Source: Enterococcus hirae ATCC 9790
GTDB lineage: Bacteria > Bacillota > Bacilli > Lactobacillales > Enterococcaceae
Direction of reading: 5' to 3'
Assembly: GCF_000271405.2 (NCBI RefSeq)
Contig: NC_018081.1
Location: 837,852 to 901,851, forward strand
DNA length: 64,000 nucleotides
The notes beneath the pieces are model-generated. The model searched no databases. It had not been told where the DNA came from and saw only the letters and a program-made list of their open reading frames with translations. This document shows positions 1 to 64,000 of the stretch, piece by piece (within the stretch, counting starts at the first letter, position 1; the number at the start of each line of letters is the position of its first letter). Position numbers and translations under genes: made by a program.

Positions 1-1
1 T

Positions 2-889
2 GTGAAAGAAAGTCAGAGCGATGACTATACACTCTATAAAAATCTAAATGCTTTACCGCTAGCTTTTACAGCACCAGTAGATATTAATCACGTGGAACAA
101 CCATTAACTGACAATCTCACGAGTCAAACCAATTTGATCAATCGGCTGGCTGATTTAAATGAGCGGTATTTTACTTTCTACACACCAACTTTGAAAAGCC
201 AACAAAACGTCACAGTAAACAAGACGTCTACCGGGGTGACTTATTCTGAAACCACGAATAACCAGCCCAAAACGCTCACTTGGGAAGTGCGTGTACCAGC
301 AAACACACAAGCTTATCTCAGTTTGTTCCCTACTAACTATGCCCAATTAGAAAGTTCTACCGCCACGATTACTGTCAACGGTGTGTCACGAAAGACTCAG
401 ATCAGTATTTCTGGACAATATTATGATCTAGGATATTATCCTCAAGACACAACAGTTACTTTCTCTGCTAGTTTTTATGGCACAAAAGAGGTTAGCTTTA
501 TGGAACCTAAAGTTCTTGGACTTGATGTTGTTGCTTATCAAGCAGCAATGAATCAAATCAAAGAAAATGGTGTTGCTATGAAAACGACCGGCCGAACCGC
601 CACTGGTACTGTCAACACATCCGAAGAAAGAATGCTAGTCACAACGATCCCTTATGATGCTGGCTGGTCCGCAAAAATCGATGGAAAGGCAGTCAAAGTC
701 GAAAACTTCAAAGATGCCTTTGTAATGATCAAACTACCTGCAGGCAAACATACCGTCACTTTTAGTTACTTACCTCAAGGTTTTATCATCGGATCGATTT
801 TGTTCGTTCTTTGTATCGGACTTTTTATCCTATATGTGTGGTATCAAAAGAAAGAGCCCAAAGTAAATAAGCGATATAAACATAGTTAA
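2..889 (+). CDS. YfhO-family membrane protein, C-terminal part (cut by window edge)
   Basis: This is the 3' end of a gene that enters from the left edge; 295 residues are visible and the GTG at base 2 is unlikely to be the true start. The visible part is mostly an extracellular beta-rich region ending in a block around residues 215-255 (PYDAGWSAKIDGK, then LPAGKHTVTFSYLP), which is characteristic of the C-terminal region of YfhO-type proteins. A membrane segment follows at about 258-281, then a short basic tail ending KRYKHS. The YfhO family consists of large multi-spanning proteins implicated in glycosylation of cell-envelope polymers; the exact substrate cannot be told from this fragment. 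A terminator follows 9 bases after the stop. The family call is good; function is inferred. Confidence 0.75.
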   Translation: MKESQSDDYTLYKNLNALPLAFTAPVDINHVEQPLTDNLTSQTNLINRLADLNERYFTFYTPTLKSQQNVTVNKTSTGVTYSETTNNQPKTLTWEVRVPANTQAYLSLFPTNYAQLESSTATITVNGVSRKTQISISGQYYDLGYYPQDTTVTFSASFYGTKEVSFMEPKVLGLDVVAYQAAMNQIKENGVAMKTTGRTATGTVNTSEERMLVTTIPYDAGWSAKIDGKAVKVENFKDAFVMIKLPAGKHTVTFSYLPQGFIIGSILFVLCIGLFILYVWYQKKEPKVNKRYKHS

Positions 890-897
890 TGATCCAC

Positions 898-940
898 TCA
901 GCGCCATCATTTCTAAAATTGAAATGATGGCGCTGATTTT
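898..940 (+). terminator. Terminator of the YfhO-like gene
   Basis: A near-perfect 16-bp stem (TCAGCGCCATCATTTC with its complement) and a 7-base loop are followed by TTTT. It begins 9 bases after the stop codon. Confidence 0.85.
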
Positions 941-970
941 TACGTTGATGACTCTTGTAGTTCTGATTAC

Positions 971-1234
971 TTATCTACTACCGTATTCAGTAATTTCATT
1001 ATGTTCTGTTATCTTCCTTACAGGACTTGTGGAGCCTGCAATCCTTGACGTTGATTGCAGACTCGAACTTGATTCACGCCTTTTCTCCAAAAGCTCTCCT
1101 AAGCGTTGAACATCACCCTGTTGATTAGATGAACTGCCATTATTTAAATTCCCACCTCCGGAAAGAGAGGGTGAATTGTCAAGGATCCAATCGCTTATTT
1201 TTATTATTTCAACCTACAAAACATGTTCCGTCAT
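971..1234 (-). pseudogene. Remnant of an unrecognised Ser/Asn-rich protein, internal amber codon
   Basis: On the minus strand an open frame of 80 codons runs from 1213 to a TAA at 971-973 without any start codon. Extending upstream in frame crosses a TAG at 1214-1216 and reaches an ATG at 1232-1234 with a weak GGTAGG before it. The translation is Ser/Asn/Gln-rich, with a stretch reading SLSGGGNLNNGSSSNQQ followed by a basic segment LGELLEKRRES, and ends EYGSR. The composition resembles the tail of the next gene upstream (1376-2706), which also has NG-rich repeats and ends GYDR. It could be a decayed paralogue or the 3' end of a once larger gene. I do not recognise a family. Confidence 0.3.
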
Positions 1235-1251
1235 GGCAAAACCTACCAAAT

Positions 1252-1287
1252 AAAAAAAGACAGAAAGAAACTTTTCTTCTTTCTGTC
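1252..1287 (-). terminator. Terminator downstream of the 201-bp-repeat gene
   Basis: On the minus strand GACAGAAAGAA and TTCTTTCTGTC pair around a short loop and are followed by seven T. A closely similar hairpin occurs again at 55250-55277. Confidence 0.8.
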
Positions 1288-1375
1288 CCAATTATTCTAT
1301 CTCTCATAACCAACATCAATTTCTGATCATTCCTCAACGAAGTTAAAAAGTTAAATGTTCTGGTTTATTGATTAC

Positions 1376-2706
1376 TTATCTGTCGTACCCAACGGCGCCC
1401 TTAGGATTATTTACCCGGCTTACAAGATTTGGAGATGCTGTAGGTCTTTCAGACTGCGAATCTATTTTGACCACCTGTGTGCCACAGTCTCCTAAAATTA
1501 CTCTCAGTTCTTTTTTCTGACCATTACTCAACCTACCGTTATCTACCTTTCCATTCTCCACTTCTCCGTTATTAAACTTGCCATTATTCCCCTCTTCATT
1601 ACTTAATTGTCTAGCGATTCTTTGATATATTGGGTTGTTTTGCAAGTCTCTAATATTATTCACATATGTAGATTTAGACAAAGGAACTCCACCTGTTTTT
1701 TTGGTTTGAGAGGTAAGTTGATTTAAACTGCCTGTTTTTCCTTCTTGTCCTGACTTCTCCTCACTCGGTAATATCAAAGAGGTGTTTTCTGTAAATTCTT
1801 TTTTTGCAGACTCTGCTGTTCTTTCTTGTGCTACTGGATTATTTAACTTTATTTGATTTAATACGTCAACGAATTTTCTTCTATGCTCTCCTTGATCAGA
1901 AGGTTTAGTTTCTGACGATTCCTTTGTTATTGGCACTGGTATTACTGTTGTCTGATGTATGGGCAGGTTCTTTAGGAATATGTTACCCATAGCGTTTTTA
2001 AAAATTTCTTTCTCAGTTGCTGTCATAGCCATAAACGATTTTGAACCAGTTGTTTCTCCCAATATGCTAGTTGGATTTTCCATCTTCGCACTCGATAGTA
2101 CTGATGGATTATTGTTTGCCGAATTTTTTGCTGAGGCTGATGTTACTATTTTTGGCTGTATGGATGGGTTTTGTTGGAATATATTACCCATAGCATTTTT
2201 AAAATTTTCTTTCTCAGCTGCTGTCATAGCCATAAACGATTTTGAACCGGTTGTTTCTCCCAATACGCTAGTTGCATTTCCCATCTTCGCACTCGATAGT
2301 ATGGATGGATTATTGTTTGCCGAATTTTTTGCTGGGTCTGGTGTTACTATTTTTGGCTGTATGGGTAGTTTTTGTTGGAATATATTACCCATAGCGTTTT
2401 TAAATTTTTTTTCTCATCTGCTGTCATAGCCATAAACGATTTTGAACCGGTTGTTTCTCCCAATATGCTAGTTGCATTTCCCATCTTCGCACTCGATAGT
2501 ATTGATGGATTATTGTTTGCCGAATTTTTTGCTGGGTCTGGTGTTACTATTTTTGGCTGTATGGATGCGTTTTGTTGGAATATATTACCCATAGCGTTTT
2601 TAAAATTTTCTTTCTCATCTAGTCTCGTCTCAATAAAGGGTTTTTCCTCATGTACTTCTCCCAGTATGCTGATTAAAGTATTCTGATCTAATTTTTCATT
2701 GCTCAT
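1376..2706 (-). pseudogene. Repeat-containing protein of unknown function, frameshifted
   Basis: I do not recognise this gene. The start at 2704-2706 is chosen because AAAGGAG lies 10 bases upstream and TATAAT (2739-2744) lies before it. The protein would be about 440 residues with no signal peptide or membrane segment. About four 67-residue units carry the core SILGETTGSKSFMAMTA..EKENFKNAMGNIF and then a PKIV..AKNSANNNPS linker. A charged tail follows, including a GNNGKFNNGEVENGKVDNG-type run, and the protein ends GYDR. In the second unit the frame breaks at an A8 run (2405-2412, T8 on the plus strand); one more A restores GAT GAG AAA AAA AAA TTT AAA AAC and joins both halves. It may be a real pseudogene, a length-variable gene, or a base-calling error. 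Confidence 0.55.
1972..2640 (-). repeat. 201-bp imperfect in-frame tandem repeats
   Basis: The string TGTCATAGCC recurs at 2021, 2222 and 2422, and TTGGAA before ATATTACCC at 2174, 2375 and 2575. The period is 201 bp (67 codons) and 200 bp across the unit that carries the one-base loss. The promoter-proximal copy is the most diverged. Tandem in-frame repeats of this kind change number easily by recombination. Confidence 0.85.
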
Positions 2707-2924
2707 ATCATTTATTCTCCTTTCGCTCATTAGGTTCTATTATAAAGAAAAGAATCCTCTCTTTAGCAACAACTTTTTCTTTTTTATATACTTTATGTTA
2801 TTTCGATTGTTATTTTAAATAATAGTTATTTTATATTTCTATAAAATTGATCATTTAGCTACTTAGATGCTAGTAATATCTTTTTACTGTTATTATTTTT
2901 TGGAGAATTAAAACTCATAAAAAA

Positions 2925-2973
2925 ATAAAAAAACGTTCCGTTTAGAGAAATATTTTTTCTCTAAACGAAACGT
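2925..2973 (-). terminator. Terminator of the truA/ecf transcription unit
   Basis: A long stem on the minus strand (ACGTTTCGTTTAGAGAAA with ATTTCTCTAAACGGAACGT) is followed by seven T. It lies 19 bases after the truA stop. Confidence 0.9.
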
Positions 2974-2991
2974 GTGAATAAAAGGTCTTTA

Positions 2992-3738
2992 TTAATCATA
3001 CACCACTTCATACAGATATAACCCTTCTGGATGAGCTGTGGGTCCTGCAGCATTTCGATCTTTTTTCGCAATGATTTCGGGTATACTATCCTCTGAAAGT
3101 CGTCCGTTCCCAATCTTCAGCAACGTACCGACAAGGATCCGAATCATCTTGTACAAGAAACCATTCCCACGAAAAGTAAATAACAACTCATCCCCGGCCT
3201 CATTGACTTCCATCTTTGCTTCATAGATCGTTCTTACTTTGTCCTCGATTGAACTTCCAGAAGCACAAAAAGAAGTGAAATCATGGGTACCTATTAAGTC
3301 AGGCAATGCTCGTTGAATTTTCGATAAATCAAGTGGATAGGGGAAATAACTTGCGTAATGCCGACGAAACGGACTGCGTGGTTTTCCAATATCGACCCGA
3401 AACTGGTAAGTTTTTTCTTTTACTAAATAGCGCGCGTGAAAATCATCTGAAACGATCTCAACGGCTTTAACTGCGATATCTTCTGACGATTGCGTATCTA
3501 ATGCAAAACGCATACGTTCTAAAGGTCGTTCTTCAGGATAATCAAAATGGATCACTTGCCCCATCGCATGGACCCCTGCATCAGTACGGCCAGAACCAAA
3601 GACAGTGATCTCTTTTCCATTGGCCATTTTCTTTAGCGTTTTTTCCATTTCCTCTTGGACAGTACGACCATTTGGTTGCTTCTGAAAACCATTAAAATGG
3701 GTACCATCATAGGCAATAATTGCTTTATAACGTGTCAT
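2992..3738 (-). CDS. truA: tRNA pseudouridine(38-40) synthase TruA
   Basis: TruA converts uridines 38-40 of the tRNA anticodon stem-loop to pseudouridine. The 248-residue protein has the usual length. It begins RYKAIIAYDGTHFNGFQKQ and contains GSGRTDAGVHA near residues 48-58, with the catalytic Asp. The C-terminal half has the family block FLYKMIRILVGTLLKIG. It follows ecfT by 15 bases, in the common Firmicute order alpha operon-ecfA1-ecfA2-ecfT-truA, and a strong terminator ends the unit. Confidence 0.95.
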   Translation of the reverse strand: MTRYKAIIAYDGTHFNGFQKQPNGRTVQEEMEKTLKKMANGKEITVFGSGRTDAGVHAMGQVIHFDYPEERPLERMRFALDTQSSEDIAVKAVEIVSDDFHARYLVKEKTYQFRVDIGKPRSPFRRHYASYFPYPLDLSKIQRALPDLIGTHDFTSFCASGSSIEDKVRTIYEAKMEVNEAGDELLFTFRGNGFLYKMIRILVGTLLKIGNGRLSEDSIPEIIAKKDRNAAGPTAHPEGLYLYEVVYD

Positions 3739-3753
3739 ACTTTCACCTACTCA

Positions 3754-4551
3754 TCAACTTCTTAAAAAGACTAATGCAATGGTCATCAAGACAAAAACAA
3801 CAAGGACCATCGTATCTCGTTGATGCCAATGCAGTATGCGGTACTTTGTTCTTCCTTCACCACCTTGGTATCCTCTTGCTTCCATGGCAGTCGCTAAATC
3901 TTCTGCCCGGTTAAAACTGCTAACAAACAAAGGAATCAGTAAAGGAATAACTGCTTTCATTTTTTGGACTAGACTTCCTTCACCAAAATCAACCCCACGG
4001 GCTCGTTGTGCATTCATGATTTTCTCTGTTTCATCCATCAACGTTGGTACGAATCGTAGAGCAATCGAAAGCATCAACGAAATTTCATGCACCGGAAAGC
4101 GAACTGCTTTTAATGGGCGAAGTAAATACTCAATCGCATCAGATAATTCCAAAGGTGGAGTCGTTAATGTTAATAAGGTAGACATAAAAATGATTAGTAC
4201 AAATCGGCAAAAAATAAACAGCCCATTCATTACACCGAACTCCGTAATATTGAAGATTCCCCAACTCCAGTAGGTAGCACCACCGCTAGTAAATAATACT
4301 TGGAGTGCCACTGTAAATAAAATCAACCAGATCAAAGGACGGATGCCTCGGATGAAAAATTTGAAATCTACCTTTGAGAGAAAGACAGCAAGTAAAGTGA
4401 AAACAGCTAATAACGCATAAGTCTGCCAATTATTTGCCAAAAAAATAATTCCAATAAAGTAGAAACTTGCTAATAACTTTGCTCGAGGGTCTAATCGATG
4501 GATCAAGGAATCTCCAGGCATGTATCGACCAAAAATTAATTTATTCATCAT
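3754..4551 (-). CDS. ecfT: ECF transporter transmembrane component EcfT
   Basis: EcfT couples the two ATPases EcfA1/EcfA2 to exchangeable substrate-binding S components for vitamin and metal uptake. The 265-residue protein begins [24 protein letters not shown], has about six hydrophobic segments, and carries the two coupling Ala-Arg-Gly motifs [11 protein letters not shown] (about residue 184) and [11 protein letters not shown] (about 225). Its start overlaps the 3' end of ecfA2 by 11 bases, which indicates coupled translation. No S component is encoded next to it, so this is a shared group-II type module. Confidence 0.95.
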
Positions 4552-5416
4552 AAGGTTGTCCCCCTACTAATGCTACGAGCTGATCTGCTAATTCATCTGC
4601 AGTGATTGGAAGTTCGGAAAAAAGCGCTGTTCGACTATTCAGCTTTTCCGCAAATTCTGTCGCAGTCGGAACACCTAATTGCTTTTCTTTGAGCCAAGAT
4701 AGATTTTGAAAAACTGCATGAGGTTGACCGCTATTTACAATCCTACCTTTTTCTAAGACATAAACATAATCAGCGTAATTTGCCACATCATCCATTAAAT
4801 GAGTGACCAATACGATCGTGATTTTTTGTTCTTTGTGCAGTCGCCAGAACATATCCATCATTTCTTTTCGACCTTGAGGATCAAGTCCAGCCGTTGGTTC
4901 GTCTAATACTAGTACTTCCGGCTTCATAGCAAGTACACCTGCAATCGCTACTCGACGCATTTGTCCTCCTGATAATTCAAAAGGAGAACGCTCTAAGTAA
5001 GTTTCATCTAAACCAACTTGTTCTAATGTTTCTTTAGCTAAATCTCGTGCATCTTCCTCACTGACACCAAAGTTCTTTGGTCCAAAAGCAATGTCTTTTG
5101 CTACCGTTTCTTCAAATAATTGGGCTTCAGGAAACTGAAAAACAATACCTACTTTTTTACGAATGGGTTTTAAGTTTTTATTATTCGTATCGGGCTTGAT
5201 TTGTCGATCGCCAATATGTACGATCCCACTGGTAGGTTTAATCAACGCATTCAAATGTTGCAGTAAGGTTGATTTCCCACTTCCAGTATGCCCGACTAAG
5301 GCTGTGTAGCTATTTTCTTTAATCATTAAATCAATATCAAATAATGCACGTTGTTCGAATGGTGTGTTTGGTTGATAGGTGAAATCTACTTTTTCAAAAC
5401 GGATGTCCATAACCAT
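4541..5416 (-). CDS. ecfA2: ECF transporter ATPase EcfA2
   Basis: One of the two cytoplasmic ATPases of the ECF module. Visible motifs are Walker [10 protein letters not shown] (about residues 42-50), a Q-loop [11 protein letters not shown], the signature [13 protein letters not shown], Walker [14 protein letters not shown] and a switch His in [14 protein letters not shown]. The 291-residue length is normal. Two in-frame ATG codons (5416 and 5410) are possible starts behind a weak AAGGATGG. It overlaps both neighbours (ecfA1 by 31 bases, ecfT by 11). Confidence 0.93.
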
Positions 5417-6225
5417 TCCACCATCCTTTCTTCTGTCATATATTCACTAGGAACATCAATTCCTCGTTGCTTCAAGGCGCTTTTCAATTTTTCAGGAAAA
5501 GGAAGATCTAACCCTAAATTGATCAATTCTGGACCAGCAGAAAAGATTTGTTCTGGTGTGCCTTCATTGACTAATTCTCCTTGTTTCATCACTAATATCC
5601 GATTGGCATTTGCTGCCTCATCGATATCATGAGTGATAGATATGACGGTCAAATTACTTTCATCTTTGATTTTTTTAATCGTGGAAATCACTTCTTCACG
5701 ACCTTCTGGATCAAGCATACTAGTAGCTTCATCTAAGATAATAATATCTGGACGTAGAGCTACGACTCCAGCAATGGCTACTCGTTGTTTTTGTCCACCA
5801 GAAAGTCTTGCTGGTTCACGTTTGGCAAAATCGATCATACGTACCTTTTCTAGCGCATCTTGTACACGGATCACCATTTCTTCTCTAGGTATACCTTGGT
5901 TCTCAAGACCAAAAGCAACATCATCTTCAACAGTAGATCCAACAAATTGGTTGTCTGGATTTTGGAAAACCATTCCAACCATTTGACGGATCGACCAGAT
6001 ATTTTCTTCATTAAGTGTTTGATTGCCAACTTTCACAATACCAGACTCTGGTAGAAGCAACCCATTGATTGTTTTTGCAAGTGTTGATTTCCCTGATCCA
6101 TTATGTCCGATGATTGCGATCCACTCACCTTGCTTGATGGTAAATGAAATGTCTTTTAATGCTGGACGAGGGTCATCAGGTTGATATTTGTAATTAATCT
6201 TTCCTAATTCAATTATTGGCTCCAT
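5386..6225 (-). CDS. ecfA1: ECF transporter ATPase EcfA1
   Basis: First gene of the ecf unit and partner of EcfA2. It has Walker [10 protein letters not shown] (about residues 40-48), [21 protein letters not shown], the signature [13 protein letters not shown] and Walker [17 protein letters not shown]. The ATG at 6225 is preceded by GAGAAGGAG. A 272-base structured gap separates it from rplQ; a possible promoter (TTGAAA, 17 bases, TAGTGT) is weak. Confidence 0.94.
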
Positions 6226-6302
6226 AATTACTCCTTCTCCATCCTAAGTTCCTACTAACACTATCAAAAAACACCTGATTTTTCAATTGTTTCCGTTTTA
6301 AT

Positions 6303-6370
6303 TAAAGTGTTTTTTTACACCTTCAATTAGATGTCTTGACAGGTAATTGAAGGTACAAAAAAACACTTTA
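6303..6370. repeat. Large inverted repeat, 27-bp arms
   Basis: Arms at 6303-6329 and 6344-6370 match at 25 of 27 positions around a 14-base loop (6330-6343). Each arm includes a T7 or A7 run between AAAGTG and ACCTTCAATTA. No T run follows the right arm on either strand, so it is not a plain intrinsic terminator. It lies between the end of the alpha operon and ecfA1 and could be a tiny mobile palindrome or an RNA structure. Confidence 0.7.
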
Positions 6371-6382
6371 TGATGAGTGCAT

Positions 6383-6410
6383 ACTCCCCAAACCGATAGA
6401 TTTGGGGAGT
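6383..6410 (-). terminator. Hairpin after rplQ, possible alpha-operon terminator
   Basis: ACTCCCCAAA and TTTGGGGAGT form a perfect 10-bp stem around an 8-base loop. On the minus strand a T7 run lies about 20 bases downstream, after a short CACT/AGTG stem, so termination may be spread over both hairpins. The 6226-6497 gap holds no gene. Confidence 0.5.
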
Positions 6411-6497
6411 AGCGCTGAGCTAGACTCGGAAGAGTTAACTTCCAACATCATAACACTCTAAAAGAATCATCTATAAAGTGATGTTATTAGTGTGATT

Positions 6498-6878
6498 TTA
6501 GACAAGTTCTAAGACAACCATTGGTGCACCATCACCGCGTCTTGGTTCTGTCTTCAAGATACGAGTGTAGCCACCTTGACGTTCAGCATAACGAGGTGCA
6601 ATATCATTAAATAGTTTTTGTAAAGCTGATTCAATGACGATGTCCTCATTTTCTTCACGTACGCTAGCAACTTCATTACGTACAAAAGCCGCAGCTTGAC
6701 GACGTGCATGTAAGTCTCCACGTTTGCCTAAAGTGATCATTTTTTCTGTAGTTGAGCGAACTTCTTTCGCACGAGCTTCAGTAGTCACAATACGTTCGTT
6801 AATTAATAAGTCAGTTGTTAAATCACGCAACATCGCTTTACGTTGGCTAGATGTGCGTCCTAGTTTACGATAACTCAC
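6498..6878 (-). CDS. rplQ: 50S ribosomal protein L17
   Basis: L17 binds the large subunit near the exit region and is the last gene of the alpha operon. The 126-residue protein begins [19 protein letters not shown] and contains the conserved [16 protein letters not shown]; it ends [20 protein letters not shown] site precedes the ATG, 27 bases after rpoA. The gap that follows contains the hairpins expected for an operon end. Confidence 0.97.
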
Positions 6879-6905
6879 GTTGGTTTCCCTCCTTCGTAAA
6901 AGGTT

Positions 6906-7844
6906 TTAATCTTCCTTACGTAAACCTAAACCTAAGTCGTGTAATTTAGCTTTCACTTCTTCTAATGATTTACGTCCTAAGTTACGGACTTTGATCATTT
7001 CTGGCTCAGATTTATTTGTAAGTTCTTGTACAGTATTGATTCCTGCACGTTTCAAACAATTATAAGAGCGAACAGACAAGTCTAATTCTTCAATTGTCAT
7101 TTCTAACATTTTTTCTTTTTGTGTTTCTTCTTTTTCGACCATGATTTCAGCATTTTTAGCTTCATCAGTTAGGTTTACAAAGATGTCTAAATGTTCTGTC
7201 ATGATTTTTGCAGATAAACTCATTGCTTCCAACGGTTCGATTGAACCATCTGTCCAAATCTCCATCGTCAATTTATCAAAATCTTCACGGTGTCCAACAC
7301 GAGTGTTTTCTACTTGGTAGTTCACACGACGAACTGGCGTGTAGATTGAATCGACTGGAAGTACACCAATTGGCATATCTTCTTTTTTGTTTTCATCTGC
7401 TTGAACATAACCACGTCCTGGCTTCACTGTTAAGCGAGCGTGGAACGTAGCTCCTTCAGAGACGCTACAGATGTACATATCTTTGTTAAGAATTTCTACC
7501 TCACTATCAACGATAATATCGCCAGCAGTTACTGTAGCAGGTCCGGTAATATCGATTTCAAGGGTTTTTTCTTCTTGACCATACATTTTAAGTGCTAAGC
7601 CTTTAATGTTCAAGATGATTTGAGTGACGTCTTCTCTTACCCCTTTAATGGTAGAGAATTCATGCAGTACACCATCGATTTGAATATTAGTGATGGCAGC
7701 ACCTGGCAAAGAAGATAATAAAATACGACGTAGGGAATTCCCTAAAGTAGTCCCATATCCTCTTTCAAGAGGTTCAACGATGAACTTGCCATAATCTTTT
7801 TCTTCATCAATTTTTGCGATTCTTGGTTTTTCGAACTCAATCAT
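6906..7844 (-). CDS. rpoA: RNA polymerase subunit alpha
   Basis: Alpha nucleates RNA polymerase assembly and contacts promoter DNA and activators. The start is placed at 7844 ([13 protein letters not shown]) because AAAGGGG lies just upstream; it gives the usual 312 residues and removes a 14-residue extension. The N-terminal domain shows [19 protein letters not shown]. The C-terminal domain shows [17 protein letters not shown] and [13 protein letters not shown], the helix-hairpin-helix DNA contact region. Confidence 0.97.
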
Positions 7845-7923
7845 TCTTATCTTTACCCCTTTCAAAACGAAAAGTGTCTTGTTCAATGACGTTACTAATA
7901 GAACTCAAAATGAGCGGCACTCA

Positions 7924-8313
7924 TTAAACACGACGGCGTTTTGGAGGGCGGGCACCATTATGAGGAACTGGAGTCACGTCACGAATTGCAGTCACTTCTA
8001 AACCTGTAGCTTGTAATGAACGAATTGCTGCTTCACGTCCAGAACCAGGTCCTTTAACTGTTACTTCAACAGTTTTTAATCCGTGTTCCATTGCTGCTTT
8101 TGTAGCTGTTTCTGCTGCCATTTGAGCGGCAAAAGGAGTTGATTTTTTGCTTCCTTTGAAGCCTAATGAACCAGCTGATGACCACGCTAATGCATTCCCG
8201 TGAGTATCAGTGATCATGATGATAGTGTTGTTGAATGTAGAATGGATATGTGCAATACCTGCTTCTATATTCTTTTTCACACGGCGTTTACGATTCACTT
8301 TTTTTGCTGCCAT
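7924..8313 (-). CDS. rpsK: 30S ribosomal protein S11
   Basis: S11 forms part of the 30S platform around the mRNA exit. The 129-residue protein has [17 protein letters not shown] and the C-terminal [10 protein letters not shown] that marks the family. It follows rpsM by 20 bases with GAAGGAGG before its ATG, in the standard alpha operon order. Confidence 0.97.
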
Positions 8314-8333
8314 GAAGTTCTAACCTCCTTCAC

Positions 8334-8705
8334 TTAAGAATTATTTTTCTTGCCAGCGATAGCGCGAGCTGGACCTTTACGAGTACGTGCATTGTTTTTC
8401 GTGTTTTGTCCACGAACAGGCAATCCACGACGATGACGGATTCCACGGTATGAACCGATTTCCATCAAACGTTTGATGTTTAAGTTCACTTCACGACGAA
8501 GGTCACCTTCAACTTTTAATTTATCTACTTCTGCACGGATAGCATCTGTTTGTTCATTCGTTAATTCACGAACACGAACATCTTCAGATACACCAGCATC
8601 AGCTAAGATTTTTTTAGCAGTAGTGTTACCAATACCATAGATATAAGTAAGAGAAACTACTACACGTTTATCACGAGGAATATCTACTCCTGCAATACGA
8701 GCCAT
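8334..8705 (-). CDS. rpsM: 30S ribosomal protein S13
   Basis: S13 sits in the 30S head and makes bridges to the 50S subunit and contacts to P-site tRNA. The 123-residue protein begins [25 protein letters not shown], with the helix-two-turns-helix fold, and ends with the basic tail [17 protein letters not shown]. It lies 17 bases after rpmJ. Confidence 0.97.
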
Positions 8706-8722
8706 ATTTATTGCACCTCCAA

Positions 8723-8839
8723 TTATCCTTGACGTTGTTTATGTTTTGGATTTGCTGGGCAAATCACCATAACGCGTCCTTTACGACGAATTACTTTACA
8801 ATGTTCGCACATTGGTTTTACTGATGGTCTTACTTTCAT
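8723..8839 (-). CDS. rpmJ: 50S ribosomal protein L36
   Basis: A 38-residue protein ([20 protein letters not shown] at its start). It keeps the zinc ligands Cys11, Cys14 and Cys27 and the His at about 33, so it is the zinc-binding form. AGGAGG precedes the ATG at 8839, and it lies between infA and rpsM as in other Firmicutes. Confidence 0.97.
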
Positions 8840-8871
8840 GATAATACCTCCTGTAGTTTTACGGAGTACAA

Positions 8872-9090
8872 TTATTTAAAGCGATAAGTAATACGGCCAC
8901 GGTTTAAATCATACGGAGACAATTCAACCGTCACTTTGTCACCAGGTAAGATACGGATGTAATGCATACGGATTTTACCTGAAACAGTAGCAAGAACTTG
9001 GTGTCCGTTTTCTAGTTCAACTTTAAACATTGCATTCGGCAAAGTTTCGACGACTGTACCTTCGACTTCAATCATATCTTCTTTTGCCAC
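8872..9090 (-). CDS. infA: Translation initiation factor IF-1
   Basis: IF-1 occupies the A site during initiation. A GTG start at 9090 behind AAGGAGG gives the normal 72 residues ([18 protein letters not shown] onward, ending GRITYRFK); the longer frame to 9171 is rejected. The fold is a single S1-type OB domain. It is the first gene after the internal alpha-operon promoter at 9214-9242. Confidence 0.96.
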
Positions 9091-9180
9091 GCACAGTACC
9101 TCCTTGTACTTGTTTCGCATTTTCACACGATAAAATGGCGGAAACTGCAGTTCCCACCTCAAAATTCTCAAAATGGATCA

Positions 9181-9199
9181 TCTAGAGGATTTCTCTAGA
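9181..9199 (-). promoter_or_regulatory. Hairpin in the infA leader
   Basis: TCTAGAG and CTCTAGA form a perfect 7-bp stem around five bases, about 15 bases after the predicted transcription start. It may protect the alpha-operon mRNA or bind a ribosomal protein; the sequence alone does not decide this. Confidence 0.5.
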
Positions 9200-9213
9200 A
9201 GTCGGACTGACAT

Positions 9214-9242
9214 ATTCTATCATAATTTATTGAACTTGACAA
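9214..9242 (-). promoter_or_regulatory. Promoter of the infA-rpmJ-rpsM-rpsK-rpoA-rplQ unit
   Basis: Minus-strand -35 TTGTCA (9237-9242), 17-base spacer and -10 TAGAAT (9214-9219) lie in the 191-base gap between adk and infA. This would let the alpha operon be transcribed independently of the upstream spc promoter. Confidence 0.75.
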
Positions 9243-9281
9243 GAGTAACTGCTTAATGCAAGTCGGCTACGGGCAATCGTG

Positions 9282-11283
<2,002 letters not shown>

Positions 11284-11284
<1 letters not shown>

Positions 11285-11724
11285 TAGATCACCTCAATTG
11301 ACCCACCAGCAGCAACGATTGCTTCTTCAGCTGCCTTAGAGAATTTTGCGGCTTTCACAGTCAATTTCTTAGTTAACTCACCGTTAGCTAATACTTTGAT
11401 TCCAGATTTTTCGTTTTTCACGATTCCAGCTTCTACTAAAGCAACTGGAGTTACTTCAGCACCATCTTCAAAACGATTTAGTACATCAAGGTTGATGACT
11501 GCATAATCTTTGCGGTTCACGTTTGTGAAACCACGTTTTGGTAAACGACGGAATAATGGAGTTTGACCCCCTTCAAATCCTAGACGTACACCACCGCCTG
11601 AACGAGCTTTTTGACCTTTTTGACCACGTCCAGCAGTTTTTCCGTTACCAGAAGAAGTACCACGTCCAACACGGTTACGTACTTGTCGTGAACCTTCTGC
11701 AGGTTTTAATTCATGAAGTTTCAT
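11284..11724 (-). CDS. rplO: 50S ribosomal protein L15
   Basis: Late-assembly large-subunit protein of 146 residues. It begins [20 protein letters not shown] with the Gly/Arg-rich segment [20 protein letters not shown], and contains [27 protein letters not shown] precedes the ATG. It is the penultimate gene before secY in the spc arrangement. Confidence 0.97.
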
Positions 11725-11785
11725 AGGTTTGGCACCTCCTTAATATTCTAGTTCATATTTCTTACTATATACTAGGTTTGTTTAA

Positions 11786-11965
11786 TTAGATTTCTTCAAC
11801 GTCCACCAAGTGAGAAACAGTGTTGATCATGCCTTTGATTGCTTCATTAGCAGGTTTAACCACTGAGCTGTTAATCTTTGTAAGACCTAACGCTTTTACT
11901 GTATCACGTTGGTTTTGAGGACGTCCGATAATACTGCGTTTTAAAGTAACTTTTAATTCAGCCAT
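11786..11965 (-). CDS. rpmD: 50S ribosomal protein L30
   Basis: A short ORF of 59 codons starting [29 protein letters not shown] lies upstream of the ATG at 11965. It contains the family core [14 protein letters not shown] and ends VDVEEI. Position between rpsE and rplO is standard. Confidence 0.97.
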
Positions 11966-11979
11966 TATTTTTGTCCTCC

Positions 11980-12480
11980 TTATCCGATTAATTCTTCAAC
12001 TGATTTGCCGCGAAGTTCTGCAACTTCTTCTGCACGTTTCAATTGTTTCAAACCTTCAACAGTTGCACGAACAACGTTGATTGGTGTATTTGAACCTAAA
12101 GATTTAGAAGTGATATCTGCTACCCCTGCTAATTCCAATACGGCACGAACTGGTCCACCAGCAGCAACCCCAGAACCTTCAACAGCAGGTTTCATTAGGA
12201 TTCTACCACCACTAAAAGCACCGATGACTTCGTGTGGGATTGTTGAACCAACCATAGGTACTTCAACTAAGTTTTTCTTCGCATCTTCAATTGCTTTACG
12301 GATTGCTTCAGGTACTTCTTGTGCTTTACCAGTACCAAATCCTACATGTCCGTTTTTGTCACCGACAACAACTAAAGCAGCAAAACGTAGACGACGTCCA
12401 CCTTTAACAACTTTTGTTACACGGTTAATTGCAACAACGCGGTCTTCTAATTCCAAATGTTTTGGATCGATATAAACCAT
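11980..12480 (-). CDS. rpsE: 30S ribosomal protein S5
   Basis: S5 contributes to decoding accuracy and the mRNA entry tunnel. The 166-residue protein has the N-terminal S5 domain [31 protein letters not shown] and the C-terminal fold with [21 protein letters not shown] sequence. The loop [10 protein letters not shown], where spectinomycin-resistance substitutions arise, looks unaltered. GGAGG lies before the ATG. Confidence 0.97.
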
Positions 12481-12500
12481 GAATGGTATTCCTCCTTTTC

Positions 12501-12857
12501 CTAAAATTCTAGTCCATTTTCGCGAGCAGCTTCAGCTAAAGCTTGCACACGGCCATGGTAAAGGTATCCACCACGGTCAAAGACTACTACTTTAATGCCT
12601 TTTTCAGTTGCACGTTCAGCAACTAATTTACCGACAGCTTGTGCTGCTTCTGTTTTTGTTCCACCTGAAATTTCTTTATCCAAGGTAGAGGCACTTGCTA
12701 GCGTTACACCCGCTACGTCATCAATAATTTGAGCGTAGATGTTTTTGTTAGAACGAAAAACGTTCAAGCGTGGGCGCTCAGCAGTACCAGAGATATTGTT
12801 ACGTACACGACGATGTCTTTTCTGACGTGTTTTGTTCTTATCTGGTTTTGTAATCAC
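12501..12857 (-). CDS. rplR: 50S ribosomal protein L18
   Basis: L18 binds 5S rRNA. A GTG start at 12857 behind AGAGGTG gives 118 residues beginning [18 protein letters not shown], the usual N-terminus; the longer ATG frame from 12890 is less likely. It contains [19 protein letters not shown] and ends ARENGLEF. Confidence 0.95.
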
Positions 12858-12918
12858 AATTGTCACCTCTTTAATTTTATTGTACTGCACTTAGGCAGAA
12901 ACACCAAAGTCTCGAAAA

Positions 12919-13001
12919 ATAGAAGCTGCGGCACAAGTTAAATCTCTTTTGAATGAAGGTAAACTTCTGCAAAATCCTTTTTTCCTGCTGCTGGCTTCTA
13001 T
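12919..13001 (-). promoter_or_regulatory. Attenuator-like structure in the rplF-rplR gap
   Basis: The gap between rplF and rplR is 158 bases in a cluster whose gaps are mostly under 60. On the minus strand ATAGAAGC (12994-13001) can pair with GCTTCTAT (12919-12926), which is followed by TTTTT. The loop is long (67 bases), so folding needs checking. Confidence 0.35.
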
Positions 13002-13015
13002 GCAATTTTTCTAAA

Positions 13016-13552
13016 CTATTTACCAGTTTTACCTTCTTTACGGCGTACATATTCGCCAACATAACGAATACCTTTACCTTTATAAGGTTCTGGAGGACGA
13101 GTTCCGCGAATGTTCGCAGCTAATTCGCCAACTTCTTCTTTGTTCGCACCTTTAACAATTACTTGTGTGTTAGCTGGTACTTCAACAGTTACGCCAGCTG
13201 GTGGTGTGATTTCTACTGGATGTGAGTAACCTACGTTCAAGACAAGTTTTGATCCTTGTAATTGCGCACGGTACCCAACCCCGATCAATTCTAATGCTTT
13301 TTGGAATCCTTCACTAACACCTACAACCATGTTGTTGAAGTTAGCACGAGTTGTTCCATGGATTGTTTTCATTTCTTTACTGTCATTTGGACGAGTGAAA
13401 GTCACTTCGTTTCCTTCGATATTCATTTTGATATCAGAAGAGAAAGTACGTGTTAATTCACCTTTAGGTCCTTTAACTGTAATGTTGTTTCCATCTTGAG
13501 TAACTGTTACTCCTTCAGGGATCACAACAACTTTATTTCCAATACGGCTCAC
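13016..13552 (-). CDS. rplF: 50S ribosomal protein L6
   Basis: Large-subunit protein near the factor-binding site, 178 residues. It begins [16 protein letters not shown] and has two L6 repeats. The C-terminal block reads [20 protein letters not shown]. It lies 31 bases after rpsH with AAGGAGG before the ATG. Confidence 0.97.
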
Positions 13553-13583
13553 TTAAAGACACCTCCTTGTAAATTCTAGTTGA

Positions 13584-13982
13584 TTACCATACGTAAGCGA
13601 TAACTTCGCCGCCGATATTTTTTTCACGAGCTTCTTTATCAGTAACAACACCTTCAGAAGTCGAAATGATTGCGATACCTAAACCGTTCAATACTTTTGG
13701 TACTTCGTCAGCTTTGACATAAGCACGCAAACCTGGTTTAGAGATACGTTTTAAGTTAGTGATAACACGTTCGCCGTTTTTACCAAATTTTAGGAAAACA
13801 CGGATCACGCCTTGTTTGTCATCTTCGATATATTCAACATCACGAACGAAACCTTCACGTTTTAAGATTTCAGCGATGTCACGTTTAATTTTTGATGCAG
13901 GAACTTCTAAAGACTCATGTTTAACCATGTTTGCATTACGGATACGAGTTAGAAAATCTGCAATTGGATCTGTCATGACCAT
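13584..13982 (-). CDS. rpsH: 30S ribosomal protein S8
   Basis: Central-domain 16S rRNA-binding protein of 132 residues, beginning [17 protein letters not shown] and ending GGEVIAYVW. In E. coli S8 is the translational regulator of the spc operon; no such site is demonstrated here. AGGAGG lies upstream of the ATG. Confidence 0.97.
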
Positions 13983-14018
13983 TGATCTTTTACCTCCTTC
14001 TTATGCGAATTTACTTTT

Positions 14019-14204
14019 TTACCAGCTAGCTTTCTTCACGCCGGGAATTTGACCTTTATAGGCAAGTTCGCGGAAGCAAATACGGCAAAGATGGAACTTA
14101 CGATAAACTGAATGTGGACGTCCGCAACGTTCGCAACGAGTGTAAGCTTGTGTTGAATGTTTTGCAGGGCGTTTGTTTTTAGCAATCATTGATTTTTTAG
14201 CCAC
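14019..14204 (-). CDS. rpsZ: 30S ribosomal protein S14, zinc-binding type Z
   Basis: Short 61-residue S14 with CERCGR and CRICFR motifs, the zinc-containing housekeeping form. It ends IPGVKKASW. Zinc-limited Firmicutes often carry a second, zinc-free S14 elsewhere; none is present in this window. Confidence 0.96.
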
Positions 14205-14222
14205 GTAGTTCGCCTCCTTTAA

Positions 14223-14762
14223 TTATTTTTGGAATGGCATGCCTAATTGTGTCAACAACTCACGAGATTCTTCATCTGAGTTAGCTGTCGTTACAATAAC
14301 GATGTCCATACCACGTACTTTATCTACTAAATCGTAATCTACTTCTGGGAAGATCAATTGTTCTTTAATACCTAAAGTATAGTTTCCACGACCGTCAAAG
14401 GCTTTTTTACTTACACCATGGAAGTCACGTACACGTGGTAGAGAAACTGAAACCAATTTGTCTAGAAATTCGTACATTCTTTCTCCGCGCAAGGTAACTT
14501 TTGCCCCAATTGGCATTCCTTCACGTAAACGGAATCCAGCGATTGATTTTTTAGCTTTAGTAATCATTGGTTTTTGTCCAGTGATCAAAGTTAATTCTTC
14601 AACTGCTTTATCTAAGTTTTTAGCGTTTGATACCGCATCACCAACACCCATGTTGATGACGATTTTTTCAACTTTAGGTGTTTGCATAACAGAGCTATAG
14701 TTAAATTTTTCCATCAATGATGGAGTTACTTCTTTAAGATATTTTTCTTTTAGGCGGTTCAT
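14223..14762 (-). CDS. rplE: 50S ribosomal protein L5
   Basis: 5S rRNA-binding protein of 179 residues that also contacts the P-site tRNA. It contains [16 protein letters not shown] and [19 protein letters not shown] sequence ([18 protein letters not shown]). The ATG at 14762 is preceded by GGAGGGG, 25 bases after rplX. Confidence 0.97.
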
Positions 14763-14787
14763 TCAGTAAGCCCCTCCTTCCTTAAAC

Positions 14788-15099
14788 TTATTTATTATCT
14801 AAAACTTCACCGGTTTTTTTAGAAACGCGGACTTTTTTGCCATCTACTTCTTTGTAGCCAACTCGGCCAGCTACGCCAGTAGAGTCGATCACCATCACGT
14901 TAGAAACATGAATTGGTGCTTCCATCTCAACAATTCCACCTTGAGGAGCAGCTTGAGAAGGTTTTTGGTGTTTTTTAACAACATTCACACCTTCGACAAT
15001 GACTTTATCTTTTTTCGGAAACGCTGCTAATACAACGCCTTCTTTATTTTTGTCTTTTCCAGTGATAACTTTAACTTTATCGCCTTTTTTAACAAACAT
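14788..15099 (-). CDS. rplX: 50S ribosomal protein L24
   Basis: Assembly-initiator protein, 103 residues. The KOW motif is near the N-terminus ([20 protein letters not shown]). AAGGAGGTG precedes the ATG. It lies between rplN and rplE as usual. Confidence 0.97.
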
Positions 15100-15135
15100 A
15101 ACTGTTTCGCACCTCCTTTGATAAGTGTCTCAAGA

Positions 15136-15558
<423 letters not shown>

Positions 15559-15561
15559 TTA

Positions 15562-15828
15562 TTAGATAATAACTGCTTCTTCGACTACTTCCAACAAACG
15601 GAAACGTTTTGTAGCTGATAATGGACGAGTTTCCATAATTTTCACGATGTCGCCAACTTTAGCTGTGTTGTTTTCATCATGCACTTTGTATTTCTTAGAA
15701 TAGTTCATGCGTTTGCCATAGATAGGGTGGTTTTTCTTTGTTTCAACAGAAACTGTAATGGTTTTATCCATTTTGTCAGATACCACGCGACCTTGATAAA
15801 CTTTGCGTTGATTTCTTTCTTCAGTCAT
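15562..15828 (-). CDS. rpsQ: 30S ribosomal protein S17
   Basis: Primary 16S rRNA-binding protein of 88 residues with an OB fold. It contains the family block [18 protein letters not shown] and [25 protein letters not shown] lies before the ATG, 24 bases after rpmC. Confidence 0.97.
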
Positions 15829-15852
15829 ACGCTTAATGGCCTCCTTCCATAA

Positions 15853-16041
15853 TTACTTAGCTTGTTCACGCAATACAGTTTTGATGCGTGCAATCGATTT
15901 ACGTACTTCTTTAATACGTGCAGTGTTTTCTAATTGACCTGTTGCTAATTGGAATCTAAGATTAAACAATTCTTCTTTTAATTGTTTTTCTTGATCAAGC
16001 ATTTCGGCAGTGGTTAATTCTCTGATTTCTTTAACCTTCAT
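15853..16041 (-). CDS. rpmC: 50S ribosomal protein L29
   Basis: L29 lies at the tunnel exit and helps bind trigger factor and SRP. The start at 16041 ([14 protein letters not shown]) gives 62 residues; it overlaps the last 11 bases of rplP, with GGTGG as ribosome binding site inside rplP. The longer frame from 16065 is rejected. Confidence 0.95.
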
Positions 16042-16465
16042 TCGATTCACCACCCATTTCCTCACGTTTTACGATCTTAGTTTTCATTGGTAATTTGTGA
16101 GAAGCTAGACGTAACGCTTCACGAGCCACTTCTTCAGACACGCCTGCAATTTCAAACATGATTTTACCACGTTTTACTGGTGCAACCCATCCTTCAGGTG
16201 CCCCTTTACCAGAACCCATACGTACCCCAATTGCTTTGGCAGTATAAGATTTGTGAGGGAAAATTTTAATCCATACTTTCCCACCACGTTTCATGTAACG
16301 AGTCATTGCGATACGAGCAGCTTCGATTTGGCGGTTAGTGATCCAATGTGAATCAACAGCTTGCAAACCGTATTCACCGAATGCTACTTCTTTACCACCT
16401 TTGGCTTCCCCGCGCATTTTTCCGCGGAATTCACGACGGTGTTTTACACGTTTAGGTACTAACAT
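16031..16465 (-). CDS. rplP: 50S ribosomal protein L16
   Basis: Protein of 144 residues near the peptidyl transferase centre and A site. It begins [20 protein letters not shown] and contains [17 protein letters not shown]. As called, its start lies inside the frameshifted tail of rpsC; with the expected rpsC stop (16468-16470) the two genes would be 2 bases apart. Confidence 0.97.
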
Positions 16466-17123
16466 GATTATTTCCCTCCTTTCTCAGTGTTTTTTTAGTT
16501 GGAAGAATTTCTCCACGATAGATCCACACTTTAACTCCTAGTTTTCCGTATGTTGTATCTGCTTCTTCCCATGCGTAATCAATATCCGCACGTAATGTGT
16601 GAAGAGGAACAGTTCCTTCTGAGTATCCTTCTGAACGAGCGATGTCCGCACCGTTTAGACGTCCAGATACTTGAGTTTTGATCCCTTTAGCGCCAGCACG
16701 CATTGAACGTTGGATGGCTTGTTTTTGAGCGCGACGGAAAGCAACACGATTTTCTAATTGACGTGCGATTCCTTCACCTACTAATTTTGCATCTAGATCT
16801 GGTTTTTTGATTTCCACGATGTTGATATGGATTCTTTTACCAGTTAATTTATTTAATTCTTTTCTTAGGTTTTCGACTTCAGATCCGCCTTTACCAATAA
16901 CCATACCTGGTTTTGCTGTGTGAATTGAAATGTTAACACGGCCTGTAGCACGTTCGATTTCAATTGTTGATACAGCAGCATCAGCAAGTTTAGTTGAAAT
17001 AAATTTACGGATTCTTAAATCTTCGTGTAAGAACTCTGCATACTCTTTTTCAGCATACCATTTAGCATCCCAGTCGCGGATGATGCCTACACGCATTCCA
17101 ATTGGATGTACTTTTTGACCCAC
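16452..17123 (-). CDS. rpsC: 30S ribosomal protein S3, aberrant C-terminus
   Basis: S3 forms the mRNA entry side of the 30S head. The protein starts [18 protein letters not shown] and has the KH domain with [16 protein letters not shown] (about residues 74-89). After EILPTKK the sequence reads [12 protein letters not shown], whereas the expected family ending is NTEKGGK. The change comes from an A7 run (16490-16496 on the plus strand, as T); one more A gives AAA AAA AAC ACT GAG AAA GGA GGG AAA TAA and a stop at 16468. Because S3 is essential and its C-terminus conserved, a missed base in the sequence is the most economical explanation. Confidence 0.93.
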
Positions 17124-17136
17124 TGATTATCCCTCC

Positions 17137-17484
17137 TTATTTTTCTGATACGACTACCGTGATATGACTTGTACGTTTGTTGATTGGAGAAGCTGATCCT
17201 TTTGCACGTGGACGGAAACGTTTCATTGTTGGTCCTTCGTTAACAAATGCTTCAGATACTACCAAGTTTTCAACATCTAAGTCAAAATTGTTTTCTGCAT
17301 TCGCAACTGCTGACATCAATACTTTTTCAATGATTCCAGCAGATTTGTTTGGTGTGAATTTCAAGATTGAAATTGCATCCGCAACACTTTTACCTCTGAT
17401 AAGGTCAATTACTAAACGGGCTTTTCGAGGTGAAGTGCGAACTGTTTTTGCAGTTGCTTTAGCTGATGTGATTTGTTCTGCCAT
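17137..17484 (-). CDS. rplV: 50S ribosomal protein L22
   Basis: L22 lines the peptide exit tunnel. The 115-residue protein contains [19 protein letters not shown] and [15 protein letters not shown]; the tunnel-loop region shows no deletion or duplication of the kind linked to macrolide resistance. GGGAGG lies before the ATG. Confidence 0.97.
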
Positions 17485-17505
17485 TTGGTTTTATCCTCCC
17501 CTCAA

Positions 17506-17784
17506 TTAGCGTTTCGTTTTCTTATCGTCTGCAGCATGGCCACGATAAGTTCTTGTTGGTGCGAATTCACCTAGTTTGTGTCCTACCATATCTTCTTGGA
17601 TGTAAACTGGTACGTGTTTACGTCCATCGTATACTGCGATGGTATATCCAACAAAACTTGGGAAAATGGTCGAACGACGAGACCAAGTTTTGATAACTTT
17701 TTTCTTTTCAACCCCTGCTTGAGCTTCAACTTTGTTCATTAAATGCTCATCAACGAAAGGTCCTTTCTTTAAACTACGACCCAT
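17506..17784 (-). CDS. rpsS: 30S ribosomal protein S19
   Basis: A 92-residue 30S head protein with [19 protein letters not shown] and the C-terminal [18 protein letters not shown]. It follows rplB by 42 bases with GGAGG before the ATG. Confidence 0.97.
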
Positions 17785-17826
17785 GGTGAACCTCCTCTCA
17801 AAATGTGCGACACATGGTCAAAGAAA

Positions 17827-18660
17827 TTATTTATTTTTACGACGACGAACAATAAGTTTGTCTGATTTAGCTTTTTTATCACGAGTTTTGTAACCAAGTG
17901 CTGGTTGTCCCCAAGGAGAAACTGGTGCTTTACGTCCGATAGGAGCTTTACCTTCACCACCACCGTGTGGGTGATCGTTAGGGTTCATTACGCTACCACG
18001 TACAGTTGGGCGTTTACGCATCCAACGAGAGCGTCCAGCTTTACCGATGTTGATCAATTCGTGTTGTTCGTTACCTACTGAACCGATTGTTGCACGGCAA
18101 GCAGCTAAGATCATACGAACTTCACCAGAGTTTAAGCGGATCAATACGTATTTGCCTTCTTTACCAAGTACTTGAGCACTTGTACCAGCAGAACGGATTA
18201 ATTGTCCACCTTTACCAGGTTTCATTTCAATATTGTGGATAACAGTACCAACTGGAATGTTTTCTAAAGGAAGAGCATTTCCGACTTTGATATCTGCATC
18301 TGGACCTGAAACAAGTTTCATTCCAACTTGTAGTCCTTTTGGTGCTAAGATGTAAGCTTTCACTCCATCTTCATAGTGTACTAACGCGATGTTAGCTGAA
18401 CGGTTTGGATCGTATTCGATCGTTTGAACAGTTGCAACAACGTTATCTTTATTACGTTTGAAGTCGATCACGCGATATTGGCGTTTGTGTCCGCCGCCTT
18501 GGTGACGTACAGTGATGCGGCCGTTATTGTTACGTCCAGCATGGTTTTTCAATGGTTGTAACAATGATTTTTCAGGTGTTGATGTTGTGATTTCAGCAAA
18601 ATCAGAACCTGTCATGTTACGACGACCATTTGAGGTAGGTTTGTACTTTTTAATCGCCAC
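17827..18660 (-). CDS. rplB: 50S ribosomal protein L2
   Basis: L2 is needed for subunit joining and peptidyl transferase activity. The 277-residue protein begins [20 protein letters not shown] and contains [20 protein letters not shown] with the conserved His of the peptidyl transferase region. The C-terminus is basic ([10 protein letters not shown]). Confidence 0.98.
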
Positions 18661-18699
18661 GTTTTTCCCTCCTAATTTAATGAGTTATCTAGTAAGTGC

Positions 18700-18990
18700 T
18701 TATTCAGCAGCTTCGAATAATTGGATTTCTTTTGAATCTTCAGTCAATGTAACGATCGCTTTGCGACGTTTTTTTGTATATCCTGCATATTTGCCCATAC
18801 GTTTGAATTTCGCACGTACGTTCACGATGTTCACGTTTTTAACTTTTACGTCAAAAGCAGCTTCAACCGCTTGTTTTACTAAAGTTTTGTTTGCACGAGT
18901 GTCCACTTCAAAAGTATATTTCTTGTCATCCATGGCAAGCATTGATTTTTCAGTGATCACTGGGCGTTTGATTACGTCTAGTAAGTTCAT
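18700..18990 (-). CDS. rplW: 50S ribosomal protein L23
   Basis: Tunnel-exit protein of 96 residues and docking site for trigger factor and SRP. It contains [12 protein letters not shown] and [19 protein letters not shown]. Its start base coincides with the last base of rplD (18990), a one-base overlap. Confidence 0.97.
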
Positions 18991-19613
18991 TATGCAAGCA
19001 CCTCCTCAATTTGAGTAAGAGCAGTTTGTGTTGCTAACACTTTTGTATTTGAAACAACATCTAGAACACTTACGTTATCAGAAGTTACTACAGTTACGTT
19101 TGGTAAGTTACGTGCTGATAAAGCAGCAAAGTCGTTACCATTCTCTAGAACAACCAATACTTTAGAGTCAATAGATAAGTTAGCAAGAACTTGTTTAAAT
19201 TCTTTTGTTTTTGGTGCATCGAAGCTTAATCCTTCAATTGCTACCAAGTTGTTTTCAGCAACTTTTTCTGACAATACAGATTTCATTGCTAAACGACGAA
19301 CTTTTTTAGGAAGTTTGTAGCTGTAAGAACGTGGTGTTGGTCCAAAGACTACGCCACCTCCACGCCATTGTGGTGAGCGGATTGATCCTTGACGAGCACG
19401 ACCAGTTCCTTTTTGACGCCATGGTTTACGTCCACCGCCTCGAACAGCACTACGGTTTTTAACCGCATGTGTTCCTTGTCTTAATGACGCACGTTGCATA
19501 ACGATTGCATCGTAAACAACACTTTCATTTGGTTCAATTCCGAAGATTTCTTCGTTAAGTGTGATTTCACCGTTTTGGCTTCCATCTTGTTTGAATAATG
19601 CTACATTCGGCAT
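18990..19613 (-). CDS. rplD: 50S ribosomal protein L4
   Basis: Tunnel protein of 207 residues; in E. coli it regulates the S10 operon. It has [20 protein letters not shown] and [20 protein letters not shown], the loop that reaches the tunnel; no insertion or substitution typical of macrolide resistance is evident. Whether it acts on the S10 leader here is unknown. Confidence 0.97.
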
Positions 19614-19640
19614 TCCTTAGTTCCTCCTTTCTTCCTACTA

Positions 19641-20270
19641 TTATTTAGCTTTCACAGCTGATTTGATAGTGATTAATGATTTTTTAGCTCCAGGAACATT
19701 TCCTTTAATTAAGATAACGTTTCTTTCTGCATCAACGCGAACAACTTCCAAGTTTTGGATTGTTACGCGGTTGCCACCCATACGGCCAGCAAGACGTTTG
19801 TTTTTGAATACACGGTTAGGTGCAACTGGACCCATTGACCCAGGACGACGATGGTAGCGAGAACCGTGAGCCATTGGTCCGCGGCTTTGGCCGTGACGTT
19901 TGATAACCCCTTGGAATCCTTTACCTTTCGTAGTACCTGTTACATCAATAATGTCTCCTGCTTGGAAAACATCTACTGTAATTTCTTTTCCTACTTCATA
20001 TTCTCCTAGCTCAACATTTTTGAATTCACGAATGAAGCGCTTAGGAGCCGTGTTTGCTTTTGCAACATGACCTTTCGCAGGTTTGTTTGATAAAACTTCA
20101 CGCATATCTTGGTAACCAACTTGAATAGCTTCGTAGCCATCAGTTTCCATTGTTTTCACTTGTAGCACTACGTTTGGAGTAGCTTCTACAACAGTTACTG
20201 GAATTAATTCGCCAGATTCAGTGAAGATTTGTGTCATTCCCACTTTTTTCCCTAAGATTCCTTTGGTCAT
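19641..20270 (-). CDS. rplC: 50S ribosomal protein L3
   Basis: Assembly-initiator protein of 209 residues. It starts [15 protein letters not shown] and contains [20 protein letters not shown] near the peptidyl transferase centre and the RRPGSMG loop. GGAGG before the ATG at 20270, 30 bases after rpsJ. Confidence 0.98.
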
Positions 20271-20300
20271 GAGTACACCTCCATTAATTTTATTTTAATA

Positions 20301-20609
20301 TTATAGTTTGATTTCGATGTTAACACCAGATGGTAAGTCTAGCTTCATCAAAGCATCAACAGTTTTTGGTGTTGGGTTCACAATGTCGATAAGACGTTTG
20401 TGTGTACGCATTTCGAATTGTTCGCGTGAATCTTTGTATTTGTGAGTCGCACGAATAACTGTGTAAAGACTGCGTTCAGTTGGTAATGGAATTGGACCAG
20501 ACACGCTAGCTCCAGTTCTTTTTGCAGTTTCCACGATTTTATCCGCCGCTTGATCTAAAATACGGTGTTCATACGCTTTTAAACGGATACGAATTTTTTG
20601 TTTTGCCAT
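20301..20609 (-). CDS. rpsJ: 30S ribosomal protein S10
   Basis: First gene of the S10 cluster; S10 is a 30S head protein and also the NusE antitermination partner. The start at 20609 ([15 protein letters not shown]) follows GAAGGAGGG and gives 102 residues. The tetracycline-related loop [20 protein letters not shown] shows the lysine at the usual position, so no obvious resistance change. A leader of about 160 bases precedes it. Confidence 0.97.
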
Positions 20610-20775
20610 CTTGTTCCCTCCTTCGCCTATTTTGAAAAGTAGACATAGCTCCACGAAAATTTCCGTCACGCTCGTTCGTGGCAAAGCGTCCGGGCGTGTC
20701 GCAACCTCTCGTTTCTTAGCCGACGAAATCCTATAGATCACGTCTGTGACATTTACGTTTAGGTAAACGCACCTT
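20610..20775 (-). promoter_or_regulatory. Structured 5' leader of the S10 operon
   Basis: Between the promoter and rpsJ lie about 160 bases that are more GC-rich than neighbouring intergenic DNA. CCACGAA (20651-20657) pairs with TTCGTGG (20675-20681), with an inner CGT/ACG. No open frame with a ribosome binding site is seen. A ribosomal-protein autoregulatory leader is plausible but not shown. Confidence 0.45.
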
Positions 20776-20779
20776 TGTA

Positions 20780-20808
20780 ATTATAATATATCTAAATCCA
20801 CAAAGCAA
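20780..20808 (-). promoter_or_regulatory. Promoter of the S10-spc cluster
   Basis: Minus-strand -35 TTGCTT (20803-20808), 17-base spacer, and a consensus -10 TATAAT (20780-20785). No other comparable promoter lies upstream of rpsJ. Confidence 0.85.
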
Positions 20809-20944
20809 GGCTTTTTTCCTGTAAAAAACAATTTGTTTTCATAATTTTTCATTTAGATAACTTTAGATGCCTCTTATCCTTAAATGTCACATTTTATTTC
20901 TACTAAACTTCCTTCCTATAGTAGTTCGCCTATCTTCAGTTATT

Positions 20945-20991
20945 CAAAAAAACCGCAGAACCCCCAATCATGTTGGTTTCTACGGTTTTTT
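20945..20991 (-). terminator. Terminator of the aldolase/PTS operon
   Basis: An interrupted stem (AAAAAACCG-AGAA with its complement ending CGGTTTTTT) follows the aldolase stop by about 80 bases. The A and T runs on both sides make it usable in either direction. The remaining bases to 21067 contain no gene. Confidence 0.8.
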
Positions 20992-21067
20992 ATTCTATTA
21001 ACTATCGGAAGTGATAGACGATCTAAGCCATACACTTTTCTTGAAAAACAAAGTTTGGATTATTTTT

Positions 21068-21967
21068 TTAGTTCTGTTCTTGTCGCCAAGGTTGAATATT
21101 CGCTTGACGATAGACTTTTGCTTGGTTGATTGAATGGAAGAGTTCCATCTTTTGCTTCACCACTTCTTTTGCTGCTGCGATACATTCAGGATAAATGGCA
21201 TTTGGGTCCCATAGCTCTGTTGTAGCTAAGATCTCACGACACTTTTTATAAAAAGCATATTTATAGTCGGATGAAATATTGACTTTCTGAATACCGATTT
21301 GCACTGCTTTTGCAATTTCTTCGTCTGGGTTAGCAGATCCTCCATGTAAAACTAGCGGAATGGCTACTTTTTCTTTAATACTTGTTAAAACATCCATTTT
21401 CAATGCTGGCTTGACATCTTTTGGATAGATACCATGAGCGGTTCCGATTGCCACCGCTAACGAATCGATTCCTGTACGTTCCACAAATTCCTGTGCATCT
21501 TCCGGCTTCGTATAAATGACTTCCGATACACCGCCTTCTACTGAAGTACCCGTGTTACCAATCGTTCCTAGTTCGCCTTCAACTGAGACCCCGATCTTAT
21601 GGCAAACATCTACCACTTCTTTTGTTAGTGCAATATTTTCTTCAAATGGCAACAAGGAGCCGTCGATCATAACTGAACTAAACCCACAATGAATCCCTCG
21701 CATGATACTTGCTAAGCTATCGCCATGATCCATATGGATAACGAAAGGCACAGTGCTGTTTTTCGCTCGGCTCACTGCATATTGGAAAAACTCATCTTTG
21801 GTAAAGTCTAATTCTGTCGGATGGACTGCAATGATTGCGGGTGCATCATTTTCTTCTGCCGCCTCAATGACTACTCGTAAAAAGTTGCTGTCAGCAACGT
21901 TAAACGCCCCTACTGCAAAATGATTTTCCTTGGCAATTTCTAACATTTGATTCATATTGATTAACAT
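21068..21967 (-). CDS. Class II ketose-bisphosphate aldolase (KbaY/GatY/FbaA-like)
   Basis: Zinc-dependent aldolase that cleaves a ketose 1,6-bisphosphate to dihydroxyacetone phosphate and an aldehyde. The 299-residue protein has the catalytic and metal residues in FVIHMDHGDSL (about 75-85), GELGTIGNTG, AIGTAHGIYPKD and LVLHGGSANP (about 210-219). It is the last gene of the fructose-type PTS operon and the intact one of two adjacent aldolases. Substrate (fructose-, tagatose- or another ketose bisphosphate) cannot be settled from sequence. Confidence 0.88.
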   Translation of the reverse strand: MLINMNQMLEIAKENHFAVGAFNVADSNFLRVVIEAAEENDAPAIIAVHPTELDFTKDEFFQYAVSRAKNSTVPFVIHMDHGDSLASIMRGIHCGFSSVMIDGSLLPFEENIALTKEVVDVCHKIGVSVEGELGTIGNTGTSVEGGVSEVIYTKPEDAQEFVERTGIDSLAVAIGTAHGIYPKDVKPALKMDVLTSIKEKVAIPLVLHGGSANPDEEIAKAVQIGIQKVNISSDYKYAFYKKCREILATTELWDPNAIYPECIAAAKEVVKQKMELFHSINQAKVYRQANIQPWRQEQN

Positions 21968-21985
21968 CGTCTATTTTCTCCATTT

Positions 21986-22826
21986 CTATGATTTATTGGT
22001 TGAACCTGATAGTTGAATGTATTGCTGAACTAACTCTTTTCCTGCTATGACTGTTTGTTGGATGAGAGTGGGGTATTCGATCGTTGGCTCCTGTTGTAGA
22101 AGCTGTTGGCATCTTTGTTGTTGCGCCTTCATAAAATCAGAACCAACATTAATCTTATTGATTCCTAACTCAATGGATTGGCGAATGTTGTCTTTTCCCG
22201 CTCCTGACCCCCCATGTAAAACTAACGGAAGTTGAGTCTTCTCTTTTATTTCTTGGACAATATCGAAACGAAAACGTGGTTTGATAATCTCCGTGACTGG
22301 AGCCATAGGAAATCGCTAAGCAGTCCACACCCGTTTCATTGATCAATCGGATTGCTTCTGCTGGGTCCGTACACATGGCATCATCTGTAAAATGGTCGCC
22401 TGTGACTGCCCCCATATTTCCTACTTCTGCTTCTACGCTCGCATCATACGTTTGGGCAAATTGAACCATCGCTCTCGTTATTTCGATATTCTGATCCAAG
22501 GGATACATCGAAGCATCCATCATGACGCTGGAAAATCCTTCTTGTAAGCACTGCTTGACAAATGCGATGTCTTGACCATGATCTAGATTAATCGCTACTT
22601 CGACTTTGGCATCCTGTGCCATACGGATGATGGGCTTCGTTAAATAATGATAATTGATGTGTTGCTTTAAGTGATCTTGCAATAAATCTATGATGATCGG
22701 CGCATGTAATTCCTCAGCAGCTTGGATCGTTGCTTTAGCTGTTTCTAGATTAAAGCAATTGATCGCCATGACAGCATAGTTTTCTTGATTTGCTTTTTTG
22801 AGCATCTCTTTCATTGACACATACAT
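21986..22826 (-). pseudogene. Second class II aldolase, frameshifted
   Basis: The first 180 codons (from ATG 22826, AGAAGGA upstream) encode an aldolase N-terminal part with AINLDHGQDIAF and EAEVGNMGAVTG. After ISYGSSHGDYQ the frame is lost, and the rest continues one frame over as PRFRFDIVQEIKEKT, LVLHGGSGAGKD and NKINVGSDF to 21986. Removing one A of an AAA (22280-22282) restores a continuous protein of about 279 residues. It is only partly similar to the neighbouring intact aldolase, so it is a diverged paralogue. The frameshift is in a short run, so a true mutation is likelier here than a homopolymer error. Confidence 0.8.
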
Positions 22827-22850
22827 ATCAAATCCTTCTCTCTACAGTTT

Positions 22851-23933
22851 TTAAGATAATTTAATAGAAGAAAAATCTACTTCTTCCTCTTCTTCCTCTA
22901 CGACAGGGTGTTCAGCTGGCGCCTTTTTCAAAACAAACAATAGAATGCCGGTAACTGCAGAACCAATCAATAAGGCAAAGGTAAACTTCAACGGATCCGT
23001 CATTGCTGGGATAATAAAGACCCCACCAGAAGGAACTGGTGACCCAATTCCCCACGACATACTCAAACCTCCGCCAATCGCTGCACCAGCTGTACACGAA
23101 ATGATCACACGAAGCGGATCAACTGCCGCTAAGGGGATAACGCCTTCCGTAATCATGCAAAGTCCCATCGGAAAAGCAATCTTAATGTTGTTTTCTTCTT
23201 CTTTTGAATATTTTGTTTGCCGAAATAACTTAGATAAAACCCATGAAATGGTGACACCGAAAGGCGGAACCATTGACGCTAACACTTTCACAGCTTCTGG
23301 TTCTTGCACACCTTCCAAAAGCATCCCATCAGCAAACAATGAGGCTACCTTATTGACTGGTCCACCAAAATCAAAGGCAGCCATCCCACCGACAATTGAC
23401 CCAAAGAGGAATTTTCCAGAACCTTGTAGTCCTTGTAAAAAATCGGTCATCGCTTCTGTTGCCCAAACAATCGGCACACCTACCACGAAAAACATCAATA
23501 AACCGATACTAAGGGTCGCTAACAGTGGGATGATCATCATCGGCATCAATCCTTGTGCCCACTTAGGAACTTTGAGATATTTCACCAATAACAGGACAAA
23601 GAACCCCACCAAGTAACCGCCTAACATACCACCTAAAAAACCTGCGCCAATGGCATTGGCAATTAACCCCATAAACAAACCTGGACCAATCCCTGGGCGA
23701 TCGGCAATGGAATAGGCAATCGCTGCAGAAATCACTGGAGCCAATAATCCCATGCCCAAAACCCCTAGAGAAACTAAGGCATCGGGTACAGAATAAGACG
23801 CTTGATAATCATTGATGACTTGCCCACCTGTTAAATTCCCAATAGCGATCAAGAGTCCAGCGGTCACAACAACTGGTAACATGTATGAAATAGCTGTCAG
23901 TGCATGCTTTTTTAATTGTAGTTGACGAAGCAT
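22851..23933 (-). CDS. PTS fructose-type EIIC component
   Basis: Membrane permease subunit of a fructose-family phosphotransferase system, 360 residues, about nine to ten hydrophobic segments. Family motifs include AAFDFGGPVNKVASLF (about 185-200) and MITEGVIPLA. The C-terminus is an acidic run (VVEEEEEEVDFSS). EIIA and EIIB are encoded as separate proteins just upstream, and class II aldolases follow, suggesting an imported ketose or polyol-related sugar. Confidence 0.92.
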   Translation of the reverse strand: MLRQLQLKKHALTAISYMLPVVVTAGLLIAIGNLTGGQVINDYQASYSVPDALVSLGVLGMGLLAPVISAAIAYSIADRPGIGPGLFMGLIANAIGAGFLGGMLGGYLVGFFVLLLVKYLKVPKWAQGLMPMMIIPLLATLSIGLLMFFVVGVPIVWATEAMTDFLQGLQGSGKFLFGSIVGGMAAFDFGGPVNKVASLFADGMLLEGVQEPEAVKVLASMVPPFGVTISWVLSKLFRQTKYSKEEENNIKIAFPMGLCMITEGVIPLAAVDPLRVIISCTAGAAIGGGLSMSWGIGSPVPSGGVFIIPAMTDPLKFTFALLIGSAVTGILLFVLKKAPAEHPVVEEEEEEVDFSSIKLS

Positions 23934-23948
23934 CCAATTCCTCTCCTT

Positions 23949-24263
23949 TTATGTTTTACTGAGTTCTTCTTCAATTTTAGTAATCAACCCTTTCGGTGCT
24001 TTAATGACCATGTTCGTAGGAATCTCAATCACTTTTTTTCCTTCGAACCGCTCCTTGCCACCAATTTTGATATCTGCTGCAATAATGACGACATCTGCCT
24101 GCTTGATCTCCTCCTTCGATAACTCGTCTTCTGTACCAATTGTTCCTTGTGTTTCGATGTGCACTTCATGTCCTAATGCTTTTGCTGCTTTTTCTAATTT
24201 TTGTTTGGCAATATACGTATGTGCAATTCCTGAAGTACAGGCTGCTACTCCGACGATCTTCAT
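23949..24263 (-). CDS. PTS fructose-type EIIB component
   Basis: Cytoplasmic phosphocarrier of 104 residues. The phosphorylated cysteine is Cys9 in VAACTSGIAHTY, the hallmark of fructose EIIB. It lies 15 bases before EIIC and 20 after EIIA, so the system is fully split into A, B and C proteins. Confidence 0.93.
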   Translation of the reverse strand: MKIVGVAACTSGIAHTYIAKQKLEKAAKALGHEVHIETQGTIGTEDELSKEEIKQADVVIIAADIKIGGKERFEGKKVIEIPTNMVIKAPKGLITKIEEELSKT

Positions 24264-24283
24264 TTTTCCTTCCTCCTTTTCTT

Positions 24284-24772
24284 TTAGACAGTTGGTTCTT
24301 TTGCTAATAGTTCCATTAATTCTGTTTTACTAGTTGCCTGATTCATTTTTTCGATAATGGTATCTTCTGCTAATAACATTGCTACTTTTTGTAATAATTT
24401 GATATGAACGGTATTGGCATCTGTATCTTTTACTGCAAATAAGATAATGACCTTTACAGGCTGCTCATCTAATGATTCCCAAGGGATCGGGGTCTCGACT
24501 TTACCCACAACCAAAGAAGTCTGAATGACACTCGCTGATTTTCCGTGGGGAATCGCCACACCGTTTCCAATCCCTGTGATTCCTTCTTTCTCCCGTTGAA
24601 AGACATCTGATGAAAAATCATCAACATCTTTGATAATGCCGTTTTCTTTTAGTAATTCACTTAATTCGAGAATCGCTTCTTTTTTTGTTTTCGCTTTCAT
24701 TTCTAAACGTATCAGTTTTTCTGTAATCACATTTGCGATACTAAATTCTGACATTACCTGTTTTGTAACCAT
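24284..24772 (-). CDS. PTS fructose-type EIIA component
   Basis: EIIA of 162 residues accepting phosphate from HPr. The active His lies in GIGNGVAIPHGKSASV (about 82-97). Its ATG (24772) follows the regulator's stop by one base; an internal ATG at codon 7 is an alternative start. The gene occupies the place where a C-terminal EIIA domain of an MtlR/LicR-type regulator would usually be fused. Confidence 0.9.
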   Translation of the reverse strand: MVTKQVMSEFSIANVITEKLIRLEMKAKTKKEAILELSELLKENGIIKDVDDFSSDVFQREKEGITGIGNGVAIPHGKSASVIQTSLVVGKVETPIPWESLDEQPVKVIILFAVKDTDANTVHIKLLQKVAMLLAEDTIIEKMNQATSKTELMELLAKEPTV

Positions 24773-24773
24773 T

Positions 24774-26243
24774 TCACATCTCTCCTAACATTTGCTTCAC
24801 ACGTTTTTCGTCTTGCTTGGTAAATACTGAGTTTACTAATATCGTGGGAATCTTCGGTGGCTCATTCAAACAAACCGTTGTTAAAATCAAATCGATCTTA
24901 CTAAATTCCGCTTGGTTTTTCTGGTACTGCCGAGAAGATAAAACAGCAATAATCTCTAATTCAGGAAAGGCTTTTTTTACTTTGACTTTCAATAGTTCTG
25001 AAGTTCCAACACCACTACTACACATGATCAATACACGTTTTTTTATTGGGGCTAACTCTTTGTATCTCACAAAGTATAATGTTAAAAATCCAATTTCATC
25101 TTTGGATATATGGTTTGTATGAAATTTTTTTTGGACCATTTTACTGACAAATTCTACTAATTGAAACGTTTCCTGGTACTCTAATTCAATATCGTGCAAT
25201 AAATCATTTTTGATTGTGATCTCATGTTTTAATCGATACAATAGCGGCTGAATGTGACTATACAAATCATGTCGGTTTCGTTCTTGATCAATCGCCACTC
25301 CCATGAGCCGGCTCATCGTAGCAGAAAAAAAACGGGTGATTTCTTCAGCTTCATTTGAGATATTTTGATGTTTAATCGAACCATTTTCGATCCTGGAGGA
25401 AATCAAGTATTGAAAAAGATAAAAAGTTTCACTTTCAGGGAGAGTCGTATTTAAATATTGACCTAATTTGAGCATGACTTGCTTTGATAGTTGGTACAGT
25501 TCCTGGTTATAATGGATCAGCGCCTGATCTTCTTCATCTAAATCCCACGTATCTTCTTCTAAATACACGACCCCTTCACGGAAGCGTTTGACTAAGATAT
25601 AAATATGAGAAAAAATATTCATTGCATATGGATAGGCAATTCGGCTGACTAGTTTTTGTTCGATAAACTCAACGATCGAAGTAATAAAATTGATATCAAA
25701 TGAGCTGATCATTGGGTGACTAGGAACCACTTTTTTATCTTCCAATAAATGGATACTTAATAGCATATTCACTACTTTACGAATATGTTTTTCTGTTCCT
25801 TCGATACCAATTCGGGTACCTTGTCGTTTAAGTTGGAGGTGGTTTTTCATTAAAAATAAACTGATCTTAGCCAAATCATTACTAATTACCGGATCACTGA
25901 CATAATACGGATGGAACAATTCATTGATTAATAACTTCTTGGGTGCCTTAAACAACAAATTAAGCAAAATCGCATTTCTTCTTTCCAAAGGTCCTTGACT
26001 CGTTCGACTTTCATTATGCGTTGCACTCACATTTAAATATTTATCGTAGTCTAACCGAAATCCTTTGCCTGCCTCTGCCAAAATGATTTCCCCGGTTTCA
26101 GACACATCATTTATCTTTTTAATCGTGCGGTAGACCGTTTTCGTAGAAACATGGGCAAATTCAGCTAACTCCTGAGCTGTAAGGGATAAGCCATGTTTAA
26201 CAAAGTATTCGACCATTTCTTTCTCTCTTTTGCTTAGCTGCAT
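24774..26243 (-). CDS. PRD-containing transcriptional activator with EIIB-like domain
   Basis: PTS-controlled activator of 489 residues. The N-terminus holds a helix-turn-helix (LTAQELAEFAHVSTKTVYRTI, about 15-35), the middle holds PRD-like segments, and the C-terminus an EIIB-like domain with VLIMCSSGVGTSEL (about 397-410). Larger MtlR/LicR/ManR proteins also end in an EIIA domain; here that domain is a separate gene immediately downstream. It is the first gene of the operon and likely activates it. Ribosome binding site AGGAGG before ATG 26243. Confidence 0.88.
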   Translation of the reverse strand: MQLSKREKEMVEYFVKHGLSLTAQELAEFAHVSTKTVYRTIKKINDVSETGEIILAEAGKGFRLDYDKYLNVSATHNESRTSQGPLERRNAILLNLLFKAPKKLLINELFHPYYVSDPVISNDLAKISLFLMKNHLQLKRQGTRIGIEGTEKHIRKVVNMLLSIHLLEDKKVVPSHPMISSFDINFITSIVEFIEQKLVSRIAYPYAMNIFSHIYILVKRFREGVVYLEEDTWDLDEEDQALIHYNQELYQLSKQVMLKLGQYLNTTLPESETFYLFQYLISSRIENGSIKHQNISNEAEEITRFFSATMSRLMGVAIDQERNRHDLYSHIQPLLYRLKHEITIKNDLLHDIELEYQETFQLVEFVSKMVQKKFHTNHISKDEIGFLTLYFVRYKELAPIKKRVLIMCSSGVGTSELLKVKVKKAFPELEIIAVLSSRQYQKNQAEFSKIDLILTTVCLNEPPKIPTILVNSVFTKQDEKRVKQMLGEM

Positions 26244-26259
26244 TTGTTCAACCTCCTTG

Positions 26260-26287
26260 TTTATACTATAACGGAATTTTCTGACAA
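26260..26287 (-). promoter_or_regulatory. Promoter of the PRD regulator/fructose-type PTS operon
   Basis: Minus-strand -35 TTGTCA (26282-26287), 16-base spacer, -10 TATAAA (26260-26265), 16 bases before the regulator's ATG. Confidence 0.65.
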
Positions 26288-26301
26288 CTCATTTTTTGTT
26301 C

Positions 26302-26319
26302 TGTCCATTACTCTGGACA
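26302..26319 (-). promoter_or_regulatory. Inverted repeat, candidate activator site
   Basis: TGTCCA-N6-TGGACA lies 15 bases upstream of the -35 element, the position expected for a class I or II activator. The adjacent gene encodes a PTS-controlled activator, so autoregulatory binding is a reasonable inference. Confidence 0.5.
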
Positions 26320-26323
26320 TTTT

Positions 26324-26337
26324 TAAAAGCGTTTACA
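26324..26337 (-). promoter_or_regulatory. cre-like site (CcpA)
   Basis: Minus strand TGTAAACGCTTTTA matches the cre consensus TGWNANCGNTNWCA at 13 of 14 positions. It lies upstream of the promoter and next to the inverted repeat. Confidence 0.55.
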
Positions 26338-26354
26338 AAAAATGGCAAAAAAGA

Positions 26355-26396
26355 CAAAAAACACCGAAGCAGGCAAAAACCTGTCTTCGATGTTTT
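26355..26396 (-). terminator. Terminator of glcT-nagE
   Basis: A stem on the minus strand (ACATCGAAGACAGG with CCTGCTTCGGTGT) is followed by TTTTTT, about 90 bases after the EIICBA stop. Confidence 0.85.
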
Positions 26397-26483
26397 ACAC
26401 GATACATCAGAGTACATAAAAGTAATGAATAGACGAAACGATGAAAATAAGTAACTATTGATTGGTGTCAGTAGTTTTCTTCC

Positions 26484-28460
26484 TTAATTACTCTTAACAT
26501 GACCAATCACAGCATTTGCTTTAACTACCCCACTAGCATCCATCGTTAGCTTCGCCACTTTTTCACCATTGGTAAAAGCAACGATCAGATCTGATTGTTT
26601 GTTTGCCGATTGTAGTGCCACCAAGTCCATGGTTGCAATTAATTGACCACGTGCAACTTTTTGTCCCTCTTCAACGTAGATCGTAAAAGGCGCTCCTTTT
26701 AAGTTCACAGTATCGATCCCCATATGCAAGAGAACTTCAATTCCTGATTCCGTTTTGATACCAACTGCATGTTTCGTTGGAAAAATATTGATAATCGTAC
26801 CAGCGATTGGAGCAAACACTTCGCCATTCGTTGGTAGAATCGCAAACCCGTCTCCCATCATTTTTTGTGAAAAGACATCATCTGCCACTTCTGTGATTGG
26901 CATTAGCTTCCCATTTGCTACCGCAAAAATATCTTGGTTTTGTGGATCAACGACTGTTTTGGTTGTCACAGTAGGCGTGGACTGAGCAGTTCCTTTGCCA
27001 CTACTTCCATGAATTTTTTTCATTTCATCTGCAACAAATTGGACTTCCGTTCCAACGATCACTTGAATATTTTTGGCATCAATTACTTTCAGGCCTGGAA
27101 CGCCAGTCGCTTTGATTTTCCCTTGATCAACTTTTGCCGTATCTTTTACATACAAGCGTAAACGTGTCGTGCAATTGTCAATGGAAACAACGTTCGCTGC
27201 ACCACCTAATGCTTGATAAAGTTGATTAGCTAGCGTGGCAAATCGATTGTCACCAGTTGGCACTGTTCCTACTTCCCCATTTTCTGCAACTCCAGTATCT
27301 TCTTCACGCCCCGGAGTCATCAAATTGAATTTTTTGATGACAAATAAAAATGTAAAGTAATAAATCACACCCATCGCCAAGCCTAATACCAATAGCATTA
27401 ATGGTTGATTGGCAATAGGTACACGTAAGCTTAAGAAGAAATCAATAAAGCCGGCGCTAAAATTAAAGCCCGCTGTCCAATGGAAGGTTGCTGCGATAAA
27501 CATCGAAATCCCTGTTAAAGCAGCATGAACGACGTACAATGGCCAAGCGACAAACATAAATGAAAATTCTAACGGTTCAGTCACCCCTGTAAAGAAAGAA
27601 GCGAAAGCGGCAGCTAACATCAAAGATGCGGTCACTTTTTTCTTTTCTGGTCGCGCACATTGATAGATAGCAAGTGCACCAGCAGGTAACCCAAACATCA
27701 TGACCGGGAAGAAACCAGCTTGGTACATACCGGTGACTCCTTTTACCCCTTCACTTGCCCAGAATTTACCGATATCATCAATTCCAGCTAAATTGAACCA
27801 AAAAACATTGTTCAGTGCATGGTGTAAACCAGTTGGAATCAGCAAACGGTTGAAGAAGCCATATAGACCAGCACCTAACGCGCCCATTCCAGAGATCAAT
27901 TCACCGAAACTAACCAATGTATCATAAACTGGTGGCCAAACAAAAATCAATAAAGCAGAAATAATTGCCATTAAACCAGCTGTTACGATTGGTACTGCTC
28001 GTTTTCCACTAAAGAAAGATAACGCCATTGGCAATTTAACTCCGCTGAAGCGATTATACATCGCACCAGCGACTAAGCCTGCCAAAATTCCAATAAATAC
28101 ATTTTTATTATTGATTGCATCAAAAGCGATATTCACTTTTTCAACATCCACTTTAGTAAACAATGCGACAGAAGCACTATTGACTAATGTGACTGGTGCT
28201 AAAAAGGCGATCAATCCTGCCAATGCTGATGAACCATCTTTGTCCTTAGACATCCCCAATGCTAACCCAACAGCAAAAATGATTCCTAAATTATCTAAGA
28301 CTGTTCCTCCAGCTTTGATCATAAAAGCGGCAAAAATGTTATTGCCACCCCAACCAGTCGGATCGATCCAATAACCAATCCCCATGAATAAAGCAGCTAC
28401 TGGTAGGGTTGCTACTGGTAACATCAAGGAACGTCCCATTCGTTGTAAGTATGTTTTCAT
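26484..28460 (-). CDS. PTS EIICBA, N-acetylglucosamine/glucose specific
   Basis: Fused sugar permease and kinase of 658 residues in the order IIC (about 1-380), IIB (about 400-480) and IIA (about 510-658). IIC shows LLIPTGLHHALNNVFWF and FLTGVTEPLEF-like FFTGVTEPLEFSFMF. The IIB phosphorylation site is Cys430 (DNCTTRLRL) and the IIA site His579 (EVLLHMGIDTV). The IIC sequence and TPGRE linker resemble NagE more than glucose-only PtsG by recall, so GlcNAc is the favoured substrate, with glucose possible. It lies 9 bases after glcT and is controlled by the same leader. Confidence 0.88.
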   Translation of the reverse strand: MKTYLQRMGRSLMLPVATLPVAALFMGIGYWIDPTGWGGNNIFAAFMIKAGGTVLDNLGIIFAVGLALGMSKDKDGSSALAGLIAFLAPVTLVNSASVALFTKVDVEKVNIAFDAINNKNVFIGILAGLVAGAMYNRFSGVKLPMALSFFSGKRAVPIVTAGLMAIISALLIFVWPPVYDTLVSFGELISGMGALGAGLYGFFNRLLIPTGLHHALNNVFWFNLAGIDDIGKFWASEGVKGVTGMYQAGFFPVMMFGLPAGALAIYQCARPEKKKVTASLMLAAAFASFFTGVTEPLEFSFMFVAWPLYVVHAALTGISMFIAATFHWTAGFNFSAGFIDFFLSLRVPIANQPLMLLVLGLAMGVIYYFTFLFVIKKFNLMTPGREEDTGVAENGEVGTVPTGDNRFATLANQLYQALGGAANVVSIDNCTTRLRLYVKDTAKVDQGKIKATGVPGLKVIDAKNIQVIVGTEVQFVADEMKKIHGSSGKGTAQSTPTVTTKTVVDPQNQDIFAVANGKLMPITEVADDVFSQKMMGDGFAILPTNGEVFAPIAGTIINIFPTKHAVGIKTESGIEVLLHMGIDTVNLKGAPFTIYVEEGQKVARGQLIATMDLVALQSANKQSDLIVAFTNGEKVAKLTMDASGVVKANAVIGHVKSN

Positions 28461-28469
28461 TTTGTTCTC

Positions 28470-29306
28470 CTATTCTGTTGTCCCTCGCAAGCGTTCGATA
28501 TGAATAACTAAATAACCAAGTTCTTCGCTTGTAATAGACATTTGATATTGTTTAGTTAAAAGTACTCGAATTTTTTTTGCGACTGCATAACTTCCTGAAT
28601 ATTTTCGTTTGACTATCTCAATAATCTCCTCGTCTAAGACCGCATACTGCTGATTGTGATACCGTTGGATCAACAACCGAAGATGGTTTGCTAAACGAGA
28701 ATAATTCAGTGCCATTTGTTCGGAATGGATATCGATCCTCAGCTCTTTTTCAATCAACTGGATAATTTCCGACACGATCGTGACTTCGCGAATGCTACGA
28801 TGATTACTAGTTTGTCCGCTATGACCACTATGGATATGTATCGCTATATAACCCGCTTCATCATATGTATAAGGAATAGCTAAAGTGTGATTCAAATAAT
28901 CAACTGCCCATTGCGCAATACTAAATTCTTCGTGGTACAGCGCCTCGATTTCTCGCAGTAATTTATTTCGAATAACAATTCCATTACGAATATTTTCAGC
29001 AGCAAAAGCAATATGATCCGTTAACGCGATCAACACATGCTCATTCAGCTTTTTCATTAAAACTGTTTCTGCATGATCAATAATGTGTTCAGCAGCAAAA
29101 AGAAACTTTTCGTCAATTTGATTCAGCAAACTTTGTAGTTTCATTTGACTTTCTGGCTCCATCACAAACATCCGCTCAATTTCTCGATGAAAAATCAAGT
29201 CATTGCGCTTTTTATCGAATCCAACACCTTTACCAATTGCGACCTTTTCTTGTCCATCGTCATCGACTAAGACCGCATTTTGATTAAAAATCTTTTTGAT
29301 TTTCAT
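28470..29306 (-). CDS. glcT: BglG/GlcT-family transcriptional antiterminator
   Basis: RNA-binding antiterminator of 278 residues. The N-terminal co-antiterminator domain is residues 1-58 (KIKKIFNQNAVLVDDDGQEK), followed by PRD1 with EHIIDHAE and LTDHIAFAAENI, and PRD2 with YIAIHIHSGHSG. The family binds a hairpin in its target leader and prevents termination when the PTS sugar is present. The terminator at 29383-29439 lies in its own leader, so it probably controls itself and the downstream permease. The symbol is by family position, not proven orthology. Confidence 0.88.
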   Translation of the reverse strand: MKIKKIFNQNAVLVDDDGQEKVAIGKGVGFDKKRNDLIFHREIERMFVMEPESQMKLQSLLNQIDEKFLFAAEHIIDHAETVLMKKLNEHVLIALTDHIAFAAENIRNGIVIRNKLLREIEALYHEEFSIAQWAVDYLNHTLAIPYTYDEAGYIAIHIHSGHSGQTSNHRSIREVTIVSEIIQLIEKELRIDIHSEQMALNYSRLANHLRLLIQRYHNQQYAVLDEEIIEIVKRKYSGSYAVAKKIRVLLTKQYQMSITSEELGYLVIHIERLRGTTE

Positions 29307-29382
29307 AATAATAACCCTTTTTCTGCAGAATTAAAGTTACTTCATGGACCAATCATCCTTTATCAATCTTAAGCTTGACAAC

Positions 29383-29439
29383 AAAAAAAGCATAGAAAAA
29401 TTCCACCAAAGTCTCCTTATCGACGGAATCTTCCCATGC
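29383..29439 (-). terminator. Leader terminator of glcT-nagE, antiterminator-controlled
   Basis: GCATGGGAAGATTCC pairs fully (with G-U pairs) with GGAATTTTTCTATGC on the minus strand, followed by seven T, 77 bases before glcT. A leader terminator in front of a BglG/GlcT gene is the usual target of that antiterminator. The bases just upstream would hold the overlapping RNA antiterminator hairpin; I could not assign its exact limits. Confidence 0.8.
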
Positions 29440-29471
29440 CTAGTATGATCTAGTCACATGAAAAATAAATA

Positions 29472-29485
29472 TGTTAACGCTTTAA
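29472..29485 (-). promoter_or_regulatory. cre-like site at the glcT start site
   Basis: TGTTAACGCTTTAA on the plus strand matches the cre consensus at 13 of 14 positions and sits directly downstream of the -10 box, a position that blocks transcription when CcpA binds. Confidence 0.65.
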
Positions 29486-29513
29486 TTTTATCGAGGGAAC
29501 GTTTTTTTGTCAA
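29485..29513 (-). promoter_or_regulatory. Promoter of glcT-nagE
   Basis: Consensus -35 TTGACA (29508-29513), 17-base spacer and -10 TAAAAT (29485-29490) on the minus strand. Confidence 0.85.
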
Positions 29514-29578
29514 CATCTTTTTTTCCTTTTGTCAAACAAAATGCTTTCATTTACTCAATAAAGTTTAAAATAAGCCAT

Positions 29579-29616
29579 AAAAAAAGCCATGATGTCTAAT
29601 GACACCATGACTTTTT
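29579..29616 (-). terminator. Terminator of tuf (str operon)
   Basis: GTCATGGTGTC-ATTA-GACATCATGGC stem followed by seven T on the minus strand; a run of A before it allows use in both directions. Confidence 0.9.
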
Positions 29617-29659
29617 ATTGTCCGAATACAATGTTGCTTACAATTCAGTTGATCAAAGA

Positions 29660-30847
29660 TTAAGCTTTGATTTCAGTAACGACACCGGCACCAACTGTAC
29701 GTCCGCCTTCACGGATTGAGAATTTAGTACCGTTTTCGATAGCGATTGGGTGGATTAATTCAACTTCCATTGTTACGTTGTCGCCAGGCATAACCATTTC
29801 AGTTCCTTCTGGTAATTCAACAACACCTGTTACGTCAGTTGTACGGAAGTAGAATTGTGGACGGTAGTTAGTGAAGAATGGAGTATGACGTCCACCTTCT
29901 TCTTTTGTCAACACGTATACTTCTGCAGAGAATTTTGTATGAGGTGTGATTGTACCTGGTTTAGCTAAAACTTGTCCACGTTGGATGTCTTCACGTGCAA
30001 CACCACGTAGTAAAGCACCAATGTTGTCTCCAGCTTCAGCGTAGTCTAATAATTTACGGAACATTTCAACACCAGTAACTGTTGTTTGAGCTGTTTCTTC
30101 TGCGATACCAACGATATCTACAACGTCACCAACGCGAACTTGTCCACGTTCAACACGACCTGTAGCAACAGTACCACGACCAGTGATTGAGAATACGTCT
30201 TCGACTGGCATCATGAATGGTTTGTCGTTGTCACGTTCTGGAGTTGGGATATATTCGTCAACTGCAGCCATCAATTCAAGGATTTTTTCTTCGTATGAAG
30301 CGTCGCCTTCTAAAGCTTTCAAAGCTGAACCAGCAACTACAGGAACATCGTCACCAGGGAATTCGTATTCTGTTAATAAGTCACGAACTTCCATTTCAAC
30401 TAATTCTAGTAATTCTTCGTCGTCAACCATATCTACTTTGTTCAAGAATACAACGATGTATGGAACACCAACTTGACGAGATAATAGGATATGTTCACGA
30501 GTTTGAGGCATAGGACCATCAGCAGCAGAAACTACTAAGATAGCTCCGTCCATTTGAGCAGCACCAGTGATCATGTTTTTAACGTAGTCCGCGTGTCCTG
30601 GGCAGTCAACGTGAGCGTAGTGACGAGTGTCAGTTTCGTACTCAACGTGAGCTGTTGAAATTGTGATTCCGCGTTCGCGTTCTTCTGGAGCACCATCGAT
30701 TTGATCGTAAGCCATAGCTTGGCCGCCGTTTTTCTTAGATAGTACAGTTGTGATTGCTGCTGTTAAAGTTGTTTTACCGTGGTCAACGTGTCCGATTGTA
30801 CCAATGTTAACGTGTGGTTTAGAACGGTCAAATTTTTCTTTTGCCAT
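29660..30847 (-). CDS. tuf: Elongation factor Tu
   Basis: GTPase that delivers aminoacyl-tRNA to the ribosome. The 395-residue protein shows [10 protein letters not shown] (about 19-28), [22 protein letters not shown] and the C-terminal domain ending [17 protein letters not shown]. It is the last gene of the str operon, 171 bases after fusA, with a possible promoter of its own and a strong terminator. Confidence 0.98.
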
Positions 30848-30898
30848 TTTAAAATGTCCTCCTAAAAATACAATATATTTTTTATTTGTCTGATAGGT

Positions 30899-30925
30899 AT
30901 GTGATAAACCAAAAGTCTATCACAT
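30899..30925 (-). promoter_or_regulatory. Hairpin in the tuf leader
   Basis: An 11-bp stem (ATGTGATAGAC with GTTTATCACAT, one G-U) around a five-base loop. No T run follows, so it is more likely a processing or stability element than a terminator. Confidence 0.6.
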
Positions 30926-30965
30926 GCCCATATCATCGATAATTATTTTACACGAAACTATATTA

Positions 30966-30995
30966 AAAATACAGTCTCTTTAGATAATCTGTCAA
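30966..30995 (-). promoter_or_regulatory. Possible separate tuf promoter
   Basis: Consensus -35 TTGACA (30990-30995) with 18 bases to TATTTT (30966-30971), in the fusA-tuf gap. The -10 is imperfect. Confidence 0.45.
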
Positions 30996-31018
30996 ACAGA
31001 CGATCTTGTTTTAAGAAA

Positions 31019-33103
31019 TTATTCAGCTTTACCGCCGTTTTTCTTAATGATTTCTTCTTGGACTGATTTAGGAACATCTTCATAGTGGTCAAATACCATC
31101 ATAAATGTACCGCGTCCTTGAGTTGCTGAACGCAATGTTGTTGCGTAACCGAACATTTCAGCCAATGGAACAATCGCATTAACGATTTGTGAGTTACCAT
31201 GTGCTTCCATACCTTCAACGCGACCGCGTCGGCTAGTTACGTGTCCCATGATATCACCTAAGTAATCTTCTGGAACAGTAATCGTTACTTTCATCATTGG
31301 TTCTAAAATAACAGGACGTGCGTGTTTTGCAGCAGCTCTTAAAGCCATAGATGCAGCAACACGGAAGGCTGTTTCATTTGAATCGACGTCATGGTATGAA
31401 CCATCGTAAAGTTTTGCTTTGATATCCACTAATGGATAGCCAGCAAGAACACCGTTATTCATAGATTCTTCTAGTCCTTTTTCAACAGCAGGGATGTATT
31501 CACGAGGAACGACCCCACCGACGATTGCATTTTCAAATTCGAAGCCTTTACCTTCTTCGTTTGGTGTAAATTCAACCCATACGTGACCGTATTGACCTTT
31601 ACCACCAGACTGACGTACGAATTTACCTTCAGCTTTTGTTGCTTCACGGAATGTTTCACGGTATGAAACTTGTGGAGCACCAACGTTTGCTTCAACTTTA
31701 AATTCACGTTTCATACGGTCTACTAAAACGTCTAAGTGCAACTCACCCATACCTGAGATAACAGTTTCACCAGTTTCAACGTTTGTTTCAACTCGGAATG
31801 AAGGATCTTCTTCTGCAAGTTTTTGCAACGCAACACCCATTTTATCTTGGTCTGCTTTTGATTTAGGTTCAACAGCAACTTGGATAACTGGGTCAGGGAA
31901 TTCGATTGACTCAAGAATAACCGGTGAGTCTAATGCACATAATGTATCCCCAGTTGTTGTATCTTTCAATCCAACAGCAGCGGCGATATCACCTGAGTAC
32001 ACTTTATCAATTTCTTGACGAGTGTTGGCGTGCATTTGTAGAATACGTCCGATACGTTCTTTTTTGCCTTTAGAAGCGTTCAATACATATGAACCACTTT
32101 CAAGGACACCAGAATAAACACGGAAGAAAGTTAGACGACCTACGAATGGGTCAGTCATTACTTTAAACGCTAATGAAGCAAAAGGAGCTTCATCGTCAGC
32201 TGGACGTGTTGTTTCTTCGTCTGTTTTTGTATCGATCCCTTTGATTGCTTCGATATCAACTGGAGAAGGCAAGTAATCAAGAACGGCATCCAACATTAAT
32301 TGAACCCCTTTGTTCTTGAACGCTGAACCAGCTAATACAGGGAAGAATTCAACATTAATTGTTGCACGGCGGATACCAGCAATCAATTCTTCTTGTGTGA
32401 TTTCTTCACCTTCAAGATATTTCATCATTAGTTCTTCGTCTGTTTCAGCAACAGCTTCGACTAATTTTTCGCGCCATTCTTGAGCTTGTTCTAAATATTC
32501 CTCAGGAATTTCAGTTTCTTGAATATCTGTTCCTAAGTCATTTGTATAGATTTCAGCTTTCATTTTAACCAAGTCGATGATACCAGTGAAGTTTTCTTCA
32601 GCACCGATTGGCAATTGGATTGGATGCGCGTTTGCTTGCAAACGATCATGCAATGATTTTACTGAGTACAAGAAGTCCGCACCGATTTTATCCATTTTGT
32701 TACAGAATACGATACGAGGCACTCGGTACTCAGTTGCTTGACGCCAAACTGTTTCAGTTTGAGGTTCAACACCTGACTGTGAGTCAAGTACAGTTACCGC
32801 ACCATCTAATACACGTAGAGAACGTTGAACTTCAATTGTGAAGTCTACGTGTCCTGGTGTGTCGATGATGTTTACACGGTAACCTTTCCACTGCGCTGTA
32901 GTCGCAGCAGATGTAATTGTGATACCACGTTCTTGTTCTTGTTCCATCCAGTCCATTTGTGAAGCTCCTTCGTGGGTTTCACCAATTTTATGGATTTTAC
33001 CAGTATAGTACAAGATACGCTCTGTTGTTGTAGTTTTACCTGCATCAACGTGAGCCATGATACCAATATTACGAGTTTTTTCTAGCGAAAATTCTCTTGC
33101 CAT
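31019..33103 (-). CDS. fusA: Elongation factor G
   Basis: Translocase GTPase of 694 residues. G-domain motifs are [15 protein letters not shown] (about 17-31), DTPGHVDFT and [11 protein letters not shown]; domain IV and V motifs include [14 protein letters not shown]. It follows rpsG by 78 bases in the conserved str order. No substitution could be assigned to fusidic acid resistance by eye. Confidence 0.98.
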
Positions 33104-33181
33104 TTTCTTACTCCTCTCTTTATTTAAATCGATTGTAAATTGACTTTCTGCTGTCGTTTAACCCAACAGGCAGAGAGGATC

Positions 33182-33652
33182 TTACCAACGATAATGAGCA
33201 AATGCACGGTTGGCATCAGCCATTTTATGAGTGTCTTCACGTTTTTTAACAGAAGCACCAGTGTTGTTTGCAGCATCCATGATTTCTTTTGCTAAGCGTT
33301 CTTCCATTGTGTGTTCACCGCGCAAGCGAGCGTAGTTTACTACCCAACGAAGAGCTAAAGTTGTACGACGTTCAGGGCGAACTTCAACTGGTACTTGATA
33401 GTTTGAACCCCCAACACGACGTGCTTTAACTTCAAGAACAGGCATAACATTTTTCATAGCTTGTTCAAACACTTCTAATGGATCATTACCTGTAGATTCT
33501 TTAATCAAATCAAAGGCGTTATAAATAATACTAGCTGCAACACCGCGTTTTCCGTCAACCATTACACGGTTGATCAAGCGAGTTACTAATTTTGAGTTAT
33601 AAATAGGATCTGGTAAAACATCACGTTTTGCAACAGGACCTTTACGTGGCAT
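33182..33652 (-). CDS. rpsG: 30S ribosomal protein S7
   Basis: Head-domain nucleating protein of 156 residues. It begins [20 protein letters not shown], contains [23 protein letters not shown] and ends [15 protein letters not shown] lies before the ATG. Confidence 0.98.
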
Positions 33653-33743
33653 CCGTAACTCCTCCTTCCGAAATATTCTTCATAGTAATTGCCTTACTCT
33701 CTTAACATAGTAAGAACAAGTTTCATTTGTTTAATAATTAAAA

Positions 33744-34157
33744 TTAAGCTTTAGGTTTTTTAGTACCGTATTTAGAGCGGCTTTGTTTACGGTCGTTTAC
33801 ACCAGCTGTATCAAGTGCACCACGAACGATATGGTAACGTACCCCTGGTAAGTCTTTTACACGTCCACCACGTAGTAATACTACGCTATGTTCTTGTAAG
33901 TTGTGACCAATCCCTGGGATATAAGCAGTAACTTCAATTAAGTTTGACAAACGAACACGAGCATATTTACGTAAAGCTGAGTTCGGTTTTTTAGGTGTCA
34001 TTGTACCCACACGTGTTGCTACCCCACGTTTTTGAGGAGAGTTCACGTTTGTTTGAGTTTTCTTAAAGCTGTTATATCCTTTGTTCAAAGCAGGTGAATT
34101 AGATTTTTCCACCTTTGATTTACGAGGTTTACGTACTAATTGGTTAATTGTAGGCAT
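33744..34157 (-). CDS. rpsL: 30S ribosomal protein S12
   Basis: Decoding-centre protein. The start is placed at 34157 ([14 protein letters not shown]) behind AAGGAGG, giving the usual 137 residues; a frame reaching 34178 would include the ribosome binding site. The two lysines where streptomycin-resistance changes arise, in [11 protein letters not shown] and [13 protein letters not shown], are both the wild-type residue. Confidence 0.97.
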
Positions 34158-34222
34158 TCCTTGTTTCCTCCTTCCCACGATTCGCGTCTAGTTCCACACA
34201 TCCAGGTGGTTCTTTTTTTGCG

Positions 34223-34298
34223 ATAAAAAATAAATGCAATTCTGCATCTTTATCAAATATGCTTTGATAAACAGTCAGCACGTCTCTTTACCAGAGAC
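34223..34298 (-). promoter_or_regulatory. Structured 5' leader of the str operon
   Basis: Three stems are visible: GTCTC/GAGAC (34282-34298), TTTATCAAA/TTTGATAAA (34249-34271, 9 perfect pairs, 5-base loop) and ATGCA/TGCAT (34234-34247) followed on the minus strand by TTATTTTTT. The last could act as a weak attenuator before rpsL. Confidence 0.5.
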
Positions 34299-34320
34299 CT
34301 GTAGATAAAGCACCTTGGTT

Positions 34321-34349
34321 AGGATATCATGAATAAAGTACTCTGTCAA
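34321..34349 (-). promoter_or_regulatory. Promoter of the str operon
   Basis: Minus-strand -35 TTGACA (34344-34349), 17-base spacer, -10 TATCCT (34321-34326). The leader to rpsL is about 155 bases. Confidence 0.8.
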
Positions 34350-34465
34350 CCAGTGTTATGTATTTTTTTTAGCCATTTGAAATTAAAAAAAGGACGCTAT
34401 CTTTTTCCAATCATTCAATATAAAATAGCTATGAATAGAGACGAAAGAAAAGGTGGGAACAACAG

Positions 34466-35149
34466 ATGAATTTGAAACAAGCAGCTGGAATTGAAGCAGC
34501 TAAATTTGTGAAGGACGGAATGATCGTTGGTTTGGGTACCGGTTCTACAGCCTATTATATGGTAGAAGAAATTGGTAGAAGAATGCGTGAAGAAGGATTA
34601 AACATCACTGGTGTCACTACATCGAATGCCACTAAAGAACAAGCAGAAAAATTAGGTATCCCTCTTAAGAGTATTGATGAAGTACCCGTAGTTGATCTCA
34701 CGATCGATGGTGCTGATGAAATCAGTAAAGCATTTCAAGGAATTAAAGGTGGTGGCGCAGCATTACTTTTTGAAAAAATTGTTGCTACGTATTCAAAACA
34801 AGTCATCTGGATCGTTGATGAATCAAAATTAGTGGAGCAACTTGGGCAGTTCCCTCTTCCAGTAGAAGTGATTCCTTATGGCGCTCAACAATTGATGCGG
34901 ATCTTTGATGAGAAAGGTTACCAACCTGTTTTACGTCAAACCGAAACAGGTCAGATAGTCAAAACAGACAGTGGTCATTACATTATTGACTTACATTTAG
35001 AAGTGATCAATGACCCTGAAGCTTTAGCAACGTACCTTGATCAACTGGTTGGTGTCGTTGAACATGGACTGTTTTTAAATATGGTTTCAAAAGTCGTTGT
35101 CGGCTCCGCACAAGGCGTATCAATTATCGACTCACCTCATCAAAAATAA
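34466..35149 (+). CDS. rpiA: Ribose-5-phosphate isomerase A
   Basis: Interconverts ribose 5-phosphate and ribulose 5-phosphate. The 227-residue protein has [15 protein letters not shown] (about 22-36), [11 protein letters not shown], the active-site block [22 protein letters not shown] (about 80-101) and ends with [19 protein letters not shown] precedes the ATG. It is divergent from the str operon and would feed ribose phosphate from the nearby nucleoside cluster into central metabolism. Confidence 0.96.
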
Positions 35150-35286
35150 CAACCCTGATATTAGTTATAAAAATTAGCAAAAATAGTTCATTTTAAAAAC
35201 ATAAAAAAACTATCTTTTCAATGGACTTTATGCTACATTTTTACTGTTATCTATAGACAGAAAATCATTGCTAGAAAGGAATCACC

Positions 35287-35868
35287 ATGAAGATTATTGG
35301 TTATGCACGCACAACCATAAATGATGTTGATCTTACAACACAAGTGGAGCAACTCTCTAATTTTGGTTGTCAGGAGATTTTTCACGAGACATACAAGTCT
35401 AAAGATGCGGTGTCTAATAATATTTGTTTAGAAAAAGTAATCAAGGAAATGCGACAAGGCGATACTTTAGTTATCTGTCAACTTCATCGTCTAGGGAAGT
35501 CCACTCGTCAGCTAACAGAACTCACACAATTATTCAAAGATCGTGGCTTACACCTAGTTAGTATCCAAGAAGAAATCGATACGCGTACACCGATGGGGAA
35601 AATCTATTTTCAACTAATGGAAGGATTAGCCATTATGGAGTGCTCTTTAATCAAGGAACGGACACTTGTTGGGTTAGATGAAGCACGTAAAAAAGGTAAA
35701 ATCGGGGGTCGTCCAAAAATCGATCCAAAAACAATTAAAAAAATTCGTCGGCTTTATTATGAAAAAAAAGAAACGATCCAATTAATTTCTACTAAATGTG
35801 GTGTATCAGTCGGAACCTGTTATAAATATATCAATCTTCCAGAAAAAGAGATTCAGCAATTATCTTAA
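35287..35868 (+). CDS. Serine-recombinase-like protein, catalytic residues replaced
   Basis: A 193-residue resolvase/invertase-family protein with an N-terminal catalytic fold (residues 1-135) and a C-terminal helix-turn-helix (GGRPKIDPKTIKKIRRLY onward). Aligned by position with gamma-delta resolvase, Arg8 and Arg68 are kept, but the nucleophile Ser10 is Thr (GYARTT), Asp67 is His and Arg71 is Lys (QLHRLGK). These changes suggest it no longer recombines DNA and may act as a DNA-binding regulator. AGAAAGGAA precedes the ATG. No inverted repeats or partner transposon genes flank it; it lies alone between rpiA and gpmA. Confidence 0.85.
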   Translation: MKIIGYARTTINDVDLTTQVEQLSNFGCQEIFHETYKSKDAVSNNICLEKVIKEMRQGDTLVICQLHRLGKSTRQLTELTQLFKDRGLHLVSIQEEIDTRTPMGKIYFQLMEGLAIMECSLIKERTLVGLDEARKKGKIGGRPKIDPKTIKKIRRLYYEKKETIQLISTKCGVSVGTCYKYINLPEKEIQQLS

Positions 35869-35965
35869 ACGACTGCCTACATCTTGATATTCTTTCATTT
35901 AAAAATGGATTGGCGCAACAAACGCAGACTGTCTGCTAAAGACGAATCAACTGTATATAATGAAT

Positions 35966-36009
35966 AGGTAGGTGGATCAATGACAGTGCAGCCATTGACC
36001 CACCTACCT
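35966..36009. repeat. Strong inverted repeat between the recombinase-like gene and gpmA
   Basis: AGGTAGGTGG-TCAATG and CATTGA-CCACCTACCT form a 16-bp stem with one mismatch and a 10-base loop. A TATAAT (35956-35961) lies just to the left. No T run follows on either strand. It may be a terminator variant, an operator or a small RNA. The rest of 35869-36175 shows no gene. Confidence 0.6.
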
Positions 36010-36175
36010 CTGTTTATCTGTCACTGTAAGAATTATTTTTGTTTTTTATCTGTCTATCTTCTGATTTTCCCTTTCATTAACTTCATTTTTCAATGGAAAT
36101 CTAGTCAAAAAAATTGTACAATAAAGCAGAACTGAAATTTTCAGAAATATAACCTATTTTAAAGGAGAGCTAAAC

Positions 36176-36862
36176 ATGCCAAAATTAGTTTTTTCTCGTC
36201 ATGGTCTTAGTGAATGGAATGCATTAAACCAATTTACTGGTTGGGCTGACGTAAACTTAGCACCAGAAGGAATCGAAGAAGCCAAAGAAGGCGGACGCAA
36301 AATCAAAGAAGCTGGAATTGAATTTGATGTTGCTTACACTTCAGTTTTAACTCGTGCCATCAAAACATGTAATTTGATTTTAGAACACTCAGATCAACTT
36401 TGGGTTCCTCAAATCAAATCATGGCGCTTAAACGAACGTCATTATGGTAAATTACAAGGATTGAACAAAAAAGAAACAGCTGAAAAATATGGAGATGACC
36501 AAGTACACATTTGGCGTCGTTCATACGACACTCTTCCTCCATTGATGGACGAAAGTGACGAAGGTTCTGCTGCAAACGATCGTCGTTATGCAATGTTAGA
36601 CAAACGCGATATTCCTGGTGGCGAAAACTTGAAAGTTACTTTAGAACGTGCTTTACCATTCTGGCAAGACGAAATTGCTCCAGCTTTACTAGACAACAAA
36701 ACTGTTTTAGTAGCTGCACATGGTAACTCTCTACGTGCTTTAGCAAAACACATCGAAGGAATTTCTGATGAAGATATCATGGATCTTGAAATTCCAACTG
36801 GTCAACCACTTGTTTATGAATTAAACGATGACTTGACAGTTGCTAAAAAATACTATTTATAA
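36176..36862 (+). CDS. gpmA: 2,3-bisphosphoglycerate-dependent phosphoglycerate mutase
   Basis: Glycolytic enzyme converting 3- to 2-phosphoglycerate. The 228-residue protein has the phosphohistidine motif [10 protein letters not shown] (His near 9), [28 protein letters not shown] and the second histidine motif [22 protein letters not shown] lies 8 bases before the ATG; TACAAT at 36117-36122 with TGGAAA 17 bases upstream is a possible promoter. Confidence 0.97.
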
Positions 36863-36867
36863 TAAAT

Positions 36868-36916
36868 AAAAAAAGTGGGCAAGCGATTCAATTGAATCAC
36901 TCGCTCACTTCTTTTA
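36868..36916. terminator. Bidirectional terminator between gpmA and deoD
   Basis: AGTGGGC-AGCGATTCA pairs with TGAATCACTCGCTCACT, flanked by A and T runs, between two convergent genes. Confidence 0.85.
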
Positions 36917-37624
36917 TTAATCTGCGATTGCTGTTTCTAATCCGACTTCGATCATTTCGTTAAATGTCGTTTGTCGTTCTTCTGCAGTTGTTTCTTCTCC
37001 GGTAAGCAAATGGTCACTCACTGTCATGATTGCTAATGTTTGGACATGATATTTTGCTCCCAAATAGTATAAAGCAGCTGCTTCCATTTCCACACCTAGC
37101 ACACCTAATTCAGCTAATTTAAACGTTTCTGTTGAATCATCTTTATAAAATGAATCTTCCGAGAGAACATTTCCTACATGTGTGGTAAATCCTTTGTCTT
37201 TTGAAATTTCATACGCCTTCAACAATAAATTAAAATCACTGATCGGCGGAAAATGAAAGGCTTGGAAATTTTTCTCGATCATCGAAGAACTAGTAGCTGC
37301 TCCTTGGGCTAAAACAAGATCACGAACATGGACATCTTTAGATAATGCACCACATGTACCCACTCGTATCAATTTTTTCACACCGTATGAATGAATCAAT
37401 TCATGGGCATAGATCGTCGCTGACGGCATCCCCATCCCCGTTCCTTGTACCGAAACACGTTCGCCTTTGTAGGTTCCAGTAAAACCTAACATCCCACGAA
37501 CTTGGTTGTAACATACTGGATCTTCTAAAAATGTTTCAGCAATATACTTTGCTCGTAAAGGATCGCCTGGAAGTAGTATTTTATCAGCGATCTCTCCTTG
37601 TTTTGCTTCAATGTGTACGCTCAT
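36917..37624 (-). CDS. deoD: Purine-nucleoside phosphorylase, DeoD type
   Basis: Hexameric-type phosphorylase of 235 residues that splits purine (deoxy)nucleosides to base and pentose 1-phosphate. It begins [25 protein letters not shown] and contains [16 protein letters not shown] and [13 protein letters not shown], with the substrate Glu-Met-Glu motif. It follows punA by 21 bases and is the last gene of the nucleoside cluster. Confidence 0.96.
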
Positions 37625-37645
37625 CTGACACTCTCCTTGATTCAG

Positions 37646-38464
37646 TTATAGTAATACTAATACTTCTTTAATCAATGCCTTAAATGATTGTTTGACACGT
37701 TGCGTTGTTTCCACCACTTCTTCATGGTTAAGGTTCGCTTGCATGCCTGCTGCTAAATTAGTGATACATGAAATGCCGAGAACTTTCAATCCGCTATGTG
37801 CTGCAACGATCACTTCTGGCACAGTGGACATTCCGACTGCATCTGCTCCCATCGTACGTGACATCCGAATCTCTGCTGGTGTTTCATATGTTGGTCCAGA
37901 ATAGCCCATATATACCCCTTCTTTAAGAGTCAAATCTAATTGGCTCGCAGCCTCTTTGGCTACTTCACGGTAAGTTAAGGTATACGCCTCGCTCATATCA
38001 GGGAAGCGTGGACCGATCTCATCTTCGTTAGGACCAATCAATGGGTTTTGACCTGTGAAGTTGATATGATCAGTAATCAACATCAAATCGCCAGGAACAA
38101 ATGATTCATTTACCCCACCACTTGCATTCGTGACAATCACCGAATGAGCCTTTAATGCTGCCATTACCCGCACAGGATAAGTGACAGTTTGCATTGAATG
38201 ACCTTCATAAAAATGGAATCGTCCTTGCATTGCCAGAACTTTTTTACCAGACAAGGTACCATAGACTAATTGACCAGCATGGCCGACAACTGTTGATGTT
38301 GGGAAAAATGGGATTTGGTCATAAGGAATCACGATCGCTTCCTCGATTTCTTCCGCTAACTCTCCTAAACCTGAACCTAAGATCAAACCAAAATCAATTT
38401 CTTTTACGCCCTTTTCTAGAATAAATTGAGTCGTTTCTTGTAACATTTCGCTTAATTGGGTCAT
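37646..38464 (-). CDS. punA: Purine-nucleoside phosphorylase, PunA/trimeric type
   Basis: Second purine phosphorylase, of the trimeric guanosine/inosine-specific class; 272 residues. Motifs are GLILGSGLGELAEEI (about 26-40), GHAGQLVYG, QGRFHFYEGH, NASGGVNESFVPGDLMLITDHIN and TYETPAEIRM. Having both PunA and DeoD types is usual in Firmicutes and broadens substrate range. AGGAGAA precedes the ATG; it lies 213 bases after deoB. Confidence 0.95.
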   Translation of the reverse strand: MTQLSEMLQETTQFILEKGVKEIDFGLILGSGLGELAEEIEEAIVIPYDQIPFFPTSTVVGHAGQLVYGTLSGKKVLAMQGRFHFYEGHSMQTVTYPVRVMAALKAHSVIVTNASGGVNESFVPGDLMLITDHINFTGQNPLIGPNEDEIGPRFPDMSEAYTLTYREVAKEAASQLDLTLKEGVYMGYSGPTYETPAEIRMSRTMGADAVGMSTVPEVIVAAHSGLKVLGISCITNLAAGMQANLNHEEVVETTQRVKQSFKALIKEVLVLL

Positions 38465-38500
38465 TTACTTTCTCCTATTAACTATTTTTTTCTACAGAAG

Positions 38501-38579
38501 TCAAGAGGTTAGAAGCCCTGTCGTTCGACTAGCTAAAAAAACAGGTATGCCTGATTAACAAGGCTTTTTCACCTCTTGA
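38501..38579 (-). repeat. Nested inverted repeats between deoB and punA
   Basis: TCAAGAGGT (38501-38509) pairs with ACCTCTTGA (38571-38579). Inside, on the minus strand, a short CAGG/CCTG stem is followed by seven T. It may act as a partial terminator or processing site separating deoB from punA-deoD. Confidence 0.5.
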
Positions 38580-38676
38580 TTGATACTGTTAAAGCAAGAT
38601 GGCTCTTTGAACAAAATGATTGACCTATCTTAGTTACGCTTTTTCAGGTCAAATTTTCAAACGCGGTCTGTCATTC

Positions 38677-39843
38677 CTATTTCAAAAGTTTTAAGAAACT
38701 TTCGCCGTTTTCGGTAGCAGGAACATCGAAGTTTTCAGCAATCGTTGCTGCGATATCTGAATAGTAGCCTTGTGGCAAGCTTCCTTGTCCTTGCATTTTT
38801 TTGCTGAAAACTAATAATGGTACATATTCACGTGTATGATCTGTTCCAGGGAATGTTGGATCATTTCCATGGTCAGCAGTAATCATCAGTAAGTCGTCCT
38901 CTGCCATTGCCTCTAATATTTCAGGAATACGTAAATCAAAATCTTCAATTGCGTGGGCATAACCTACAACATCCCGACGATGTCCAAATAATGCATCAAA
39001 ATCAACTAAATTAGTAAAACTGATCCCTGTAAACTCTTTTTTCATCACATTTAATAATTGGTCAACGCCATCCATGTTGCTTTTCGTACGGACGAACTCT
39101 GTAATCCCTTGACCGTTGAAGATATCGTTGATTTTTCCAACAGCGATAACGTCTTTTCCTGCTTCTTTTAATGAATCTAAAACCGTATGCCCGAATGGAT
39201 CCAATGCGTAATCATGTCGGTTGCTCGTACGAGTAAAATTACCAGGTTCTCCAACGTAAGGTCGCGCAATAATTCGACCAATCATGTATGGGTCGTCTTT
39301 AGTAATGTCACGAACGAACTGACAAATCCGATAAAGTTCTTCTAAAGGAATAATTTCTTCATGCGCAGCAATTTGTAGAACTGGATCTGCGGACGTATAG
39401 ACGATCAAATCACCAGTTTTCATTTGATGTTCACCATAGTCATCTATAACAGCGGTTCCACTATATGGTTGATTGCAAACAATTTTGCGTCCTGAGAAGT
39501 CTTCAATTTGTTTGAGTAATTCATCAGGGAAACCGTTAGGAAATACTCGAAATGGTGTCTTGATGTTCAGACCCATGATTTCCCAGTGACCGGTCATTGT
39601 ATCTTTTCCTACAGATACTTCCTCTAATTTAGTGGCATAGCCTTGGTGGTTTTTAACCGCTTCGACACCTTCTAATGGGCGAATCGTTCCTAATCCTAAC
39701 TGTTCTAAATGAGGAATTGTCAAACCAGCTTCTTTTGCGATATGCCCTAGTGTATCTGAACCTTTATCACCAAATTTTTCAGCATCTGGCGCTTCACCGA
39801 TTCCTACTGAATCCATGACAATCAAATGTACGCGTTTAAACAT
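38677..39843 (-). CDS. deoB: Phosphopentomutase
   Basis: Moves phosphate from C1 to C5 of (deoxy)ribose after nucleoside phosphorolysis. The start at 39843 ([20 protein letters not shown]) follows GAAGGAA; the frame reaching 39933 is rejected. The 388-residue protein has the metal-binding MDSVGIG near the N-terminus and [19 protein letters not shown] (about 320-338). A terminator lies between it and nupC, so transcription from upstream is probably reduced here. Confidence 0.95.
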
Positions 39844-39882
39844 GATTATTCCTTCTTTCTTTTTTATTATTGCTATTAAATC

Positions 39883-39927
39883 AAAAAGGGCGAGTCGAAA
39901 AAACATTTCCCGTAACCCACCCTTTTT
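39883..39927 (-). terminator. Terminator between nupC and deoB
   Basis: AAAAAGGGTGGGT pairs over 13 positions with ACTCGCCCTTTTT on the minus strand, ending in T5. It lies 13 bases after the nupC stop. Confidence 0.75.
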
Positions 39928-39940
39928 ATTCACTAAAAGT

Positions 39941-40897
39941 TTATTTTGATTTTATATAATTTTTACCGTTCGCTTTAGGTCCAGATGCTTTTCCTAAGAA
40001 CGCTACTAACACAATAACGGTTAATAGGTAAGGTGCAATCTGCAGCAATACTGGCGGTATCGAAGAAATCACTGGTAATTGAGCTCCGATGATACTTAAA
40101 CTTTGCGCAAAACCAAAGAATAAAGAAGCGCCCATGGCCCCTAGTGGATTCCATTTACCGAAGATCATAGCAGCCATTGAGATAAACCCTTGACCTACGA
40201 TCGTTCCGGCAGAGAAATTCCCTGAAATCGATTGAGCGAATACTGCGCCACCCATTCCGCCAAGTAAACCAGAGATCAATACCCCAGAATAACGCATCGC
40301 GTAAACATTGATTCCCAATGTATCCGCTGCTTGAGGATTTTCACCCACTGAACGTAAGCGAAGTCCGAACTTTGTCTTAAAGATAATAAACCAAGCAAGA
40401 ATCGCAATTAAAATGGCACAATAAGCTGGTAAAAATGTATTTTTAAAGAAAATTGGTCCAATTACTGGAATTTTTGATAATCCAGGAAATGAGAAATATC
40501 CTAAGTTAACTGAAATGTTATCAGTTTGTCCTTTTCCATACCATGTTTTAATTAAAAATACACCCAAAGCTGGTGCCATCAAGTTGATAACTGTCCCGCT
40601 GATGATATGGTCTGCACGTAAACTAACAGTTGCTACTGCATGTAATAAAGAGAATAACACACCAACTATCCCACCGACTAAAATAGCGATCCATGGTGTC
40701 ATGTCTCCTAAGGTAGGACTCATGGTTAGATTAAATACTACCGCACTGAAAGCACCCATAACCATGATGCCTTCTAAACCTACATTGACAATCCCACTTC
40801 GTTCAGAAAAAGTTCCACCTAAAGATGTAAGAATTAATGGTGTTGAATAAACCAACGTTGAAGTGAGGATTAAAGCAATTAACTCAGTTGTTGACAT
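39941..40897 (-). CDS. Nucleoside ABC transporter permease NupC-type
   Basis: Second permease of the BmpA-NupABC importer known from lactic acid bacteria. The 318-residue protein has about nine hydrophobic segments and the branched-chain/BPD-type motif [14 protein letters not shown] plus [16 protein letters not shown], the cytoplasmic coupling loop. Its ATG overlaps the stop of the previous permease (TAATG). Confidence 0.92.
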
Positions 40898-42030
40898 TAT
40901 AATTCTCCTCCTTCTTGACTCTGATTTGTTGGTTTCGATTCAACAGTCTCCACGATCGCTTCTTGTTTTTTACCTTGGAAGAATTTCGCCATAATGAAAC
41001 GAATCAAGAAGTTGATCCCAACAAAGAAAATAATCAATGCAATCGATACATTTACGATTTCAAATGGTATACCGGCACCTGTTTGCATCCCCAAACCACC
41101 GATTTTCAAGATACTGAACAAGAGTGCTGAAAGTAAAATTCCAATCGCTGAACCAGAACCTAACAGTGACACAGCCATTCCGTCAAATCCGATGGCTAAG
41201 GAAGTTGTTTGAACGAAAAAGTTTTGATACGTTCCTAATCCTTCGACTACTCCACCAAGTCCTGCTAAAGCGCCTGAAATCATCATGGAGAAGACGATCG
41301 TACGTTTACTACTCATTCCAGCATACTCAGAAGCAAAAGGATTTAGACCTACCGAACGAATTTCAAAGCCTAACGTCGTTTTCTTCATCAATAGCCAAAC
41401 AACAACCAGTGCAATCAATGCTAAAAACAAACCAGCATTTACACGAGAACCGCCAAACATTTGTGTCAGCCAAGGTAATCTAAGAGAAGCATTTTGCCCA
41501 ATCAAATTTGAAGAATCTAAGCTTGAACGATACGTATCTGGCATGATGTCATGTAAAGCAAAAGTACTTAAATAAAGTAAAATATAGTTCATCATAATAG
41601 TGACGATTACTTCACTTGTACCGAAAAAGGCTCTTAATACCCCTGGGATAGCCGCAGCCAAAGCTCCTGCCAAAGCACCTAAAATCACACAAGTCGGTAA
41701 TAAAATGACTTTTGGCAGATCAGGAAAGGCAAGTGCTACCCACACACTAACGATCCAACCACAGAGTGCTTGTCCCGAAAGCCCGATATTGAAGAATCCT
41801 GCTGAGTTCGCAACAGAAAAACCTAATGCAGTAAAAATCAACGGTGTTGCTTGCCGTAATGTTTCACCAATACTTCTTTGAGAACCAAGGGACGCATTTA
41901 ACATTGAAGAATAACCTTGGCCTGGGTTATAACCAAAAGCTGCCATCAAGATAGCACCTAAAACTAAACCTAGAATTACCGAAAAAATAGGAACTAGGAG
42001 ATTACGTATCTTTTCATTGCGATCATTCAT
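40897..42030 (-). CDS. Nucleoside ABC transporter permease NupB-type
   Basis: First permease, 377 residues, with about ten hydrophobic segments and IRSVGLNPFASEYAGMSSKR as the coupling loop. The ATG at 42030 is preferred over an upstream TTG because GGTTGGTGG lies before it; it overlaps the ATPase gene by 8 bases. The C-terminal tail (VETVESKPTNQSQEGGEL) is hydrophilic. Confidence 0.92.
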   Translation of the reverse strand: MNDRNEKIRNLLVPIFSVILGLVLGAILMAAFGYNPGQGYSSMLNASLGSQRSIGETLRQATPLIFTALGFSVANSAGFFNIGLSGQALCGWIVSVWVALAFPDLPKVILLPTCVILGALAGALAAAIPGVLRAFFGTSEVIVTIMMNYILLYLSTFALHDIMPDTYRSSLDSSNLIGQNASLRLPWLTQMFGGSRVNAGLFLALIALVVVWLLMKKTTLGFEIRSVGLNPFASEYAGMSSKRTIVFSMMISGALAGLGGVVEGLGTYQNFFVQTTSLAIGFDGMAVSLLGSGSAIGILLSALLFSILKIGGLGMQTGAGIPFEIVNVSIALIIFFVGINFLIRFIMAKFFQGKKQEAIVETVESKPTNQSQEGGEL

Positions 42031-43585
42031 GTGCGCCACCAACCTTTTCTAACTCTTTTCTTGCTTCTTCTAAAGAATAGCCCGCCATAAGTAATCCTAG
42101 TTCATTTTCAGAAGTTTCTTTTGGATCAACGATTCCCACGATTTTTCCTTCGTGGAGTACCGCAATACGATCAGAAACATTCAAAATTTCTTCTAATTCA
42201 AAACTAATCAATAAGACCGCTTTGTATTTGTCTCTTTGTTCAATCAAACGTTTATGAATAAACTCGATTGCTCCAACATCTAGTCCACGTGTCGGATTAG
42301 CAACGATCAACAAGTCAGGATCACGATCGATTTCCCGAGCGATGATTGCTTTTTGTTGGTTCCCACCTGATAATGCTTTTGCTGGCACAAGTTCATTCGT
42401 TGTCCGAACATCATACTCTTCGATTAATTCACGTGCATGTTCATTTATCAAAGAATAATTCAATAAGCCATTCCTACTGTAAGGTTTTTGGTAGTAATTT
42501 TGTAAAGCAATATTCTCCGCTAACGTCATATCCAGAACTAAGCCATACTTATGACGGTCTTCGGGCACATGTCCTACACCAGCCTCCGTAATTTTTCTTG
42601 GCTTTTTATTCGTGATATCTTCATCTTTTAAGCGGATCGTTCCACTTTCTGCTTTACGTAAACCGGTTAACGCCTGGATCAATTCTGACTGTCCGTTACC
42701 ATCAATACCAGCAATTCCTAAAACTTCTCCTGCTCGTACTTCTAAACTTAAGTCTTTGACTGCGTCCAATCCTCGGTTTTCTTTAACCACTAGATTTTCA
42801 ATCGATAACACAACTTCTTGAGGCTGACTTTCTTTCTTCATTGTCTTAAATGAAACCGTACGTCCAACCATCATATCTGCCAATTGTTGTGAAGAGACAT
42901 CTTTTACATTTACTGTACCAATCCCTTTACCACGACGGATAACTGTACAACGATCTGCTACAGCTTTAATCTCATCTAACTTATGGGTGATCAAAATGAT
43001 CGATTTTCCTTCTTTGACCAACTCTTTCATGATTACAATCAGTTCGTCAATCTCTTGTGGCGTTAATACTGCTGTAGGTTCGTCAAAAATCAAGACATCT
43101 GCCCCACGATAAAGTGTTTTTAAAATTTCTACCCGTTGTTCCATTCCAACAGAGATATCTCGGACATACGCATCAGGATTGACCGATAAACCATATTGTT
43201 CAGAAAGCTTTTGGATTTCTTCACGTGCTTGGCGACGATCAAGTACCCCTGCTCGACTTGGCTCACTTCCCAAAACAATATTTTCAGTAACAGTAAATGC
43301 ATCCACAAGCATAAAGTGCTGATGGACCATTCCGATACCTAGCTGGTTCGCTTTTGTCGGACTTGTAATTTTCACTTCTTTCCCATGCATCAGTATTTCA
43401 CCTGATGTTGGCTCTAAAAGGCCTGAGAGCACATTCATCAAGGTTGATTTTCCGGCACCATTTTCTCCAAGTAAAGCGTGGATCTCTCCTGCTTTCACTT
43501 GCAAGTTGATGTTGTCATTTGCTTTGAACGTACCAAACTGTTTGGTGATATTCCGCATTTCGATGACAATATTTTCTTGAACCAC
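42023..43585 (-). CDS. Nucleoside ABC transporter ATPase NupA-type
   Basis: A 520-residue protein with two ABC domains. The first has Walker A GENGAGKSTLMNVLSG (about 37-52) and Walker B VLIFDEPTAVLTPQ. The second has the degenerate GIDGNGQSELIQALTG typical of sugar and nucleoside importers, then LSGGNQQKAIIAREI. It is separated from bmpA by a 500-base gap that contains the tandem hairpins. Confidence 0.93.
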   Translation of the reverse strand: MVQENIVIEMRNITKQFGTFKANDNINLQVKAGEIHALLGENGAGKSTLMNVLSGLLEPTSGEILMHGKEVKITSPTKANQLGIGMVHQHFMLVDAFTVTENIVLGSEPSRAGVLDRRQAREEIQKLSEQYGLSVNPDAYVRDISVGMEQRVEILKTLYRGADVLIFDEPTAVLTPQEIDELIVIMKELVKEGKSIILITHKLDEIKAVADRCTVIRRGKGIGTVNVKDVSSQQLADMMVGRTVSFKTMKKESQPQEVVLSIENLVVKENRGLDAVKDLSLEVRAGEVLGIAGIDGNGQSELIQALTGLRKAESGTIRLKDEDITNKKPRKITEAGVGHVPEDRHKYGLVLDMTLAENIALQNYYQKPYSRNGLLNYSLINEHARELIEEYDVRTTNELVPAKALSGGNQQKAIIAREIDRDPDLLIVANPTRGLDVGAIEFIHKRLIEQRDKYKAVLLISFELEEILNVSDRIAVLHEGKIVGIVDPKETSENELGLLMAGYSLEEARKELEKVGGAHE

Positions 43586-43687
43586 AATTTTTCACATCCT
43601 AACGATTTCTATCTAGGCAACGATTAACAAAGATTTTTCATAAAATCTCAAATTGAAGCAAAAACTTCAGGGGATTATTCCCTTATC

Positions 43688-44030
43688 AAGAGGCTGTGAA
43701 AAGAGCGTTTTGACCTGATCATTAAGGAAGAAAATCTCGAAACAGCTTTTCATGTTTTGAGATTTTTTGACTTAATGCCGAAGGTCAGCTCTTTGAATGC
43801 CGTTTAGCAAGAGGCTGTGAAAGAAGCGTTTAGCTCCGAGCAAATAAGAGAGGATTTTTTAAAATAGCTTCTCATATTTTTAAAAATCATCGCTTATTGT
43901 TGAGGAGCTGCTTCTTGAACGCCGTTTAGTAAGAGGCTGTGAGCAGCATGTTCTACTTCAAGAATTAAGAACAAAAAAACGAAAATAGCTTCTCAGCAAC
44001 ATCTTGATAAAGAAACAATCGTTAGTTATT
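43688..44030. repeat. Tandem ~122-bp hairpin units in the bmpA-nupA gap
   Basis: Units begin AAGAGGCTGTGA at 43688, 43809 and 43931 (period 121-122). Units 1 and 2 end with TTGAA(T/C)GCCGTTTAG. Each folds into a four-part stem. Unit 1 pairs 43700-43706 with 43788-43794, 43711-43716 with 43782-43787, 43721-43726 with 43771-43776, and 43731-43743 with 43754-43766. Unit 2 pairs 43821-43827 with 43910-43916, 43832-43837 with 43904-43909, 43843-43848 with 43893-43898, and 43853-43866 with 43875-43888. Arm sequences differ between units but pairing is kept; the loop AGCTT(T/C)TCAT is shared. Unit 3 keeps only the start. No coding sequence is seen in 43586-44087. Confidence 0.8.
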
Positions 44031-44039
44031 TACTAAACC

Positions 44040-44073
44040 ATAGCCTTGTCAAACAATTGTCCAACAAGGCTAT
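44040..44073 (-). terminator. Hairpin at the 3' end of bmpA
   Basis: ATAGCCTTGT and ACAAGGCTAT form a perfect 10-bp stem with a 14-base loop, 14 bases after the bmpA stop. No T run follows, so it is more likely a partial terminator or a 3' stabiliser that raises lipoprotein mRNA relative to the transporter genes. Confidence 0.6.
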
Positions 44074-44087
44074 AGAAATTCGTTTGA

Positions 44088-45170
44088 TTATTTTTCAGGA
44101 GTTTCTGGTACTTTGATATCTCCTGAGATGATTTTTTCTTTTGCTTCATTCACAGCTTTTTCTGCTTTTTCTGAAAGTTGACCTTTTGTGATACCAACAC
44201 CGTCTTCTTTCAATCCGTAAACGGTATGTTCTCCACCAGGGAAATCACCGTCAGCTGATTTTTGAGCTAAGTCTTCAACAACAGTTCCTACACCTTTTAG
44301 AGTTGATGTCAAAGTAAAGTTTTTCTTTTCACCGTTTAAAGTGTATTCGCCTTCGTCCGATTGGTCACGGTCAACCCCGATAACCCAAACTTTTTTGTCG
44401 CCTGATTCGTTTAATGATTTCGCTTCTTGGAATACACCGTTACCAGTACCACCAGATGCGTGGAAAATGATATCTGCATTTTGTGCATACATTCCTTGAG
44501 CAATTGAACGTCCTTTATCTGGCGCTGAGAAGTCTCCTGCATATTGATTCAAGACTTTAATTTCTTTGTTTAAAGCTTTTGCACCAGCATCTACACCAGC
44601 TTTGAATCCTGCGTCAAAACGATCGATTACTTCACCTTTTACCCCACCAATGAAACCAACAGTGTTTGTTTCAGTTGTGTAAGCTGCGGCAATCCCAGCA
44701 AGATAAGAAGCTTCGTTATCTTTAAATGTTGCTGAAACCACGTTGTCTTTGCCGTCGATAACGTCATCAATAATAGCAAAGTTTGTTTCAGGATTTGATG
44801 CAGCTTGCTCTTCAATAGCTGGCTTCAATTTATAACCAATACCAAAGATTGTTTTAAAACCTGCATTCAAAGCTTGGTCAATATTAGGGATATAATCTGA
44901 TTCATTTGCTGATTGGAAATATTGGAACCCATCATTTCCACGTGATAGATCATGATCTTTCCCCCAAGCTTGTAGTCCTTCCCAAGCTGACTGGTTGAAT
45001 GAACGGTCATCAACACCGCCCGTATCTGTGATCAATGCTGCAGTTGCTGTTTTTGAACCGCTGTTTCCACCGGTTGAATCAGTTGAATCTGATCCGCTGC
45101 CACATGCGCCCAATAATAACCCAGCAGATAACGCTACAGCACTTAAACCAAATAATTTTGCTTTTTTCAT
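44088..45170 (-). CDS. bmpA: BmpA-type nucleoside-binding lipoprotein
   Basis: Substrate-binding protein of the nucleoside importer, 360 residues. The start at 45170 (KKAKLFGLSAVALSAGLLLG) lies behind AGGGGG; the frame to 45209 is rejected. The signal peptide ends in a lipobox LLGAC with Cys23 as the lipid-modified residue, followed by a Gly/Ser/Asp-rich linker. The mature part shows ALITDTGGVDDRSFNQSAWEGL and GFIGGVKGEVIDRFDAGFKAG, typical of the Bmp/PnrA family. Confidence 0.94.
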   Translation of the reverse strand: MKKAKLFGLSAVALSAGLLLGACGSGSDSTDSTGGNSGSKTATAALITDTGGVDDRSFNQSAWEGLQAWGKDHDLSRGNDGFQYFQSANESDYIPNIDQALNAGFKTIFGIGYKLKPAIEEQAASNPETNFAIIDDVIDGKDNVVSATFKDNEASYLAGIAAAYTTETNTVGFIGGVKGEVIDRFDAGFKAGVDAGAKALNKEIKVLNQYAGDFSAPDKGRSIAQGMYAQNADIIFHASGGTGNGVFQEAKSLNESGDKKVWVIGVDRDQSDEGEYTLNGEKKNFTLTSTLKGVGTVVEDLAQKSADGDFPGGEHTVYGLKEDGVGITKGQLSEKAEKAVNEAKEKIISGDIKVPETPEK

Positions 45171-45243
45171 TTCTGTAAAGCCCCCTAAAATAATTGTTTT
45201 ATTTTTCAACAGTCAGCTGACTGAATGAACATGAGTGATAATT

Positions 45244-45642
45244 CTATAGATCTTTTTCTGTAAAGGCGTAAGGTAATAGTTCTTTAACCGTCATTGCCTT
45301 AGTCACACCGTTATCCCCTACTAAAGTTACCGGCATGTCTGGTACACAAAACTCAGCCATTACTTGACGACAAGCACCACAAGGAGAAATTGGCTCTGGC
45401 GTATGACCAGCCACTACTAAATGAGTAAACTCTTTTTCTCCTTCAGAAACAGCTTTGAAAAAAGCCGTGCGCTCCGCACAATTGGTTAAACCAAACGAGG
45501 CATTTTCGATGTTGACCCCTTGATACGTTTTTCCAGATTCAGTGACTAAACATGCACCTACTGGAAAATGTGAATATGGTACATATGCTTTATCCAATGC
45601 TTCTACTGCAATGTTGATCCATTCTTGCTTCACTTCTGTCAT
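45244..45642 (-). CDS. cdd: Cytidine deaminase
   Basis: Converts (deoxy)cytidine to (deoxy)uridine so that Pdp can use it. The 132-residue protein has the catalytic NCAERTAFFKAVSEG (zinc Cys and Glu) and the second zinc motif PCGACRQVMAEF, plus YSHFPVGACLV. It lies 18 bases after deoC. Confidence 0.96.
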   Translation of the reverse strand: MTEVKQEWINIAVEALDKAYVPYSHFPVGACLVTESGKTYQGVNIENASFGLTNCAERTAFFKAVSEGEKEFTHLVVAGHTPEPISPCGACRQVMAEFCVPDMPVTLVGDNGVTKAMTVKELLPYAFTEKDL

Positions 45643-45659
45643 AAGCTTCCCCTTACTAC

Positions 45660-46322
45660 TTAATAGCCTTCGCCAGTAGATCCTGACATAATCGAAACTC
45701 CTGCACTGGTACCAATTCTTGTCGCACCAGCTTCAATCATTGCCAAAGCTTCAGCTTCGTTATGGATACCACCAGATGCTTTTACACCCATTTCAGGTCC
45801 AACAGTTTCACGCATTAAACGAACATCTTCGACTTTTGCTCCTCCAGTTGAAAATCCTGTAGAAGTTTTAACAAAGTCTGCCCCAGCGGCTTTTGCCAGC
45901 TCACAAGCTTTTACAATTTCCTCATGATTTAATAAAGCTGTTTCGATGATGACTTTGACTAAAGCACGATCTTTGGCCGCTGCAACCACTGCTTCAATAT
46001 CTTTTTGGACTTTATCAAACTGTTGAGACTTCATTGCCCCAATATTGATGACCATATCCACTTCATCTGCGCCATTTTCAATCGCATTTGTAGTTTCAAA
46101 AGCCTTAGTTTCAGCAGTATTAGCTCCTAAAGGAAAGCCAATTACTGTACATACTGCCACTGGTTCGCCTTTTAATTGTTCTTTTGCTAGTGCGACCCAT
46201 GTTGGGTTGATACAAACAGAATAGAAATGGTATTTCTTTGCTTCTTCAATAATTCGCATAACGTCTTCTTGAGAAGCATCTGCTTTTAAGATGGTGTGAT
46301 CGATCATTCGGTTCAATTCCAT
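45660..46322 (-). CDS. deoC: Deoxyribose-phosphate aldolase
   Basis: Cleaves 2-deoxyribose 5-phosphate to acetaldehyde and glyceraldehyde 3-phosphate. The 220-residue protein begins [15 protein letters not shown] and has the catalytic lysine region [12 protein letters not shown] (about 138-149) and [15 protein letters not shown]. It lies 15 bases after pdp, in the same operon. Confidence 0.96.
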
Positions 46323-46336
46323 TTTTTTCTCTCCTT

Positions 46337-47638
46337 TTATTCGGTGATGATATCATGTATCAACGTAGGCTTTTCAGCCGAGTCACTAATTTGGATATTT
46401 TGATAGAGCAATTCTTGAACAGAAGAAATCTCTTTTGTATTACTGTAGATTGTCAACAATGATTCTCCCTCTTTTACAGGATCACCAATTTTTTTATTTA
46501 ATTTAAGACCAACTGCGTGATCAATATCATCTTCTTTAGTTTTGCGTCCTGAACCTAACATCATAGCTGCAATCCCCAACTCATTCGCAACGAGTTTTGA
46601 GACAATACCACTCGATTTGGCTGGCAACTCAACAACATACTTAGCTGTCAGTAATCGTTCTGGTTGGTCTACGATAGAGTCATCTCCACCTTGATTACGG
46701 ATCATTTCCTTAAATTTGTCTAAGGCTTTGCCAGATTCTAGCGCTTCTTGCAGTAAACTTCTAGCTTCTTCGATTGTTGCTGCTTGATTGGCTAAGACCA
46801 CCATCTGACTCCCTAATGCATAACACATTTCCAGCAAGTCTTCTGGTCCATTGCCGTTTAACGTTTCAATTGCTTCCACAACTTCAAGACTATTACCAAT
46901 TGCTTCACCAAGAGGTTCAGACATATCAGAAATTACGGCTACTGTCTGACGATGAGCTAATTTTCCAATACTAGTCATTGTTTTTGCTAAACGTCTAGCA
47001 TCTTCAATATTCTTCATAAAGGCGCCGTCACCTGTCGTCACGTCTAAAACGATCGCATCTGCTCCTGCGGCAATTTTCTTACTCATAATCGAACTGGCAA
47101 TCAAAGGAATCGAATCCACTGTCGCAGTCACATCCCGCAAAGCATAAAGTTTTTTATCTGCTGGTGCAAGATTTCCTGATTGTCCAATAACAGCCACTTT
47201 ACTCTCATTGACAATTCGGATAAACGCTTCATCAGAAAGTTCGATTTGAAATCCAGGAATTGCTTCTAGTTTATCCAGCGTACCACCTGTATACCCCAAA
47301 CCTCTACCAGACATTTTGGCAACTGTAACACCCACACTTGCGACTAAAGGTGCTAAGATCAACGTTGTCGTATCTCCCACACCACCTGTAGAGTGTTTAT
47401 CCACTTTGATCCCATCTAAAGGACTTAAATCAATGACATCTCCTGAGTGGGCAATGGCAAGTGTTAAATCCGTGATTTCTCTATCGGTCATATCTTGATA
47501 AAAGATCGCCATCAACAATGCGCTGATTTGATAATCTGGAATTTCACCATTCGTGTATTTTGTAATAATATACTCGATTTCTTTTGTCGATAATTCATTT
47601 CCGTCTCGCTTTTTTTCAATCAGATCCACCATTCGCAT
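46337..47638 (-). CDS. pdp: Pyrimidine-nucleoside phosphorylase
   Basis: Splits uridine and thymidine nucleosides into base and pentose 1-phosphate. The start at 47638 ([17 protein letters not shown]) lies behind GAGGAGG; the frame to 47698 would cross the promoter. The 433-residue protein has [22 protein letters not shown] (about 80-101) and [18 protein letters not shown]. First gene of the deo/nup operon. Confidence 0.96.
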
Positions 47639-47666
47639 TGCTTGATCCTCCTCGTCTTCATTCGGT

Positions 47667-47694
47667 ATTATACAGGAATTTTCCAAAAGGTAAA
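47667..47694 (-). promoter_or_regulatory. Promoter of the pdp-deoC-cdd-bmpA-nup operon
   Basis: Minus-strand -10 TATAAT (47667-47672) with TTTACC as -35 (47689-47694) and a 16-base spacer, about 30 bases before the pdp ATG. Confidence 0.65.
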
Positions 47695-47699
47695 CCACT

Positions 47700-47719
47700 T
47701 TAGTAAACCAGTTTACTAA
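47700..47719. promoter_or_regulatory. LacI-type operator before pdp
   Basis: TTAGTAAACCAGTTTACTAA is a 9-bp-arm inverted repeat with a 2-base centre, just upstream of the -35 element. A related half-site GTTTACC overlaps the -35 itself, and another (TTAGTTTACCAAA, 48828-48840) lies before the LacI-type gene, consistent with autoregulation. Confidence 0.7.
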
Positions 47720-47745
47720 GAATACAAAGAGCTACTCAACGCCTT

Positions 47746-47759
47746 TGTAAACACTTACA
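47746..47759. promoter_or_regulatory. cre-like site before pdp
   Basis: TGTAAACACTTACA matches the cre consensus at 13 of 14 positions (central G replaced by A) and is almost palindromic. It suggests catabolite control of the nucleoside operon. Confidence 0.5.
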
Positions 47760-47778
47760 TAAGCAATATAACGCTGAG

Positions 47779-48795
47779 TTATCCCTTTGTCAATGTTTTT
47801 ATGCTCTCACGAATAATTAATTTTGTTTCAAAGACTTTGTTCGGAACTTTGCGTTGTGGGAACTCGATCGTGTCGATCAAAAATCTTGCGGCATAAAATC
47901 CAATATCAGAACTTGGCTGTTTCACTGTTGTCAATTGAGGGATCATATACTCGGATAACTTCAACCCATCGAAACCAATAACTGAAATATCATCGGGGAT
48001 TTTTTTGCCTAATTCATCAATCGCTTGGTAACAACCAATCGCCATTGCGTCATTTCCACAAAAAATTGCTGTAAGATCTTTGTGCTTTAAGAGCCGTTTA
48101 GACGCCTCGTATCCACCTTGGACCGTCAACTCCCCTTGTTCTACATACTTTCCATTGAAAGGGATTCCATGATCCTTTAGTGCATGACGATACCCGTTGA
48201 ACCGTTCTTCTAACTGGTAATAGCCTGTTGTTTCTTTGAGCATACCGATTTTGGTATGACCGTTCTTAATAAACAAAGAAACTGCTTGATAAGCCCCCTC
48301 ATACTCTTTTACAATCAACCGACCATTATCTCTGGTATTCAATCCACGATCAATCAAAATAATCGGCATATTTTTATAAAAACCACTATCTAAAGAATAG
48401 TCATCTGGCAAAACATTGGGCGTAGCCAATAAGATTCCATCCACTGAGCGATGAGCCAATTCTTTTAAATACTTGATTTCATTTTCTTGACTATGACGAG
48501 AGTTGCAAAGCATGATCACATACCCCAGTGGATTCAAGTAACTCTCGACCCCTTCAATCAATTTAGAAAAGAAGAAGTCAGTGACATCTGGCACGATCAT
48601 ACCAATCGTTTTAGAATGACGATTGATCACATTCGAGGCAAAGTAATCTGGTTTATAATGGTGCTCGTTAACAATATTCAGGACTTTTTTTCGTGTTTTA
48701 TCACTAAAGCGGCTCCCTTTATTATTTAAAATTTGTGATACAGTGGTGACTGAAACACCTGCCATTTCTGCAATGTCTCGGATCGTTAGTTTCAC
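47779..48795 (-). CDS. LacI-family transcriptional regulator
   Basis: DNA-binding repressor or activator of 338 residues. The GTG start at 48795 follows AAAGGAGGAG. The N-terminal helix-turn-helix is IRDIAEMAGVSVTTVSQIL (about 4-22) and the hinge contains RHSKTIGMIVPDV; the rest is a periplasmic-binding-like effector domain closest by eye to RbsR/ribose-type regulators. It lies directly upstream of pdp in the same direction and is the obvious candidate for the 47700-47719 operator. The effector is unknown, perhaps a pentose phosphate or nucleoside. Confidence 0.9.
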   Translation of the reverse strand: MKLTIRDIAEMAGVSVTTVSQILNNKGSRFSDKTRKKVLNIVNEHHYKPDYFASNVINRHSKTIGMIVPDVTDFFFSKLIEGVESYLNPLGYVIMLCNSRHSQENEIKYLKELAHRSVDGILLATPNVLPDDYSLDSGFYKNMPIILIDRGLNTRDNGRLIVKEYEGAYQAVSLFIKNGHTKIGMLKETTGYYQLEERFNGYRHALKDHGIPFNGKYVEQGELTVQGGYEASKRLLKHKDLTAIFCGNDAMAIGCYQAIDELGKKIPDDISVIGFDGLKLSEYMIPQLTTVKQPSSDIGFYAARFLIDTIEFPQRKVPNKVFETKLIIRESIKTLTKG

Positions 48796-48961
48796 TTCTT
48801 CTCCTCCTTTATGATGTAAATTCTTTTTTAGTTTACCAAAAGCATATAAAAAGAATAGATAGAAAAAATAAGAAAAAATCTTTTATTCACTAATAAAAAT
48901 AAATAGCTTGGAAAGTGCCAATTTCCTAAACTGACTTCTTAAAAACTGCTGTAACTGCCGA

Positions 48962-50617
48962 TCATCTGTCATTGTTCTTCTCTTTCATAGGAGTTTTTTC
49001 ATTAGCTTGAGTAACTAGCGATTGATCTTTTCTATTATTGATTGCACTAGTTACTTTCTCACTCAAAGAAGACTTCTGACTTTGGGTTACTAAATTATCA
49101 GCAGCTAGATGTTCAGAATCCCGTTTTTCAATCGCTCCTACCATTCCATCTACCTGCTTGAGAAGTATTTTTTTCTCATCATGAGCTATTTCCTAATCGT
49201 TTAAGATTTCATTATGGAGTTCTAGAATCTTTTCTCGAACAGATGAAAAAAGTTGAAGCTCTTTTTGATAACCTGCCGTTCGATCCGTGGCGATCATCGT
49301 TTTGTTTTTCATTACTATTCGTGGCTTTTTCTATTTGTTCAAAAAGCGGCTGATAGGTTTTATCCGTTGCCACTAGTTCTTTTAGTACTTCTAACAGTTG
49401 CTTTCTAATGAAAAATTCCTGTTTGATAACTGATATTTTTTTGATGTTGTTCTTTTTCGCTTCCTCTGAGGGATTAATTTCAGAAATGAGAGCTTTTTTT
49501 ATTTCTTCTGAATACTCTTTGCTTTGTTTGATGCTAGCTACCACTTCTCGGGTCAATTGTTTGTCACTCATCAGTGCTTTATATGTATCTAGTTTTTCTT
49601 GAGCCACTTGTTTTCTTACTAATTCTTCGGTCAACACATTCTTTGTTAGCCAATCCAAATTTGACTCATCTTTGATTCCTTTGAGCAAGTCAATTCGCTC
49701 TTGTGGTACATCTTTTTTGAACATCTTATGTAAATCCATATTTTTTTCACTTAAATCCGCAACTGCTTCTTCAAACAGTATAGCTTGACTATTAAATTTG
49801 GCGATACGTGCATCTAAATCGTTATGAAGTGCCTGTTTTTCTTCTGGAGTCAATCCATCTTGATGATCAATTTGTTCTTTCACATGTTTTACTTTAGAAT
49901 AATCTGCCACACTTCTAATACTAACAAACTCCCAATAGACTGTTTTATTTCTCTGTGAAAGCTTGTCAAGCGTTGCCGCAGGACGATTTTGAATTTCTTG
50001 ATTTAAGTTGTCTCGTCGCTGATCGTTGGGAATCGTATGGGTTAGAAATTCTTTTACCAGTTGTTCCCTCTCTGAGCGAGAAAAATCAAGTAGTTCAAAC
50101 AGCAGCATGTTTCCAACAAATAGGACATCGTTGTTTTTTTGAGAATGGTAGCCTTTTTTGATCTGAGCAAATTTCTTTGGTTTTTTTGGTAAAGCTTAAT
50201 AATAGGCTTGTCGTTCATGATTTGAGTGAACCCGTTCTTAGCATCTCGATTCTTAAGTAAGAAATCAAATTTTTCTTGATCTTTCCATATCAATAGATTT
50301 TTATACTTAGACACCAGCGTGGGACGATACTGATGCAAACCATGATGTACTAATCCATCTAAGAGATCTAAAAGTTCATTTGTTAAAGCAACATGTTGAT
50401 CATCTGGCTGAACTTCACTTTTTTCTCTTTTGCTATTTAATTTTTCTCTTTTCGTTTTATTGTTCTGGACGATCCCCTTCGCCTTTTCTTCCCATGCTTT
50501 AAATGTTGTAGCCATTTCGACATGGTCTTTTTCTAAATACCTTAATACGTTTTCCTGGTTATACATGGGTAATTCTAAAATAGATTTAGTATCTACTATC
50601 ATTCTGGTTTGTGTCAT
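48962..50617 (-). pseudogene. Broken gene for a long charged, helical protein of unknown function
   Basis: I do not recognise a family. One continuous protein of about 550 residues can be read from ATG 50617 (AAAGGAG upstream) if three lesions are repaired: an A7 run (50181-50187) needing one more A, after IIKLYQKK; a +1 near 49303-49308, after SNEKQN; and a TAG at 49193-49195. The expected frame joins as PKKFAQIKKGYHSQKNNDVLFVGN, then MIATDRTAGYQKELQLFSSV, then EIAHDEKKILLKQVDG. It is rich in Lys/Glu, strongly helical, without signal peptide or membrane segment, and ends KEKNNDR. The nonsense codon and the +1 argue for genuine decay in addition to any homopolymer error. Confidence 0.6.
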
Positions 50618-50858
50618 CTTTTTATTCTCCTTTCAAGTCACTCAAATTTTTCAATACCATGCTAGTTTTGTTTTCTAAAAAAGGAAGAAACGTTATTCAA
50701 TTATTAGCTCCTTGAAATACGCCACTTTTCAATAGGAAAAAGTTCCACTAGTTAGCGAAGTGTTTCACTCCTTTCATCAACTTTTTTACGATCTCCATAT
50801 TCCCATGACCTAGAGTACCTATCGCCTGTTTTTTAATAGAAAGAAAGGGACAAAAATA

Positions 50859-50906
50859 AACCGAAGGACCCGAAAATAGTTACTTCTATTTTAGGATTCT
50901 TCGGTT
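50859..50906 (-). terminator. Terminator of rsmC
   Basis: An interrupted stem (AACCGAAG..AAAATAG with CTATTTT..CTTCGGTT) with T-rich DNA on the minus strand side. The surrounding 50618-50938 contains no other gene. Confidence 0.7.
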
Positions 50907-50938
50907 GCTTTTAGAGTGTGTTATTTTGTCATAGCTTT

Positions 50939-51574
50939 TTATTTAGTCTCAAACACCACAATCAAACAGTTATTCTTTGATACTTTTGATGATATAGTAC
51001 CCTTTCTCTTTATGGACGATTTCAGCATTCCCAAAGGTCTCTGCCATTTTGCTTTTCGCACTAGGAGCCCCTTGTTTTTTTGAATGACAATGGTTAGTGT
51101 TCCACCCGATTTTAACCTTGGATATGCTTCGGTTAAAATTTCGTGTACCACTTTTTTACCGGCACGAATTGGCGGATTGCTGACGATTGCTGCATAAGTT
51201 TCTTCATGAACTGCTTCATAGATATTCGATTGATGAATATCCACCTGTTTGATCCCATTGCGGTTCGCATTTCCTTGAGCTAATTCTACTGCCCGAGAGT
51301 TAATATCGACCATCTCAACAAATCGCTGACTAGCAAAAGCGATCGCCAATCCAATCGGACCATAGCCACAACCAACATCCAAAATTTTGCCATCAGCTGG
51401 CAGCTCTTCCCAATTAAAGGTATCAATTAACACTCGTGAACCAAAGTCGACTGTTTCACGTGAAAATACTCCTGAATCTGTTACAAATTGGAAGTTTTTT
51501 CCTTTTAATTCAAATGACCATTGTTCAAAGTCATGTTCTGTCGTTGGCTCTTGCGAATAATAATGATTCGTCAT
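50939..51574 (-). pseudogene. 16S rRNA methyltransferase RsmC/YbxB-like, frameshifted C-terminus
   Basis: SAM-dependent methyltransferase of the RsmC family, which methylates a guanine in 16S rRNA. The ATG at 51574 follows AAAAAGGA. Motif I is ILDVGCGYGPIGL (about 65-77) and the catalytic IVSNPPIRAGK follows (about 131-141). After LTIVIQK the frame is lost at an A7 run (51075-51081 on the plus strand, as T). Adding one A gives QGAPSAKSKMAETFGNAEI, the normal C-terminus, ending KSIKE with a stop at 50970-50972. As written, the frame runs on to 50939. A missed base is as likely as a real mutation. Confidence 0.8.
51452..51467. promoter_or_regulatory. Degenerate parS-like site
   Basis: TGTTTCACGTGAAAAT matches the parS consensus TGTTNCACGTGAAACA at 14 of 16 positions, inside the rsmC coding sequence. 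Weak secondary parS sites occur in other Firmicutes, but chance similarity is possible. Confidence 0.25.
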
Positions 51575-51824
51575 ATCGTTCATCCTTTTTATATTGTTTC
51601 TTGTTTCTTAGTCTATCCTTTTATCAATTGGCATGCAATGTCTATTTTTCCTAGTTTAAATAAATAGTTGATCAGAAACACGAACAGAATGAATTTTGAT
51701 ATGTCATCCTTTTTATTTATTCAGTTAAAAATAAGAGACTTATAACCATTCTCGTTTAGTGGTGGGGTTTAGCCGTGTTTTATGTTAAAATGATTCCATT
51801 GATGGGAGAATGCAGGAGGCTATT

Positions 51825-52748
51825 ATGAATGATCCAATGAACTACTACCGTGTGGCAAGAGAAGAATGGCGTGAATTTTATCGTAATGGACAAGCACCTT
51901 TGACCCAAGACGAGCTAGATAACATCAAAAGTTTAAATGACCGTATTTCAATGCAAGATGTTCGAGATATCTATGTTCCTCTTGCTCATTTGATTTATCT
52001 ATATATGAAAGAATTTGAATCTCTTTCATTAAGTAAAGGTCTATTTCTTCATAAATATGTCGAAGTACCGCCATTTATTATTGGAATTGCTGGGAGTGTT
52101 GCCGTTGGAAAAAGCACAACAGCTCGCCTGTTACAAACGATCTTATCACGTACATTTAAACGCAGGAATGTTCAGTTGATTACAACTGATGGTTTTTTAT
52201 ATCCTAATGAAACGTTAAAAGAACGAGGGATCATGAATCGTAAAGGATTCCCAGAAAGTTATGATATGGAGATGTTGATCGATTTTCTTAATCGAGTAAA
52301 ATCCGGTCAGGAAGAAATAAAAGTACCTGTTTATTCACATGACATTTACAATATCATTCCTGGCGAATATGAATTGATCCAACAACCTGATATTCTGATT
52401 ATTGAAGGAATCAACACGCTGCAACTGCCTGCTAATCAACAAATCTATGTCAGTGATTTTTTTGATTTTTCTGTTTATGTTGATGCTGATTCATCATTAA
52501 TTGAAAAATGGTATTTAGATCGATTCGGTGCCTTACTCGACACCGCTTTTCAAAATCCACAAAATTATTACTATCAATTTGCTATTGGCGATCGTGACGA
52601 TGCATTTAAAATGGCGCAAGAAGTATGGAAAAATGTGAATTTGAAAAATTTAAACGAATATATCTTGCCTACTCGTGGCAGAGCAGATATAATTCTCCAT
52701 AAAACTGAAAATCATATTATCGATTCGATTTTCATGCGAAAATATTAG
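51825..52748 (+). CDS. coaA: Pantothenate kinase type I
   Basis: First committed step of coenzyme A synthesis. The start at 51825 (NDPMNYYRVAREEWREFY) is chosen because AGGAGG lies 7 bases upstream; the frame from 51810 contains that site. The 307-residue protein has the P-loop GIAGSVAVGKSTTAR (about 90-104) and the DGFLYPNETLKERGIMNRKG block of type I kinases. Confidence 0.96.
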   Translation: MNDPMNYYRVAREEWREFYRNGQAPLTQDELDNIKSLNDRISMQDVRDIYVPLAHLIYLYMKEFESLSLSKGLFLHKYVEVPPFIIGIAGSVAVGKSTTARLLQTILSRTFKRRNVQLITTDGFLYPNETLKERGIMNRKGFPESYDMEMLIDFLNRVKSGQEEIKVPVYSHDIYNIIPGEYELIQQPDILIIEGINTLQLPANQQIYVSDFFDFSVYVDADSSLIEKWYLDRFGALLDTAFQNPQNYYYQFAIGDRDDAFKMAQEVWKNVNLKNLNEYILPTRGRADIILHKTENHIIDSIFMRKY

Positions 52749-52807
52749 CATTTTAAAATAGTTTATTCTATTTTGAGATAAAATTTAAAGGGATAGGGGT
52801 AATAAAT

Positions 52808-54373
52808 GTGACAAACGTTGCCGACATGACAAACGTTGAAAAGATTATCGTATTAGACTACGGTAGCCAGTATAACCAATTGATTACACGACGCATCCGT
52901 GATTTAGGAGTTTTTTCTGAATTATTGAGCCATCGGGTTTCTGCTGAAGAAGTAAAAGCAATGAATCCAAAAGGAATCATTCTTTCCGGTGGTCCTAACA
53001 GTGTGTATGATGAAAATGCTTTTGGAATCGATCCAGAAATCTTTAACTTAGGGATTCCTGTATTGGGTATTTGCTACGGTATGCAATTGATTACGTATAA
53101 GCTAGGTGGGAAAGTTGAACCAGCTAAAAACCGTGAATACGGAAAAGCTCAGTTAGAAGTAACCAGTGACGATGCAGTATTGTTCAATGACACACCTAAA
53201 CAACAAACCGTTTGGATGAGCCACGGGGACTTAGTAACCCAAGTTCCTGAAGGATTTGAAATCGTTGGTACAAGTAAAGACTGCCCGATCGCATCCATCC
53301 AAGACACAAAACGTAATTTCTATGGTATCCAATTCCATGCAGAAGTTCGTCATTCTGAATACGGAATCGAATTACTCCGTCATTTTGCTTTTGATGTTTG
53401 TCATTGTGAAGGAAACTGGACAATGAATAACTTCATCGATATGCAAATCGAAAAAATTCGTGAACAAGTTGGCGATAAAAAAGTATTGCTTGGACTTTCT
53501 GGCGGCGTGGATTCTAGTGTCGTTGGTGTTCTTTTACAAAAAGCAATCGGTGATCAGCTAACTTCCATCTTTGTTGACCATGGTTTATTGCGTAAAGGCG
53601 AAGCAGACCAAGTAATGGAAAGCTTAGGCGGGAAATTTGGTCTAAATATTATCAAAGTGGATGCAAGAAAACGTTTCTTAGACAAGTTAGCCGGCGTTTC
53701 TGATCCTGAGCAAAAACGTAAAATCATTGGTAATGAATTTGTGTATGTTTTTGATGATGAAGCAACAAAATTAGCGGGAGAAGAAGGAATTGCTTTCTTA
53801 GCCCAAGGAACACTTTATACTGATGTGATCGAAAGTGGAACGGAAACTGCTCAAACGATCAAATCTCACCATAACGTGGGTGGACTACCAGAAGACATGC
53901 AATTCCAATTGATCGAACCTTTGAACACATTATTCAAAGATGAAGTCCGTGAATTAGGAACACAACTAGGAATGCCAGATTCAATCGTTTGGCGTCAACC
54001 TTTCCCAGGTCCTGGTCTAGGTATCCGTGTCTTGGGTGAAATCAGTGAAGAAAAACTAGAAATCGTCCGTGAATCAGATGCGATCTTACGTGAAGAAATC
54101 GCAGCAGCTGGCTTAGATCGTGACATTTGGCAATATTTCACTGTTCTACCAGGAATCCGCTCTGTCGGTGTAATGGGCGATGGCCGTACTTACGACTATA
54201 CAGTAGGTATCCGTGCAGTCACTTCTATTGATGGGATGACAGCAGACTTTGCCCGTATCCCATGGGATGTTTTACAAAAAATCTCTGTCCGCATCGTAAA
54301 CGAAGTCGCTCACGTCAACCGTATCGTGTACGACATCACTTCTAAACCACCTGCAACTGTGGAGTGGGAATAA
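52808..54373 (+). CDS. guaA: GMP synthase (glutamine-hydrolysing)
   Basis: Makes GMP from XMP. The 521-residue protein has the glutamine amidotransferase domain with catalytic Cys in [10 protein letters not shown] (about 82-91) and [11 protein letters not shown], then the ATP pyrophosphatase P-loop [12 protein letters not shown] (about 229-240) and the C-terminal dimer domain ending [11 protein letters not shown]. Start is the GTG at 52808 or the ATG 18 bases later; ACAAACGTTG is duplicated after both. Only 59 bases separate it from coaA, leaving no room for a purine riboswitch. Confidence 0.97.
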
Positions 54374-54376
54374 TAA

Positions 54377-54423
54377 AAAACAGCCAACAAACGTTGTTAA
54401 ATCAATGTTTGTTGGCTGTTTTT
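54377..54423 (+). terminator. Terminator of guaA
   Basis: AACAGCCAACAAAC pairs with GTTTGTTGGCTGTT and is followed by T5, starting a few bases after the stop. Confidence 0.9.
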
Positions 54424-54584
54424 CATTATCACACTTATTCTGTAGCCTTTTGATAAAATTCTTTCTATCTCCATTCCAATCAATCGTTCTAATTTCTTGC
54501 CACTCTTATCTTTGACAATCAATTGACTATTCGTATAAAATCGGAGATCTTGCTAAAAATAAAGAACGTAAAAAATCAGAAAAG
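54424..54584 (-). other. Intergenic stretch with a possible coding remnant
   Basis: On the minus strand an open stretch without start codon runs from about 54550 into the guaA terminator and reads like protein (DLRFYTNSQLIVKDKSGKK, then LERLIGMEIERILSKGYRI). It is preceded by TAG and may be the end of a deleted gene. Confidence 0.2.
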
Positions 54585-54983
54585 CTAACTCGATGACCAT
54601 AAAGTTAATAACTTGTTTTTTCTTATTGCAGTTATCTTTTCGACATCTTCCCTGTCCAACAGAACGATTTTCAATGGATTATCGGGATGTTGATTTAGAT
54701 AATTCTCCCAAAACTGTGTTTGTTTCTGACTTGACGGAGCGATTATACTAAGAAGTAAAATACAAAAGGTTAATGCAATGATAAATAGGAAACTAGTCGA
54801 AAAATCTTGATAAAGCATACTAGTGACCAAAGCGCCTATAATACTTGCAAGTAATGCAACAGTCAATAACATTTGAATACCTCTTTTAAAAGTGGTATTC
54901 AAATACATATTTTGATAATTTATAATTGCTGTTTTTCTCAGCTTTAAGTCCTCTTTACTAAGTTCGGGGAACATTTCACTCAC
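54585..54983 (-). CDS. Small membrane protein, unknown function
   Basis: A 132-residue protein with a hydrophilic N-terminus (SEMFPELSKEDLKLRKTAII), two membrane segments (about 38-58 and 65-85) and a cytosolic charged tail. The GTG start at 54983 overlaps the TGA of the 40-residue gene upstream by four bases (GTGA), so translation is probably coupled. No family recognised. Confidence 0.6.
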   Translation of the reverse strand: MSEMFPELSKEDLKLRKTAIINYQNMYLNTTFKRGIQMLLTVALLASIIGALVTSMLYQDFSTSFLFIIALTFCILLLSIIAPSSQKQTQFWENYLNQHPDNPLKIVLLDREDVEKITAIRKNKLLTLWSSS

Positions 54984-55102
54984 TTTATTTTTTTCTTCTT
55001 TTCCATAGCCCTTCTTTGATTACGTAATCTAAAACCACAAAAAATAAAGACGGGTATCGCTATAATTGCATAAAATTGACTAACTAATCTCAGTACTTCC
55101 AT
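54980..55102 (-). CDS. 40-residue hydrophobic peptide, coupled to the next gene
   Basis: ATG at 55102 behind GGAGG. The product starts MEVLRLVSQFYAIIAIPVFI, with one membrane segment (about 8-25), and has a very basic tail (RLRNQRRAMEKKKKIK). Its stop overlaps the start of the 132-residue membrane protein. Size and charge pattern resemble small membrane-active or regulatory peptides; nothing more can be said from sequence. Confidence 0.55.
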   Translation of the reverse strand: MEVLRLVSQFYAIIAIPVFIFCGFRLRNQRRAMEKKKKIK

Positions 55103-55249
55103 TGAGAACCTCCATCTGTTTCCTAATTAATTAGTCCATAATAGCAAAGTACATTAAACTTTTCATTAATATTAAATGAGTAATTTTTACTGCAAACTTA
55201 CTTGAATTACTACCAAAACAATGAGGAAATATTTGCCTTCTCTAAAAGA

Positions 55250-55277
55250 ACAGAAAGAAGTTTTTCTTCTTTCTGTC
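55250..55277 (-). terminator. Hairpin downstream of the Mga-like gene
   Basis: ACAGAAAGAAG and CTTCTTTCTGT form a perfect 11-bp stem, near-identical to the one at 1252-1287. The minus strand continues TCTTTT. A second smaller palindrome (AGGTTAA/TTAACCT, about 55342-55358) lies closer to the gene. No gene is seen in 55103-55476. Confidence 0.55.
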
Positions 55278-55476
55278 CAAATGATTCTAAGATTTCTCTT
55301 TACCAATATCATATCATTTAACAAAGAGCCCATAAAATTAGGTTAACTTTTAACCTATCTCTTCTTTTTGTTTCTTTTATCTGTGGAATATTCATTCACC
55401 ATTGATCAGCGTTTCCCCTTATTGACCACCTATGTTCAAACTAACAATTTCTCAAAGTTAATAACTATCAAACACG

Positions 55477-56924
55477 CTATGTAATTTCTGTTCTTGTTTG
55501 TTGATAAAAGAAAATCAAGTTTTGAATTTCTCTTGATTTGGGATATATAGAAATACCAAATATAGGGATATTGAACTGTCTGTTCAGCATCGTATTGGAA
55601 ACAATACAATCATAATTTTCCTTATGTAGCATCTGATCTGTAACTACCGGGGTTTTGCTGGCTACAAAACGATATCGTCCTCCTAGATAAAGCTCAAGCT
55701 TTGCAATAATGTAGCTAGCATATTGTTCAGAATTGGTTACAATCAAAGCCCTAATTTGTTTACTCGTTTCAATCTTTTTTAGCAGATCATGCCAGTAGAC
55801 AAGTAACAAAGCGACTAATTTTCTGGTAAATTCGTCATTTTTCATATACTTTAATAACTCTTTTTGATCCTTGTTAATTAAATAATTCTTTAGTCCTACT
55901 TGAATACTTTCGATTTCTGGAAGTATCTGTTTTAAAAACTGATGATGTTTATCATATAAAATAAAAGAAAGATTTTCCATATAGTCGCCATCATTAATTA
56001 TTTTATAGCAGATTTCTTGTCGTTCTTCACATTTGATCTGATATTTTATTTCCAAATAATCAAGCAATATCCCAACCATCTTTGTTAAATAAGGTTTTTG
56101 TTGGTAGTCATCGCTGTTGTTCTGTATATCCAGTAGCGAACAAACAAACGGCTGTTCAAAGATGTATTTTATCAGATCCTGATCCTCTTCAAGAGATAAC
56201 CATAAAGAAGTATTTTGCTTCTCATTTGATTCTAGGCATAAAAGATTATTCTGCTCTTTTTCAATAAATTGTTTTTCGTTTTTACTTGGTAAATTTTCAT
56301 AGCAATATAAAATAAAAGCTGATTATGTTTTCGGTGTTCCAGTTTACGAATTATATCTTGAAGTTGATTATTCGTTATGTATTTTAAGTATAATTGACGA
56401 CTTTTTTGACAAATTTCTTCATTGAAGGCCTCTTCTAAACACACATATTTTTCTAAAAGTAACTGGATCGTCAACTTTTCAATTAATTGTGTATTTCCCG
56501 TTAATCGAATCAATCCTCGAATTCTTAAGTGATATTGCTCTAAGGAAAGGTTGATGCGCTTCACCATTCGTCTTAAAGTGCTCTCTGAAATAAATAGTTG
56601 TTCCGTTACTTCCAAGTAGTTCGTATATTTATTTAACACGATTGCTTCTAAAAATTGATACTCAATCGATTCATTCATAATAATTCGGTAAATATATTCT
56701 TCTGTGACATGAGGAGCAATTTCTGCAAATATCCCATTCTCACGATCAGTATGTATATTAATTTCTTTTGCATAAGAATCGATATCCATCAAGTCATTTC
56801 TCAATGTTTTTGAAGAACACTTTAATTGAGATTCTAAATCTTGAAAGCGATAGGTTTCTCCTTCAAAAAGCAATTCCAGTAGAAGTAACTGTCGTTTCAT
56901 TTTTTTCGATAAAATATTTAACAT
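55477..56924 (-). pseudogene. Mga/AtxA-type transcriptional regulator, frameshifted
   Basis: Two frames join into a protein of about 482 residues, the normal length for this family. The first part (from 56924) has a winged helix-turn-helix (ECSSKTLRNDL-like, LKCSSKTLRNDLMDID about 34-49) and a second HTH (QLFISESTLRRMVKRIN, about 108-124). After FYIAMKIYQV the frame breaks; adding one A to the A5 at about 56284-56288 gives KNEKQFIEKEQNNLLCLESN and continues through TKMVGILLDYLEIKYQ to the C-terminal EIIB-like region. Such regulators control surface proteins or metabolism and are PTS-responsive. The target is unknown; AT-rich DNA and the small secreted-type gene at 57456 lie upstream. Confidence 0.7.
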
Positions 56925-57440
56925 TTACTTCCTCCCCTCTTTTTACCAACTATAAAAAAGCATTCACTTTTTTCTATTTGAATGTTCCTATTTATATTTT
57001 AAAGAAAATTTTTAACGAATTAGAATTTTTTTTTCAAAAAAATAGTAAAAATGGGTATAAAAAATATGAAAAATAAGCAATCCTATCTACCTATTTTATA
57101 AATAGATCATTTATGGCCTTTTTTTGCCCTTAGACCTTTCAAATAATCAGAATGCTGATCTTGCCAACAGAAAATAGTATCATTCGCCTTCTCATTTTAA
57201 AAAATAACTAAATAAATTATTTTAGCGAAATAATTTATTTGATTGAAACATTCCTTCAGTAAAACAAACTGCTAAAATTAAGTATTTTATGCTTTATTTT
57301 TTTTATATTTAAATTTATACTGTTTTTAAAGCAATTAATTAATAACAAAAATTAATAAAAAAAGGCATATATTATACCATTTTTAATGATTAAAAAACTA
57401 TTTTTATCATAAATGTACTTTTTTACGTCATAACTGTTAG
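56925..57440. other. Very AT-rich intergenic region
   Basis: About 515 bases between two divergent genes, visibly dominated by A and T with many long runs. No credible gene is present; it must contain both promoters and may be a binding region for the Mga-type regulator or a nucleoid protein. Confidence 0.6.
57210..57240. promoter_or_regulatory. 31-bp palindrome in the AT-rich region
   Basis: AAATAAATTATTT and AAATAATTTATTT are perfect 13-bp inverted arms around TAGCG. Its length and central GC give it more information than the surrounding AT-rich DNA; an operator is likely. Confidence 0.45.
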
Positions 57441-57455
57441 ATGGGAGTGTCCAAG

Positions 57456-57905
57456 GTGAAGAAAACAATTATTATAGTTAGTAGTTTTTTAGGTTTAATT
57501 GCTTTATTTTTTATGATTGAATACTTTGCTTCTCCTGTAAAAGATGTTACTTCAAAAGCTGAAATGAAAATGACTACTGGAGCCAAGATGGAATATGTGC
57601 CAACAAAAGATGAACTAGTAAAAATTGAAGGAGATCAACTTCAATTACTGGGCATTTACACAGTAGTTGGTATCCATTTCGACAGACATTCTTATGTGAC
57701 GTTAGCAAATGCCGAACAAGAAGAAATCAACTTTTCTATTTCAATTATAGACAAACAAAAACAGACATTTTCAATCCCCGCCATACAATTCTCACCTCAA
57801 AATTTACAGCTATCTGATTCTTTTGGCATAGCAAAAAAAGAAGCACGCTACTTTGCTTATAAAAAAAATTATCCTGTCGCAAGTGCCACTCATACAACAG
57901 ACTGA
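57456..57905 (+). CDS. Membrane-anchored protein of unknown function
   Basis: The GTG at 57456 is chosen as start because GGGAG lies 8 bases upstream, while the ATG at 57441 has no such site. The 149-residue product has an N-terminal hydrophobic anchor (KKTIIIVSSFLGLIALFFMI) and then an extracytoplasmic domain with beta-type sequence (LLGIYTVVGIHFDRHSYVTL). No family recognised. It is divergent from the broken Mga-type regulator and has its own terminator. Confidence 0.65.
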   Translation: MKKTIIIVSSFLGLIALFFMIEYFASPVKDVTSKAEMKMTTGAKMEYVPTKDELVKIEGDQLQLLGIYTVVGIHFDRHSYVTLANAEQEEINFSISIIDKQKQTFSIPAIQFSPQNLQLSDSFGIAKKEARYFAYKKNYPVASATHTTD

Positions 57906-57947
57906 CCAATCAAATATACCCCTACAAGGTATATTTGATTGGCTTTT
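57906..57947 (+). terminator. Terminator of the membrane-anchored protein gene
   Basis: CCAATCAAATATACC pairs perfectly with GGTATATTTGATTGG around six bases, followed by CTTTTATCTTTT. Confidence 0.9.
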
Positions 57948-58413
57948 ATCTTTTCAATGGAAAGAACCTCGAATAACTTTTCTGTTTATTTTTTTCTTCT
58001 CCCACTCGACCATTGATCTTTTATACTAACTATTTCATTCGAGACGGCTTGTTTCCTTTGTTTTTCGTCATTTTTCCTAATTTATTTGATTCTTCTTGTG
58101 AAAAAATAAACCAATTATTAAATCCGTTATTTTAAAAAGATAAAATAACACTATGTTCAAAAACCGAAAGTTATTTAATCAGATGGATTAATCTATATAA
58201 ATTGTTGTCTGCCTATTCATTTAATATTTATACAAAAATATTGTATACCTGCTTTTATCGATAGGTTGGAACTTTTCGTTTTCGTTATCCCCTGTGGAAA
58301 ACTTTCGGAACAGATTACCTCTCTGATACGTATCTGTGTATAATTAGATACAACGAATCCCGGATCTTTCAATTCTTTAGACTGAAAGATCCGGGATCAA
58401 AAATAAACGCTTC
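57948..58413. other. Intergenic region without a recognised gene
   Basis: No open frame with a ribosome binding site is seen on either strand. The only strong structure is the inverted repeat at 58357-58397. Confidence 0.5.
58357..58397. repeat. Perfect 15-bp inverted repeat
   Basis: ATCCCGGATCTTTCA and TGAAAGATCCGGGAT flank an 11-base spacer. It lies 17 bases downstream of the small gene at 58414-58560 on the minus strand. Neither strand has a following T run. Confidence 0.7.
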
Positions 58414-58560
58414 TTACTTCTTTAATGCTACAACAAATGGAATCATCATAGATAACAAAATAACCAATAAACTACATTGCCGATGATCTATATAGATAAG
58501 GATCGTTATCATGCTCGTAGTTAGACCGATATTCAATTTTTTTTGATTGATCATAAGCAT
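58414..58560 (-). CDS. 48-residue hydrophobic peptide
   Basis: ATG at 58560 with AAGAGGG immediately upstream (short spacing; a second ATG two codons on gives better spacing). The product has two hydrophobic segments (IGLTTSMITILIYI and LLVILLSMMIPFVVAL) and a short basic end (KK). A long hairpin follows it. No family recognised. Confidence 0.4.
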   Translation of the reverse strand: MLMINQKKLNIGLTTSMITILIYIDHRQCSLLVILLSMMIPFVVALKK

Positions 58561-58644
58561 CCCTCTTCAAGGAAGATTTTCCTCTAGAAGTTCGACCATT
58601 TTTTTATCTTTTTGTTATATTTCTCTTAATTTTTTTGAACATCT

Positions 58645-59226
58645 TTAATTACTATATTGAGATTCGATTTTACGGCTAGGAATCAGCCAACCAAGTAAAA
58701 TCACAGCATTCGTTACTAAAACAGCTATTGGTGTAATGACATAGCCTAAAATAATTCCTAAAATATTTAACCCAATTGACCAGTAGGATTTTCGATAGTT
58801 ATCTAGTAATTCTTTGATATTCTTTTTATTTTTAGGATCAGACTGAACCAACTCTCTTGCTAAAATATAGTAAGCAATATTAGCTCCTAAAGTTACTACA
58901 CCGTATGTGATCTCTGGCGCTAAACTATGACTATACTCGCTGATCCAAGACGTGACAAAGGGAAAAAATGATAAAGCAAAGATAAAAAAGCTATTTGCCC
59001 ACAAAACTCGCCAATTTACTTTATGAACGACTTGAAACATATGATGATGATTATTCCAATAGATGACCAATGTAAAAAAGCTGACAATATAGATCATAAA
59101 ACGATATCCTAAGGCACTTAGCGCTTGCCAAGTGTCAGTGTTTGGCTGGTGAAGCTCTAAGACCAAGATAGTCATAATGATTGCGATAACTGCATCGGTA
59201 AAAGCTTCTAAACGATTTTTTGGCAT
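58645..59226 (-). CDS. TMEM175/DUF1211-family potassium channel-like protein
   Basis: A 193-residue membrane protein with six predicted segments. It begins PKNRLEAFTDAVIAIIMTILVLEL, the R-x(3)-F-T/S-D signature that forms the pore in bacterial TMEM175 channels. Bacterial members conduct K+ as tetramers. GGAGG lies upstream of the ATG. The family call is firm; channel function is inferred from the family. Confidence 0.88.
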   Translation of the reverse strand: MPKNRLEAFTDAVIAIIMTILVLELHQPNTDTWQALSALGYRFMIYIVSFFTLVIYWNNHHHMFQVVHKVNWRVLWANSFFIFALSFFPFVTSWISEYSHSLAPEITYGVVTLGANIAYYILARELVQSDPKNKKNIKELLDNYRKSYWSIGLNILGIILGYVITPIAVLVTNAVILLGWLIPSRKIESQYSN

Positions 59227-59442
59227 ATTTTTGCCTCCTTTTCTGACTTATTGTAGTAAAGATAGCTAGAAAAAAGCAACTAAATCAGTCTATAGTTGGA
59301 GGTAACGCTCACTTTATACTGCTATACTCAATGAAACAAGAGGATTTAACTATCCTAGTTCTCTAATAAATAAGCTAAGTTCTAAGTACATTTTTATTAA
59401 ATTTAACTTATTTTGGGAACTAGAAAGAAATGAGGGGTTTGT

Positions 59443-59634
59443 ATGGGACAAAAAAATACTTTTTCAACTATTTTCATGCTAGTAATGGTATTCATTATAG
59501 GTAGTTTTGTAATTAGCCTTTTTACTAGTATTTTATGGTTTGCAATTAAATTACTCATTCCTATTGCAATCATTATTTGGCTAATTCGTGTAATTTCTGG
59601 AACAAATCGTCGACATCATCGAAAATATTACTAA
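59443..59634 (+). CDS. 63-residue membrane protein
   Basis: GAGGGG precedes the ATG. The product has two hydrophobic segments (about 9-30 and 31-50) and a basic C-terminus (TNRRHHRKYY). A terminator follows directly. Function unknown. Confidence 0.65.
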   Translation: MGQKNTFSTIFMLVMVFIIGSFVISLFTSILWFAIKLLIPIAIIIWLIRVISGTNRRHHRKYY

Positions 59635-59640
59635 TATTGA

Positions 59641-59686
59641 AAAAAGCAGCACACGACAGATTCCCCAGTCTTGTGCTGCTTTTTTC
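59641..59686. terminator. Bidirectional terminator between the 63-residue gene and zupT
   Basis: AGCAGCACA-GAC pairs with GTC-TGTGCTGCT; A6 and T6 runs flank it, between convergent genes. Confidence 0.9.
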
Positions 59687-59732
59687 GTTATATTTTTATC
59701 AGTTGTTCCAAATGATATATCATTTGATGGTA

Positions 59733-60551
59733 TTACCCTAAAGCTACATCTAGTACCATCATAATGATAAAACCTAACATCACCCCAAAAACGGCAAAAT
59801 GTCGTTTACTTGATAATGTTTGTTGGGCTTCGGGAATTAATTCCTCAACAACCACATAGATCATCGCACCTGCTGCAAATGCCAGTGCATAAGGTAAAAG
59901 GATGGTTACTCGTGTCACTAGCACCGCACCAATCACACCTGCGATCGGTTCAACAATACCTGAAGCTTGTCCATATATAAATGCCTTTGTTCGACTCAAT
60001 CCTTCTTGTCTTAAAGGAATCGAAACAGCTGCACCTTCCGGAAAATTCTGAATTCCAATACCCAATGCAACCGAAATGGCTGCCAAAACGGCCGCTGTTG
60101 GATTATCGGCTGTACTGGCAGCCCCAAATGCTACCCCTACAGCCAAACCTTCAGGGATATTGTGCAAGGTGATCGAAAAAACTAATAAGATTGTTCGTTT
60201 TAAATGCGTAGGTAGGCCTTCTTTTTCGTGCTGTGGGCCAAAGTGCATATGGGGAAGCGTTTTATCAGCGATATAAAGAAAGACACCACCTAATCCAAAA
60301 CCAATACTAACGACCAGCCAAGCGATATCGCCATTTTCTTCAGCTTTTGTAATCGCAGGATCAAGCAATGACCAAAAACTAGCAGCAATCATGACCCCCG
60401 AAGCAAAACCAAGCATGAGATTCAATACTTCTTTTTTGATTTCTTTAAAGAAAAATACCAACCCAGCCCCCAGAGCTGTCATAAAATACGTAAATGCTGT
60501 CCCCGCTAATGCTTGTTGCCACGGGGCTAAGCTTAGTAGCCATTCTGTCAT
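59733..60551 (-). CDS. zupT: ZIP-family divalent metal transporter
   Basis: Zinc/iron importer of 272 residues with eight predicted segments. The metal-binding TM4 and TM5 motifs are visible: LHNIPEGLAVGVAFG (about 134-148) and IGIQNFPEGAAVSIPLR (about 168-184). A His-containing cytosolic loop (HMHFGPQHEKEG) lies between TM3 and TM4. AAGGAG precedes the ATG. Confidence 0.9.
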   Translation of the reverse strand: MTEWLLSLAPWQQALAGTAFTYFMTALGAGLVFFFKEIKKEVLNLMLGFASGVMIAASFWSLLDPAITKAEENGDIAWLVVSIGFGLGGVFLYIADKTLPHMHFGPQHEKEGLPTHLKRTILLVFSITLHNIPEGLAVGVAFGAASTADNPTAAVLAAISVALGIGIQNFPEGAAVSIPLRQEGLSRTKAFIYGQASGIVEPIAGVIGAVLVTRVTILLPYALAFAAGAMIYVVVEELIPEAQQTLSSKRHFAVFGVMLGFIIMMVLDVALG

Positions 60552-60634
60552 TTTATTCTCCTTTCGTGCCTTTACTTATTACTCTAGCATATTCAAAAAA
60601 TCATGACTACTGTTTGTGTGAAAAAGCGAATCAG

Positions 60635-60663
60635 TTGGGCTTTTATTCTTAAAGCACTATACT
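60635..60663 (+). promoter_or_regulatory. Promoter of the pyruvate oxidase gene
   Basis: TTGGGC, 17-base spacer, TATACT (60658-60663), about 55 bases before the start codon. Confidence 0.6.
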
Positions 60664-60718
60664 TTAATTAATAAAGTTACGAAATTTTATCATTCATTTG
60701 ATAAAGGAGTGGGAGAAT

Positions 60719-62449
60719 ATGGCAACAATCAATGCTGGTATCGCAATGGTCAAAGTAATGGAAAGTTGGGGAATCGAGCATATTTATGGGATTCCTGGTG
60801 GTTCGTTTAATTCAATCATGGATGCTCTTTATCATGAAAAAGATCAAATAAAATATATCCAAGTACGTCACGAAGAAGTAGGAGCGCTAGCCGCAGCAGC
60901 CGATGCGAAACTAACAGGAAAAGTTGGGGCTGTTTTTGGTTCTGCTGGACCAGGCGCCACGCATTTGATCAATGGTTTGTATGATGCACAAATGGATCAT
61001 GTTCCAGTTGTTGCGTTGCTTGGACAAGTTGCAACTACTGCTATGAACTATAACTCTTTCCAAGAATTAAATGAAAATCCAATTTTTGCAGATGTTAGTG
61101 TCTATAATCGGACAGTTATGACACCTGAAAGTTTACCTCATGTAGTGGACGAAGCAATCAAAGCAGCCTATGAAAATAAAGGAGTAGCTATTGTAACCAT
61201 CCCTGTTGATTTAGGTTTTGCAGACATTGAAGAAGAGAAAATATCTAACGCAGCTACTCATAAAACAGGTACTGTCCTTCCTGATGAAAAAGATGTAATT
61301 GCTGCTCTTCCTTTTATTGAAAAAGCTAAAAAGCCTGTACTTTACATTGGACAAGGTACTCGTAATGGCTTTTCACAAATCAAAGATTTTACAGAACACT
61401 TTTCCATGCCAGTTGTTGCTTCTGTTTTAGCGAAAGGCATCATTCCAGATAACTATAAAAACTTTCTAGGCTTTGCTGGACGTGTGGCCACAAAACCTGC
61501 AAATGAAGCATTAGCAGAGGCCGACTTGATTTTATTTATGGGTAGTGACTTTCCTTTTGGTCGTGCGTTCTTTAACCCAGAGGCTGAATTTATCCAAGTG
61601 GACATCGATGCTTCAAAATTTGGTCGAAGACATGCTACCTCCCATACCATTTTAGGGGATGCCAATACCACATTAGCGAGATTAACAAAGCTGGGCAAAC
61701 CACGTCCTGAAGATCGCTGGTATCTAGCCAACCAAGAAAACAAAGCGAATTGGGTAAACTGGTTAAACTCATTCGCTGACCTTGAAGACCAACCGATTCG
61801 TCCTGAAGCTGTTTATAAAGAAATCAATCGGATCGCTGAAGAAGATGCGATTTTTGTAACAGATGTTGGGAATACGACGATCCATTCCATTCGATTATTA
61901 GACATGAACGGCAAACAAAAACACACGACCTCTGGTTGGTTCGCTACAATGGGGAATGGTGTTCCAGGTGGCATTGCTGCACAATTAAGTTATCCTAATC
62001 GACAAGTCTTTACTTTAAGCGGTGATGGTGGTTTTGCAATGGTGATGCAAGATATCATTACACAAGTGAAATACCAACTACCGATTATTAATGTGGTTTT
62101 ATCGAATACATCGTTTGGGTTTATTGAAGCAGAACAAGAAGATACTGAACAGAAAAAATTTGGTGTGTTTTTAGAAGAGGCTGACTTCGGAAAAGCGAGT
62201 GAAGCACTGGGAGCTGATGGTTTCACGATTACTGAGTATCACCAATTAAGACCTGCATTTGAGGCCGCTAAAAAATCCCAACGACCAGTAGTAATTGATG
62301 TAAAAATCAATAACAAACGTCCTTTACCGGTTGAAGATCTTCATCTTGATCCAAGAAAATATACAGAAGAAGAAATCAAACAATTCAAAGAAAAATACGA
62401 AGTGCATGATTTACCTGTATTGAATGAATTATATGAAAAAAGGAAATAA
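60719..62449 (+). CDS. pox: Pyruvate oxidase (acetyl-phosphate and H2O2 forming)
   Basis: ThDP- and FAD-dependent enzyme of the L. plantarum POX/SpxB type, which turns pyruvate, phosphate and oxygen into acetyl phosphate, CO2 and hydrogen peroxide. The start at 60719 (ATINAGIAMVKVMESWG) follows AAAGGAG. The 576-residue protein has the catalytic Glu in VRHEEVGALAAAADAKL (about 50-66), SAGPGATHLINGLYDA, and the ThDP motif GDGGFAMVMQD with the closing NTSFG (about 437-470). The C-terminus is of POX type (KYEVHDLPVLN). Acetolactate synthase is an alternative but fits less well. Confidence 0.9.
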   Translation: MATINAGIAMVKVMESWGIEHIYGIPGGSFNSIMDALYHEKDQIKYIQVRHEEVGALAAAADAKLTGKVGAVFGSAGPGATHLINGLYDAQMDHVPVVALLGQVATTAMNYNSFQELNENPIFADVSVYNRTVMTPESLPHVVDEAIKAAYENKGVAIVTIPVDLGFADIEEEKISNAATHKTGTVLPDEKDVIAALPFIEKAKKPVLYIGQGTRNGFSQIKDFTEHFSMPVVASVLAKGIIPDNYKNFLGFAGRVATKPANEALAEADLILFMGSDFPFGRAFFNPEAEFIQVDIDASKFGRRHATSHTILGDANTTLARLTKLGKPRPEDRWYLANQENKANWVNWLNSFADLEDQPIRPEAVYKEINRIAEEDAIFVTDVGNTTIHSIRLLDMNGKQKHTTSGWFATMGNGVPGGIAAQLSYPNRQVFTLSGDGGFAMVMQDIITQVKYQLPIINVVLSNTSFGFIEAEQEDTEQKKFGVFLEEADFGKASEALGADGFTITEYHQLRPAFEAAKKSQRPVVIDVKINNKRPLPVEDLHLDPRKYTEEEIKQFKEKYEVHDLPVLNELYEKRK

Positions 62450-62494
62450 TTGAACCTCTACTCTTTGAGAGATTCAGACATATCAACTATAAAA

Positions 62495-62533
62495 AAAGAA
62501 GCAACCAGGAAAATTCAGCCTGATTGCTTCTTT
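62495..62533. terminator. Bidirectional terminator between pox and the DUF308 gene
   Basis: AAAGAAGCAA-CAGG pairs with CCTG-TTGCTTCTTT between convergent genes. Confidence 0.85.
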
Positions 62534-62549
62534 ATATACTTTACTTTGT

Positions 62550-63089
62550 TTATCTGAAAGCATATACGATATGGTTGATTCCAAAGAGCATAAAATAAAA
62601 ACCGACAAGAAAACTTAAAGTCAAAGCGGAGGAAATAGGATTAAACAATAGTATACATCCTAATACCACACCCAAAATATTGATGATTACTGTAAACCAA
62701 TAGTAGCCTGTGCTATAACCTTTCGCTAAATCAGCTGTAAATAAAGCTAAGATAGAGTCGGCAATAAACCAAATGGCAAAAACAAACGGTAAAGCAACTA
62801 CTCCTGCACCAATATTGAACAAGAAGAAAATTCCGACTAAAATATCAATGATACCAATAACCAACGGCATTTTCCCTTTATATCCTGTCAATTCTTTCAT
62901 GCGATTTCGTACAAATAATTCAAAAATTCCTTTTAAAAAGGCAAAAATAGCAAAAACAACGACAATCGCCACTAAATTACCAACAGGATCTTGAAAAGAG
63001 ATTAATGAAACAAGGACAAATAAAATCCCTAAAATTAATGATCCCCAGTCTAGTGTTTTTCTTTCATTCATTTTCATTCCAACTTTCAT
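62550..63089 (-). CDS. HdeD/DUF308-family membrane protein
   Basis: A 179-residue protein with six hydrophobic segments arranged as three hairpins, the DUF308 pattern (LILGILFVLVSLISF, LVIGIIDILVGIFFLFN, IINILGVVLGCILLF). HdeD in E. coli is linked to acid resistance; here the role is unknown. Three ATG codons (63089, 63077, 63071) are possible; TATAAT at about 63104-63109 is close, favouring the later ones. Confidence 0.8.
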   Translation of the reverse strand: MKVGMKMNERKTLDWGSLILGILFVLVSLISFQDPVGNLVAIVVVFAIFAFLKGIFELFVRNRMKELTGYKGKMPLVIGIIDILVGIFFLFNIGAGVVALPFVFAIWFIADSILALFTADLAKGYSTGYYWFTVIINILGVVLGCILLFNPISSALTLSFLVGFYFMLFGINHIVYAFR

Positions 63090-63355
63090 TTTAATCTATT
63101 ATTATACTAACGCTCTCTTTAAATAACGTCAAAACATATGCTGGTGATGAAAAGCAAAAGTAATTTCTTTTCTGATCAGCTTTTGCTGCTATTATTTTTT
63201 AGTAAAAGCTGCTCCACCTTTAACTTTCTGTAAACTCATTACCAACTTATTCTTCTACTAAATAATAAACATTTTGTCTTTCTTAACCACTTTCGAATCT
63301 CATCATTGCTTCATAGATACAATTTTTTCCATTCTTTCATGAGTTTTTGTCGTCA
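63090..63355. other. Intergenic region without a recognised gene
   Basis: Holds the promoter of the DUF308 gene near its left end; no open frame with a ribosome binding site is seen. The parS site follows at 63356. Confidence 0.5.
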
Positions 63356-63371
63356 TGTTCCACGTGAAACA
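63356..63371. other. parS chromosome-partitioning site
   Basis: TGTTCCACGTGAAACA matches the Bacillus-type parS consensus TGTTNCACGTGAAACA at every position. ParB/Spo0J loads at this site and spreads on DNA, recruiting SMC. Such sites cluster near the replication origin, which agrees with the ribosomal gene content of the window. Confidence 0.88.
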
Positions 63372-63456
63372 CAAAGAATAATTGATTACCTTGAAACTTT
63401 CTCTTTTCCCCTATATAATTCTAGGAGGCTCGTTAAATATTATAAAGATAAAGTGA

Positions 63457-64000
<544 letters not shown>

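Follow-up and report, generated by a model that had tools for sequence, protein, structure and literature searches.

BOX elements of Streptococcus pneumoniae are intergenic and modular, with a variable number of hairpin-forming modules, and REP/BIME sequences are dispersed 3′-UTR hairpins that have been suggested to stabilise mRNA and are moved by REP-associated Y1 transposases. Closer to the present case are EFAR (Enterococcus faecalis repeats, attributed to Venditti et al. 2007), which are said to be palindromic, to result from a variable assembly of several sequence types and to measure mostly about 170 bp, with two adjacent stem-loops. They were reportedly found inserted into unrelated stem-loops, part of the target stem being kept.

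The feature analysed here lies between a lipoprotein gene and an ABC-ATPase gene, in a window (the whole stretch of DNA analysed) of 64,000 nucleotides of Enterococcus hirae ATCC 9790. It is probably an EFAR-like miniature mobile element in tandem array; copies of the element would replace stem-loops or their apices near gene ends, and the array would then have been remodelled. As in EFAR, dispersed foldable palindromes occur between genes (128 covariance model matches in the genome; 67 clusters, 1 of them at a divergent site) and are assembled from several types (groups of 18, 12 and 10 units plus three single ones, in clusters of 1–5 units). The two-stem-loop layout is represented in E. faecalis, where a second hairpin, common to the copies, follows the unit in 19 of 24 cases, whereas the window array has no terminal hairpin. 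The stem-loop target is seen in E. faecalis and, by comparison with other species, at the window locus, while a genome-wide test in E. hirae was negative. Unlike EFAR, E. hirae copies are often tandem, with up to 5 units of mixed types (two or more units in 27/67 clusters). The array was filed as EFAR-like, that is, the same kind of repeat with tandem mixed arrays as a variant, the likeness being drawn from the description of EFAR. With BOX it shares intergenic, modular hairpins, but its sequence appears to differ from that of BOX. Unlike REP/BIME, it comes from a genome without a Y1 domain and shows no orientation bias by replichore (34:33).

A very similar repeat of E. faecalis is already catalogued as Efa or Efa-1, a point that the first-pass annotation had left open. 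In the passages that mention them, Efa elements are intergenic and lie near the 3′ ends of E. faecalis genes, with unpublished data being cited that Efa RNA may enhance the stability of co-transcribed mRNA (PMC1590033), and Efa-1 is 163 nt long, with 65 members and two adjacent stem-loops (PMC2267715). The intergenic location, the proximity to gene 3′ ends and, in the E. faecalis copies, the adjacent stem-loop pair are common to these elements and to the present ones, whereas the same passages place Efa and Efa-1 in E. faecalis only and describe no arrays (PMC1590033, PMC2267715).

Anatomy and folding of the array

The gap between the two genes (43586-44087) contains two complete hairpin units and a half unit, and a permease gene (PF02653) follows the ABC-ATPase gene. 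The features are as follows, with the gene names of the first-pass annotation in quotation marks.

42023..43585, minus strand: ABC transporter ATPase gene ("nupA"), downstream, an open reading frame (PF00005, 184.8 bits)
43683..43691, plus strand: left arm of the host hairpin, TTATCAAGA, pairing with 44002-44010; by its final bases it overlaps the unit 1 start motif
43688..43808, plus strand: unit 1, type B, 121 nt, apical loop AGCTTTTCAT at 43744-43753 (dG -50.7 kcal/mol, z -7.14)
43809..43930, plus strand: unit 2, type A, 122 nt, apical loop AGCTTCTCAT at 43866-43875 (dG -43.0 kcal/mol, z -5.07; 138.7 bits)
43931..43996, plus strand: half unit, start motif and left arm as far as the loop motif AAAATAGCTTCTCA (43982-43995), seen as repeats (z -1.18)
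44002..44010, plus strand: right arm of the host hairpin, TCTTGATAA, an inverted repeat with 43683-43691 that brackets the array
44040..44073, minus strand: separate host hairpin ATAGCCTTGTT..., an inverted repeat outside the array, conserved in the alignment of relatives
44088..45209, minus strand: Bmp/PnrA-like lipoprotein gene ("bmpA"), upstream, an open reading frame (PF02608, 236.5 bits)

Each unit follows one ground plan, a near-palindrome of about 122 bp. Its ends (AAGAGGYYGTGA ... GAACRCCGTTTA) and its apical loop, close to GYTTYTCA, are fixed, the 5′ arm carries a 4-nt bulge, and the two arms differ in sequence from unit to unit yet remain paired. On the plus strand, units 1 and 2 each fold into one long hairpin, as good a fold being reached by 0/200 dinucleotide shuffles in either case, while the half unit, in which the right arm is absent, folds no better than chance (28/200 shuffles as good). 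The reading strand of the array is antisense to both flanking genes. The minus strand, which is co-transcribed with them, also folds, less stably than the plus strand (-37.4 and -36.5 kcal/mol; z -5.34 and -5.36). The first-pass annotation had described two full units and one partial unit between the two genes, the first two with the same start, loop and end and with unlike arms; the sequence agrees on each point, and the computed folds include, as stems, the arm pairs that it had listed (AAAGAGC/GCTCTTT with TGACCT/AGGTCA, and AAGAAGC/GCTTCTT with AGCTCC/GGAGCT). A search of the array locus against Rfam 15 (E <= 1) gave three matches, all far below the gathering cut-offs of their families.

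Copies, arm types and covariation in the E. hirae genome

The array DNA gave 63 blastn matches in the E. hirae genome. By motif, 48 full units were extracted, of which 43 were aligned (alignment A1) and used to build a covariance model; three units whose arms are mixed or broken were left out, as were two copies of type C, one of which is identical to a kept unit. The model gave the 128 matches mentioned above (E <= 0.01), which include echoes of the same palindromes on the opposite strand, and the best was unit 2 of the window. Of these, 112 were placed in the 67 clusters, the context count omitting 16 that are opposite-strand echoes or weak or partial matches. In A1, 98.3% of the cells pair, against about 51% when partners are slid by one column, and the paired share is 97.6% when all 47 distinct units are taken in. 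Two-sided changes with pairing held were found at 24/38 pairs (14.9 +/- 1.5 in shuffles), with a covariation score of 0.408 against 0.190, the copies being related and not independent. The earlier statement that pairing is kept while sequence changes is thereby borne out, and the covariance model search that had been proposed as its check returned both other copies and covariation, and not the absence of the two. Among 52 matches from other genomes (alignment A2), there is hardly any change at the ends, in the A/T pairs below the apex, at loop positions and at the G with which the 4-nt bulge begins, and much of the stems varies.

The 43 units group as type A (18), type C (12), type B (10) and three single units. 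Since unit 1 of the window belongs to group B and unit 2 to group A, the earlier reader had seen two dispersed subtypes side by side. Mixed arms were found in 3/48 units, with loss of pairs (30, 34 and 35 of 38 kept). In the unit at chromosome position 1552454, type-A outer arms flank a type-C core on both sides and pairing is retained. In addition, a block of two mismatches (columns 43/88 and 46/85) is repaired in 4/18 type-A units, at both positions each time and in no unit at one position alone; the left arm was the repaired one in three units and the right arm in one. Such a two-position repair resembles arm-to-arm copying. These data bear on an alternative origin of the covariation, in which pairing would be kept mainly by mutation, with an arm being copied onto its partner through template switching and arms being swapped when copies recombine. 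Template switching can create and maintain RNA stems, as argued in PMC8794818, and the joint repairs as well as the unit with both outer arms of another type are what such a process would leave. However, the unrepaired block could itself be the derived form, within types a one-sided change keeps a pair more often than it breaks one (37 cells against 18, the cells not being independent), and arm copying alone would not conserve ends and loop across families. As the main cause of the pairing, mutation is considered possible but unlikely.

Candidate routes of mobilisation were searched in the E. hirae genome. The Y1 (HUH) transposase domain PF01797 gave 0 matches, the same search being positive in 5/14 control genomes, and the reverse transcriptase domain PF00078 gave no match; mobilisation of the REP/RAYT type and mobilisation by a reverse transcriptase were rejected on these grounds. 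A preference for the lagging strand was likewise rejected, the clusters being distributed 34:33 by replichore (origin assumed at base 1, terminus at the midpoint).

The same gap in related enterococci

The window lipoprotein is 97% identical to that of E. villorum and 94% to that of E. durans. Among the corresponding gaps of 16 relatives, units were found by the model in three (E. villorum, E. durans and strain 13-SD-W-01) and, within the surrounding 7 kb, in none of the other 13, one of which, E. ratti, carries a remnant recognised by eye. Eight of the 13 (E. lactis, E. thailandicus, two E. mundtii and four further Enterococcus strains) align with a plain hairpin having the arms TTTATNCAAG / TTTGRATAAGGG and a variable apex, and another four have a different gap. 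In E. hirae and E. villorum, the array stands at the apex of this conserved plain hairpin. Read along the unit strand, the array runs B, A, half F in E. hirae and F, A, part of B in E. villorum, and because of this difference the array must have been rebuilt since the two species split.

On the preferred reading, that of an EFAR-like mobile element, the element would replace a stem-loop that was already present, or only its apex, in most cases close to a gene end, so that host arms can remain at both ends. The window array would occupy the apex of the conserved hairpin between the lipoprotein and ABC-ATPase genes and would since have been remodelled by gain, loss and exchange of units. The empty-site evidence at this gap comes from other species and not from strains of E. 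hirae. Genome-wide in E. hirae, the flanking-stem test was negative, with a mean of 5.07 against 5.09 for mismatched flanks (n = 67; 10921/20000 permutations at least as high), under looser end definitions than those of the E. faecalis test described below; a score of 9 was reached by two loci, the window locus and 1554770, where about 1.2 would be expected by chance. The suggestion of the first-pass annotation that the unit might be a mobile or gene-converting element gains support from the dispersed copies, the units of mixed type and the occupied and empty gaps.

The same annotation had also proposed that the array is a locus-specific regulator setting the ratio of lipoprotein to transporter mRNA. 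Its position in an operon gap, the folding of both strands and the conservation, in relatives, of hairpins of the gap itself would suit such a role. However, the copy is antisense and many relatives have no unit, which disfavours a special role in the lipoprotein/ATPase ratio; the unit content differs between E. hirae and E. villorum, and copies stand near many unrelated genes (67 clusters). The proposal as it was worded is weakened by the unit-free gap of 13/16 relatives, eight of them with the plain hairpin, and by the copies near unrelated genes, and it is regarded as highly improbable.

Outside the array, the gap is strongly conserved at the hairpin of 44040-44073, at the host hairpin and over about 50 nt before the ATPase start codon. 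These stretches, which have no Rfam match, could be an undescribed leader or processing element.

Position relative to stop codons and orientation

Gene neighbours of the E. hirae clusters, as of the loci from other genomes and of the E. faecalis copies considered below, were taken from open reading frames and not from annotation. Of the 67 clusters, 31 lie in sense and 17 in antisense orientation between same-direction genes, 16 are convergent, 1 is divergent and 2 have one neighbour; the sense to antisense ratio of 31:17 has by itself a p of 0.06, and the window array is in the minority orientation. The facing stop lies within 65 nt of the start end in 35/47 cases and of the other end in 7/33 (p 3e-6), a comparison that is uneven because many copies have a tail at the other end. 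Indeed, many E. hirae copies end in a terminator-like hairpin as judged by eye; the window array is longer and is without one. Among 38 loci of different genomes, a sense stop lies at most 10 nt from the start motif in 17 and between -45 and +65 nt from it in 26; three of these loci share one deacetylase-gene context and two others share another, and the first count becomes 14/35 once loci with a shared gene context are merged. Within the genus, a unit starting at the stop codon after pepP was found in 7/15 genomes (one a weak remnant), E. hirae and the genome taken as E. mundtii Pe161 being among them and those taken as E. villorum, E. durans and E. ratti having none. After ldh, a sense unit was found by the model in 4/15 genomes, with a weak reversed match in one more and one further start remnant seen by eye.

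The start-to-end strand out-folds its complement in 42/43 units of A1 and 50/52 of A2, and G-U cells exceed A-C cells by 94:12 and 94:20, respectively (by distinct types, 16:7 with p 0.09 and 29:15 with p 0.05). For the 52 units of A2, part of the strand bias comes from the search itself, which used a model of that strand. Taken together with the single divergent site of 67, the excess of sense copies, the stops near the start end, the orientations in E. faecalis (12 sense, 5 antisense and 7 convergent among 24 copies) and the unpublished data on Efa RNA and mRNA stability cited in a passage of PMC1590033, this strand bias is consistent with a structured 3′-UTR RNA kept by selection, whose hairpins would shield the upstream mRNA from 3′ exonucleases or be processed, the copies being retained for this function. 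On the other hand, the window copy is antisense to its mRNA, gaps occupied in one species are empty in its sisters, a folded single-stranded DNA intermediate would yield the same strand bias, and landing near stops can be mere tolerance. Selection for such an RNA is thus a possible but unlikely main explanation. A stabilising effect of the units on the upstream mRNA is nevertheless plausible, and a modest effect on mRNA 3′ ends is possible within the mobile-element reading. According to that reading, copies would persist because landing after stop codons may do little harm, and the value of a single copy is probably small.

Copies in E. faecalis and what they replace

Copies of E. hirae may move as those of E. 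faecalis appear to do. The E. faecalis genome was assigned by identities of 98.7% and 99.2% over two 20-kb stretches to contigs with E. faecalis as stated host, and its units are 97.6% identical in a record named E. faecalis. The model derived from E. hirae found 24 matches in it, all single and none in tandem, with the anatomy and target described for EFAR. When E. faecalis strains were compared, a 176-bp stretch carrying the element corresponded to 43 bp with a 10-bp stem-loop in two other contigs. At a second site, with the roles reversed, a 27-nt apex between GGGACAGGAG and CTCCTGTCCC was replaced by the element and both arms were kept; these arms look like an older remnant of the same repeat family. 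The flanks of the copies pair better with their own partner than with those of other copies (mean 5.8 against 3.8; 0/20000 permutations), a score that was set after inspection of the flanks and that covers 19 copies, 5/24 being omitted because both ends were not found. No overlap was found between the loci of this genome and two further records.

Within one element, E. faecalis strains also differ by three further hairpin-like inserts (44, 51 and 53 nt), so that smaller modules nest within units. Enterococcal repeats are also carried by contigs OR846588, OR846940, OR848276 and PQ520065 (INPHARED, unverified), such contigs being labelled Enterococcus phage Efs 1-1-1, Enterococcus phage IME_EF3 and Listeria phage LM 4-11-1/4-14-1. 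OR846588 and PQ520065 match long chromosome stretches of an E. faecalis-like genome and look like host DNA filed as phage. In PLSDB, NZ_CP143580.1, a 747-kb E. faecalis "plasmid", has 10 places resembling the E. faecalis repeat; it carries ordinary metabolic genes in the stretch examined and may be a chromosome.

Distribution and wider meaning

The model matched 79/105 Enterococcaceae genomes (E <= 1e-4) and 15/15 within the genus, as well as 29/32 of the genomes behind named loci, E. hermanniensis, Enterococcus sp. CU12B and Candidatus Tetragenococcus pullicola being the three without a match. Copy numbers from these multi-genome searches are lower bounds; for the genomes behind named loci, in each of which up to 112 candidates were scored, they are for example at least 103 in E. 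villorum, 111 in E. durans, 82 in E. mundtii, 112 in E. lactis, 28 in E. caccae, 15 in E. avium and 1 in Lapidilactobacillus bayanensis. Among 299 evenly sampled Bacilli genomes, 10 matched at E <= 1e-6, and these belong to two families only, with E. hirae, one other member of the Enterococcaceae and eight genomes of one further family in another order. The units of the eight genomes have the same ends and fold, and their arms are unrelated.

One calibrated model links a repeat described for one species to a single fold that most of the Enterococcaceae sampled possess. Many genomes of the hirae/faecium group give about a hundred matches each, often by stop codons and inside terminator-like hairpins. 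Relative to the open-licence papers with which it was compared, the additions to a known kind of repeat are its occurrence in tandem arrays of mixed type, its wide distribution and its bias towards one strand. One may speculate, with low confidence, that the units are the moving part of a structure-guided exchange of stem-loops that operates without a classical transposase, the fold being read by a dedicated factor or by replication template switching. Conservation of a one-strand fold with fixed ends, a 4-nt 5′ bulge and a fixed loop in at least two Bacilli families is consistent with such an exchange. On that improbable scheme, the arms could have almost any sequence, the target would also be a fold and not a sequence, and paired arm sets could be exchanged together. 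Two questions become testable. One concerns the agent that moves an element targeted to a fold; the other is whether selection or copying between arms underlies the covariation in families of this type. Covariation in neighbouring copies does not by itself show a local regulatory RNA.

Outside chromosomes, a polysaccharide deacetylase gene of enterococcal and lactococcal plasmids has a TAG stop that belongs to a repeat unit. At least 60 plasmid records hold a similar unit, most of the 30 listed having it at this gene, with which the repeat element has travelled. Among 60 of the 2114 matching records, none gave a usable empty site at the gene, and one record that was examined runs into other DNA soon past the unit.

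Finally, when Rfam 15 was run across the window, the array matched no family and the only family found was L17DE at 6384-6459, which is the L17 ribosomal protein downstream element (RF01708), on the minus strand, with 60.1 bits.
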